Below, piece after piece: positions 1 through 42,828 of a stretch of DNA of 42,828 nucleotides (position 1 is the first letter of the stretch; every line of letters begins with the position of its first letter). The position numbers and the translations under genes are program-made. The stretch spans positions 1 to 42,828 of the forward strand of contig JALCRR010000015.1 in assembly GCA_022652815.1 (NCBI GenBank), given 5' to 3'. Source of the DNA: Oscillibacter sp. (GTDB taxonomy: Bacteria; Bacillota; Clostridia; Oscillospirales; Oscillospiraceae). Under the pieces are notes generated by a model. The model worked only from the letters and a program-made list of their open reading frames with translations, made no database searches and was not told the origin of the DNA.

Positions 1-2
1 AA

Positions 3-2339
3 GCCTGCATGGGCCATCTGCGTGATTTGCCCAAAAGCACGCTGGGCGTTGATCTGGAGCATGATTTTGATCCGGAATACAAACCTATCAAGGGCAAGGA
101 CGATATCATCGCCGATTTGAAGAAAGAGGCTAAAAAAGCTGACATTGTCTATCTCGCAACCGACCCTGACCGTGAGGGGGAGGCAATTTCCTGGCATTTG
201 AAGGCCCTGTTAAACCTGCCGGACGAAAAGTCCCGCCGGGTGACCTTCAACGAAATCACAAAAAATGTGGTGCAGGAGAGTATCCAGGAGCCCCGGGACA
301 TTGACCAGAATCTGGTGGATGCCCAGCAGGCACGCCGCATTCTCGACCGCATCGTGGGCTATCAGCTTTCGCCCCTTCTGTGGAAAAAAATCCGCAGAGG
401 CCTGTCCGCAGGCCGTGTCCAGTCTGTGGCCACCCGCATGGTGGACGACCGGGAGCGGGAAATTGAGGAATTTCAGCCGGAGGAATACTGGTCTTTGGAT
501 GCCGACCTGTTTGGCGACGATCTGAAAAAGACGGTTTTTCCTGCCCGTTACCACGGAAAGAACGGCAAAAAGGCCGAACTGAAATCCGCCGCTGAGGTGG
601 ATGAGGTGGTTCGGGAGACGGAAAACGAGCGCTTTAGCGTCAAATCCGTCAAGCGGACTGACAAGCAGCGCTCACCGTCCCCTCCGTTTACCACCTCCAC
701 GTTGCAGCAGGAGGCTTCCCGCAAACTGAACATGACCCCCCGACGCACCATGGCTATCGCCCAGCAGCTCTATGAGGGCGTGGATATTGAGGGCGAGGGC
801 ACCGTGGGTCTGATTACCTATATGAGAACCGACTCTCTCCGCATTTCCGAGGAGGCCATTGAGGCGGCAAAAACATTTATTCTGGGCCGTTATGGAAAAG
901 AGTACTATCCTGCCCAGGTACACCACTATAAGGCCAAGGCGGGCGCACAGGATGCCCATGAGGCCATCCGCCCCAGCAACGTGGATCTGACGCCGGAAGC
1001 GGTGCGCTCGTCTCTGACGGGCGAGCAGTATCGGCTCTACCGCCTAATCTGGAGCCGCTTTCTCTCCTGCCAGATGGCCAATGCCATCTACGACAGCGTG
1101 GCGGTGGAAATTGCCGCCGGTGCGCACACGTTCCGCACCAGTTCCTCCAGCTTGAAGTTTGCCGGCTATACCGCCGTTTACGAAGAGGGCAAGGACGAGG
1201 AAAAGGAAGAAAAGACGTCGGCTCTGCCCGCCCTGCGGGAAGGAGAGCCCTTGACACTGAAAGAATTTAACCGGGAGCAGCACTTCACCCAGCCTCCCGC
1301 CCACTATACTGATGCCACGCTGATCCGTGCAATGGAAGAGCAGGGCATTGGACGCCCCTCCACCTACGCGCCCACCGTGTCCACAATTCTGGACCGGGAA
1401 TATGTGATTAAGGAAGGCAAGTACCTGAAGATCACCAATCTGGGCCGTGTGGTCACAGAGCTGATGAAGGGCAAGTTTTCCGAAGTGGCGGATATGAAGT
1501 TTACCGCCAACATGGAAAAGCGTCTAGACTCCGTGGAGGAGGGCGCGACGCCGTGGAAGAGCGTTTTGCGTGATTTCTACGGAAACTTCGACAAGAGCCT
1601 CAAACAGGCGGAAATTGATCTGGAGGGTACCCGCATCAAGGTGCCGGACGAGATTTCCGAGGAGTTGTGCCCGGTGTGCGGCAAAAATCTGGTGGTAAAG
1701 TCCGGACGGTTTGGCCGTTTCCTGGCTTGCCCCGGCTATCCCGAGTGCACCTTCACCATGCCGCTGGTTATTGAGATGCCGGGACGCTGCCCCAAGTGCG
1801 GCGGCAGACTGATGAAGCGAACCGGAACCAGCAAAAAGACCAACAAGCAGTACACGTATTACTGCTGCGAGCATACCACTGACCGGGGTCAAGGTGCCAC
1901 CTGCGACTTCAGAACCTGGGACGTCCCCGTGAAGGACGACTGCCCCAGCTGCGGCCATACCATGTTCAAAAAGGCAGGACGCGGCTTTAAGCGCCCGTTC
2001 TGCATCAATCCGGAGTGCCCGAACTTCCTGCCGGAAGATCAGCGTGGCTATCCCAAGCGCAAGAGCACCGAGGAGACGGCGGAAGAGCCCGACACCGAAG
2101 CAGCCGAGCAGTCGGCGGATGCAAAAACCACTGCGAAAAAGACTGCAAAGAAGACTGCGAAAAAGCCCGCTGCCAGGAAAACGTCGGCAAAAGCTGCCTC
2201 CGAGAAAAAGCCTGCGACTAAAAAAGCAGCCGCCAAGAAGCCGGCTGCCAAAAAAGCTGCTGTGAAAAAGCCTACTGCCAAGAAGCCGGCGGCTAAAAAG
2301 ACAACGACAAAAAAGACAGCGAAAAAGGCCGCGGAATAA
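3..2339 (+). CDS. topA: DNA topoisomerase I (type IA), 5' end outside the window
   Basis: Relaxes negatively supercoiled DNA by nicking one strand through a tyrosine. The reading frame is open to the left edge; the first visible ATG (9) falls inside the conserved GH(L/I)RDLP segment, so the true start lies upstream, probably about 50 codons away. Visible in order: TOPRIM metal motif DPDREGEAISWHL (about 160-200), the active-site tyrosine in GLITYMRTDS (codon 819-821), and three C-terminal Cys4-type zinc ribbons (starting CPVCGK, CPKCGG and CPSCGH, about 1668-2010). The last 70 or so residues are a low-complexity Lys/Ala/Pro tail of KKPAAKK-like repeats, resembling a histone H1 tail; such basic tails occur in some bacterial TopA proteins and are thought to aid DNA binding. 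The stop codon lies in the loop of a hairpin. Identity is certain; only the 5' end is missing. Confidence 0.97.
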   Translation, partial: ACMGHLRDLPKSTLGVDLEHDFDPEYKPIKGKDDIIADLKKEAKKADIVYLATDPDREGEAISWHLKALLNLPDEKSRRVTFNEITKNVVQESIQEPRDIDQNLVDAQQARRILDRIVGYQLSPLLWKKIRRGLSAGRVQSVATRMVDDREREIEEFQPEEYWSLDADLFGDDLKKTVFPARYHGKNGKKAELKSAAEVDEVVRETENERFSVKSVKRTDKQRSPSPPFTTSTLQQEASRKLNMTPRRTMAIAQQLYEGVDIEGEGTVGLITYMRTDSLRISEEAIEAAKTFILGRYGKEYYPAQVHHYKAKAGAQDAHEAIRPSNVDLTPEAVRSSLTGEQYRLYRLIWSRFLSCQMANAIYDSVAVEIAAGAHTFRTSSSSLKFAGYTAVYEEGKDEEKEEKTSALPALREGEPLTLKEFNREQHFTQPPAHYTDATLIRAMEEQGIGRPSTYAPTVSTILDREYVIKEGKYLKITNLGRVVTELMKGKFSEVADMKFTANMEKRLDSVEEGATPWKSVLRDFYGNFDKSLKQAEIDLEGTRIKVPDEISEELCPVCGKNLVVKSGRFGRFLACPGYPECTFTMPLVIEMPGRCPKCGGRLMKRTGTSKKTNKQYTYYCCEHTTDRGQGATCDFRTWDVPVKDDCPSCGHTMFKKAGRGFKRPFCINPECPNFLPEDQRGYPKRKSTEETAEEPDTEAAEQSADAKTTAKKTAKKTAKKPAARKTSAKAASEKKPATKKAAAKKPAAKKAAVKKPTAKKPAAKKTTTKKTAKKAAE

Positions 2340-2349
2340 GCGGCCTTTT
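2323..2349 (+). terminator. Terminator-like hairpin overlapping the topA stop codon
   Basis: AAAAGGCCGC (2323-2332) pairs perfectly with GCGGCCTTTT (2340-2349) around a 7-base loop that contains the TAA stop. The T run is only four bases and trmFO begins 22 bases later, so it may act as a partial terminator or an mRNA 3' stabiliser. Confidence 0.55.
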
Positions 2350-2371
2350 CCAAAGCGGTAAAGGAAAGACT

Positions 2372-3679
2372 ATGACAGTGACAGTAATCGGCGCGGGTCT
2401 TGCCGGGTGCGAGTGTGCCTGGCAGCTGGCGGAGCGTGGAATCAACGTGACGCTCTGCGAAATGAAGCCGGAGAAAAAGACGCCTGCCCATACAACAGAT
2501 AATTTTGCGGAACTGTGCTGTTCCAACTCGCTGCGTTCCGATCAGCTGGAAAATGCGGTGGGGCTTCTGAAAGAAGAGATGCGCCGCCTTTCATCCCTAA
2601 TCCTTGCCTGCGCCGATGCAACGCGGGTTGAGGCCGGCGGTGCGCTGGCGGTAGACCGCCACGGCTTTGCCCGTCTGGTGACGCGGAAGGTTCGCTCTCA
2701 CCCCCGTATTACCGTGCGGGAAGGCGAGATTACGGAGCTTCCGGCGCAGGGCGAGGTGGTGGTGGCCTCCGGCCCCCTGACCTCCGATGCGCTGGCAGAA
2801 AAGCTGCAAACCCTGTTGGGGGAGCATACCGACCTTCACTTTTTTGACGCGGCGGCTCCGCTTGTCAGCGCGGACAGCGTGGACATGGACAAGGCGTGGT
2901 TTGGCTCCCGTTATGACCGGGGAACGGATGATTATGTAAACTGCCCCATGAACCGGGAGGAATATGATGCCTTCTGGCAGGCACTGACCACCGCCGACCA
3001 GGCGGAGGTTCACGGCTTTGAAGATTCCCAGGTGTTCGAGGGCTGTATGCCGGTGGAGGTCATGGCTCGCCGGGGCCATGACACCCTGCTTTTTGGCCCG
3101 CTGAAGCCCAGAGGACTGGATGATCCCCGCACAGGCCGCTGGCCGTATGCGGTGGTGCAGCTTCGCCGGGACAATTCCGACGGTACCGTTTACAATCTGG
3201 TGGGCTTTCAGACCCATCTGAAGTTTCCGGAGCAACGGCGCGTGTTCTCCATGATTCCGGCGCTGCACAGCGCGGAGTTTTTGCGCTACGGCGTGATGCA
3301 TCGCAACACGTTCCTGGACTCGCCCAGACTGCTGGATCGGTATTACCGGTTGAAGAGAGACCCGCGAATCTCCTTTGCCGGACAGATGACCGGCGTGGAG
3401 GGGTATGTGGAGTCTGCGGCCTCCGGATTTCTGGTGGGTGTGGAGACCGCACGGCGGCTTTTGGACATGCCTCCGGTGGATTTTCCGCAGGAGACGGCAA
3501 TCGGCGCGCTGGGGCTGTATATCAGCAACCAGAGCGTGACGCAGTTTCAGCCAATGAACATCAATTTCGGCATCATTCCGCCCCTGGATCATTTCGTCAA
3601 GGGCAAGCGGTTTAAAAACGCCGAGCTGTCGCAGCGGTCGCTTGCCATCATCGATCGCTTAAAAGAGGAGGTTCTCTGA
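2372..3679 (+). CDS. trmFO: Methylenetetrahydrofolate--tRNA-(uracil-5-)-methyltransferase
   Basis: Makes 5-methyluridine at position 54 of the tRNA T-loop, using methylene-tetrahydrofolate as carbon source and FAD as reductant, the folate route used by most Firmicutes in place of SAM-dependent TrmA. The 435-residue product has the usual length. It opens with a FAD-binding GAGLAGCECAWQLAERG segment (residues 7-23), followed by the LCCSNSLRSD segment carrying one conserved family cysteine and, mid-protein, FEGCMPVEVMARRG carrying the second. The start has an AAGGAA ribosome site at 2361-2366. It follows topA by 32 bases, a classic Firmicutes order, and its stop overlaps the plsX start by one base (TGATG), suggesting translational coupling. 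Confidence 0.97.
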   Translation: MTVTVIGAGLAGCECAWQLAERGINVTLCEMKPEKKTPAHTTDNFAELCCSNSLRSDQLENAVGLLKEEMRRLSSLILACADATRVEAGGALAVDRHGFARLVTRKVRSHPRITVREGEITELPAQGEVVVASGPLTSDALAEKLQTLLGEHTDLHFFDAAAPLVSADSVDMDKAWFGSRYDRGTDDYVNCPMNREEYDAFWQALTTADQAEVHGFEDSQVFEGCMPVEVMARRGHDTLLFGPLKPRGLDDPRTGRWPYAVVQLRRDNSDGTVYNLVGFQTHLKFPEQRRVFSMIPALHSAEFLRYGVMHRNTFLDSPRLLDRYYRLKRDPRISFAGQMTGVEGYVESAASGFLVGVETARRLLDMPPVDFPQETAIGALGLYISNQSVTQFQPMNINFGIIPPLDHFVKGKRFKNAELSQRSLAIIDRLKEEVL

Positions 3680-4713
3680 TGAAGATTATCGTAGATGCCA
3701 TGGGCGGAGACAACGCACCCCAGGCGATTGTGCAGGGCGCGTTGGATGCACACCGGGAGCTGGGTGTGGATATTATTCTGGTTGGCCGTGCGGAGGACAT
3801 TCTCAAGGCTGTGGAGAGCTGCGGCGAAAAGTCCCTGCCCGCCGGGGTGGAGATTCGCAACGCAACGGAAGTGGTGGAGATCGCGGATGACCCGGCCTTT
3901 GCATTCCGTGAGAAAAAGGATTCTTCCCTAACGGTCGGTCTGACCATGCTGAAAGAGGGAGCGGGAGACGCATTCGTCTCCGCCGGCTCCACCGGTGCCC
4001 TGCTTGCGGGCGCAACGCTGCTTGTCAAGCGTGTCCGCGGAATTCGCCGGGCAGCCATGGCTCCGAAGGTGCCGTGCCTAGGGGGAAACATGGTTTTGTG
4101 CGACTGCGGCGCCAATGCGGACTGCACGCCGGAGTATCTGCTGCAATTTGCGTATCTGGGCAGCTATTATGCCAAGCGTGTCATGGGCATTGAACAGCCC
4201 AAGGTGGCGCTTTTGAACATCGGTGCGGAAGAGTCCAAGGGCGATTCTCTGCGTCATGAGGCATATCCCATGCTGAAAGAGGCCGGCGATGCCGGACGCA
4301 TCAACTTCATTGGAAACATCGAAGGCTCTGACGCCATGCTGGGCGGAGCCGACGTGGTGGTGGCTGACGGCTTTTCCGGCAACGTCATGCTCAAGAGCGT
4401 GGAGGGAGCCGGCAAATTTCTGACAAAGGAACTGAAAGCCATGTTCCTCTCGGGGACAAAAACCAAGCTGGCTGCGGCGCTGATGAAAGAGAATATGAAG
4501 GAGTTCAAGAAGCTGCTGGACCCCAGCGAAGTGGGCGGCACGCCGTTTTTAGGCATTATGAAGCCGGTCATCAAGGCCCATGGAGGCTCCAATGCCCGGG
4601 CAATCTGCAACGCGGTGCGTCAGGCACGGGATTTTGCCGCCAGCGGCTTCATTCAAGACGTCGAGGAAAATATCGAATACATGAAAGTTGGCACTTCGGC
4701 AGAAAAAGCCTAA
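3679..4713 (+). CDS. plsX: Phosphate acyltransferase PlsX
   Basis: Converts acyl-ACP plus phosphate to acyl-phosphate, the acyl donor for PlsY in the first step of phospholipid synthesis; peripheral membrane enzyme. The 344-residue product begins with the family signature MKIIVDAMGGDNAP and contains AGSTGALLAGATLLVKR, CDCGANADC and the C-terminal GGTPFLGIMKPVIKAHG block, all typical of PlsX. Ribosome site AGAGGAGG (3664-3671) lies within the end of trmFO, and the start overlaps the trmFO stop by one base. acpP follows 86 bases later behind its own promoter, the usual fatty-acid gene neighbourhood, though no FapR gene and no FapR-type operator is evident here. Confidence 0.97.
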   Translation: MKIIVDAMGGDNAPQAIVQGALDAHRELGVDIILVGRAEDILKAVESCGEKSLPAGVEIRNATEVVEIADDPAFAFREKKDSSLTVGLTMLKEGAGDAFVSAGSTGALLAGATLLVKRVRGIRRAAMAPKVPCLGGNMVLCDCGANADCTPEYLLQFAYLGSYYAKRVMGIEQPKVALLNIGAEESKGDSLRHEAYPMLKEAGDAGRINFIGNIEGSDAMLGGADVVVADGFSGNVMLKSVEGAGKFLTKELKAMFLSGTKTKLAAALMKENMKEFKKLLDPSEVGGTPFLGIMKPVIKAHGGSNARAICNAVRQARDFAASGFIQDVEENIEYMKVGTSAEKA

Positions 4714-4721
4714 TTTTCCTA

Positions 4722-4751
4722 TTGACAGCCGGGCGCCCCATGCCGTATGAT
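4722..4751 (+). promoter_or_regulatory. Sigma-A type promoter for acpP
   Basis: TTGACA (4722-4727), 18-base spacer, TATGAT (4746-4751), in the gap between plsX and acpP. The -35 is a perfect consensus. It gives acpP an expression source independent of plsX, fitting the high demand for acyl carrier protein. Confidence 0.75.
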
Positions 4752-4799
4752 TACCCCAGCAAACAAAGACCACGATTCCATAAGGAGTGAATTTCGTTT

Positions 4800-5045
4800 A
4801 TGTCAAACGAGGAAATTTTTAAGACCATGCAGGAACTGGTAGCCGAGCAGTTCGCAACAGAGCCGGAAGAAGTAACCATGGAAACCTCTTTTGAGGAGGA
4901 TTTGGGCGCGGATTCTGTGGATCTGGTGGAACTGGTTATGGCAATGGAAGAGGAGTTCGACCTTGGCGAGATGCAGGAGGACGAACTAAAGACAATCAAG
5001 ACGGTCAGCGACGCAGTCAACTACGTTGCGGGCAAACAGAAGTAA
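4800..5045 (+). CDS. acpP: Acyl carrier protein
   Basis: Small acidic carrier (81 residues) that holds growing acyl chains on a 4'-phosphopantetheine arm during fatty acid synthesis in the cytoplasm. The attachment site is Ser39 in LGADSVDLVELVMAMEEEF, which matches the family DSL/DSV motif. Start ATG has AAGGAG at 4782-4787. A promoter precedes it and a GC-rich hairpin follows it. A neighbouring plsX supplies its acyl-ACP-consuming partner; rnc next door is the frequent plsX-acpP-rnc order of Firmicutes (fabD, fabG and fabF are not in between here). Confidence 0.97.
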   Translation: MSNEEIFKTMQELVAEQFATEPEEVTMETSFEEDLGADSVDLVELVMAMEEEFDLGEMQEDELKTIKTVSDAVNYVAGKQK

Positions 5046-5056
5046 GAATCGGAACG

Positions 5057-5080
5057 GCCCCGCCCAGCGCGGGGCTTCCT
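5057..5080 (+). terminator. Hairpin after acpP
   Basis: GCCCCGC (5057-5063) pairs with GCGGGGC (5069-5075) around CCAGC, followed by TTCCTTTT. The interrupted T run suggests a leaky terminator, letting some transcription reach rnc. Confidence 0.55.
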
Positions 5081-5096
5081 TTTGGAAAGGACAACC

Positions 5097-5777
5097 ATGG
5101 AGGGACTGGAGCAAAAACTGAATTATACGTTCCGGGACCGGGCGCTGCTCAGCGAGGCACTGAACCACAGTTCTTATGCCAACGAACATCGCAGTACGCA
5201 CATGAACAGCAACGAGCGCTTGGAATTTCTGGGCGATGCGGTGCTGGGCTTTGTGTCGGCGGAATTTTTGTTTGAACAGCATCCTGATCTGCCGGAGGGC
5301 GATCTGACGCGCATCCGGGCGGCACTGGTGTGCGAGGAGAGCCTGCATGAGGTTGCGCAGAAGTTGGATCTTGGCCGCTACCTAAAGCTGGGGCGTGGCG
5401 AAGAAGCCGGAGGCGGCCGCACCCGTACCTCCATTTTGGCGGACGCCACAGAGGCCGTGTTTGCCGCGGTCTATCTGGACGGCGGTATTGAGGCTGCGTC
5501 TGCCCTCATTCATCGTGTTCTGCTGGATGCGGAGAAGGAAGAGGTCGTGGAGGAGCGCCGCAAGGACTATAAGACGGCACTGCAGGAACTGGTTCAGCGT
5601 CAAGCCAATCAAGACTTGAGCTATCGCATGGCGGATGAACAGGGACCCGACCACGACAAGACGTTCGTGGCGGAGGTGCTGCTCAATGGAAATCTGATCG
5701 GTACCGGTAGCGGCCACAGCAAAAAGGAAGCGGAACAGTCCGCCGCCTGTGCTGCTCTGGATGCCCTGCAAAAATAA
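5097..5777 (+). CDS. rnc: Ribonuclease III
   Basis: Cuts double-stranded RNA in rRNA maturation and mRNA turnover. The 226-residue product has the catalytic signature NERLEFLGDAVLGF (about residues 39-52), the second acidic segment ADATEAVFAAVYLDGG (about 116-131), then a C-terminal double-stranded RNA-binding domain running from DYKTALQELVQ to AACAALDAL. I place the start at ATG 5097, because GGAAAGG at 5084-5090 sits six bases upstream; an in-frame TTG at 5082 would need that site inside the coding region. Length and domain order are normal. Confidence 0.96.
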   Translation: MEGLEQKLNYTFRDRALLSEALNHSSYANEHRSTHMNSNERLEFLGDAVLGFVSAEFLFEQHPDLPEGDLTRIRAALVCEESLHEVAQKLDLGRYLKLGRGEEAGGGRTRTSILADATEAVFAAVYLDGGIEAASALIHRVLLDAEKEEVVEERRKDYKTALQELVQRQANQDLSYRMADEQGPDHDKTFVAEVLLNGNLIGTGSGHSKKEAEQSAACAALDALQK

Positions 5778-5794
5778 CACAAACGAAAATGAAT

Positions 5795-5825
5795 ACAAAG
5801 AGGGCCGCGTTGCGGCCCTCTTTGT
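5795..5825 (+). terminator. Intrinsic terminator after rnc
   Basis: A perfect 14-bp stem (5795-5808 with 5812-5825) closes a GTT loop; the right arm ends CTCTTTGT. It separates rnc from uppP. Confidence 0.8.
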
Positions 5826-5873
5826 CTGTTGAATCCTCCCGCCCGAATTCTTCTGGAATTTTATGCTGCGCTG

Positions 5874-5882
5874 TGCTATACT
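5874..5882 (+). promoter_or_regulatory. Extended -10 promoter for uppP
   Basis: TGCTATACT is an extended -10 element (TG-N-TATACT). No good -35 is seen at the right distance, which is common for extended -10 promoters. It lies 48 bases upstream of the uppP start. Confidence 0.55.
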
Positions 5883-5929
5883 GAAAAATAGGAATTTTTC
5901 TGATATTAAAACATTAGGAGAGTGAGACT

Positions 5930-6766
5930 GTGTCTCTGCTGTCATCTATTTTACTGGGCCTTGTTCAGGGCGTTGCCGAATTTCTGCCCATCTCCTCATC
6001 CGGCCATTTGGCCATTGCAGAGCACCTGCTGGGGCAGGCTGGCGTAAGCGATATTCCCGCATTTTTTGATGTTCTACTGCACTTGGGTACGCTGTTGGCG
6101 GTGTTTGTGGCCTACTGGTCGGACATCCGCGATATGATTTTGGAACTGTTCCGCGGCATCAGTGATCTGGCCCACCATTCCACGCCGAACCCCGTGCCAC
6201 CATCCCGCAGATTGATTCTTCTGATTATTGCAGGCACGCTGCCGCTGGTTTTGGTTCTGCCAATTAAGGACGTGGTGGAGGGCCTTTCGGGAAATCTCTA
6301 CTTCATCGCCGGCGCACTGATTGTAACTGGCTGCCTGCTGTTTGCGTCTGACCGGGTACGCAGAGGCCGTAAAACGGAAAAAACCGTGACGATGCTGGAC
6401 GTGATCGTGGTGGGTTTGGCGCAGGCCATTGCCACCTGCCCGGGCATTTCCCGCTCCGGTACCACGATTACGACGGGATGCTTTCTCGGTTTTGACCGCA
6501 AATTTGCGGTTCGCTTTTCCTTCCTACTCTCCATCCCGGCGGTTCTGGGCGCGAATATTTTGACACTGAAGGACGCTGTGGAGGCGGGAATTGACTGGAG
6601 CGCCGTTCCGGTGTATCTTGTCGGCGTTGCCGTTGCAGCATTGGCGGGCTATGCCTGTATCCGCCTCTTACGTATGATCGCCGATAAAGGTAAGTTCGGC
6701 TGGTTTGCCTACTATTGCTGGGCGGTTGGTGCGCTAACGCTCGGACTAACACTGATCGGCAGATAA
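5930..6766 (+). CDS. uppP: Undecaprenyl-diphosphatase
   Basis: Integral membrane phosphatase that recycles undecaprenyl diphosphate to the monophosphate lipid carrier for peptidoglycan and wall polymers; overexpression of the family gives bacitracin resistance. The 278-residue product has both family motifs: QGVAEFLPISSSGHL near the N-terminus (about residues 14-28) and CPGISRSGTTITTG mid-protein, the Ser/Arg active-site loop. Several hydrophobic helices follow, ending in AVGALTLGLTLIGR. Start is GTG with AGGAGAG at 5917-5923. It stands alone between a terminator and ftsK. Confidence 0.96.
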   Translation: MSLLSSILLGLVQGVAEFLPISSSGHLAIAEHLLGQAGVSDIPAFFDVLLHLGTLLAVFVAYWSDIRDMILELFRGISDLAHHSTPNPVPPSRRLILLIIAGTLPLVLVLPIKDVVEGLSGNLYFIAGALIVTGCLLFASDRVRRGRKTEKTVTMLDVIVVGLAQAIATCPGISRSGTTITTGCFLGFDRKFAVRFSFLLSIPAVLGANILTLKDAVEAGIDWSAVPVYLVGVAVAALAGYACIRLLRMIADKGKFGWFAYYCWAVGALTLGLTLIGR

Positions 6767-6872
6767 GAGAGGCCAAAACTTGCCCTAACGAGCCAAAGTG
6801 ACGTCATCAAATCCAACCACAAAACCTGTTGTTTTTTATAAAATTGGAATTGCCTATACGGAGGGATTGACT

Positions 6873-9491
6873 GTGGCAGCCTCACAACAAAAGAAGAAAA
6901 CTGCAAAAAAGACCACCCGCAGCACCAAGGCTGCGCAGCCTCAGCAGCGGCCAATCCGCCGTGAGATCTGGGGGATTGTCCTGCTGGTGCTGATGCTTTG
7001 CGTCGCCGTCAGCTATTTTGGTATTGAGGCCATCTTCATAGATTGGTTTGCCAAACTAATCAAGGGACTGATCGGTTATGGCTACTGGCTGACGGGCCCG
7101 TCGCTGCTGCTGGCAGCCTTAATCCTGCTGTTTCACCATGGCCGCCCGGTGCGGCTGCGGGTGACCTGCTCGCTGATGCTGCCCGTGCTGTTTGGCGCAT
7201 TGTGCCACATGGTGTTTGCGCCTGCAAAGTATACATCGTCCATTGGTATTCTGAAAACGCTGTGGATTTCCGGCGTGAAGCTGGAATCCGGCGGCGCAAT
7301 TTCCGGTACCATTGCCGTTGGGTCCATTGCTGTCTTTTCCAAGGTGGCGTCTATTATCATCTTCACTGCACTGCTTGTGGTTCTGCTGATGATTTCCTTC
7401 CGCTTGACGGTGGGAGCTCTGATTGAAAAGAGCCGCAACCGTCCGCAGTACGAGGAAGAGCCGGAACTTGAAATGCCCGTGAAAAAGGAACCGGCAATTC
7501 GGATGGTACCGATTGAGGAGCCTAAGCGCATTCCTGCAGTGGAAAAGCCCAAAGCAGTGATTGATATTCCACTGGATGACGAGCCTCTGGGAAAGACCGC
7601 AGCTGCCGCGCAGACTGAGAAAAAGCGCGGCCTACTGAACGGTTTCTTCCGCCAGAAGGCCGACCACCAGCAAACCCCGGATCAGCTTCTGGAAGCCAAG
7701 CCTGCTTCCCAGGAGGAAAAAACCACACCTGTGGTGGAAGCCGTTCCGACGGTGCAGCCGCAGACCACTCCACCTTCGGTGATGCGCGAGCCTGCTGCCG
7801 AGCCTGCCGTGGCCGAGCCGTTTTCTGCATCCAAAACGCCTGAAATCGCCACACCGGCAAAAACAGCGGCAGCTGCTGCAGCCGTGGCCGCAGCAACGGC
7901 GGAAGTTTCCCAGGAGATTGAGCAGGGAAAGTCAGAGGAGCAGAATTTCTATCAGTATCCGCCGATTACCCTGCTGGACGAAAATCATCAGACCAACGTT
8001 ACCGAAGCCGGCGCCGAGCTGCGCAATAACTCCCGGCGCCTTTCCGAAACACTGTCCAGCTTTGGCGTGGATGCCAAGCCCGGCGATGTGGTTCACGGTC
8101 CCACCGTTACCCGGTATGAGTTTGTTCTCGATCAAGGCGTAAAGCTCTCCAAAATTACGAATCTGGCGGATGATATTGCTTTGGCGCTGGGTGCCTCTGG
8201 CGTCCGTATTGCACCGATTCCAGATAAAATTTCCGTGGTGGGCATCGAGGTGCCCAACAAGCAGGTTTCTTCCGTCCTAATCCGGGATGTGCTGGAATCC
8301 CGCGCCTTTACAGAGCATAAGTCCAACGTGGCCTTTGCACTGGGCAAGGATATTGCCGGCAACTGCATCATCGGCAACATCGGAAAGCTGCCCCATGTTC
8401 TGATTGCTGGTACCACCGGCTCCGGCAAATCTGTGTGCACCAACTCCTTGATTGTCAGTCTGATGTACAAGTCCTCTCCGGAGGATGTGCGGTTCATTAT
8501 GGTTGACCCCAAAATGGTAGAGCTGGCGCCGTACAATGGCATTCCGCACCTGCTGATTCCCGTGGTCACCGATCCCAAGAAGGCGGCCGGCGCGCTGCAG
8601 TGGGCCGTGTTTGAAATGATGAAGCGCTATAAGCTTTTCTCCGAAAACAACGTCAAGGATCTGAAGGGCTATAACGCACTGGCAAAGACCAGCGAAGGGT
8701 TGGAGCATCTTCCCTCTGTAGTAGTCGTGATCGACGAGCTGGCCGATCTGATGCTGGTGGCAGCCAAAGAGGTGGAGGAATCCATCTGCCGTGTGGCCCA
8801 GATGGGCCGTGCTGCCGGCGTACATCTGGTGATTGCAACGCAGCGTCCCTCTGCGGACGTCATTACTGGCATTATGAAGGCCAACATTCCGTCCAGAATT
8901 GCATTCGCAGTGGCTTCCTCTTTGGAATCCCGTATCATTTTGGATACCCAGGGTGCCGAGAAGCTGATTGGCCGGGGCGATATGCTGTACTTCCCGTTGG
9001 GAGCGGGCAAGCCCACCCGTGTGCAGGGCTGCTTTATCTCGCCGGAAGAAATTGAACGCGTGGTGGAATTTGCCAAGCAGTCCGGCGAGGCACACTATTC
9101 CGACGAAGTCATGCAGAAGATTGACGAATCCGTGCAGGAAAAGGAGAAGGGAAATCCCGGCGCGGGTATCTCCACGGATGCGCCGAGCGATGACTGCGAT
9201 GAGCTGCTACCGGCAGCGGTAGATGTGATTTTGGAAACGGGGCAGGCCTCGGTCTCCATGCTCCAGCGTCGGCTGAAGTTGGGCTATTCCCGTGCAGCCC
9301 GTCTGGTTGACCAGATGGAAGAACGCGGCATCGTTGGCCCGTTTGAAGGCTCAAAACCCCGGACGCTGCTGATTACCAAAGAGCAGTGGCAGGAAATGCA
9401 AATGGCCGGACAGACGTCTGTGACTGCTGTTGCGCCATCAGACGGGGAATCTGTGACCGACGATTCTGTGGAAGAAAACGAAATTTTGTAA
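6873..9491 (+). CDS. ftsK: FtsK/SpoIIIE-family DNA translocase
   Basis: Membrane-anchored hexameric ATPase that pumps chromosome ends across the closing septum, at division or during sporulation. With the chosen start the protein is 872 residues: a basic N-terminus, about four transmembrane helices (roughly residues 35-195), a long variable Pro/Ala/Glu-rich linker to about 350, the alpha/beta motor with Walker A GTTGSGKS (about 513-520) and Walker B VVVIDELADLM (about 616-626), and a C-terminal winged-helix gamma domain (about 778-835, LLPAAVDVILETGQASVS onward) that reads orienting DNA sequences. Start is GTG 6873 because GGAGGG sits at 6860-6865; an in-frame GTG at 6798 lacks a ribosome site. 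FtsK and SpoIIIE cannot be told apart by sequence alone here. Confidence 0.95.
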   Translation: MAASQQKKKTAKKTTRSTKAAQPQQRPIRREIWGIVLLVLMLCVAVSYFGIEAIFIDWFAKLIKGLIGYGYWLTGPSLLLAALILLFHHGRPVRLRVTCSLMLPVLFGALCHMVFAPAKYTSSIGILKTLWISGVKLESGGAISGTIAVGSIAVFSKVASIIIFTALLVVLLMISFRLTVGALIEKSRNRPQYEEEPELEMPVKKEPAIRMVPIEEPKRIPAVEKPKAVIDIPLDDEPLGKTAAAAQTEKKRGLLNGFFRQKADHQQTPDQLLEAKPASQEEKTTPVVEAVPTVQPQTTPPSVMREPAAEPAVAEPFSASKTPEIATPAKTAAAAAAVAAATAEVSQEIEQGKSEEQNFYQYPPITLLDENHQTNVTEAGAELRNNSRRLSETLSSFGVDAKPGDVVHGPTVTRYEFVLDQGVKLSKITNLADDIALALGASGVRIAPIPDKISVVGIEVPNKQVSSVLIRDVLESRAFTEHKSNVAFALGKDIAGNCIIGNIGKLPHVLIAGTTGSGKSVCTNSLIVSLMYKSSPEDVRFIMVDPKMVELAPYNGIPHLLIPVVTDPKKAAGALQWAVFEMMKRYKLFSENNVKDLKGYNALAKTSEGLEHLPSVVVVIDELADLMLVAAKEVEESICRVAQMGRAAGVHLVIATQRPSADVITGIMKANIPSRIAFAVASSLESRIILDTQGAEKLIGRGDMLYFPLGAGKPTRVQGCFISPEEIERVVEFAKQSGEAHYSDEVMQKIDESVQEKEKGNPGAGISTDAPSDDCDELLPAAVDVILETGQASVSMLQRRLKLGYSRAARLVDQMEERGIVGPFEGSKPRTLLITKEQWQEMQMAGQTSVTAVAPSDGESVTDDSVEENEIL

Positions 9492-9548
9492 AACGTAGAA
9501 AAAGAAGTCCTAATTTGAAGAAAAATTAGGACTTCTTTTTCTACGTTT
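9491..9548 (+). terminator. Very long perfect hairpin terminator after ftsK
   Basis: The 26-bp arms 9491-9516 and 9523-9548 are perfectly complementary around a 6-base loop (GAAGAA). The right arm contains CTTCTTTTTCTACGTTT. It begins at the last base of the ftsK stop codon. Much longer than the stems of the other terminators here. Confidence 0.8.
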
Positions 9549-9564
9549 CTGACAGCAAAATCAG

Positions 9565-9592
9565 TTGACAGGGGACGCCTGCGTGTTAAAAT
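9565..9592 (+). promoter_or_regulatory. Strong sigma-A promoter for the aminotransferase
   Basis: TTGACA (9565-9570), 16-base spacer, TAAAAT (9587-9592), with TG one base before the -10 (9584-9585), an extended -10. Directly downstream of the ftsK terminator. Confidence 0.8.
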
Positions 9593-9632
9593 GAAATTAT
9601 CTGGCTAAGCAAATATGAAGGAGGTATCTGAG

Positions 9633-10826
9633 ATGAAGTTTTCGAGCAAGATCGAAAAGTGCGGGCTTTCTCCTATGCGGAAATTCCACCCCTATGCAGT
9701 TGCAGCCGAGGCCAAGGGCCGCAAGATTTATCATCTGAATATCGGACAGCCCGACATCGAGACGCCGCAGGCGTTCTTTGACGCAGTCAAGGATTTTAAG
9801 CAGCCTGTGCTGGCCTATGCGCCCTCTCCCGGCGTGCCTGCCTATATCAAGGCCGTCAAGGACTATTATGCCAAGTTGGGCATCCAGCTGGATGACGGCG
9901 ATATTTTGGCTACCACCGGCGGCAGCGAAGCACTGCAAATGGTGCTGACCTGCATCCTCGACGACGGAGACAATATCTTGATTCCGGAGCCCTTCTATCC
10001 CAACTACAATACATTTACCCGCGTGACCGGCGGCTATATCAAGCCCATTCCCACCAAGCCGGAGGAGGGCTATCACTACGCTGACCGCGCAAAGATTGAA
10101 GCTGCCATTGATGAACATACCCGCGCCATCATGGTTACCAATCCCGGCAACCCCACTGGCGTTGTCCTGACCCACGAGGAAATGCGCATGATAGCCGACA
10201 TCGCCAAGGAGCACGACCTCTTTATCATCGGCGACGAGGTTTATCGTGAGTTTGTATACGGCGGCGAGGGCCTTGCCTCTCTTGCCGAGTTCCCGGATGC
10301 TGCGGAAAATGTCATCATCATTGACTCTGTTTCCAAGCGGTTCTCCGCCTGCGGCGCCCGAATCGGCGTGCTGATTTCCCGCAACAAGGAACTGATGGCG
10401 CAGGCCATGAAGCTCTGCCAGGGCCGTCTGTGCTCTGCCACGCTGGATCAAGTCGGCGCAGCTGCCCTGTATACCGTTGGCCCCGAGTATTTTGCCGCTG
10501 TGCGTGACGAGTATAAAAAGCGCCGCGACACCGTTGTGGCCAAGCTGAAGGCAATTCCCGGCGTCGTGTGCGAGTGCCCCAAGGGTGCCTTCTATCTGAT
10601 GGCTGCGCTGCCGGTTGACAATGCAGATACGTTTAACAAGTGGCTGCTGGAGGAGTTTGAGGATCACGGCGACACGGTCATGTTTGCCCCCGGCGAAAGC
10701 TTCTACGCAACTCAGGGCAAGGGCAAAAACGAGATCCGGATTGCCTACGTCTTGAAGCAGGCCGATCTGGAGCGTGCCATGGACCTGCTGGCTCTTGGCA
10801 TCAAGGCATATAACGCCCGCAAATGA
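9633..10826 (+). CDS. Class I/II PLP-dependent aminotransferase
   Basis: Fold-type I aminotransferase, 397 residues. Visible motifs: LNIGQPDIETP near the N-terminus, TTGGSEALQMV, NPGNPTGVVL (cofactor/substrate loop), GDEVYREFVYGG (the aspartate that pairs with the PLP ring nitrogen) and SVSKRFSACGARIG with the PLP lysine at about residue 235. It resembles the aspartate/aromatic aminotransferase group; the amino acid used cannot be read from the sequence. Start is ATG 9633, because AAGGAGG at 9618-9624 lies eight bases upstream; the earlier in-frame ATG at 9615 would overlap the ribosome site. The stop overlaps the next gene start (ATGA), so the two are coupled. Confidence 0.93.
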   Translation: MKFSSKIEKCGLSPMRKFHPYAVAAEAKGRKIYHLNIGQPDIETPQAFFDAVKDFKQPVLAYAPSPGVPAYIKAVKDYYAKLGIQLDDGDILATTGGSEALQMVLTCILDDGDNILIPEPFYPNYNTFTRVTGGYIKPIPTKPEEGYHYADRAKIEAAIDEHTRAIMVTNPGNPTGVVLTHEEMRMIADIAKEHDLFIIGDEVYREFVYGGEGLASLAEFPDAAENVIIIDSVSKRFSACGARIGVLISRNKELMAQAMKLCQGRLCSATLDQVGAAALYTVGPEYFAAVRDEYKKRRDTVVAKLKAIPGVVCECPKGAFYLMAALPVDNADTFNKWLLEEFEDHGDTVMFAPGESFYATQGKGKNEIRIAYVLKQADLERAMDLLALGIKAYNARK

Positions 10827-11104
10827 TCCGCCATATTGTGATGTGGAAGTTCCGCCCCGGAACACAAGCGGAACAAAAACGGTTTTTGGATGGCTTACGG
10901 GACTTGCAGGGCGTGATTCCGCAGCTTCTCAAGTCAGAAGTTGCAGCGAATGTGGCTCCTGGAAATTACGATGCTGTGCTGGTGTCGGAATTTGCAAACC
11001 TTGCTGATCTGGATGCCTATAAAAATGATCCCCGGCACAAGGCTGTTTCTGCCCTGTGCAAGTCCATTCGGGAAGACCGTGTGGCTGTGGATTACGAAAT
11101 TTAA
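10823..11104 (+). CDS. Dabb-family (stress-responsive alpha/beta barrel) protein
   Basis: A 93-residue protein with the Dabb pattern: opening MIRHIVMWKFRPG, central NYDAVLVSEFANLADLDAY, then DPRHKAV and a closing VAVDYEI strand. Dabb domains form dimeric ferredoxin-like barrels; some members are enzymes, but most bacterial ones have no assigned reaction. It starts four bases before the end of the aminotransferase (ATGA overlap), implying coupled translation and possibly linked function. Followed by a strong terminator. Confidence 0.85.
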   Translation: MIRHIVMWKFRPGTQAEQKRFLDGLRDLQGVIPQLLKSEVAANVAPGNYDAVLVSEFANLADLDAYKNDPRHKAVSALCKSIREDRVAVDYEI

Positions 11105-11109
11105 CTAAG

Positions 11110-11140
11110 AAAAGGACACCGCATTTTGCGGTGTCCTTTT
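11110..11140. terminator. Bidirectional terminator between convergent genes
   Basis: AAAAGGACACCGCA (11110-11123) pairs perfectly with 11127-11140 around TTT; a T run follows on the plus strand, and the A run upstream serves the minus-strand gene ending at 11156. Confidence 0.85.
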
Positions 11141-11155
11141 TCTATGCAATTTTTT

Positions 11156-12262
11156 TTATGCCAGGGTCAAATCCCCGTCTTTGACCCATCCGACTTTTCG
11201 GCAAAGCTGATTGATTAGGAGAGTCAGAATCGCAGGGAGGACAAAGCAGATCAGAACCAGGCCGATCCATTCCATGGCGCCCGGTGTGATTGCCACTGCA
11301 CCGTTGGCAAGGGCGGCTTCACTGGGACTGACCCAGCCGGTCCACACGCCGATCTGTCCCACCAGACCGCAGGTGCCCATACCGGAAGAAATTGGCGCAC
11401 CGTTCATCTCCATGTGGAAAAGGCACGTGGCAATGGGTCCCGTGATTGCCGAAGTCAGAATCGGCGCAATCCAGACGCGGGGGTTGCGGACGATGTTGGG
11501 CATCTGAAGCATGGAGGTACCCAGTCCTTGAGATACTAGGCCGCCCCAGCGATTTTCCCGGAAACTCATAACGGCGAAGCCCACCATCTGCGCACAGCAG
11601 CCGGCCACGGCGGCACCGCCTGCAAGACCCGTCAAACTCAAAGCTGCGCAAATAGCGGCGGAGGAGATGGGAAGCGTCAGTGCGATGCCAACGACCACGG
11701 AAACGATAATTCCCATTAAGAAGGGCTGCAGCTCGGTAGCCCACATGATGACCTTGCCCAACGCACTGGCTGCGGCTCCGATCGGCGGCGCAATCAATGC
11801 GGACAGGCCGACACCCACCAAAATTGTCACAAGCGGTGTGATGAGAATATCAATTTTGGTTTCTTTGGAGACCGCTTTACCGATCTCTGCACTGATGATT
11901 GCCACAAACAGCACCGCCAGAGGACCGCCTGCGCCGCCCAAGGCGTTGGAGGCGAATCCCGCCGTAATCAGCGAGAATAGCACCAGCGGGGGACAGTGTA
12001 GCGCGTAGCCGATGGCCACCGCCATCGCCGGGCCGCTCATGGCCATGGCAAGACCGCCTACGGTATAATCCGTCTGACCGATGGTTGCTACAACTTCCGT
12101 CAGAACACCGATGTGGAACTGGGTGCCAAGGGTATTGATGATAGTGCCGATCAGCAGCGAGCAGAACAAACCCTGTGCCATAGCACCCAGGGCGTCAATC
12201 CCGTAGCGCTTAGCGGAAATCACAATGTCTTTGCGTTTGCAGAAAGCCTTTATTTTGTCCAT
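11156..12262 (-). CDS. PfoR-like PTS EIIC-family membrane protein (PTS_EIIC_2 type)
   Basis: A 368-residue, strongly hydrophobic membrane protein with roughly ten predicted helices and glycine-rich stretches (ALGGAGGPLAVLF, GLAGGAAVAGC, MGTCGLVGQIGVWTG). It fits the EIIC-like family that includes Clostridium perfringens PfoR; no EIIA or EIIB domain or partner gene is present, so sugar phosphotransfer is doubtful. I start it at 12262 (MDKIKAFCKR), which has CAGGTG a few bases upstream; the open frame extends 20 codons further (to 12322), but that part lies in a promoter/operator dyad. Its upstream neighbour on the same strand is niaR and its promoter carries a NiaR-like dyad, so uptake of a nicotinate-type NAD precursor is a reasonable inference, not a demonstrated role. 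Confidence 0.85.
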   Translation of the reverse strand: MDKIKAFCKRKDIVISAKRYGIDALGAMAQGLFCSLLIGTIINTLGTQFHIGVLTEVVATIGQTDYTVGGLAMAMSGPAMAVAIGYALHCPPLVLFSLITAGFASNALGGAGGPLAVLFVAIISAEIGKAVSKETKIDILITPLVTILVGVGLSALIAPPIGAAASALGKVIMWATELQPFLMGIIVSVVVGIALTLPISSAAICAALSLTGLAGGAAVAGCCAQMVGFAVMSFRENRWGGLVSQGLGTSMLQMPNIVRNPRVWIAPILTSAITGPIATCLFHMEMNGAPISSGMGTCGLVGQIGVWTGWVSPSEAALANGAVAITPGAMEWIGLVLICFVLPAILTLLINQLCRKVGWVKDGDLTLA

Positions 12263-12286
12263 GGAAAAAACACCTGCTTCAAAAAA

Positions 12287-12324
12287 ATGTGGTATACATG
12301 TGTCTTGACACCTGTATACCACAT
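12287..12324 (-). promoter_or_regulatory. Large inverted repeat: candidate NiaR operator
   Basis: Arms 12287-12304 and 12307-12324 are 18 bases each with one mismatch, separated by TT. The centre is GTGTC-TT-GACAC; each half also holds GTATAC. It begins at the edge of the -10 box and spans the expected transcription start of the EIIC-like gene, an ideal repressor position. A T7 run follows on the minus strand, so a hairpin role is an alternative, but the predicted start lies inside the first arm, which would shorten the RNA stem. Confidence 0.7.
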
Positions 12325-12351
12325 GATACCGAAAAGCGGAGTGCTTGTCAA
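12323..12351 (-). promoter_or_regulatory. Promoter of the EIIC-like gene
   Basis: Read on the minus strand: TTGACA (12351-12346), 17-base spacer, TATCAT (12328-12323). The -35 starts four bases after the niaR stop codon, so the transporter has its own promoter although it follows niaR. Confidence 0.8.
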
Positions 12352-12354
12352 TCC

Positions 12355-12867
12355 TTAATTCTCCAAAAGAATATGCAGCTTTCGCAGAGCATCCTGTACA
12401 CGACGAAAGGCCTCCTCATCCGGGCAGGAGAGGGTATGGAGATGAATGCCCTCTGTCAGATTGGATAGCGGCTGGGCGTCGGAAGCGGTGCAGCGCTGCA
12501 AAAACTGGCTGATCTCAAACCGGTTGGAAAGCTGCAGCGGACCGGTAATCTGACCGTAGATGGGGTGCTCCACAATGACGTCCACAACCGTGCAGCCGTT
12601 GTCCACGATGGCGTTCAGCTCGGCTTCCATGCCTGCGGCGTCATGCTGGACCGCAATCTGATGCACGAAGCCCGCAGGTTCTTTCAAAATCATATAGCCC
12701 CGGGGCGTTGCGGAGATTGCCGCACCGGAAGCCCGCAACAGGGCAATGTCACCCACGATAATCTGGCGGCTGACGGAAAACTTTTTTGCCAGAGCGGTTG
12801 CACTGACGGGCTGCCGCGCCGCTTTCAGAATGGATTCAATCTGCTTGCGCCGATCCTGTGCATTCAT
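12355..12867 (-). CDS. niaR: Niacin-responsive transcriptional repressor NiaR (YrxA family)
   Basis: Represses NAD synthesis and niacin uptake genes when niacin is plentiful. The 170-residue product has an N-terminal HTH_11 winged helix (RRKQIESILKAARQ to SRQIIVGDIALLRA) and a C-terminal 3H domain. The three histidine regions that name the domain are visible: VQHD, VEHPIYGQ and GIHLHTL, the last matching the metal-binding HxH of the family. Start is ATG 12867, with AAAGGGG at 12875-12881 on the minus strand; upstream in-frame codons are not preceded by a ribosome site. A TGTC-AT-GACA palindrome lies just downstream of its promoter, suggesting autoregulation. nadABC, the classic targets, are not in this window. 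Confidence 0.92.
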   Translation of the reverse strand: MNAQDRRKQIESILKAARQPVSATALAKKFSVSRQIIVGDIALLRASGAAISATPRGYMILKEPAGFVHQIAVQHDAAGMEAELNAIVDNGCTVVDVIVEHPIYGQITGPLQLSNRFEISQFLQRCTASDAQPLSNLTEGIHLHTLSCPDEEAFRRVQDALRKLHILLEN

Positions 12868-12881
12868 GGAATTGCCCCTTT

Positions 12882-12893
12882 CTGTCATGACAG
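12882..12893 (-). promoter_or_regulatory. Candidate NiaR autoregulatory site
   Basis: CTGTCATGACAG is a perfect 12-base palindrome about 17 bases downstream of the niaR -10 box and next to its ribosome site. It shares the TGTC-NN-GACA core with the larger dyad at 12287-12324. Confidence 0.55.
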
Positions 12894-12909
12894 TAGTCAA
12901 TTTTGTATT

Positions 12910-12938
12910 ACTATAACACGGATTACACCGTGGGGCAA
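12910..12938 (-). promoter_or_regulatory. Promoter of niaR
   Basis: Minus strand: TTGCCC (12938-12933), 17-base spacer, TATAGT (12915-12910). The -35 lies inside the last codons of the LysR gene. Confidence 0.6.
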
Positions 12939-13843
12939 GTATCATCGTGGAGCGTTTCAGACGTTATTTCGCCGCCATCGGGAGACAAACTATCGGCTTG
13001 CGCGAAAGCATCAATCCAGTGGCTGCCGCTGGTACCCTTTAGATAGACATAGTTCATTTCCCGGGTAATGTCTGCTCCACGCAGGGTAAAGGTCTCCAAA
13101 TCGGGACTGTCCCCGGCGGCCTCATAAACAAAGGATACACCCAGTCCGGCCGCTACCATTTGCCGGGTGATTTGAATGCTACTGATGCAGCAGGTGTAGG
13201 GAAAGCTGTCGAGGGAAAAATTTTCCTCGTGCAAAATCTGCTCTAAAACCGCGCGGGACCCGGAACCGGATTCCCGCAGAATCAGCGTTTCGTCCTGCAA
13301 CTGCTGAAAGAAGACACTTTTTCTGGCAAAGGGATGTCCTTTACAGCAGATGCCAACAAAGCGTTCACGGCGAAACAGCTGATGCCCATAGGCGGACTTG
13401 TCGAAAAAACCCTCGATGAGCGCCAGATCCAGCTGGTTGTGTTCCAGCAGGTGCAAAAGATGCTCCGTGTTGTCCACCAGAACGGATAAGTTGTACCGTC
13501 CGCTGCGCAGGAGCCGAGCAATTTGCTCGGAAATCAAGAAGTCCCCGATGGTCTTGGTGGCGCCAATCCGAAAATCCCGGCGGACGGAAAGCGTGGTCAT
13601 GGCGGTCTGAACGGCGTGCTGCTCGTACAGCGCGGAGCGGCAATAGCGCTCCAAAAGCACGGCGGCATGCGTCTTGGTCAGCGTCCTGCCGTTGTAGGAA
13701 AACAGCTGACAGCCATAAGCTTTCTCCAGATAATGAATGTGCTGGGTCACGGCCGGCTGGGTGATGTGCAGATGCTCAGCGGCCTCCCGGTAGTTCATGG
13801 TTTCACAGAGCTTTAAAAAAGTCAACATTCGATAATCCAGCAT
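12923..13843 (-). CDS. LysR-family transcriptional regulator
   Basis: A 306-residue regulator with the usual layout: N-terminal winged helix (MLTFLKLCETMNYREAAEHL, then HITQPAVTQHIHYLEKAYGC, ending in NGRTLTKT) and a periplasmic-binding-protein-like effector domain from about residue 90 (RRDFRIGATKTIGDFL) containing ILRESGSGSR and a MVAAGLGVSFV segment. It is divergent from yeiH with 106 bases between; a LysR/yeiH pair is a common arrangement (compare yeiE-yeiH of enterics), so it probably controls yeiH and itself. I start it at 13843, since GGAG lies eight bases upstream; the earlier ATG at 13858 has no ribosome site. The effector is unknown. Confidence 0.92.
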   Translation of the reverse strand: MLDYRMLTFLKLCETMNYREAAEHLHITQPAVTQHIHYLEKAYGCQLFSYNGRTLTKTHAAVLLERYCRSALYEQHAVQTAMTTLSVRRDFRIGATKTIGDFLISEQIARLLRSGRYNLSVLVDNTEHLLHLLEHNQLDLALIEGFFDKSAYGHQLFRRERFVGICCKGHPFARKSVFFQQLQDETLILRESGSGSRAVLEQILHEENFSLDSFPYTCCISSIQITRQMVAAGLGVSFVYEAAGDSPDLETFTLRGADITREMNYVYLKGTSGSHWIDAFAQADSLSPDGGEITSETLHDDTCPTV

Positions 13844-13856
13844 CTTACAATACTCC

Positions 13857-13903
13857 ATAAATACAATTTATCATATAATTATAAACGATAATTGGATATT
13901 ATC
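13857..13903. promoter_or_regulatory. Inverted repeats in the LysR-yeiH divergent gap
   Basis: Three AT-rich perfect dyads: ATAAAT-ACA-ATTTAT (13857-13871), TATAATTATA (13874-13883) and GATAAT-TGGAT-ATTATC (13887-13903). The outer two contain T-N11-A-like spacing, as expected for LysR boxes. TATAAT-like -10 boxes for both directions lie among them, without good -35 boxes, which fits activator-dependent promoters. Confidence 0.5.
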
Positions 13904-13949
13904 ACTTGCGGGGTGTAAAATCAAGAAAAACAACGAGGGAGAAAACAGT

Positions 13950-14993
13950 ATGAATTTTTGGAAAAAAGCGGTGGGCATCTTACCCGGCTTTGCGGTAGCG
14001 CTTGTGATTGCAGTCGTTGCAAAATGGCTGGAAAGCGTGCTGCCGATTCACTTGATTGGTGCGTCGGTGATTGCGCTGTTCATCGGCATGATCATCAATT
14101 CCTTTTGGAAACCCGCCTGGTTAAACAGCGGACTGAAGTTTACCTCCAAGAAAATCTTGAAATTTGCCATCATTCTGCTGGGCGCATCCTTGAGCATCGA
14201 GACCGTCTTGAATGTGGGACGGCTGAGCCTGGTCGTGATGTGCTTCACGCTGCTGACGTGCTTTGGCGGCGGTTATTTTGTGGGCAAGCTACTGGGCATC
14301 AACTGGAAGCTGTCCAACTTGATTTCTGCCGGAACCGGTATCTGCGGCGGCAGTGCCATCGCCGCCATTGCGCCGGTTATTGACGCGGAGGACAGCGACA
14401 TCGCCTACGCCATGTCCGCCACCTTTCTCTTTGACATGGCGATGATCGTACTGTTTCCCATTTTGGGTCGGGCAATGGGCCTTTCCGACATGGCCTACGG
14501 CCTGTGGGCAGGTACGGCGGTGAATGACACCTCCAGCGTGGTGGCGGCAGGCTTTGCCTTCAGCGAAGCCGCCGGCGACTTTGCCACCATGGTCAAGCTG
14601 ACCCGCACGCTGTCCATTATCCCGGTGGTGGTGATTTTCTCCCTAATCAATGCCCGTATGAAACGCAAAGAGGCTGTGGCAGCGGGGCATTCCGAAGCTG
14701 AAATTGCAAAGCACGGAAAGATCAATTTCGGCATGCTGATCCCGTGGTTCATTGTGGGCTTTATCGCACTGGCGGTCATCAACAGCGTGGGCTTAATTTC
14801 TGTTGCGGTTTCTACCGGGGCCAAGGATCTGAGCAAGTTCTTGATGGTGGCGGCACTGGCAGCCATTGGCTTGAATACCAGCTTTGCACAGATGAAAAAA
14901 TCCGGCCCGGCTCCCATGCTGCACGGATTCATCATTTCCGCACTGGTGGTGGTCGTGGCTATCGCGGTGGAGTATTGCATGGGAATCGTCTAA
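13950..14993 (+). CDS. yeiH: YeiH-family (UPF0324) putative anion/sulfate exporter
   Basis: Integral membrane protein of 347 residues with about ten helices. Family features: LIGASVIALFIGMIINSFW near the N-terminus, KFAIILLGASLSIETV, SAGTGICGGSAIAAIAPVI (the most conserved block), GTAVNDTSSVVAAGF and the closing LNTSFAQMKKSGPAPMLHG. The family is annotated as putative sulfate exporter; the substrate is not proven. Start has a GAGGGAG ribosome site. A divergent LysR gene probably regulates it. Followed by a bidirectional terminator facing ygfK. Confidence 0.9.
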   Translation: MNFWKKAVGILPGFAVALVIAVVAKWLESVLPIHLIGASVIALFIGMIINSFWKPAWLNSGLKFTSKKILKFAIILLGASLSIETVLNVGRLSLVVMCFTLLTCFGGGYFVGKLLGINWKLSNLISAGTGICGGSAIAAIAPVIDAEDSDIAYAMSATFLFDMAMIVLFPILGRAMGLSDMAYGLWAGTAVNDTSSVVAAGFAFSEAAGDFATMVKLTRTLSIIPVVVIFSLINARMKRKEAVAAGHSEAEIAKHGKINFGMLIPWFIVGFIALAVINSVGLISVAVSTGAKDLSKFLMVAALAAIGLNTSFAQMKKSGPAPMLHGFIISALVVVVAIAVEYCMGIV

Positions 14994-15035
14994 GGGAAAT
15001 TTGAAAAGCCATGAAAAATCGGAGGCCTTATATAC

Positions 15036-15074
15036 AAAAAGACCCCGCGGCAATCACCGCGGGGTCTTTTTTTT
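15036..15074. terminator. Bidirectional terminator between yeiH and ygfK
   Basis: AAAAAGACCCCGCGG (15036-15050) pairs perfectly with 15057-15071 around CAATCA; a run of eight T follows on the plus strand and a five-A run precedes the stem for the minus strand. Confidence 0.9.
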
Positions 15075-15081
15075 GGTTGGT

Positions 15082-18033
15082 TTAGCCCAGCAGATAGCCG
15101 TACTTGGACAGCACGGTGAGGATCAGCACCTCAATATCCGCCGGCAGATCGTTCTGCGCGTCCAGATCGGCTTCAAACACCTTACCGGAAAGTCTGACAA
15201 GCACCTTGCGTCCGCCCAGCGGCAGGAAGCCCTGATTGGTGGGGGTTTCGTCAAAGCCCTTGCGGTCATAGAACAGGGTGAACTTGTCGCGGTAGGGAGC
15301 GGAGTCGTACGGGCAGAAGATGGCGCAGTTGCCGCACTCGTTGCACATCCGGTCAACGTGCAGAATTTCGTGACGGCCGTCGGGCATCTCGATGGAGACG
15401 TTGGCGCGGTTGGGGCACACGTCCACGCAGCACTCGCAGACCGTGTTGCACTTCAGGCACCGCTCACTCTCACACTTGGCGCTCTCGCAGAGGACGCCCT
15501 TCTTGGCAATGGCCTCTTCGCGAGTGGCGATGGCTCTTCCGGGCATCCGGAAGGAGTGCGCCTCACCGATTACGGCAGCGGCAAAGGCCGTTGCGTCGGC
15601 AATGCCCTCTACCACGGTGGCAGGGCCGCGCATGGCGTCGCCGCCGACCCACACATTGTCCAGATTTGTCTTGAAATCGGGAATGCCCTTGGCATCCACG
15701 CTGATGCCGTTGGCGGTAAACAGCTCGCTGTCCACCTTTTCACCCACGGCGGAGAGCACGGTGTCGCAGTTGATTTCCACCGTCTCGCCAGTCTCAACAG
15801 GCTTGCGGCGTCCGGTGGCGTCCGGCTCGCCCAACTTCATTTTCTTGCAAAGCAGTGTGCCATTTTCCTGTTTGACGGGGGAAACCAGCTCTAGGAACTG
15901 CACACCGTCGTCGATGGCCATTTCCAGCTCCTGCGCGTCGGCAGGCATATACTTCTTCGTCCGACGATAGACCAGCGTGGAGGACTTTGCGCCGGCTTTC
16001 AGGGCGGCGCGGGCTGCGTCCATAGCGGTGTTGCCGCCGCCGACCACGGCCACATGGCCGAGGGACACTTCCTTGCCGGCCTTCAAATCCTTCAGCCAGC
16101 CGATGACGGGCACCACGTTGCCGGGAATGTCCAGCTTGCCGGCCTTCCAGGCGCCGCAGGCGAAGAAGATGTGGGTGTAGCCCTGCTTTTTCAGTTCTTC
16201 AACGGAGGGAGCAGGAGCACCGCACTTGACCTCCACGCCATATTTCTCCATCAGAGCGATGTCCTTGTCGATGGCCTCGTCGCTAATGCGGAAGGCGGGA
16301 ATGACCTGGCGGACAATACCGCCCAGCTTGTCAGCCTTTTCAAAAATCGTGGAAGAAATCCCGGCGCGGCCCAGGAAGTAGCCGGCAGAGATACCGGTGG
16401 GGCCGCCGCCGATGATGGCAGCTTTCACATTCGTGTCTGTGGGAGCGGGCTTGGTGAGCTTGTTCATATACTGCTCGTAGCCCTTTTCTGCGGCAACCAG
16501 CTTGCTGGCGCGAATCTGCACCGGCTCGTCATAGAAGTTACGGGTACACTTGGTCATGCAGCGGTGGGCGCAGATGGTGCCGGTGATGAACGGCAGCGGG
16601 TTCTTTTCGGTAATCACCCGCAGAGCGGAGGCGTAAGCGCCCTTGCCCACGAGCTCGATATATTCGGGAATGTCCTGCCCAATGGGGCAGCCGCCCTTGC
16701 AGGGAGCGGTGAAGCAGTCGATCAAGGGAACCTTTTCGTACAGCTTGCGGCGGGGCAGAGGCTTGATGGCCTTGACGCGGTACTTATCAGACCGGGCAGC
16801 CATGGAAAGGGCTTCAATGGCCTTGACGTCCACACGGGTGAACGGCTTGTAATCCAGACCATCCAGCGTGTCACCCAACTGCTTGAAACGCTGATAGCCG
16901 CCGGGCTTGAGCACGTTAGTGGCCATGGTGATCGGCCAGATGCCGCAGGCAAACAGCTTGTCGATGTTAAACGCGTCAGCGCCGCCGGCATAGGAGATGC
17001 GCAGTTTGCCGTCAAATTCCTTTGCCATCTTGGCTGCCATCAAAGTCGTCAGCGGGAACAGGGACTTGCCTGCCATATACATTTCTTCGCTGGGCAGTTC
17101 GCCGGCTTTCACGTCTACGGGGAACGTGTTGGACAGCTTCAGACCAAACTCCACATCGCGCTTGGCTGCCAGAGCCAGCAGACGGTGGAACATGGGAACG
17201 GCATCGGCATATTGAAGATCTTCCTTGAAGTGGTGCTCGTCAAAGGCGATGTAGTCATAGCCCATGGAGTCCAGAATGGAGCGGGCAGTTTCATAGCCCA
17301 GAATGGTGGGATTGCACTTGACGAAGGTGTGCAGGTGCTTCTTTTCAATCAAGTAAGAGGCAATGCGCTCAATCTCATCCGGCGGGCAGCCGTGGAGCGT
17401 GGAGACCGTGACGCTGCCGGAGACGTGGGGCGTGATGGTGTCGATGAAATCGCTCTCACCGGGGAACATCTCATGCAGGACACGGATGCACTCCTGGAAA
17501 ACCGGCGTGCCCTTGGCATCGATCATGCCATTGAGGAACTTGCCGATCTTCTCGCCCTGAATGCCGGCGAGGTCGTAGCCCACGGACATGTTGAACACAA
17601 ATCCGTCGGGATCGCCCAAACCATAGACCTTGGCCATGATCTTGCAGGCGCACCATGCCTTGACGTATTCTTCAAAGGCCTGCTGCACATAAAGCTCGGT
17701 AGACCACTCGCAGTTGTAGCACTCGTCCTCAGCCAGAATGCAGGGACGGTTGATGCAGGCTGCCAGTTCCGCACCATCCATCTTCTGGACGGTTTTCAGC
17801 TCGAAGAAGCGGGCACCGCCGAAGTAGCTTGCCACAATATTCTGGGCCAGCTGCGTGTTGGGACCGGCGGCGGGGCCAAAGGGCGTTTCAATCTTTTCAC
17901 CGAAGATCGGCAGAGTTTTCACGCCCGCCACATAGGGCTTATGCACGCCGAACACAGAGCCGTCGCGCTGGTACTCGGTGGTAATCCAGGTCATCAGTTC
18001 CCGGAAGGGAATCGGAGTCATCAGTTCAGACAT
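15082..18033 (-). CDS. ygfK: YgfK-type iron-sulfur flavoprotein (putative selenate reductase subunit)
   Basis: A 983-residue multi-domain oxidoreductase of the YgfK family. In order: an N-terminal dihydroorotate-dehydrogenase-like barrel (about 1-430; PFGPAAGPNTQLAQN, FELKTVQKMDG); a cysteine-rich GltD-like helical domain (about 440-520; CFTAPCKGGCPIGQDIP, CAHRCMTKC); two dinucleotide-binding folds with IIGGGPTGISAGYFLGRAG and VAVVGGGNTAMDAARAALKAG; and two C-terminal [4Fe-4S] sites (CLKCNTVCECCVDVCPNR and CNECGNCAIFCP). It likely moves electrons between NAD(P)H, flavin and Fe-S clusters. Family members sit with xanthine dehydrogenase and ssnA genes and are linked to selenium-dependent purine breakdown; the reaction is unproven. 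It starts 29 bases after ssnA with an AGGAGG site. Confidence 0.93.
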   Translation of the reverse strand: MSELMTPIPFRELMTWITTEYQRDGSVFGVHKPYVAGVKTLPIFGEKIETPFGPAAGPNTQLAQNIVASYFGGARFFELKTVQKMDGAELAACINRPCILAEDECYNCEWSTELYVQQAFEEYVKAWCACKIMAKVYGLGDPDGFVFNMSVGYDLAGIQGEKIGKFLNGMIDAKGTPVFQECIRVLHEMFPGESDFIDTITPHVSGSVTVSTLHGCPPDEIERIASYLIEKKHLHTFVKCNPTILGYETARSILDSMGYDYIAFDEHHFKEDLQYADAVPMFHRLLALAAKRDVEFGLKLSNTFPVDVKAGELPSEEMYMAGKSLFPLTTLMAAKMAKEFDGKLRISYAGGADAFNIDKLFACGIWPITMATNVLKPGGYQRFKQLGDTLDGLDYKPFTRVDVKAIEALSMAARSDKYRVKAIKPLPRRKLYEKVPLIDCFTAPCKGGCPIGQDIPEYIELVGKGAYASALRVITEKNPLPFITGTICAHRCMTKCTRNFYDEPVQIRASKLVAAEKGYEQYMNKLTKPAPTDTNVKAAIIGGGPTGISAGYFLGRAGISSTIFEKADKLGGIVRQVIPAFRISDEAIDKDIALMEKYGVEVKCGAPAPSVEELKKQGYTHIFFACGAWKAGKLDIPGNVVPVIGWLKDLKAGKEVSLGHVAVVGGGNTAMDAARAALKAGAKSSTLVYRRTKKYMPADAQELEMAIDDGVQFLELVSPVKQENGTLLCKKMKLGEPDATGRRKPVETGETVEINCDTVLSAVGEKVDSELFTANGISVDAKGIPDFKTNLDNVWVGGDAMRGPATVVEGIADATAFAAAVIGEAHSFRMPGRAIATREEAIAKKGVLCESAKCESERCLKCNTVCECCVDVCPNRANVSIEMPDGRHEILHVDRMCNECGNCAIFCPYDSAPYRDKFTLFYDRKGFDETPTNQGFLPLGGRKVLVRLSGKVFEADLDAQNDLPADIEVLILTVLSKYGYLLG

Positions 18034-18062
18034 CAGTTTTTCCTCCTGTCAATTTCTTACGA

Positions 18063-19406
18063 TTAGTATTTGCAGTGATTCAGCGCACCCCAGAGCTTTT
18101 TGGACTGCTCCATGACGCTGGCGTTGATGGCCTCCTCGTCGATATCGACGAACGCACGGTCCTTGTAGAGGATTTTGCCGTTAATCATGGTGGTCTGGCA
18201 CTGGCGTCCGGTCATGCCGAAGAGCATGTGGCCGTCGATGTTGGCATCGGAGAACGGGGTGTACGGCTTGTAATCCATGACGATCACATCGGCTGCGGCG
18301 CCGGGCTTCAAAACGCCCATTTCCGGGAAGCCGGTGCGCTGGGCCATCTTGGCGTTATTCTTGAAGAGCATGTCGGTCACTTCGCACCAGGCGACGTTGG
18401 GCATGCAGGCGTTGTTGCGCTGAGAGCACAGGGCCACCTTGATAGATTCGAGCATGTCGTTGGTGTAGGCGTCGGTGCCCATGCCCACCAGAATGCCCTT
18501 TTTGTAAAGCTGCAAAATGGGGGAGATGCCCACGGCGTTGCCCATGTTGGACTCCGGGTTGTTGACGCACATGGTATCGGTTGCCTTGATGATGTCCATT
18601 TCGGCGGTGTTCACATGGATGCAGTGGCCGAGGATGGTCTTGGGCCCGAGAATGTTATGGTCCTGCAAACGCTGCACCGGGCGGCGGCCATAGTTCTGCA
18701 GGGAGTCGTAGACGTCGTTCATGCCCTCGGAGACATGGATGTGGTAGCCCACGCGGCCGTCGTTGGCCTCGTTCATGCGGTCAAAGGTCTTGTCGGAGAT
18801 GGTGAACAGGGCGTGCCCGCCGAACATGGCCTTGAGCATATCGCTGGGGTTTTTCTCGCAGTAGGTGATGAAATCGGCGTTTTCCTTGACGGACTGAATG
18901 GACTTCTCCTCGCCGTCGCGGTCGCTGACCTCGTAGCAAAGGCAGGCCCGCATGCCCAGCTCTTTTGTGACCTCGGCAATCTCGAACAGGGAGCCGGGAA
19001 TCTCGCAGAAGGAGGCGTGGTGGTCGAAGATCGTGGTAACGCCCTGCTTGATGCTGTCCAGCACCAGCGCCTGTGCGGAGGCCTTGGTCATCTGCAAATC
19101 CAGATGCCGGTCGATGGCCCACCAAGTGCCGTCTAGCACTTCATAGAAATTGGTGGGATTGTTGCCTGTGATGGACAGGCCGCGGGCCAGTGCGGAGTAG
19201 ATGTGAGTGTGGGCATTGATCAAACCGGGCATAATGACTCCGCCCTTTGCATCCACAAATTCCGCCTGCGGGTACTTCGCCTTCAGCTCGGCGGTGGGGC
19301 CAACTGCCACAATTTTTCCGCCGTCCGTGACAACGCCGCCATTTTCAAAATAGCCGGTGCCCTCAGCATCGCGGGTAATGACTCTGCCGTTTGCCAATAA
19401 AATCAT
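18063..19406 (-). CDS. ssnA: Putative aminohydrolase SsnA
   Basis: Amidohydrolase-superfamily enzyme of 447 residues, related to guanine and chlorohydrolase-type deaminases. Metal-ligand motifs are present: NAHTHIYSALARG (HxH after strand 1), HIHVSEGMNDVYDS, LGHCIHVN and GTDAYTNDM (the catalytic aspartate). Start is ATG 19406, with GGGAGG ten or so bases upstream; the frame stays open for 47 more codons, but those lie in a structured leader. It is co-transcribed with ygfK. The ssnA-ygfK pair is known from E. coli and clostridial purine gene clusters; the molybdenum hydroxylase genes that usually accompany them are absent here. The substrate is not known. Confidence 0.92.
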   Translation of the reverse strand: MILLANGRVITRDAEGTGYFENGGVVTDGGKIVAVGPTAELKAKYPQAEFVDAKGGVIMPGLINAHTHIYSALARGLSITGNNPTNFYEVLDGTWWAIDRHLDLQMTKASAQALVLDSIKQGVTTIFDHHASFCEIPGSLFEIAEVTKELGMRACLCYEVSDRDGEEKSIQSVKENADFITYCEKNPSDMLKAMFGGHALFTISDKTFDRMNEANDGRVGYHIHVSEGMNDVYDSLQNYGRRPVQRLQDHNILGPKTILGHCIHVNTAEMDIIKATDTMCVNNPESNMGNAVGISPILQLYKKGILVGMGTDAYTNDMLESIKVALCSQRNNACMPNVAWCEVTDMLFKNNAKMAQRTGFPEMGVLKPGAAADVIVMDYKPYTPFSDANIDGHMLFGMTGRQCQTTMINGKILYKDRAFVDIDEEAINASVMEQSKKLWGALNHCKY

Positions 19407-19461
19407 ACCAAAAACCTCCCTGTATCTAAAAAATCCATTTTTGTATTGTGTGCGGATAAAG

Positions 19462-19501
19462 AAAAAAAGGCGTCTCAAACCGATCACTGGTTTGAAACAC
19501 C
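19462..19501 (-). terminator. Terminator in the ssnA leader
   Basis: Minus strand: a 13-bp stem (19501-19489 with 19481-19469, two G-U pairs) around a 7-base loop, followed directly by seven T (19468-19462). It lies 56 bases upstream of the ssnA start, so transcription must read through it to express ssnA-ygfK. Confidence 0.85.
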
Positions 19502-19565
19502 TACCATGCAGCAGCGAATGATAGGTGTCAGCCCGTGCGCACGGCACTTCGTTGCAGCTATCAAT
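19462..19565 (-). promoter_or_regulatory. Structured 5' leader of ssnA-ygfK, candidate riboswitch or attenuator
   Basis: The 381-base gap between ssnA and the haemolysin III gene holds this leader and two promoters. Besides the terminator, an 11-bp stem (19528-19518 with 19507-19497, one G-U) shares bases 19501-19497 with the terminator, so the two exclude each other, as in a regulated switch. A 12-base palindrome CCGTGCGCACGG (19533-19544) lies further upstream. I recall a described conserved RNA called the ssnA motif in clostridia, but cannot check a match. I see no purine-riboswitch core. Confidence 0.65.
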
Positions 19566-19572
19566 CTTTGCT

Positions 19573-19601
19573 TATATGCATATTGTAGTCGAAAGCGTCA
19601 A
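19573..19601 (-). promoter_or_regulatory. Probable promoter of the ssnA leader
   Basis: Minus strand: TTGACG (19601-19596), then either CATATA at 17-base spacing (19578-19573) or TATAAG at 19-base spacing (19576-19571). Confidence 0.5.
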
Positions 19602-19691
19602 AAAATGCAATGAGATAACCACAAAAATTTTTAGGTTCAGTTTTGTACATATTGACTGATTCCACTTTCACGAAAATATTTTCAAAACCTA

Positions 19692-19722
19692 TTGAATTAT
19701 TTTTAAAATCGTGTAATATAAT
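19692..19722 (+). promoter_or_regulatory. Promoter of the haemolysin III family gene
   Basis: TTGAAT (19692-19697) and TATAAT (19717-19722) with 19-base spacing, or TAATAT (19714-19719) at 16. The surrounding 100 bases are markedly AT-rich. Confidence 0.5.
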
Positions 19723-19787
19723 ATTCAATACTACATAACATGATTTAGCCGGCCTAAGGCCGTGAAAAACAAGGAGATTTTTATTCT

Positions 19788-20450
19788 ATGAAAAAGAAAC
19801 TGTTTGCAACCGCACAGGACCGCATCAGCTGTGCCACCCACGCCATCGGCGCGGCGGCGGCTTTTGCGGGCGGCGTGCTGTTTTTATTCCGTGCCCTTCG
19901 TGTGGGGGCGCCCACGCTGGCTCTGGCGGCTGCTATGTGCTTTGCACTTTCCATGCTCGCTTTGTACAGCGCCAGTGCCATTTACCATTATTATCCCGGC
20001 ACCGTAAACTCTACCGGGGTCAAGCGGCTGCTGCGCAAGATGGATCACAGCATGATCTATGTGCTCATCGCCGGCAGTTATACGCCATTTTCGCTGGTGC
20101 TGCTGCCCCAGCCCAAGGGAACCCGTTTTTGCGTTGCACTCTGGGCCGTTGCCATTGTGGGAATTTTGCTGAAGGTCCTGTGGATCAATGCCCCAAGAAT
20201 CCTCTCCACCTTGATCTACTTGATTATGGGCTGGGCAGTTTTGTTTGTGGCGAAGGACTTTGCCTGCGTGGGTCAGCCCTGCTTGACACTGGTGGCGCTA
20301 GGCGGCGTATGCTACTCGGTCGGCGCGGTATTTTATGCCATCAAAAAACCCAACATCTCCGCAGAGTGGACGTTCCACGAACTGTTTCACCTGCTGATTC
20401 TGGCAGGCTCGGCCTTCCATTACCTGGCGGTTTACCTCTACGTTTTATAA
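19788..20450 (+). CDS. Haemolysin III / YqfA family membrane protein
   Basis: A 220-residue seven-helix membrane protein of the HlyIII/PAQR superfamily. Conserved features: ISCATHAIGAAAAF at the N-terminus, YHYYPG, the MDHSMIYVLIAGSYTPF block and the C-terminal FHELFHLLILAGSAFHY; these histidines and the aspartate are thought to form a metal site shared with PAQR receptors. Despite the name, most members are not shown to be toxins and their role is unknown. Start has AAGGAG at 19771-19776. A strong terminator follows. It is a single-gene unit. Confidence 0.92.
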   Translation: MKKKLFATAQDRISCATHAIGAAAAFAGGVLFLFRALRVGAPTLALAAAMCFALSMLALYSASAIYHYYPGTVNSTGVKRLLRKMDHSMIYVLIAGSYTPFSLVLLPQPKGTRFCVALWAVAIVGILLKVLWINAPRILSTLIYLIMGWAVLFVAKDFACVGQPCLTLVALGGVCYSVGAVFYAIKKPNISAEWTFHELFHLLILAGSAFHYLAVYLYVL

Positions 20451-20461
20451 AAAAGTCCCCC

Positions 20462-20494
20462 AAAAGCAGCCTGTGTCGAACAGGCTGCTTTTTT
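20462..20494 (+). terminator. Intrinsic terminator after the haemolysin III gene
   Basis: AAAAGCAGCCTGT (20462-20474) pairs perfectly with 20480-20492 around GTCGA, continuing into six T. Confidence 0.9.
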
Positions 20495-20517
20495 CGTGAA
20501 TTTGTATGAGATATTCC

Positions 20518-20546
20518 TTGCATTATATGCGAAAACCGTCTAATAT
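20518..20546 (+). promoter_or_regulatory. Promoter of the hybrid kinase
   Basis: TTGCAT (20518-20523), 17-base spacer, TAATAT (20541-20546). Confidence 0.65.
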
Positions 20547-20584
20547 TAAGGTAATTGGAAAAACACTGGAAAGAGGGCGAAGCA

Positions 20585-23500
20585 ATGAGCAAAGCACAGT
20601 GTTCTGGACGTCAAAAGATCTTCAGAATCCTCACAGAGCTTATACTGGCTCTGGTTGTTTGCTGCTGCCTGCCCGTTCCCGCCCATGCGGAAGCTGCGGA
20701 TAATTCCAGAATTCTTTTCATCAGCTCCTATTCCTACTCCTGGCCGTCCGTGCCGGAGCAGCTGAACGGCATCACAGACACGCTGGGGACCACCGCGTCC
20801 ATGCAATATCTGTTCATGGATACAAAAACCGTTTCTGCGGAGGTTGCGGAAGAGCAGCTGTGCGACGAACTGGACGATCTGAAGACGACCCGGTACGATC
20901 TCATCCTTCTGGGGGACGATGCAGCGCTGGGCTTTGCCATGAAGTACCAGGACGTCTATTTTCGGGGAACGCCGATGGTCTTTTTCGGGATTAACTCCGA
21001 AAAGGATGCGGCTGCCGCGGCAAAGGATCCGCTGGTGACCGGAATTGTGGAGTCGTTCCCAATTGTCGATACCATAAAGGCGGCAATTTCCCTGTATCCA
21101 AATGCTGACAAGGTTGTTGCTATTACAGATGATACCTTGTCCGGCCAGGGCTCTGAAGACCAGTTTCTGGATGCCATGGACCAGTTTCCGACCTTGAGCG
21201 CCAAAATTCTGAACTCCAGCTCCATGACGGCGGAAAAACTGCACAAACAGATTGCCGCCTGTGACGAAAATACGATTCTCATTTTTCTGATGCTCACAGA
21301 TGACGGGGACGGAAACCTTTATACAGAGCAGCAGGGGGTACAGTTTGTAACAGATGCGGCGAAGATCCCGGTGTTCAAGGCGGACGAGCTTGGAATCGGG
21401 GACGGAATATTTGGCGGCGTTGTCGTCTCCTATTACGATATGGCGGCAGATGCCTGCGCGATGGCATCCCGGATTTTGCAGGGGGAGACTCCCGACACCA
21501 TACCGATGCAAAACGCAAAAGTAGTCAGTAAATTTGACCGGCAGGTTGCAGACCAGTACGAGATTGGTGTGAACAAGCTGCCGACTGATGCGATCTTGAT
21601 CAACTCCTCCACGCCTTTCTGGATGCAGCACCCGTATCTCATCGCCTGCGTCTGCCTTCTGATCGTGACGCTGATGGTGATTCTGCTGATTGTTTTGCTC
21701 GACAACCGCAAGCGGCGTACCTTGATGGACGAGTTGCGTATGAAGGATCAGCATCTCCAGACCTTAATGGACTCTCTGCCGGATGGCATCGGCGTTTTTG
21801 AAGAGAATGCCGACGGTGGAGTCTGCGTGACCTATCTGAACGACGGCTTTTATCGGATGATCGGCGGCCAGCGGAGTAGCCACTGGGAGACCGCACGGAA
21901 AGATCTGATGCGTTTTGTGCATCCGGATGATCAGGCCGGAATTGCGTCTGAACTGGATCGCGCCCGCCGGACGGATGATCGCTTTTGCGATACCTTCCGT
22001 CTAAAAGACGGCAGCGGAAAGTATTTGTGGGTTACCTTGCGAGCCAATGCGATCCGCAAGGATGGCGAGTACACAACCTTTTACGGATCCTTTACCAATG
22101 TCAACACCATCAAGCTGATTCAAGAACAGCTGCAAGAGAGCAAGTCTTCTTTGCAAACGGCCATGAACCATGCAGGCATGGCCTATCTCGAATATTTTCC
22201 GGATCGTCATGTTGCCATCGAGGATCCTCATTCTCAGATGGAATTCGGCGTACCGAATCTGCTTGAAAATTACCCGGATTCCTGGTTTGCGATGAAGCTG
22301 ACGCATCCTGACGATGAGCAGACTTTCCGAGAAATCTTCCAGCGGATTGACCGAGGAGAGCAGGAGGTCTCCTGCGAAATTCGCTGCCGTAATGTTGCCG
22401 GCGAATACCGATGGTCGCGCATTCGCTTTACCTCCATTTATGACCGGAGTGGAAAGCGACTGAAGCTGATCGGCACCAGCGTAGATATTACCGAGCAAAA
22501 GCTTGCAGCTGCGGAATACGAACGCCAGATGGAACAGGTGAAGGCTGCAATTCCAGATCCTGTGGTTTCCTTCCGTGTCAATCTGACGCAGAACAATTAC
22601 CATGATACCGAGACTACCTACGAGGATTTAAAAAAGACGGAGGCCCACACGGCGGACAGTCTGTTTGAAGCCATGTACAGCCGTGCTGTTACGGACTCGG
22701 AGCGTGACGAGTTTGCCAGTGTGTTCAACCGGAACCATCTGCTGGATACCTTTGACCGCGGCGAAAAGACGATTACCTTTGAACGCAGAGCCTGGTTTGA
22801 TGGAAGAATTCATTGGATTACTGTTCGGACATATATGGCTCGCAACCCTGTGACCGGGGACATCGAGGCCTTGATTTACTCCTTTGGTATCGACGAGCAG
22901 AAGAACATGGAGCAAATTGTCTCGTCGATCATCAAAAATGATTACATGGCGCTCTTGCAGATCAATTTGCATGACAATACGCTGCGTGCATTCAGCACCC
23001 CAGCAAGCAGCTTCATTCAGCGGGGAGAGCAGCCCAATGCGGAGACATTGCTGGAAGAGAAGCTGCGTTATGGTTATGACGGCGATGATGTAGAAGAATT
23101 CATCCGTTGCAATCGTTTTTCCGAAATTCGACGGCACTTGGAAGAGGACGGGGAATATATTTTGTATGCGTCCTACCGGGGACAAAGCGGAAGAATTCAC
23201 CGCACAAAGAGTGTCTATGTCTGGCTGGACCAGATTGAGCAGCGGGTTTGCTACACGCTTTCCGATATTACGGATGCCTTTGAGGAAGAACAACGCCGCA
23301 ACGAGAAAATGCGCAAGGCGCTGGAAGATGCGGAGCAGGCCAGCCGAACCAAGACGGAATTCCTTTCCCGGATGAGCCATGAAATCCGCACACCCATGAA
23401 TGCGATCTTGGGTCTGACGAACCTGGGACTGCACGACTGTACAGATCCCGTCTCCAGAGAGTACCTCTCCAAAATCAGTGCGTCTGGAGACTATCTGCTG

Positions 23501-24487
23501 GGCTTGATCAACGATGTTCTGGACATGAGCCGCATTGAAAGCGGAAAGATTTTGCTGAATCCGACCAATGTTGATACGACGGAATTCTTCCGTTCCATCC
23601 GCACGATTATTGAACCCCGGATGCAGGAGAAGAACATCAACTTCCACCTGGAAACCGGGGGGATTATCGCCCGGTATGTGGTCATTGATAAAATGCGGAT
23701 GCAGCAGGTTTACATCAATCTGCTGAACAATGCCGTCAAGTTTTCAGCGCCTGGAACCACCATTTCCTGCGTTGTGAACCATGTAGTATGCGAGGACGAT
23801 CCAAACGCAATCGTCAGCACCATCGTTATTCGCGATCAAGGCTGCGGCATGAGCAAGGGATTTCTGCAGCGAATGTTCCTTCCGTTTGAGCAGGAGCATA
23901 ATCGTTACAGTGATGCTCAGCCCGGAACAGGTCTGGGTTTGGCCATCGTGAAAAATCTGATTGATCAGGCAGGCGGTACGATTTCCGTAAAGAGCGAGCT
24001 GGATGTGGGTACAGAATTTACCATCGTTTTGAAAGTTCGCTGCGGCCAGAAGCCGGAGGTGCAATCAGCCCCCCAGGAGATTCCCACTGTCAGCCTAAAG
24101 GGGAGACGGGTGCTGCTGGTGGAGGATCATCCCACCAATACGGAAATTGCCCGCCGCCTGCTGGAGCGGGAAGACATGGTGGTAGAGCATGCTGCAAATG
24201 GGCAGGAGGCAGTCAATCTGTTCCGCGCTGCGCCGAAGAATTACTATGATGCGATCCTCATGGATATCCGGATGCCTGTTATGGATGGCATTCAAGCGAC
24301 ACGGCTTATTCGGAAAATGCCGGGACGGGAGGATGCTGCCGCAGTTCCTATCATAGCCATGACGGCCAATGCTTTTGAGACGGATCGCCAGCAGACGAAG
24401 GCTGCGGGCATGAATGCCCACCTTTCCAAGCCTGTTTTCCCCCAAGAGCTTTACGGCACACTGCGCTGCCTCATTCGGACGAAATAA
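20585..24487 (+). CDS. Hybrid sensor histidine kinase with an extracellular binding-protein-like sensor
   Basis: A 1,300-residue membrane sensor. In order: signal peptide/first helix (to about residue 35, PVPAHAEA); an extracellular domain resembling ABC substrate-binding proteins (about 40-340, starting ILFISSYSYSWPS); a transmembrane helix (about 349-373); three or four PAS-type domains (about 385-900; a PAC-like GTSVDITEQK ends one); HisKA with MSHEIRTPMNAILG (His932); HATPase with NLLNNAVKFS, DQGCGM and GTGLGLAIV; and a C-terminal receiver domain with MDIRMPVMDG (Asp1227). No HPt domain or output regulator gene is adjacent, so its target is unknown. Start is ATG 20585 with GAGGG upstream; an in-frame TTG at 20555 is less likely. 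The ligand is unknown. Confidence 0.93.
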   Translation: MSKAQCSGRQKIFRILTELILALVVCCCLPVPAHAEAADNSRILFISSYSYSWPSVPEQLNGITDTLGTTASMQYLFMDTKTVSAEVAEEQLCDELDDLKTTRYDLILLGDDAALGFAMKYQDVYFRGTPMVFFGINSEKDAAAAAKDPLVTGIVESFPIVDTIKAAISLYPNADKVVAITDDTLSGQGSEDQFLDAMDQFPTLSAKILNSSSMTAEKLHKQIAACDENTILIFLMLTDDGDGNLYTEQQGVQFVTDAAKIPVFKADELGIGDGIFGGVVVSYYDMAADACAMASRILQGETPDTIPMQNAKVVSKFDRQVADQYEIGVNKLPTDAILINSSTPFWMQHPYLIACVCLLIVTLMVILLIVLLDNRKRRTLMDELRMKDQHLQTLMDSLPDGIGVFEENADGGVCVTYLNDGFYRMIGGQRSSHWETARKDLMRFVHPDDQAGIASELDRARRTDDRFCDTFRLKDGSGKYLWVTLRANAIRKDGEYTTFYGSFTNVNTIKLIQEQLQESKSSLQTAMNHAGMAYLEYFPDRHVAIEDPHSQMEFGVPNLLENYPDSWFAMKLTHPDDEQTFREIFQRIDRGEQEVSCEIRCRNVAGEYRWSRIRFTSIYDRSGKRLKLIGTSVDITEQKLAAAEYERQMEQVKAAIPDPVVSFRVNLTQNNYHDTETTYEDLKKTEAHTADSLFEAMYSRAVTDSERDEFASVFNRNHLLDTFDRGEKTITFERRAWFDGRIHWITVRTYMARNPVTGDIEALIYSFGIDEQKNMEQIVSSIIKNDYMALLQINLHDNTLRAFSTPASSFIQRGEQPNAETLLEEKLRYGYDGDDVEEFIRCNRFSEIRRHLEEDGEYILYASYRGQSGRIHRTKSVYVWLDQIEQRVCYTLSDITDAFEEEQRRNEKMRKALEDAEQASRTKTEFLSRMSHEIRTPMNAILGLTNLGLHDCTDPVSREYLSKISASGDYLLGLINDVLDMSRIESGKILLNPTNVDTTEFFRSIRTIIEPRMQEKNINFHLETGGIIARYVVIDKMRMQQVYINLLNNAVKFSAPGTTISCVVNHVVCEDDPNAIVSTIVIRDQGCGMSKGFLQRMFLPFEQEHNRYSDAQPGTGLGLAIVKNLIDQAGGTISVKSELDVGTEFTIVLKVRCGQKPEVQSAPQEIPTVSLKGRRVLLVEDHPTNTEIARRLLEREDMVVEHAANGQEAVNLFRAAPKNYYDAILMDIRMPVMDGIQATRLIRKMPGREDAAAVPIIAMTANAFETDRQQTKAAGMNAHLSKPVFPQELYGTLRCLIRTK

Positions 24488-24490
24488 TCA

Positions 24491-24531
24491 AAAAAGGCCG
24501 CCGCAGTTCAAAACTGCGGCGGCCTTTTTTT
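24491..24531. terminator. Bidirectional terminator between the kinase and upp
   Basis: A perfect stem of about 18 bp (24491-24508 with 24512-24529) whose core is GGCCGCCGCAGTT, flanked by A runs on the left and T runs on the right, serving both convergent genes. Confidence 0.9.
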
Positions 24532-24545
24532 GATTCAGCTTGCAA

Positions 24546-25178
24546 TTATTTGGTACCGAAAATCCGGTCGCCGGCATCGCCGAGACCCGGAACGATATAT
24601 CCGTTTTCGTTGAGATGGTCATCCAGACCAGCCACATAAAGCTCCACATCGGGATGCTCCTTCTGAACGCGCTCAATGCCCTCGGGAGCGGCCAGAATAT
24701 TCATCATCTTAATGTGCTTGCAGCCGTATTCCTTCATAAAATCAATGGCTGCGCAGGAGGAACCGCCGGTAGCCAGCATGGGATCGACGATCAAAATGTC
24801 GCGGTCGGCAATGTCGGCGGGCATCTTGCAGTAATACTTCACGGGCTTCAGCGTCTGGGGGTCGCGGAAAAGTCCGATGTGACCCACACGGGCGGAGGGA
24901 ATCATCTTCAAAACACCGTCCACCATGCCCAAACCTGCGCGCAGGATGGGGACAATGGCAATCTTTTTGCCGGAGATGGTCTTAAACGTATCGGTGGCAA
25001 TGGGGGTCTTGACAGAAACGTCCTCCAGAGGCAGATCGCGGGTGGCCTCATAGGTCATCAGCATGGCGATCTCAGACACCAGCTCCCGGAAGTCCTTGGT
25101 GCTGGTGTTTTCATTGCGCAAAATGGTGAGCTTGTGCTGCAGCAGAGGGTGATTGAGGATATGCACGTTCTCGTTCAT
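24546..25178 (-). CDS. upp: Uracil phosphoribosyltransferase
   Basis: Salvages uracil with PRPP to give UMP. The 210-residue product has the normal length and the PRPP-binding loop [11 protein letters not shown] (about residues 130-140), plus [13 protein letters not shown] and the C-terminal [15 protein letters not shown] uracil-binding end. A ribosome site AAGGAG precedes the start. It lies 20 bases after tsaB and is probably the last gene of a tsaE-tsaB-upp operon. No PyrR-type or purine-type leader is seen before it. Confidence 0.97.
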
Positions 25179-25198
25179 GTTAACTGCTCCTTCTCAAT

Positions 25199-25888
25199 TT
25201 ATTCGCTTTTTTTGCGGCCAATCTGCACGGGACGCAGATAGACCGGGGCGAGGTCCTGTGCGGAAACGCTGCGACCTTCCCGCATGGCTGCTTCCGCAGC
25301 CAACGCCACGGAAACCGCGCTTTGCATTCGCAGGTGGGAAGGTGCCATCACACAGGGAATCTGATTTTCCAAAAAATTAGTATAGCACAAATGCGCGCCA
25401 TCGCCAACGATTATTTTTCGTTTTTCGTCTTTTTTCAGTTCTTCCCGCAGATCATCCAGCGCAATGGGGCGATCAGGTGTCAGTCGGGTGAGAACCCCGT
25501 CCCGGGCAGAAAACACGGCGTTGTAAACCTGTGCCCGGCGGGCATCCATGGCGCAGACAATCAGCCCGTCCATGCAGGAAACGCCCGTGGCCATCGCCTC
25601 CAGCGTGGAAATACCCACGGCGGGTTTGTTGGCAGCGAAGGCAAGTCCCTTCGCTGCGGCAATGCCGATGCGGATGCCGGTAAACGATCCGGGACCCACG
25701 GCCACGGCCACGGCGTCGCAGTCGTCTACCTTCAGTCCTGCCGTTTCCAGCATGGATTGAACCATGGGCATCAGTACCCGGCTGTGGGTAAGACCTGTGC
25801 ACAAAAAGGAAGAGCCGATGACTTCACCATCCTCTGTCACGGCGGCGGAACAGGCCTTTGCAGATGTTTCCAGAGCCAGAATTCTCAT
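25199..25888 (-). CDS. tsaB: t6A synthesis protein TsaB
   Basis: Partner of TsaD and TsaE in adding the threonylcarbamoyl group to A37 of ANN-decoding tRNAs. ASKHA-fold protein, 229 residues: MRILALETSAKACSAAV at the N-terminus, AVAVGPGSFTGIRIGIAAAK and LEAMATG in the middle. As in other TsaB proteins it lacks the metal-binding histidine motif of TsaD. The start overlaps the tsaE stop by four bases (ATGA). tsaD and rimI, which often follow, are not here; upp is next instead. Confidence 0.94.
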   Translation of the reverse strand: MRILALETSAKACSAAVTEDGEVIGSSFLCTGLTHSRVLMPMVQSMLETAGLKVDDCDAVAVAVGPGSFTGIRIGIAAAKGLAFAANKPAVGISTLEAMATGVSCMDGLIVCAMDARRAQVYNAVFSARDGVLTRLTPDRPIALDDLREELKKDEKRKIIVGDGAHLCYTNFLENQIPCVMAPSHLRMQSAVSVALAAEAAMREGRSVSAQDLAPVYLRPVQIGRKKSE

Positions 25889-26313
25889 GGGTTTGTCCCT
25901 CCCTCAACGGTGATGGTGCGCCAGCTGTCGTTTTCCGGGCTGCGTTTCAGCGTAACAAAAATCGTGTCCGGCGGCAGAGCGTCCTCCGCCCGTTCGCTCC
26001 ATTCCACGGCGCATACGCCGCCCCGGCCCAGGTAATCCTCCCAGCCGATGTCGAACAGGGCGTCCTCTCCGTCCAGCCGGTAGAGGTCAAAGTGAAAGAG
26101 GGGAATCCGACCCTCGTATTCGTTGACAATGGTAAATGTGGGGCTGGTGATGCGACCGGTACAGCCCAGACCTTTGGCAAGTCCACGGGAAAAGACGGTT
26201 TTTCCCATGCCCAGATCCCCACGGTAGGCCAAAACGGTTCCCGGCTGCAGCGTCTTTCCAAGCGCCTCACCGATGGCCTCCGTCTCCTGCTCGTTGTGTG
26301 AGAGATATTCCAT
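25885..26313 (-). CDS. tsaE: t6A synthesis ATPase TsaE
   Basis: Small P-loop ATPase of 142 residues needed to reset the TsaB-TsaD complex during t6A formation. Walker A is GDLGMGKTVFSRGLAKGLG (about residues 33-51), followed by SPTFTIVNEYEG, FDLYRLDGEDAL and VEWSERAED, all typical. Start is 26313 with AAGGAGG seven bases upstream; the frame extends nine codons further but without a ribosome site. First gene of the tsaE-tsaB-upp operon. Confidence 0.95.
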   Translation of the reverse strand: MEYLSHNEQETEAIGEALGKTLQPGTVLAYRGDLGMGKTVFSRGLAKGLGCTGRITSPTFTIVNEYEGRIPLFHFDLYRLDGEDALFDIGWEDYLGRGGVCAVEWSERAEDALPPDTIFVTLKRSPENDSWRTITVEGGTNP

Positions 26314-26350
26314 GCCGCTGCCTCCTTGCAGAGTTTTCAAATTCTCACAT

Positions 26351-26379
26351 AGTATACCACAGAACTGTGATGGTGTAAA
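26351..26379 (-). promoter_or_regulatory. Promoter of tsaE-tsaB-upp
   Basis: Minus strand: TTTACA (26379-26374), 17-base spacer ending CTGTGG, TATACT (26356-26351). Nearly the mirror image of the rodA promoter. Confidence 0.75.
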
Positions 26380-26394
26380 AACAAAATTGTGCGG

Positions 26395-26423
26395 TTTACA
26401 CGCAAAGGCGACTGTGGTATACT
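26395..26423 (+). promoter_or_regulatory. Promoter of the rodA-type gene
   Basis: TTTACA (26395-26400), 17-base spacer ending CTGTGG, TATACT (26418-26423), followed by a roughly 60-base leader. Confidence 0.75.
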
Positions 26424-26491
26424 AATTCATTACGAAACAGATTGTATCGGCGTTCCGGCAGTACAAATTTCAAAGGAAAACGGAGAGGCTC

Positions 26492-27649
26492 ATGTTCAAC
26501 CGTTTGAAAAATGTCTTAATTGATTTTATTCAGCAGGCAGATCTTCTGCTGCTGGCGCTGTGCGTTGGCTCCACGCTGTTTGGCATGGTGCTGATTGCCT
26601 CGGCAACCCACTATATGGGCACCACGAAATATGTGGTAGTGCAGGGGGCAGCGCTTCTGATCGGCGTGGTGGCGTACATTCTCTTGTCCGTGATTGATGT
26701 GGAGGTGGTCGCCCGCAAGTGGAAGTGGCTCCTCCTTTTCAACATCGGCTTTATCTGTATGCTGGTGCCTTTCGGTGTCAGCCGCAACGGCAACCGGGCA
26801 TGGATTCAGTTTCCTTGGATGCCTACGGCCATTCAGCCGTCAGAGATCGTCAAGATCACATTTATTATTTTACTCGCCTATCAGCTGGAGTGGATCTGGC
26901 AGGAAAAACGGGAGCTGAAGAGTTTCCACTCCGTGTTTCCCCCGGCATTTCACCTCCTGTTCATGGTGGGACTCATCTATGTTGTGTCCGGAGACATGGG
27001 CAGCGCCCTGGTGTATGTGTTTATCTTCCTGTGCATGGCCGTGGCAGCCGGGATGGCCTGGCGCTGGTTTTTGGTGGGCTTCGCAGGGGGAGCAGCGGGA
27101 ATTTTTGGCATCTACAAGATCGGGAAAATGCCCTCCTATATGATGGACCGCTTTCATGCCATTTTTGATCATACCTATCAGCCTCTGGGCGCAGGCTGGC
27201 AGCAGACCAGGTCCCTACTTGCCATTGGTTCGGGTCGTTGGTTTGGACAGGGCCTGTTTCACGGCACGCAGACCCAGAGCGCAACCGCCAGCTCTCTTCC
27301 ATACCGCCACACGGATTTTATTTTTGCCGTGGCGGGGGAAGAAATCGGATTTGTGGGCTGCATTGTAATTATTGTGCTGCTGATTGCGATTATTTTCCGC
27401 TGCCTGCAGGTGGCCAGACGCGCTCGGTCGCCGTTTTCGTCGTACGTCTGTGTTGGCATGGCGGGCATGCTGATTTTCCAGACCATCGAAAACATCGGAA
27501 TGTGCCTGTTTGTCATGCCGGTCATCGGTCTGACACTGCCGTTTTTCAGCTACGGCGGATCGTCCATTGTGACGCTGTATGCGGCCATGGGCATCGTTTC
27601 AGGCATTAAAAAGCGCGCCATTCCGGACCGCTTAAAGGTACTGCGATAA
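26492..27649 (+). CDS. rodA: FtsW/RodA/SpoVE-family peptidoglycan glycosyltransferase
   Basis: SEDS-family polymerase that joins lipid II into glycan strands, with about ten membrane helices in 385 residues. Family signatures are present: NGNRAWIQFPWMPTAIQPSE with a following K (about residues 102-125), SGDMGSALVYVFIF, and PFFSYGGSSIVTLYAAMGIV near the C-terminus. The MFNRLKNVLIDFIQQADLLLL start resembles RodA proteins more than FtsW, but the subgroup is not certain without a tree. No partner class B penicillin-binding protein gene is adjacent. Start has GGAGAG upstream. It is divergent from tsaE and followed by a strong terminator. Confidence 0.9.
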   Translation: MFNRLKNVLIDFIQQADLLLLALCVGSTLFGMVLIASATHYMGTTKYVVVQGAALLIGVVAYILLSVIDVEVVARKWKWLLLFNIGFICMLVPFGVSRNGNRAWIQFPWMPTAIQPSEIVKITFIILLAYQLEWIWQEKRELKSFHSVFPPAFHLLFMVGLIYVVSGDMGSALVYVFIFLCMAVAAGMAWRWFLVGFAGGAAGIFGIYKIGKMPSYMMDRFHAIFDHTYQPLGAGWQQTRSLLAIGSGRWFGQGLFHGTQTQSATASSLPYRHTDFIFAVAGEEIGFVGCIVIIVLLIAIIFRCLQVARRARSPFSSYVCVGMAGMLIFQTIENIGMCLFVMPVIGLTLPFFSYGGSSIVTLYAAMGIVSGIKKRAIPDRLKVLR

Positions 27650-27666
27650 TTTGATGATGTGATCAT

Positions 27667-27701
27667 AAAGCCGGCCAAAAGCATCGCTTTTGGCCGGCTT
27701 T
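27667..27701 (+). terminator. Intrinsic terminator after the rodA-type gene
   Basis: AAAGCCGGCCAAAAGC (27667-27682) pairs perfectly with 27686-27701 around ATC. Confidence 0.85.
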
Positions 27702-27729
27702 GTATAGTTTGACCGCCAAAAGCACAAGC

Positions 27730-27754
27730 TACCTCCACATTGATTTGGGAGGTA
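27730..27754 (+). promoter_or_regulatory. Hairpin that would hide the ribosome site of the SLH protein
   Basis: TACCTCC (27730-27736) is complementary to GGAGGTA (27748-27754), which contains the ribosome binding site of the gene starting at 27763. Loop of 11 bases. If formed, it would block ribosome entry. Confidence 0.5.
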
Positions 27755-27762
27755 ATGATCTT

Positions 27763-28752
27763 ATGAAAGGTAAGAAATATCAGCGTTTTGCGTCGGCGGC
27801 TCTGATTTTAGCACTGGTGCTGGCGACGCCGGCCATGGCCCTGTTCGGAAAGAAAGGCAACGAATCTGCCGTTCCTGTGGAGGGCGCACCCATTGCGCGG
27901 GAGTTGGAAATCAAGACCTACCGCAACATTCCGTATCATGCCCAGTTTCTCTCCACGGATGCCGAGGGGGACGATGTGACCTACGCCGTTGTGCAGGAGC
28001 CGAAGCACGGCACGGTCACGGTGGACGGCGCGGAGTTTCTCTATACGCCGGCGGAGGGACGTACAGGAACCGACAGCTTCACCTATGCAGCAACTGACGC
28101 ATCCGGAAATGCTTCCACCCCTGCTACGGTCAGCGTGACCGTGAGCAAGACCAAAAGCGGCGTGACCTATGCAGACACAGGCAACTCCACCGCTGCTGCC
28201 GCAGCGCAGCAGTTGGCGGAAGAGGGTGTTTTCACCGGCGCGAAGATCGGAAACCAGTATTTCTTTGAGCCGGATCGCACCGTTACCCGCAGCGAATTTC
28301 TGGCTATGACTATGGAAACGGCGGGACTGGATGCCTCGGCTGTGACCATGACGGGCTTCTGCGATGACGAGGCCATCCCCGCCTGGGCAAAATCCTATGC
28401 GGCCGCCGCCTTGAGCAACGGTGTCGTGCAGGGAACCAACACAGTCACGGGCGTTGCCTTCCGCGGCAGCGACCCGGTCACCTATAACGAGGCCGCCGCC
28501 ATTTTAAACCGCGTACTCAGCGTCAGTGATGTGGATCTTGCAACGTGGTACGCAGACCGGAACGCGGTACCCTCTTGGGCAGCGCAGGCGGTGGGCAATA
28601 TGGAGGCCGTCAGCGTCCTTGCCGCCGGCAGTTTCGGCTCCAGCGGCCTTGAAAAGCCGGTTACCCGGGCGGATGCCGCCAAAATGCTCACTTCTGCCGG
28701 CACACTGCTGGTGGGCGAACAGACGGGACTTTTTGACTGGATTACCGGATAG
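27763..28752 (+). CDS. Secreted SLH-domain surface protein with an Ig/cadherin-like domain
   Basis: A 329-residue exported protein. Signal peptide about 1-27 (FASAALILALVLATPAMA); then a cadherin-like/Ig-type domain of about 90 residues (TYRNIPYHAQFLSTDAEGD, ending TGTDSFTYAATDASGN); then S-layer homology repeats: one from TYADTGNSTAAAAAQQLAE through FEPDRTVTRSEFLAM, a second from FCDDEAIPAWAKSYAAAAL through PVTYNEAAAIL, and a partial third ending VTRADAAKML. SLH repeats usually bind pyruvylated wall polymer and hold the protein on the cell surface. Start is ATG 27763, with GGGAGG nine bases upstream. No clear promoter is seen in the short gap after the preceding terminator. Binding partner unknown. 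Confidence 0.88.
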   Translation: MKGKKYQRFASAALILALVLATPAMALFGKKGNESAVPVEGAPIARELEIKTYRNIPYHAQFLSTDAEGDDVTYAVVQEPKHGTVTVDGAEFLYTPAEGRTGTDSFTYAATDASGNASTPATVSVTVSKTKSGVTYADTGNSTAAAAAQQLAEEGVFTGAKIGNQYFFEPDRTVTRSEFLAMTMETAGLDASAVTMTGFCDDEAIPAWAKSYAAAALSNGVVQGTNTVTGVAFRGSDPVTYNEAAAILNRVLSVSDVDLATWYADRNAVPSWAAQAVGNMEAVSVLAAGSFGSSGLEKPVTRADAAKMLTSAGTLLVGEQTGLFDWITG

Positions 28753-28775
28753 AACTCATCAATTTTGCAAAATGG

Positions 28776-28811
28776 AGGGCCACCCTGCAAAAAGTGCGGG
28801 GCGGCCCTTTT
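28776..28811 (+). terminator. Intrinsic terminator after the SLH gene
   Basis: A 14-position stem (28776-28789 with 28795-28808), one mismatch and one G-U pair, core AGGGCC/GGCCCT, running into TTTT. Confidence 0.8.
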
Positions 28812-28831
28812 GGAGTTGTATTCAAAGGAAA

Positions 28832-28859
28832 TTTGTGCTAAAGTAGAAACTGCTATCAT
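28832..28859 (+). promoter_or_regulatory. Promoter of the ddl-murF operon
   Basis: TTTGTG (28832-28837), 16-base spacer, TATCAT (28854-28859) with TG at 28851-28852, an extended -10. Confidence 0.6.
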
Positions 28860-28905
28860 ATGATTTTACATTCCTGATCTCTGCGTGTTTAAAGGAGAAT
28901 TTTGC

Positions 28906-29961
28906 ATGAAAATCGTCGTCCTGGCAGGCGGCCTGTCTACGGAGAGAACGGTCTCACTTGTGACTGGAACAGCGGTCTGCCGCGCTCTGCGGGAGCGGGG
29001 ACATCGGGCAATTCTGGTGGACTTATTTCTGGGACGGGAGACGCTGCCCCCCGATCCCGAGACGCTGTTTGACGCACCCGATGGCCTGTGTCTACCGGCC
29101 AAAATTGAAGTGACAGCGCCGGATCTGAAGGCGGTGCGTGCCCTTCGAGCAGATCAAAGTCCCGCACGTTTCGGCCCCAATGTTCTGAAGCTCTGCGCCC
29201 TTGCCGATATGGTCTTTCTGGGTCTGCATGGGCAGGACGGCGAGGATGGTCGCGTACAGGCCACATTGGATCTGTTCGGCATTCCCTATACCGGCGCGAG
29301 CTATCTTGCCAGCGGCCTTGCCATGGATAAGGCGCTGACCAAGCGTCTGATGGATGCCGCCGGCATCCGGACGCCCAAATGGCGTCTTGTGAACTTTGAA
29401 GAGTCAGACATTCCAGCACTTATCCGGGAGCTGAAACTCCCCTGCGTCATCAAAACCACCAGCGGCGGCTCGTCTCTGGGCGTTTATCTCCCAGAGACCC
29501 GGGAGGCGCTGGAGGAGGCTCTGCGGGACGTTCTGCGTTTTGGCAGCGAGATTTTGGTGGAAGAGCGCATCTATGGCCGGGATCTTTCAGTCGGCGTTTT
29601 GGGAGATCGGTATCTTCCCCCGGTTGAGATGATCCCAAACAGTAAATACTTTGACTATGAGGCAAAATACCAGCAGGGTGGATCCACAGAGGTGTGCCCT
29701 GCGGAAATTCCGGAATCGGCGGCGCGGGAAGCCGGCGAAATGGCGCTTGCATTGCACCGGGCGCTGGGACTGGAGGTTTACTCCAGAGCGGATTTTATTC
29801 TGGATTCCAAGAATGTTCCCTGGTGTCTGGAAACCAATTCCCTGCCGGGACTGACGCCTGCGAGCCTTGTACCGAAGGAAGCTGCGGCGGTTGGAATGAG
29901 CTATGGTGAGCTGTGCGAAGAGATTGTTCGGCAGTCCACCCACTTGAGAAGGAGAAAATGA
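28906..29961 (+). CDS. ddl: D-alanine--D-alanine ligase
   Basis: ATP-grasp enzyme of 351 residues that makes the D-Ala-D-Ala end of peptidoglycan precursors. Motifs: GGLSTERTVSLVTG at the N-terminus, FLGLHGQDGEDG, CVIKTTSGGSSLGVYLP (ATP-binding loop), EERIYGRDLSVGVL, and the omega-loop FDYEAKYQQGGS. The tyrosine of the YEAKY stretch is the residue found in D-Ala-adding enzymes rather than D-lactate-adding ones, so ordinary D-Ala-D-Ala ends are expected. Ends in LETNSLPGLTPASLVPKEA, the metal-binding region. Start is ATG 28906 with AAAGGAG at 28891-28897. murF follows immediately. Confidence 0.96.
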   Translation: MKIVVLAGGLSTERTVSLVTGTAVCRALRERGHRAILVDLFLGRETLPPDPETLFDAPDGLCLPAKIEVTAPDLKAVRALRADQSPARFGPNVLKLCALADMVFLGLHGQDGEDGRVQATLDLFGIPYTGASYLASGLAMDKALTKRLMDAAGIRTPKWRLVNFEESDIPALIRELKLPCVIKTTSGGSSLGVYLPETREALEEALRDVLRFGSEILVEERIYGRDLSVGVLGDRYLPPVEMIPNSKYFDYEAKYQQGGSTEVCPAEIPESAAREAGEMALALHRALGLEVYSRADFILDSKNVPWCLETNSLPGLTPASLVPKEAAAVGMSYGELCEEIVRQSTHLRRRK

Positions 29962-29963
29962 AT

Positions 29964-31346
29964 ATGCAGCCTATGACCGTAAAAGAGATTGAACATGCCG
30001 TCTGCGGCGTATGGTGGAATCCTCAGGAGGGGCTGCCCTCTGTGAGCGTGGTATCCACCGACAGCCGCAAGATTGAAAAAAACTGCCTGTTTGTGCCCCT
30101 AACCGGCGAAAATTTTGACGGCCACAACTATATCGATGCTGCGCTGGATTCCGGCGCAGCCGGTGTGCTCTGCGCAAAGCTGCCGAAAGATCTGCGGGCA
30201 GATAAATTTTACATCAAGGTGGACGATACCCGCCTTGCACTGAAGGCGCTGGCAAAGGTGTACCGGGAGAAGTTCGACATTCCCTTTGTCCAGATCACGG
30301 GCTCTGTGGGCAAGACCACGACCAAAGAGATGATCGCGGCGGTTTTAAGCGCAAAATTCAAGGTGCTGAAAACCCCGGAAAACTATAACAACGATGTTGG
30401 CACGCCCTTGACGCTCCTCAGCCTAACCGGGGAGGAGCAGGTGGCGGTAATTGAGACTGGCATGAATCACTTTGGCGAAATCCGGTATCTAGGTGAAATG
30501 GTTCAGCCCGACATTGCCGTGATCTCCAACATCGGCGATGCGCATATTGAATTTCTGGGTTCCCGGGAGGGCATTCTGAAAGCCAAAAGCGAAATTTTCG
30601 AAAATCTTCGTCCCGGCGGCGTGGCCATTCTCAATGGAGACGATGCCCTTTTGAACACGCTGGAGCTGCCCTGCACAACTGAGCGCTGCGGCCAGAGCGA
30701 GCACTGCGGCGTCCGAATCGGGGAAGTGGCGGATCATGGCCTCGGCGGTGTCACCTGCCATGTTCAAACCGAAAAGGAAACCTATGAGCTGGTGATCAAT
30801 GCTCCCGGCGAGCATCTGGTCTATTCGGCCTCCATGGCGGTTGCCATCGGTGAAAAGCTGGGTATGAATAAAGAGGAGATCGAGCGGGGCGTCGCATCCT
30901 TCCAGGGGGTGGGTTCCCGGATGGAGGTTGTCCGTCTGCCCGGCGGGCGCATTATCCTCAATGACTGTTACAACGCCAATCCCCAGTCGGTCTCTGCCGG
31001 ACTTGAGGTTCTGGCGAAGAGCGACGCTGCCCGTAAAATCGCCATTTTGGGCGACATGGGCGAGCTGGGCGATCTGACGGAGCAGGCCCATTATAACATT
31101 GGGACGTTGGCCGCCATGCTGGGCATCGACCAGGTCATCGCCATTGGCCAAAAGGCATCAAAGCTGGCAGAGGGCGTCCGGGACAGCGGGGGCAGCGTCT
31201 CCTATTTCCCGGAAAAGAGTGCGGCGGAAGAAGAACTGCGCAAGCAGTTCGGCCCCGGCACCGTGGCGCTGGTGAAGGCGTCTCATTTTTCCATGCATTT
31301 CGAGACGATTGTGGAGTTCTTGAAGAATCAAGAATATACGGAGTAA
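29964..31346 (+). CDS. murF: UDP-N-acetylmuramoyl-tripeptide--D-alanyl-D-alanine ligase
   Basis: Adds the D-Ala-D-Ala dipeptide made by Ddl to the UDP-MurNAc-tripeptide, the last cytoplasmic step of peptidoglycan monomer synthesis. The 460-residue product has the Mur-ligase ATP loop QITGSVGKTTTKEM, then ENYNNDVGTPLTLL, ETGMNHFGEIRYL, and the C-terminal domain NDCYNANPQSVSAGL and AILGDMGELG. AAGGAG at 29949-29954 fits ATG 29964 (nine bases) better than ATG 29958, which overlaps the ddl stop. Three bases separate it from the ABC-F gene. The ddl-murF pairing is functional as well as positional. Confidence 0.95.
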   Translation: MQPMTVKEIEHAVCGVWWNPQEGLPSVSVVSTDSRKIEKNCLFVPLTGENFDGHNYIDAALDSGAAGVLCAKLPKDLRADKFYIKVDDTRLALKALAKVYREKFDIPFVQITGSVGKTTTKEMIAAVLSAKFKVLKTPENYNNDVGTPLTLLSLTGEEQVAVIETGMNHFGEIRYLGEMVQPDIAVISNIGDAHIEFLGSREGILKAKSEIFENLRPGGVAILNGDDALLNTLELPCTTERCGQSEHCGVRIGEVADHGLGGVTCHVQTEKETYELVINAPGEHLVYSASMAVAIGEKLGMNKEEIERGVASFQGVGSRMEVVRLPGGRIILNDCYNANPQSVSAGLEVLAKSDAARKIAILGDMGELGDLTEQAHYNIGTLAAMLGIDQVIAIGQKASKLAEGVRDSGGSVSYFPEKSAAEEELRKQFGPGTVALVKASHFSMHFETIVEFLKNQEYTE

Positions 31347-31349
31347 CGC

Positions 31350-33254
31350 ATGATTGAAATCCAGTGCGAAGGGCTAGTCAAGTCCTTTGATTTGGAAAAG
31401 AAAATATTGGATGGACTGACCTTTCAGGTCGATCAAGGCGAGCGGGTCGGACTTCTCGGCAGAAACGGCGCGGGTAAAACCACGCTGTTTCGCATTTTGA
31501 CAGGGGAACTGGAGCCGGACGAGGGCCAGGTGGTCATCGGCTCGGGCCGGCGCATTGGCTTGATCTCCCAAATCCCTGTCTATCCGGAGGGCTACACGGT
31601 GGAGGGCGTGCTGCGCACGGCCTTTGAGCGGCTGCATGATCTTTCAAACGAGATGGAAAGTCTGGCTGCCCGTATGGCCGCCGGAGAGAGCGACCCGGCC
31701 ATCCTGCGCCGCTACGGGGCTTTGAACGAGAAGTTCGAGGCCTTTGGCGGCTATGATACCGATGTTGCGGTCAACAAGATCGCAAACGGGCTCTCCATTT
31801 CCAAAGAAATGCGATCCCAGCTTTTCGACAGCCTTTCCGGCGGTGAAAAGACCCGGGTCAACTTGGGCCGGTTGATCCTGGAGGATACGGACATCCTGCT
31901 GCTTGACGAGCCGACCAACCATCTGGATCTCCACGCCACCGAGTGGCTTGAGGAGTACATCCGCACCTTCAAGGGGACGGTTGTGGCAATCTCCCATGAC
32001 CGTTATTTCCTAGATCGGGTCGTTACGCGGGTCGTTGAAATCGCGGACGGCAGAGCCGAGTTTTACAGCGGAAATTACAGCTTTTATGCCGTGGAGAAGG
32101 AGCGTCGGTTCCAGGAGCGCATGAAGCAGTACCAGAAGGAACAGGCAAAGATTTCCCAGCTGACCGAGGCTGCGGAAAAGCTGCGTCTGTGGGCATTTAT
32201 GGGCAATGATGCCCTTTACAAGCGGGCTTTTTCCATGGAAAAGCGCATCGAGCGGATGCGTACCACGGACAAGCCCACCAAGGCCCGAAAAATGGATGCC
32301 CGGTTCAACTCATCGGAGTTCCGGGGAGACGAGGTTCTCGTGCTGCGAAACGTGGCCAAGTCCTTTGCGGACAAGCACCTGTTTGACGGCATCAGCCTCA
32401 AGATCGAGGGCGGAGAGCGCGTGGCGCTCATCGGCGATAACGGCACGGGCAAATCCACCCTCATTAAGATGATTATGGACGAGGAATACCCCGACGATGG
32501 CCGCATCAAGTTAGGCCCGTCGGTCAAATCCGCGTATTTGCCGCAGGTGATTCATTTCGACCATCCCGACTGGAATCTAGTGGAAAATATGATGGCCGCC
32601 AAGCGCGGCCTCTCTGCCCAGAGCGCCCGCAATCGGCTGGCAGCCTACGATTTTCGGGGTGAAGATGTTCTCAAGCCGGTCAGCGTGCTCTCCGGCGGCG
32701 AGATGAGCCGGCTGCGCCTTTGCATGCTCATGGACGATGAGATCAACTTCCTCATCCTGGACGAACCGACCAACCATCTGGACATCGACTCCCGGGAATG
32801 GATTGAGGAGGCCGTGGAATCCTACGATGGGGCGCTGCTGTTTGTCTCCCATGACCGCTATTTTATCAAGCGGTTTGCCACCCGCATCTGGGAACTGGAA
32901 AACGGCACCATTACGGATTATCCCATGGGCTTTTCCCAGTACCGTCAAGTAAAGGCGCTGGAAGCGGCCACTCCCAAAAAGGAGGAGCATTTCCGCACGG
33001 CGCAGGATACCTCGCCTGTGCAAAAGCCCCGGGGCAACAAAGCGCAGGTGGCGGCGCGCAAGCAGCTGGTGATCTGTGAGCGGCATATTGCCGAGACGGA
33101 GGACCGCATTGCGGAGTTGGATCGCGCCATGATCGACGCGGCCTGTGATTATGAAAAGCTCAATGAACTGACGTCGGAGAAAGAAGCCGTGCAGGCCGCA
33201 TTGGACGAGCTGTATGAGAAGTGGGAGGCACTGAGTGAAGAGGCAGAAGGTTGA
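31350..33254 (+). CDS. ABC-F family ATPase
   Basis: Soluble protein of 634 residues with two ATP-binding cassettes and no membrane domain; ABC-F proteins act on ribosomes as translation factors or antibiotic protection factors. First cassette: Walker A GRNGAGKTT, signature LSGGEKTRVNLG, Walker B LLLDEPTNHLDL. An interdomain linker rich in charged residues (about 240-320) follows. Second cassette: GDNGTGKST, LSGGEMSRLRLC, LILDEPTNHLDI. The last 90 residues form a charged, probably coiled-coil tail (CERHIAETEDRIAELDRA). Subgroup and any resistance role cannot be told from motifs. It begins three bases after murF and its end overlaps the next gene by 20 bases. Confidence 0.95.
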   Translation: MIEIQCEGLVKSFDLEKKILDGLTFQVDQGERVGLLGRNGAGKTTLFRILTGELEPDEGQVVIGSGRRIGLISQIPVYPEGYTVEGVLRTAFERLHDLSNEMESLAARMAAGESDPAILRRYGALNEKFEAFGGYDTDVAVNKIANGLSISKEMRSQLFDSLSGGEKTRVNLGRLILEDTDILLLDEPTNHLDLHATEWLEEYIRTFKGTVVAISHDRYFLDRVVTRVVEIADGRAEFYSGNYSFYAVEKERRFQERMKQYQKEQAKISQLTEAAEKLRLWAFMGNDALYKRAFSMEKRIERMRTTDKPTKARKMDARFNSSEFRGDEVLVLRNVAKSFADKHLFDGISLKIEGGERVALIGDNGTGKSTLIKMIMDEEYPDDGRIKLGPSVKSAYLPQVIHFDHPDWNLVENMMAAKRGLSAQSARNRLAAYDFRGEDVLKPVSVLSGGEMSRLRLCMLMDDEINFLILDEPTNHLDIDSREWIEEAVESYDGALLFVSHDRYFIKRFATRIWELENGTITDYPMGFSQYRQVKALEAATPKKEEHFRTAQDTSPVQKPRGNKAQVAARKQLVICERHIAETEDRIAELDRAMIDAACDYEKLNELTSEKEAVQAALDELYEKWEALSEEAEG

Positions 33255-34098
33255 GATCGCCAGCTATCGCGGGGGAAGAGGAACCGCCGGACTTCTTGAG
33301 CTGGTTTTGTGGATACTGGCGCTGATCTTTGCCGTTGGCGCATTTGCCGGATTGATTCTTTATACGCCCGTGCGGATGACCGGAGCTATCTGTCTTGTGC
33401 TGGCAATCCTTTGCGTGGGACTGATTTTTCTAAATCGGTGGGCAAACATGTCCCACGCCGGTGTGCTTTGCAGAAGAATTTTGCTGCTTTTTCTTGCAGT
33501 GGGACTGATCGTCTTTGCCGTGACGGAGGGCTTCATCCTGCGGGCGGGGAATCCTGCCCGCCTTCGGGAGGAGGGCCACGATTCCCCGGACGCCGTCATT
33601 GTTCTAGGCGCGGGAGTCAACGGAAGCAGGGCGTCCGTGGTATTGCAAAGCCGCATCGACGCGGTGAAGGCTTTTTTAAACGGGACGTATGACGAGGACC
33701 TTGGAACGACCTCAAATGACATTCCTGTGATTTTATCCGGCGGACAGGGCGCGGGAGAGGACATCTCCGAGGCCCAGTGTATGTATGACGCGCTGGTGAA
33801 AGCCGGCGTGGACCCAAATCGCCTTTATCTGGAGGAGGGCTCTACCACCACGGCGGAGAACTTTGCCAACGCCAAAGCCCTGCTCACGGAGCTGGGCCTT
33901 GACCCGGCCACGGCAAAAGTCGCCGTTGTGACCAGTGATTTTCACATCTTTCGTGCAGGATTCATTGCTGCCGGAGAGGGACTGGATACATACGGCGTTC
34001 CGGCACAGCTGCCGAAAAACTGGTGGTGGCTCGGTGCCAATTATTACGTCCGGGAATTCTTTGCTCTGGGAAAGCTGGAGCTGATCCGTATATTCTGA
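33235..34098 (+). CDS. YdcF/ElyC-type DUF218 membrane protein
   Basis: A 287-residue protein with three N-terminal membrane helices (about 20-42, 47-67 and 80-101), then a DUF218 domain outside the membrane: DAVIVLGAGVNG, PVILSGGQGAGEDISEAQCM, LEEGSTTTAENFANAKALL and VTSDFHIFRAGFIAAGEG, the conserved acidic and histidine positions of the family. Family members such as SanA and ElyC affect envelope integrity and carrier-lipid use, but no reaction is settled. Start is GTG 33235 with GGGAGG six bases upstream, 20 bases inside the ABC-F gene, indicating coupled translation. The neighbouring murF and ddl suggest an envelope role. Confidence 0.88.
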   Translation: MKRQKVEIASYRGGRGTAGLLELVLWILALIFAVGAFAGLILYTPVRMTGAICLVLAILCVGLIFLNRWANMSHAGVLCRRILLLFLAVGLIVFAVTEGFILRAGNPARLREEGHDSPDAVIVLGAGVNGSRASVVLQSRIDAVKAFLNGTYDEDLGTTSNDIPVILSGGQGAGEDISEAQCMYDALVKAGVDPNRLYLEEGSTTTAENFANAKALLTELGLDPATAKVAVVTSDFHIFRAGFIAAGEGLDTYGVPAQLPKNWWWLGANYYVREFFALGKLELIRIF

Positions 34099-34156
34099 TT
34101 TCAGCATTTTTTCAGAAAAAGCAGGTATGATGATTCAAAAAAAGGAGGCGGCTGCC

Positions 34157-34648
34157 ATGAGCGACGTCCTTTGCATTTATTATTCCCGAACCGGGAATAC
34201 CAAGAAAGCGATGGAGGAAATCGGCGCGGCACTGGACGCCGAGGTGGTTTCCATCCGCGACGCGGTGGAACGCCGCGGTTTCAAGGGCTATCTTCGCTGC
34301 GGAATGGATTCCGTACGTCGGGAAACAGAGCCCCTGCTGCATTTTGAAACGGACAAGCCGCTGGAGCAATACCGGCTGGTGATTCTGGGCACGCCTATCT
34401 GGGCGGGACGATGCAGCGCGGTGATGCGCTCGTTTTTGAAGAGCTACGGCAAAAAGCTCAACCGGGTGGGCTATGTTGTGACCCGGTCGGGCGAGGGCAA
34501 ATTTCAGGAGGTCTATCTGCAAATGGACCGCTATGTACCGAAGCCTCATGTCCTGGCAGTGTCCCTCAGAACGGATTCCGTGGGCTGCCACTTCTGGCAG
34601 GAGGAGTTCCTTCGCCAGACAAGAGAGTATCTTTCCGCAAAGGATTAG
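34157..34648 (+). CDS. Flavodoxin-like protein
   Basis: A 163-residue protein with an FMN phosphate loop near the N-terminus (CIYYSRTGNTKKAMEEIG), followed by LVILGTPIWAGRCSAVMRSFL, the usual second flavin-contact segment. It fits the flavodoxin/FMN-reductase family; redox partner unknown. Start is ATG 34157 with AAGGAGG at 34143-34149; an upstream in-frame ATG (34127) has no ribosome site. It lies between the DUF218 gene and prfA and is probably in the same transcript. Confidence 0.87.
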   Translation: MSDVLCIYYSRTGNTKKAMEEIGAALDAEVVSIRDAVERRGFKGYLRCGMDSVRRETEPLLHFETDKPLEQYRLVILGTPIWAGRCSAVMRSFLKSYGKKLNRVGYVVTRSGEGKFQEVYLQMDRYVPKPHVLAVSLRTDSVGCHFWQEEFLRQTREYLSAKD

Positions 34649-34689
34649 CGCCGATTCTGCTTGTATCACAGAAGAGGAGCGAATGATTT

Positions 34690-35751
34690 ATGCTGGAAAA
34701 ACTCAAGCAGCTGGCGCTGCGCTGCGACAGCCTGCAAACCATGCTGACGGACCCGGCTGTCTATGGCGACGCCGAAAAATTAAAAACCATTAATCTGGAA
34801 CTGAAAGAGCTCGCCCCGGTGGTGGAAGCCTACCGCGCCTGGCAGAAAGCGGAGTCGGATCTTGCATCGGCGGAGGAACTGCTGAACGATCCGGAGATGC
34901 GCGACCTTGCCCGGGAGGAGCTTTCTGCGGCGAAAGCGGAGAGCGAGCGTCTTTACGGCCTTTTGCAGCGCTTGCTGCTGCCCAAAGACCCCAATGATCG
35001 GCGCAATGTGATTCTGGAACTTCGCGGCGGCGTCGGTGGGGAAGAGGGTGCACTGTTTGCGTTCAATCTTCTTCGTATGTACACCATGTACGCCGAGAAG
35101 CAGGGCTGGAAAACAGCAGTTATCAATATGAACGACACGGAACTTGGCGGCGTGAAAGAGTGCAGTGTGCTGATCGAGGGTGAGGGAGCCTATTCCCGCC
35201 TAAAATTTGAAAGCGGCGTTCATCGGGTGCAGCGGGTACCGGAGACGGAATCCGGCGGCCGCATTCATACCAGCGCGGCTACGGTGGCCGTCCTGCCGGA
35301 GATGGAAACGGTGGATGTGCAGCTAAACCCGGTGGATGTGGAGATGCAGGTATTCCGCTCCTCCGGCGCCGGCGGTCAGCACATCAATAAGACCTCCTCT
35401 GCCGTCCGCCTAATTCACAAACCCACCGGCATGGTGGTGGAGTGTCAGGAAGAGCGCAGCCAGTTTCAAAACCGTGAGCGTGCCATGCGAGTTCTGGCCT
35501 CTCGTCTGTACGAGGCCGAGCAGGAGAAGATCAACAGCCAGTACACGGCGGAGCGGAAGGGTCAGGTCGGGTCCGGTGATCGCTCAGAGCGCATCCGAAC
35601 CTACAACTTCCCGCAGGGCCGTGTCACTGACCACCGCATCGGACTGACGCTCTATAAGATCGACGAGATCATGAACGGCAATCTGGATGAGCTGATTGAC
35701 GCACTGGCCACGGCGGATACCGCCGCGAAGCTGCAGCAGGAGAATTCATAA
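34690..35751 (+). CDS. prfA: Peptide chain release factor 1
   Basis: Releases finished proteins at UAA and UAG stops. The 353-residue product carries the codon-reading PxT tripeptide as P-E-T in HRVQRVPETESGGRIHTSA, and the catalytic GGQ loop in SSGAGGQHINKTSSAVR. Domain lengths are normal. Ribosome site AGAGGAG at 34673-34679. The glutamine methyltransferase prmC that often neighbours prfA is not here; a sua5-type gene, another frequent neighbour, follows after 52 bases that include a short GCCGG/CCGGC hairpin (35757-35771). Confidence 0.97.
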   Translation: MLEKLKQLALRCDSLQTMLTDPAVYGDAEKLKTINLELKELAPVVEAYRAWQKAESDLASAEELLNDPEMRDLAREELSAAKAESERLYGLLQRLLLPKDPNDRRNVILELRGGVGGEEGALFAFNLLRMYTMYAEKQGWKTAVINMNDTELGGVKECSVLIEGEGAYSRLKFESGVHRVQRVPETESGGRIHTSAATVAVLPEMETVDVQLNPVDVEMQVFRSSGAGGQHINKTSSAVRLIHKPTGMVVECQEERSQFQNRERAMRVLASRLYEAEQEKINSQYTAERKGQVGSGDRSERIRTYNFPQGRVTDHRIGLTLYKIDEIMNGNLDELIDALATADTAAKLQQENS

Positions 35752-35803
35752 GACTTGCCGGAAATTCCGGCTTATCAGATAGAAAAAATGAGGCGACACA
35801 AAC

Positions 35804-37477
35804 ATGCAAACACAGGTATTTGATTTGCGGGACACCAAACGTCCGCAAAAGGAAGTGGACGACCAGATCGAGGCTGCGGCCCGGATTCTCCGGGAGGGTG
35901 GCCTGGTTGGTATTCCCACAGAGACGGTTTACGGACTGGCGGCCAATGGCCTGGACCCGGACGCCGTGAGAAAAATTTACGTGGCCAAGGGCAGGCCGTC
36001 GGACAACCCCATGATTCTGACGGTTTCGGGTGCCCAGTGGCTGACACGCTACTGCGTGGACGTTCCGCCGATTGCTTACGAGCTTGCGCGGCGGTTCTGG
36101 CCCGGCCCTCTAACTCTAATTCTCAAGCGGAATCCCATCGTTCCGGATGTCACCACCGGCGGACTTGATACGGTTGCCATGCGCTGCCCGAATCATCCCG
36201 TGACACTGGCCATTATTCGGGAGGCCGGAATTCCCGTGGCGGCGCCCAGCGCCAACACCTCGGGTCGTCCCAGCTGCACTACTGCACAGGACGTGCTGGA
36301 GGATATGAACGGCAAAATTGAGGGCGTGGTGGACGGCGGGCCCTGCTCAGTGGGCGTGGAATCCACCATTCTGGATCTGACGGTGAACCCGCCCCGACTT
36401 TTAAGACCCGGCGGACTGCCGTTGGAGGATTTGGAAGCAGTCGTGGGCTTGATCGAAGTGGATCATGCGGTGACAAAGCCGCTGAAAGAGGGCGAACAGC
36501 CCAAGGCTCCCGGCATGAAATACCGCCACTATGCGCCCGAGGCGCCCGTGACCGTTGTCACCGGCGCGCCTGCCCGCTCGGCACAGGAGATCGTCCATCG
36601 GATGACACCCACTTCCGGCGTGATTTGCTTCGAGGAATTCGAGGAGCTGTTTGCAGGCCACGAGGTGCATGTGCTGGGCAAGACCGGCGACAAGGTGACC
36701 CAGGCACAGCGCGTGTTTGACGCCCTGCGGACGTTTGACGAGAGCAGCGTGACGGAGATTTTTGCCCAGTGCCCGGATAACCGCGGACTGGGACTTGCCA
36801 TCAACAACCGCCTAAAAAAGGCCGCTGGCTTCCATGTCATCGATGCGGATGATTCCAGCGTGGTGTTGGGCATTACCGGCGGAACCGGCGCAGGCAAGAC
36901 GTCGGCTCTACACGCCATCGAGATGCTTGGCGGCACGGTTTTTGACTGTGATGCAATCTATCACGAGATGCTCAAGAGCGATGAAAACTTGAAAAATGCG
37001 ATCATCGGTGTGTTTGGCAACATCTTCGACGAGGACGGAACGCTGAACCGCAAGAAGCTGGGTGAGATGGTCTTTTCCAATAAGGATCGGCTGGATCAGC
37101 TCAATGAGATCATCTACCGCTTTGTCCGTCCCGAAATCCTGCGCCGCTTGGAAGGCGGAGACGGACGGCTCTATGCCATTGATGCCATCAGCCTAATTGA
37201 AGGCGGCCTTGACCAGTTCTGCGACTGCACGGTGGCGGTTACCTCACCCATGGAGCTTCGGGTGCGCCGCGTCATGGCCCGGGACAACATTGAAGAGCAG
37301 TATGCCCGGCTGCGGATTTCCGCCCAGAAGAGCGATGACTATTTCCGGGAGAAATGCGACTGCGAACTGGAAAATGCCGCAGAGACTGTGGAGACGTTTG
37401 AAAAGGAAGCGCTGCGCTTCTTTACGAAACTGATTGATCGAATCAAGGAGGAAAAGCAACATGCCGGAAAAGAATAA
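35804..37477 (+). CDS. Fusion of L-threonylcarbamoyladenylate synthase (Sua5/TsaC) and dephospho-CoA kinase-like domain
   Basis: A 557-residue two-enzyme protein. Residues about 15-345 are Sua5: EGGLVGIPTETVYGLAANGL, KGRPSDNPMILTV, RFWPGPLTLILKR, RCPNHPVTLAII, APSANTSGRPSCTTA and the C-terminal Sua5 extension (PGMKYRHYAPEAPVTVV). This half makes threonylcarbamoyl-AMP for tRNA t6A. Residues about 350-545 match CoaE: P-loop GITGGTGAGKTSALHAIEML, FDCDAIYHEML, DAISLIEGGLDQFCD, and a lid region with RVRRVMARDN and RLRISAQKSDDYF. This half would finish coenzyme A synthesis. The frame is continuous with no stop or shift, so it is a real fusion. The P-loop has Thr after GK where CoaE usually has Ser, so kinase activity is likely but unproven. 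Confidence 0.9.
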   Translation: MQTQVFDLRDTKRPQKEVDDQIEAAARILREGGLVGIPTETVYGLAANGLDPDAVRKIYVAKGRPSDNPMILTVSGAQWLTRYCVDVPPIAYELARRFWPGPLTLILKRNPIVPDVTTGGLDTVAMRCPNHPVTLAIIREAGIPVAAPSANTSGRPSCTTAQDVLEDMNGKIEGVVDGGPCSVGVESTILDLTVNPPRLLRPGGLPLEDLEAVVGLIEVDHAVTKPLKEGEQPKAPGMKYRHYAPEAPVTVVTGAPARSAQEIVHRMTPTSGVICFEEFEELFAGHEVHVLGKTGDKVTQAQRVFDALRTFDESSVTEIFAQCPDNRGLGLAINNRLKKAAGFHVIDADDSSVVLGITGGTGAGKTSALHAIEMLGGTVFDCDAIYHEMLKSDENLKNAIIGVFGNIFDEDGTLNRKKLGEMVFSNKDRLDQLNEIIYRFVRPEILRRLEGGDGRLYAIDAISLIEGGLDQFCDCTVAVTSPMELRVRRVMARDNIEEQYARLRISAQKSDDYFREKCDCELENAAETVETFEKEALRFFTKLIDRIKEEKQHAGKE

Positions 37478-38861
37478 AGCCCTAAAGGAAAAGCTGCTTT
37501 CCACAAAGAAAAACGGCTGGGACCGCATCAGCGCCGCTGACGCAAAGAAAATCGACGCATACTGCGAAGCATATAAGAAATTCCTCAACGATGGAAAGAC
37601 CGAGCGTCTGTGCGCACAGCAGGTGATTGCACTTGCCGAAAAGGAGGGCTATGTGCCTTACGAGCGCGGCATGGCCTTGAAGAGCGGCGACAAGGTGTAT
37701 GTCTCCAATCGGGGTAAGGGCGTCATGCTGGCCTACCTCGGCAAAAAGACGCTGGACGAGGGCACACAGATTACGGCGGCCCATATCGACTCTCCCCGCC
37801 TGGACTTGAAGCCCAACCCCCTCTACGAGGATGGGGAGCTGGCCTATTTCAAAACCCACTATTACGGCGGCATCCGCAAGTATCAGTGGACGACGATTCC
37901 CATGGAGCTCCACGGCGTGGTTGCTCTTGCCGACGGCACGGTGAAAACCGTCAATATCGGTGCCGATCAAGGCGATCCCAAGCTGGTGATTACCGATCTT
38001 CTGCCGCATCTGGGTGCCGAGCAGAACAAAAAGCCGCTTTCTGAGGCAATCCCCGCCGAAACCTTGAATCTGCTGCTGGGCAGCCGTCCCATCGGGGACG
38101 AAGAGGGCGGCGACCGGGTCAAGTTGGCCGTCATGCAGCTGCTCAACGAGAAATACGGCATCACGGAAGATGACTTTACCTCGGCGGAGCTGGAAGCCGT
38201 TCCGGCGGTGGAGGCCTGCGACATCGGTCTGGACCGCACGCTGATCGGCGCTTACGGCCACGATGACCGGGTTTGCGCCTATGCGGCTTTGCGGGCGCTG
38301 CTGGATCTCGATAAGACGCCGGACAAGACCTGCGTGTGCGTGCTTGCCGACAAGGAAGAAATCGGTTCCGATGGCGTGACGGGCATGCAGTCTGCCGCGT
38401 TTGACACCTTTATGGAAGACCTGTGCGATGCGCAGGACATTCCGGTGCGGGTGTGCTTCGAGAAGTCCTTCTGCCTCAGCGCGGATGTGACGGCGGCGTA
38501 CGATCCTAATTTTGCGGATGTGTACGAAAAGCGCAATGCGGCCTATCTCAACTATGGCATTGGCCTTTGCAAGTACACCGGCGCCCGGGGCAAATCCGGC
38601 GCATCGGATGCCAACGCCGAGACGGTTGCCTATATCCGCGGTCTCTTTGGAAAAGCGGATGTGCTCTGGCAGATTGCGGAGCTGGGCAAGGTGGATGCCG
38701 GCGGCGGCGGAACGGTGGCCATGTATATGGCCAACCGCAACATCACCACGTTGGATGCCGGCGTGCCGGTGCTGTCCATGCACGCCCCGTTCGAGACGGT
38801 TGCCAAGCTGGATTGCTTTGAAACCTACAAGGGCATGAAAGCGGTTTACGAGGCAGAATAA
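37461..38861 (+). CDS. M18-family aminopeptidase
   Basis: Zinc metallopeptidase of 466 residues that removes N-terminal, often acidic, residues; forms large cytoplasmic dodecamers in known members. Motifs: AAHIDSPRLDLKPNPLYEDG (first metal ligand), HYYGGIRKYQW, ACDIGLDRTLIGAYGHDDRV, VLADKEEIGSDGVTGM (catalytic glutamates), FCLSADVTAAYDPNFAD and the closing LSMHAPFETVAKLDCFET. Start is ATG 37461 with AAGGAGG at 37445-37451, inside the end of the fusion gene (17-base overlap), so the two are translationally linked. A bidirectional terminator follows. Confidence 0.94.
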   Translation: MPEKNKALKEKLLSTKKNGWDRISAADAKKIDAYCEAYKKFLNDGKTERLCAQQVIALAEKEGYVPYERGMALKSGDKVYVSNRGKGVMLAYLGKKTLDEGTQITAAHIDSPRLDLKPNPLYEDGELAYFKTHYYGGIRKYQWTTIPMELHGVVALADGTVKTVNIGADQGDPKLVITDLLPHLGAEQNKKPLSEAIPAETLNLLLGSRPIGDEEGGDRVKLAVMQLLNEKYGITEDDFTSAELEAVPAVEACDIGLDRTLIGAYGHDDRVCAYAALRALLDLDKTPDKTCVCVLADKEEIGSDGVTGMQSAAFDTFMEDLCDAQDIPVRVCFEKSFCLSADVTAAYDPNFADVYEKRNAAYLNYGIGLCKYTGARGKSGASDANAETVAYIRGLFGKADVLWQIAELGKVDAGGGGTVAMYMANRNITTLDAGVPVLSMHAPFETVAKLDCFETYKGMKAVYEAE

Positions 38862-38868
38862 AATTCTA

Positions 38869-38907
38869 TGAAAAAGCGCCTGACGAGTTCGTCAGGCGCT
38901 TTTTTCA
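38869..38907. terminator. Bidirectional terminator between the aminopeptidase and proC
   Basis: Stem of about 16 bp (38869-38884 with 38891-38907) with core AGCGCCTGAC, A run on the left and six T on the right; serves both convergent genes. Confidence 0.9.
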
Positions 38908-38914
38908 ATCCGCT

Positions 38915-39721
38915 CTATTTTGCCAGCTCCAGCGTTTTTTCATAGGCGGCGATCACCGCGTCCATCACGGCGCCGCGGAACCCGGCTTCCTCCAGCGCCC
39001 GCACACCTTGAATGGTGGTGCCGCCGGGGGAGCAGACGGCGTCCTTCAAAACGCCGGGGTGGCTCCCAGATTCCAGAATCAGCTTGGCGGAGCCCAGTAC
39101 CATCTGGGCCGCAAACTCCTGCGCCTTTGCTCTTGGCAGACCACAGGCCACACCGCCGTCAGCCAGCGCCTCCACAAAGAGATCCGCAAAGGCCGGACCG
39201 CAGCCGGAGACGGCGCTGCCCGCATCGATCAGATTTTCCGGCAGCTTGGAAAGCCGACCGGCACCGGCCATATCGGCTAAAAATTCTTTTTCCTCCGCCG
39301 CACTGACCCCGGAGCCAATAGCGTAGAGAATCATGCCCTCGCCAATGGCTGCGGGGGTGTTGGGCATGATGCGAATGACAGGATAATCCCCGCCGGCCAT
39401 GCGCTGAATCTCGGAAATGGCAAGTCCGGCTGCCATGGTAACGAGAACAAAGCGGCTTTCCCGCTTTGCAAGAACAGGTCCGATCTCCTCCAGCAGCTGC
39501 GCCATCATCTGTGGCTTGACGCCCAGAAAGATGAAGTCCGCGTTCTGCGCGATGGCTCCATTGTCCAGCGCCACGGAGCATCCCAGCTCCTGCGCCAGAG
39601 CTTTGGCCTTTTCCGGCGTGCGGTTGACCAGAAAAACCTCGTCAGGGGATACCACTGTACACGCTGCTTTTGCCAGCGCGCCGCCCATGTTTCCGGTGCC
39701 GATAAATCCGAACGTTGCCAT
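38915..39721 (-). CDS. proC: Pyrroline-5-carboxylate reductase
   Basis: Last step of proline synthesis: reduces pyrroline-5-carboxylate with NAD(P)H. The 268-residue product opens with the nucleotide fold FGFIGTGNMGGALAKAA and has LGVKPQMM, RIMPNTPAAIGEGM, and the signature from KDAVCSPGGTTIQGVRALEE near the end. Start is 39721, with AAAGGA eight bases upstream; the in-frame ATG nine bases earlier (39730) is too close to that site. It is 18 bases behind proA, in one proB-proA-proC operon. Confidence 0.96.
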   Translation of the reverse strand: MATFGFIGTGNMGGALAKAACTVVSPDEVFLVNRTPEKAKALAQELGCSVALDNGAIAQNADFIFLGVKPQMMAQLLEEIGPVLAKRESRFVLVTMAAGLAISEIQRMAGGDYPVIRIMPNTPAAIGEGMILYAIGSGVSAAEEKEFLADMAGAGRLSKLPENLIDAGSAVSGCGPAFADLFVEALADGGVACGLPRAKAQEFAAQMVLGSAKLILESGSHPGVLKDAVCSPGGTTIQGVRALEEAGFRGAVMDAVIAAYEKTLELAK

Positions 39722-39739
39722 TTCAATCATCCTTTCTGT

Positions 39740-40990
39740 TTACTCCCGAATCTGACCCTCGCCGTAGATCACATATTTGCTGGAGGTCAGTTCTTCCAGC
39801 CCCATGGGGCCGCGGGCGTGCATCTTTTGCGTAGAAATACCGATTTCCGCACCCAAACCGAATTCTCCGCCGTCGGTGAACCGGGTGGAGGCGTTGACAT
39901 ATACCGCCGCCGCATCGACCACATCCAAGAAATGCTGGGCGGTGAAATAATTGTTCGTGATAATGGATTCCGAGTGCCCAGTGGAGTGCGCATTAATAAA
40001 GTCGATGGCCTCCTGCGCATCTTTTACGATGTGAATGGCCAGAATATAGTCGTCATACTCTGCGTCCCAGTCCGATTCCTGCGCGGAAATGCCCCGGGAG
40101 CCCAGAATGGCAAGCGCCTTCTCATCGCATCGCAGCTCCACCTTTTTCTCGTCCAGCAGGGGAATGGCCTTTGCAAGAAACTCCCCCGCCACATCCTCCT
40201 CAATCAGCACGCATTCTGTGGCGTTGCACACAGAGGGGCGGGAGCATTTGGCGTTGTAGAGAATCTTTGCGCCCATGTCGAGGTCGGCCTCGGAGTCGAT
40301 GTAAATGTGGCACACGCCCTCGCCAGTGCGGATCACCGGAACGCTGGCGTTTTTGGCAATGGAGCGAATCAGACCGGCTCCGCCCCGGGGAATCAGCACA
40401 TCCACATAGGCGTTTAGATGCATCAGCTCATTGGCTGTCTCGTGGGAGGCGTCCTGCACCAGAGAAATGCACCCGGCGGGAAGCCCCACAGAGATAAGCG
40501 CCGTCTGCATCAGCTCCGCCACCGCCCGGTTGGAGCGAATGGCTTCCTTTCCGCCCCGGAGAATGCAGGCGTTGCCGGATTTCAGGCACAAAACGGCCGA
40601 ATCCACCGTTACATTTGGCCGTGCCTCAAAAATAATGGCAATGACACCCAGCGGGACGGTTCGCTTGCAGATCAAAAGGCCGTTGGGTCGCCGCACGGTT
40701 TTGCCCATTTGCCCAATGGGGTCCGGGAGGGCAATGACCTGGCGGATGCTGGCGACAATGCCGTCAATCCGCTGCGGCGTCAGCGTCAGCCGATCTAGCA
40801 TAGCGGCACTCATGCCGCTTTCTCTTGCTGCGGCCAGATCCTCCGCGTTGGCGTCCAGCCAGACTTGCTTACACTTTTCCAGAATATCCGCAATGGCGGC
40901 CAGCGCCTCGTTTTTCTTCGTCTCTCCGGTCATGGCAAGAACCCGGGCGGCTGCTTTTGCCGCTGCGCCCTGCTGTTCCAGTGCTGTCAT
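39740..40990 (-). CDS. proA: Gamma-glutamyl phosphate reductase
   Basis: Second step of proline synthesis: reduces glutamyl-5-phosphate to the semialdehyde. The 416-residue aldehyde-dehydrogenase-fold protein shows VPLGVIAIIFEARPNVT, LKSGNACILRGGKEA, PRGGAGLI, and the catalytic cysteine in KCSRPSVCNATE, with the closing FGLGAEIGISTQKMHARGP. Start is 40990 (MTALEQQG), seven bases after the proB stop; a GGAG site lies eleven bases upstream, inside the end of proB. The longer open frame to 41074 overlaps proB and is not used. Confidence 0.96.
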   Translation of the reverse strand: MTALEQQGAAAKAAARVLAMTGETKKNEALAAIADILEKCKQVWLDANAEDLAAARESGMSAAMLDRLTLTPQRIDGIVASIRQVIALPDPIGQMGKTVRRPNGLLICKRTVPLGVIAIIFEARPNVTVDSAVLCLKSGNACILRGGKEAIRSNRAVAELMQTALISVGLPAGCISLVQDASHETANELMHLNAYVDVLIPRGGAGLIRSIAKNASVPVIRTGEGVCHIYIDSEADLDMGAKILYNAKCSRPSVCNATECVLIEEDVAGEFLAKAIPLLDEKKVELRCDEKALAILGSRGISAQESDWDAEYDDYILAIHIVKDAQEAIDFINAHSTGHSESIITNNYFTAQHFLDVVDAAAVYVNASTRFTDGGEFGLGAEIGISTQKMHARGPMGLEELTSSKYVIYGEGQIRE

Positions 40991-40997
40991 ATCTTCT

Positions 40998-41804
40998 TCA
41001 GCTCCTTTTTGCACAAAAGCGTGTGCCGATGTCTTTTCCCGCAACAATGTCGTAAAGATCTTCCATCCGCGCACCGTTGGTGATCACCATGTCGCATCCG
41101 GCTCCCATGGCGACTTCTGCCGCAGACAGCTTGGTGGCCATTCCGCCGGTGCCGCGCCAGGTGCCGGCGCCGCCGGCCATATCCAGAATTTCCGGCGTCA
41201 GCGCCTCGACCCGGTGAATGAGCTTCGCCCCGGGATTCGTGTGGGGATCGGCGTCATAAAGCCCGTCAATGTCAGAGAGCAGAATCAAAAGATCTGCCCG
41301 ACACAGCTTTGCTACAATGGCCGAAAGCGTGTCGTTGTCACCGAGAACCTTGTGCCGCCCGGTTTCAATCTCTGCCGAGGAAACGGAGTCGTTTTCGTTA
41401 ACCACCGGAATGACGCCCATTTTCAAAAGTGCCTCAAAGGTGCCGGACAGGTGCTCGGCTCGTTCCGGGTCCTCCACGTCCTCACCCGTCAGCAAAATCT
41501 GGGCAACGGAGCGGTTGTATTCGGAAAACAGTTTGTCATAAAGATGCATCATCCGGCACTGACCCACGGCGGCAGCAGCCTGCTTCATCCGCAGCTCCTT
41601 CGGACGTTCTGGCAGCGCCAGCTTTGCCGTGCCGATGGCAATGGCACCGGAGGAGACCAGAATGACCTCATGGCCGTAGCCGGAGAGATCCGCCAGCGCC
41701 CGGATCAAGTGTTCCATACTTTGCAAATTCAAAGCGCCGGTATCGTGGGTGAGGGTGGAGGTACCCACCTTGACCACAATGCGGTAACAGCTTTTCTGCC
41801 ACAT
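40998..41804 (-). CDS. proB: Glutamate 5-kinase
   Basis: First and usually feedback-controlled step of proline synthesis. The 268-residue product is the short form with only the amino-acid kinase domain; the C-terminal PUA domain of the enteric enzyme is absent, which is common in Firmicutes. Motifs: RIVVKVGTSTLTH, VILVSSGAIAIG, PVVNENDSVSS, GDNDTLSAIVA and GTGGMATKLSAAEVA. The ribosome site is weak (AAAGGT about twelve bases upstream). First gene of proBAC. The leader is only about 45 bases, too short for a T-box. Confidence 0.95.
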   Translation of the reverse strand: MWQKSCYRIVVKVGTSTLTHDTGALNLQSMEHLIRALADLSGYGHEVILVSSGAIAIGTAKLALPERPKELRMKQAAAAVGQCRMMHLYDKLFSEYNRSVAQILLTGEDVEDPERAEHLSGTFEALLKMGVIPVVNENDSVSSAEIETGRHKVLGDNDTLSAIVAKLCRADLLILLSDIDGLYDADPHTNPGAKLIHRVEALTPEILDMAGGAGTWRGTGGMATKLSAAEVAMGAGCDMVITNGARMEDLYDIVAGKDIGTRFCAKRS

Positions 41805-41858
41805 ATCAGCAATCAGACCTTTCGGCTCTTTTTTTAAAAATCTTTGGAAATTTTTAAA

Positions 41859-41887
41859 ATTATATCACAAAACCGCACAGAATAAAA
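41859..41887 (-). promoter_or_regulatory. Promoter of proBAC
   Basis: Minus strand: weak TTTTAT (41887-41882), 17-base spacer, TATAAT (41864-41859) with TG one base before, an extended -10. Confidence 0.6.
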
Positions 41888-41941
41888 GAAATTTCCCCCC
41901 TTAGGAATTCGTTAAAAAAACAGAGGAAAAACGGTGAAAAT

Positions 41942-42685
41942 ATGACAGAAAATACAAAGGAATCAAAAAGCAGCACAGAAAATGAAAAAAGCGACGAAAA
42001 CAGCTCCTCCGGAACGGTTACGCAGCAGTTGGTGGACTTGGGCAGCAGCGTTACCAAAACGCCCCACGGCACCATTCACTGCCTAACCATTGTGGGTCAG
42101 ATTGAAGGACACATGCTGGCTAACCAAGGTGCTAAAACCACGAAGTACGAGCATGTGATGCCGCTGCTCACGGCCCTTGAACAGAATGACGACATCGCCG
42201 GTGTGCTGTTCCTCTTGAACACGGTGGGCGGCGATGTGGAGGCGGGACTCGGCATTGCGGAGCTGATTGCAGGAATGCGCAAGCCCACCGTTTCGCTGGT
42301 GCTGGGCGGCAGCCACTCCATCGGTGTGCCGCTGGCAGTGGCGGCCAAGGCAAGCTATGCCGTACCATCGGCAGCCATGACCATCCATCCCGTCCGCATG
42401 AGCGGAACCGTGATCGCGGCGCCTCAAACCTACAACTATTTTGACCGTCTGCAAGAGCGCATCGTGGAATTTGTGGTCAAAAACAGCCATATCTCCAAGA
42501 AAAAGTTTTTGGAGCTGATGCTCAAGACCGGGGAAATGGCCGCGGATGTGGGCAGCGTGCTCTACGGACAGGAGGCGGTTTCCGTGGGTCTTATCGACCA
42601 TGTGGGCGGCCTTTCCGATGCACTGGACGATCTGTACGACCAGATTGACCAAAAGAAAGCGGAAAAAGAACACGAACAGAAATGA
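41942..42685 (+). CDS. tepA: TepA/YmfB-type ClpP-like serine protease
   Basis: A 247-residue ClpP-fold protein matching the B. subtilis TepA family, which takes part in clearing spore small acid-soluble proteins and was earlier named translocation-enhancing. After a hydrophilic Ser/Glu-rich N-terminus (about 1-40) come HCLTIVGQIEGH, TTKYEHVMPLL, LLNTVGGDVEAGLGIAELI, the nucleophile serine in LGGSHSIGVPLAVA, and the histidine in MTIHPVRMSG. No signal peptide is visible. Start ATG 41942 has only weak upstream purine stretches as a ribosome site (GAGGA and GGTGA). Divergent from proBAC and followed by a dense cluster of hairpins. Confidence 0.93.
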   Translation: MTENTKESKSSTENEKSDENSSSGTVTQQLVDLGSSVTKTPHGTIHCLTIVGQIEGHMLANQGAKTTKYEHVMPLLTALEQNDDIAGVLFLLNTVGGDVEAGLGIAELIAGMRKPTVSLVLGGSHSIGVPLAVAAKASYAVPSAAMTIHPVRMSGTVIAAPQTYNYFDRLQERIVEFVVKNSHISKKKFLELMLKTGEMAADVGSVLYGQEAVSVGLIDHVGGLSDALDDLYDQIDQKKAEKEHEQK

Positions 42686-42692
42686 CGATAAA

Positions 42693-42824
42693 GGGCGCGG
42701 AAAAATCCGCGCCCGCAGGCGTCCAAAAAGCTTTTTGGACTGCCTGCGCAAGTTTTTGAAACCCGTAAACCGTTTCAAAAACTGATGATTCAAAACCGAA
42801 AGGAACCCTTCCTGGGTTCCTTTC
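42693..42824. repeat. Cluster of four strong hairpins after tepA
   Basis: Four separate inverted repeats fill most of this stretch: GGGCGCGGA/TCCGCGCCC (42693-42714); a nested one with outer arms GCAGGC (42715-42720) and GCCTGC (42742-42747) around the perfect 20-base palindrome at 42721-42740; AGTTTTTGAAAC/GTTTCAAAAACT (42751-42762 and 42772-42783); and GAAAGGAACCC/GGGTTCCTTTC (42798-42808 and 42814-42824). Only weak T runs follow each, so ordinary termination explains at most part of it. It may be a palindromic repeat element or a strong RNA 3' barrier. Confidence 0.7.
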
Positions 42825-42828
42825 ATAG

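Follow-up and report, generated by a model that had tools for sequence, protein, structure and literature searches.

A NiaR-type box precedes the gene of a PfoR-like membrane protein, a probable niacin importer, in Oscillibacter and relatives

In gut bacteria that are apparently unable to make vitamin B3, a NiaR switch fronts a little-known membrane protein, which is probably a B3 importer. The protein belongs to Pfam family PF13303 (PTS_EIIC_2, PfoR-like), and its gene follows niaR in a 42,828-nucleotide stretch of an Oscillibacter genome (the window). A long dyad lies over the predicted transcription start of this gene. The dyad is probably a NiaR operator, and the PF13303 protein probably a NiaR-repressed importer of nicotinate in bacteria that salvage this vitamin through PncB.

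Organization of the locus

The PF13303 gene (11156–12262, minus strand) encodes a protein of 368 amino acids starting from an ATG at 12262, and niaR (12355–12867, minus strand) encodes one of 170 amino acids. Along the minus strand, niaR is followed by a promoter, the sequence ATGTGGTATACAGGTGTC-AA-GACACATGTATACCACAT, a T run, AGGTG, and the ATG of the PF13303 gene. The promoter, TTGACA-N17-TATCAT (12323–12351, minus strand; hexamers at 12351–12346 and 12328–12323), starts 3 nt past the niaR stop codon. It matches 11 of 12 consensus bases, which bears out the sequence-only reading that the gene behind niaR has a consensus promoter of its own. From the promoter spacing, we infer a transcription start near 12315–12317.

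The dyad (12287–12324) has arms of 18 nt, 17 of which are complementary (94%), and a 2-nt spacer. On the coding (minus) strand, the 5′ arm (12307–12324) overlaps the final two bases of the −10 hexamer with its outer end. The 3′ arm (12287–12304) abuts a run of seven Ts (12281–12287), the first T being the last base of the arm, and the AGGTG ribosome-binding-like site, as read from the sequence, is at 12275–12271. The dyad, whose core is TGTC-TT-GACA, overlies the predicted start, in keeping with the earlier description of a dyad with 18-base arms and a single mismatch across that start.

Within the core, a strand-neutral NiaR type I box, TGTCTTGACA (12301–12310), fits the published motif TGT-N4-ACA (PMC7713382). 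A second strand-neutral box, TGTCATGACA (12883–12892), lies before niaR, confirming that the core noted at the PF13303 gene recurs at the niaR promoter; autoregulation is proposed. The promoter-like site of niaR, TTGCCC-N17-TATAGT (12910–12938, minus strand), matches 9 of 12 consensus bases and has a TG preceding its second hexamer. Both boxes are thus TGT-N4-ACA palindromes at promoters, as in type I NiaR operators. A passage in PMC7713382 gives this motif and a bound B. halodurans oligonucleotide containing ATGTCTTGACAT, and a passage in PMC5343564 gives the pneumococcal operator as TACWRGTGTMTWKACASYTRWAW. Immediately upstream of niaR (12923–14993), a LysR regulator gene is divergent from a gene for a YeiH-like (PF03601) membrane protein.

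With ≤3 mismatches allowed, the full dyad pattern has a single match in the window and no match in any of 100 dinucleotide shuffles. The 10-bp core TGTC-NN-GACA has two matches in the window vs 0.54 expected, a number reached by 12 of 100 shuffles, and genome-wide it occurs at 15 places vs 14 for the reversed pattern. Being near chance on both counts, the core alone was rejected as evidence from a single genome. It is the long dyad, with its placement and conservation, that carries the evidential weight, and not this core; a chance dyad was rejected on the basis of conservation among relatives. Around six of the 13 other places with this core in the genome (L001–L003 and L005–L007), open reading frames were read. 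No gene resembling a NiaR target was found at these six, and the four open reading frames scanned there were HD, RsfS, YitT, and AICARFT. At one of these places (L006:2193), leuS lies behind by eye, and 2 kb upstream, with the same orientation, is an HD-domain gene that we take for the end of nadD-yqeK.

Regulator and membrane protein

The window NiaR has the N-terminal HTH_11 and C-terminal 3H domains (Pfam) that define NiaR (YrxA), and it matches the solved structures 9ebr, 1j5y, and 7cv0. In the alignment with 7cv0, it keeps the residues corresponding to H83, E91, H150, and H152 of BhNiaR (numbering counted by hand). These are described, in a passage of PMC7713382, as metal ligands and the niacin-binding histidine.

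The membrane protein scores 313 bits against the PF13303 profile (E 2.9e-93), the curated cut-off being 28.9, and both genes are as first named. No signalling domain and no family except PF13303 was matched in the protein by Pfam/NCBIfam-type scans. Matches to MFS (NiaP) or the ECF S-component (NiaX) were likewise not found in the protein, with a NiaX model possibly missing from the profile libraries. Its predicted structure resembles glucose-type EIIC carriers, with moderate matches that were weaker in Foldseek than in VIA-align, and no sequence-related solved structure was found at E ≤ 1. EIIA and EIIB domains were found neither in the protein nor in the five window neighbors scanned (niaR, LysR, YeiH-like, Dabb, and aminotransferase genes), in agreement with the earlier description of an EIIC-like protein lacking other PTS parts. 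A membrane sensor or regulator in place of a carrier, as the old PfoR name (of a putative regulator) might suggest, is quite improbable: EIIC is the only family matched, there is no signalling domain, the predicted structure is EIIC-like, and a genus dependent on salvage needs an importer.

Conservation of the NiaR box

In a sample of 245 genomes of the order, PF13303 occurs in 120 and the 3H domain in 60. We examined one best PF13303 gene in each of the 119 genomes besides our own for an exact box within 170 nt upstream, and divided these into a near group (58–78% identity to the window protein) and a far group (38–52%). In the near group, the box was present in 21 of 24 genomes with NiaR vs none of 20 without NiaR (one of the latter, G002, having only 73 nt upstream). 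Fisher's test, which takes no account of kinship, gives 1e-9 for this association. The near-group tree requires six changes of NiaR and five of the box, and it yields two independent pairs on supported branches and six on all branches; an opposite change of the box occurs in none of the two, and these are too few for significance. The three boxless near-group genomes with NiaR are G035, which carries TGACAAGACA, G114, which has part of a site, and G236, which has no site.

In the genus (61 genomes including our own), 3H was found in 47 and PF13303 in 55. Where both genes occur, the exact box is present in 44 of 45 genomes, and G286, the remaining one, differs from it by a single base. In genomes lacking NiaR, three of five near-group genes have the box; these three assemblies are 56–82% complete, and in two of them the available upstream sequence is only 72 and 127 nt long. 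None of five far-group genes in such genomes of the genus has it. In 27 of the 45 genomes, niaR precedes the PF13303 gene by ≤200 nt in the same orientation, and in three more of the fetched stretches it is at 1.0–1.6 kb. Absence of the gene pair or the dyad from relatives had been set beforehand as the refuting outcome, and the opposite was found, both in the order and in the genus.

The box does not extend across the family. Far-group genes of the order have it in none of 13 genomes with NiaR and in 2 of 62 without (2 of 75 in total), both boxes overlapping a −35-like TTGACA by eye. In the wider phylum, it was absent from all 30 PF13303 genes examined (the 30 best-scoring of 66 genomes). Control of PF13303 by NiaR throughout the family was rejected on these counts. 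Two far-group genes were observed in other settings, one with niaR upstream and the near-box TGACAAGACA (L012, from G170) and one with a divergent pncB (L159, from G141); together these suggest that the niacin link may reach past the near group.

The absence of the box in the wider phylum also bears on whether PF13303 is NiaY, the family that a 2008 study of NiaR regulons had predicted, an identity compatible with nicotinate import and one that we consider less likely than not. The label 'nicotinate-regulated transporter BH3254' speaks for it, as does the description of NiaY as a NiaR-regulated membrane family in five genomes of Bacilli and Clostridia. Along with the phylum-wide result, the literature argues against this identity: in the papers searched, no two of PTS_EIIC, PfoR, and NiaR appeared together, and BH3254 did not appear. 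Among the matches listed, which do not cover the 2008 NiaR-regulon paper (Rodionov 2008), no link of PF13303 or PfoR to NiaR or niacin was found. PF13303 as a NiaR-linked niacin carrier might be new unless it equals the 2008 prediction.

Variation in the outer arms

The ACAGG/CCTGT flanks of the core are kept in most of the genus, whereas the outer arms vary yet stay complementary. At the 27 niaR-linked loci of the genus, positions 10–16 of the arms comprise 14 different arm pairs with 88 of 98 Watson-Crick pairs (shuffled mean 55.9, none of 2000 as high), and the next 8 nt contain 5.3 Ts. The 19 unlinked loci of the genus have 64 of 98 pairs vs 37.8 in shuffles (0 of 2000) and 3.3 Ts behind, and 21 other loci 50 of 112 vs 36.4 (9 of 2000) and 2.5 Ts; all of these shuffle statistics ignore relatedness of the loci. 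Counted as a possible sign of an RNA stem, G-U and A-C mismatches at pairs 5–18 number 15 and 3 in linked loci, 16 and 14 in unlinked congeners, and 33 and 17 in other genera, an ambiguous measure because the T-rich tail itself makes G-T pairs. As RNA, the window dyad forms a strong hairpin (z −5).

As the complementarity is greatest with niaR directly upstream, the operator could serve in addition as a terminator, the extended palindrome and T-rich tail also ending the niaR transcript. The stem and T tract of an intrinsic terminator are both present at the dyad; a terminator pattern scan did not list the site, which makes this role a proposal. The left arm lies partly before the expected start, so that the symmetry would be explained by read-through RNA from an upstream gene or by a process at the DNA level, such as template switching between arms.

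The dyad could also be a terminator or mRNA hairpin and nothing else, with an incidental NiaR-like core. The complementary arm changes, the T-rich tail, and the strength of the hairpin are consistent with this, as are the hairpins of quite different sequence that lie where the dyad would be, just past the −10 hexamer, in the NiaR-less genomes G071 (GC-rich with a T-rich tail; L072) and G111 (L084). We regard it as very improbable, since the box is missing from all 20 near-group genomes of the order without NiaR, persists in family members whose fetched stretch holds no niaR, and in G229 and G191 sits by eye between the promoter hexamers and not over the start. The conserved flanks likewise argue against it.

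Gene neighborhoods and NAD metabolism

A scan using the alignment of the near group gave 587 confirmed stretches, of which the best 80 were taken as named loci. These include Oscillibacter, Dysosmobacter, Blautia, Butyrivibrio, 'Fusobacterium naviforme' ATCC 25832, and a Faecalitalea; some look identical to contigs in the genome samples, and the sets therefore overlap. Of these best 80, 24 have an exact box within 250 nt, 55 (many of them Lachnospiraceae) have none, and one (L249) has no upstream sequence. A niaR relative is present in 14 of the 80, with the box in all except L206.

A pncB gene (NF006695) adjoins the PF13303 gene in six of the same best 80 of 587. In three loci (L223, L245, and L265), pncB, niaR, and the PF13303 gene are in a row. 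In L218, pncB is upstream on the same strand, its match stopping 13 nt before the PF13303 gene, and in L240 and L258 it is divergent. In G098, pncB adjoins niaR. Among 64 chosen neighboring open reading frames of the 80 loci, one is probably niaR (L219), and no Pfam family occurs more than twice.

NadA was detected in none of the 61 genus genomes by a search that was positive in 12 of 14 control genomes. PncB was found in 54 of the 61 and in 32 of 32 good assemblies, our own genome included; a PncB protein served as query because the Pfam model NAPRTase (PF04095) misses this type of PncB. Having pncB without detectable nadA, the genus should depend on imported niacin; de novo NAD synthesis appears to be absent from it, and it would live on salvage through PncB. 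These findings, along with the pncB neighbors and the moderately EIIC-like predicted structure, lend support to the proposal that the protein is a transporter.

The niaR regulon differs where PF13303 is absent, as in G162 and G222. G162, a family member with no PF13303 match, has a FAD_binding_2 gene (nadB-like), nadC, niaR, and nadA in a row (L281:7-3468). In G161 (L279:1869-2435) and in G222 (L293:916-1482), a genome in which PF13303 was not matched, a NiaR box precedes the gene for a predicted membrane protein of 189 amino acids. This protein had no Pfam or NCBIfam match and is perhaps NiaX.

Model for nicotinate uptake

With the dyad over the start of the PF13303 gene, NiaR loaded with nicotinate should block this promoter and its own, and at low nicotinate both would open. 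The PF13303 protein would act as a stand-alone EIIC-type carrier, either a uniporter or a symporter. As no EIIA or EIIB was seen beside the gene, uptake would probably be driven either by an ion gradient or by metabolic trapping, with PncB converting nicotinate to NaMN. We put forward more tentatively the complete scheme of a vitamin importer without phosphotransferase partner, with PncB as the trapping step and the NiaR operator doubling as the niaR terminator hairpin.

A NiaR-regulated importer of quinolinate, nicotinamide, or nicotinamide riboside is an unlikely alternative to one of nicotinate. The gene pnuC can belong to NiaR regulons, and genomes that salvage quinolinate are stated to have no known specific transporter (PMC6593275); however, pncB is the recurrent neighbor, preceding the PF13303 gene in the same orientation in L218, and PncB uses nicotinate. 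A passage of the same gut-genome survey states that the three known niacin carrier families were found confidently in only 25% of B3 auxotrophs (PMC6593275). An EIIC-type nicotinate carrier linked to both regulator and pncB could fill part of this gap in Oscillospiraceae and their relatives, a proposal open to direct test, and would, if true, be a sugar-PTS type of protein put to use for a vitamin.

Comparison with known systems

PF13303 proteins carry the name of PfoR of Clostridium, which was named as a toxin regulator; at the window locus, by contrast, nothing suggests toxin control. As compared to EIIC proteins of the glucose superfamily (PtsG, MalT, and ChbC), the window protein is only ~12% identical, shows no EIIA or EIIB domain or adjacent gene, and has a proposed vitamin substrate instead of a sugar. 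A likeness is also seen to the NiaR (YrxA) regulon with its carriers niaX, niaP, and niaY. The regulator family, the type I operator, the apparently controlled membrane protein, and the salvage context are alike, whereas the controlled protein in the window belongs to PF13303 and to no other Pfam family.
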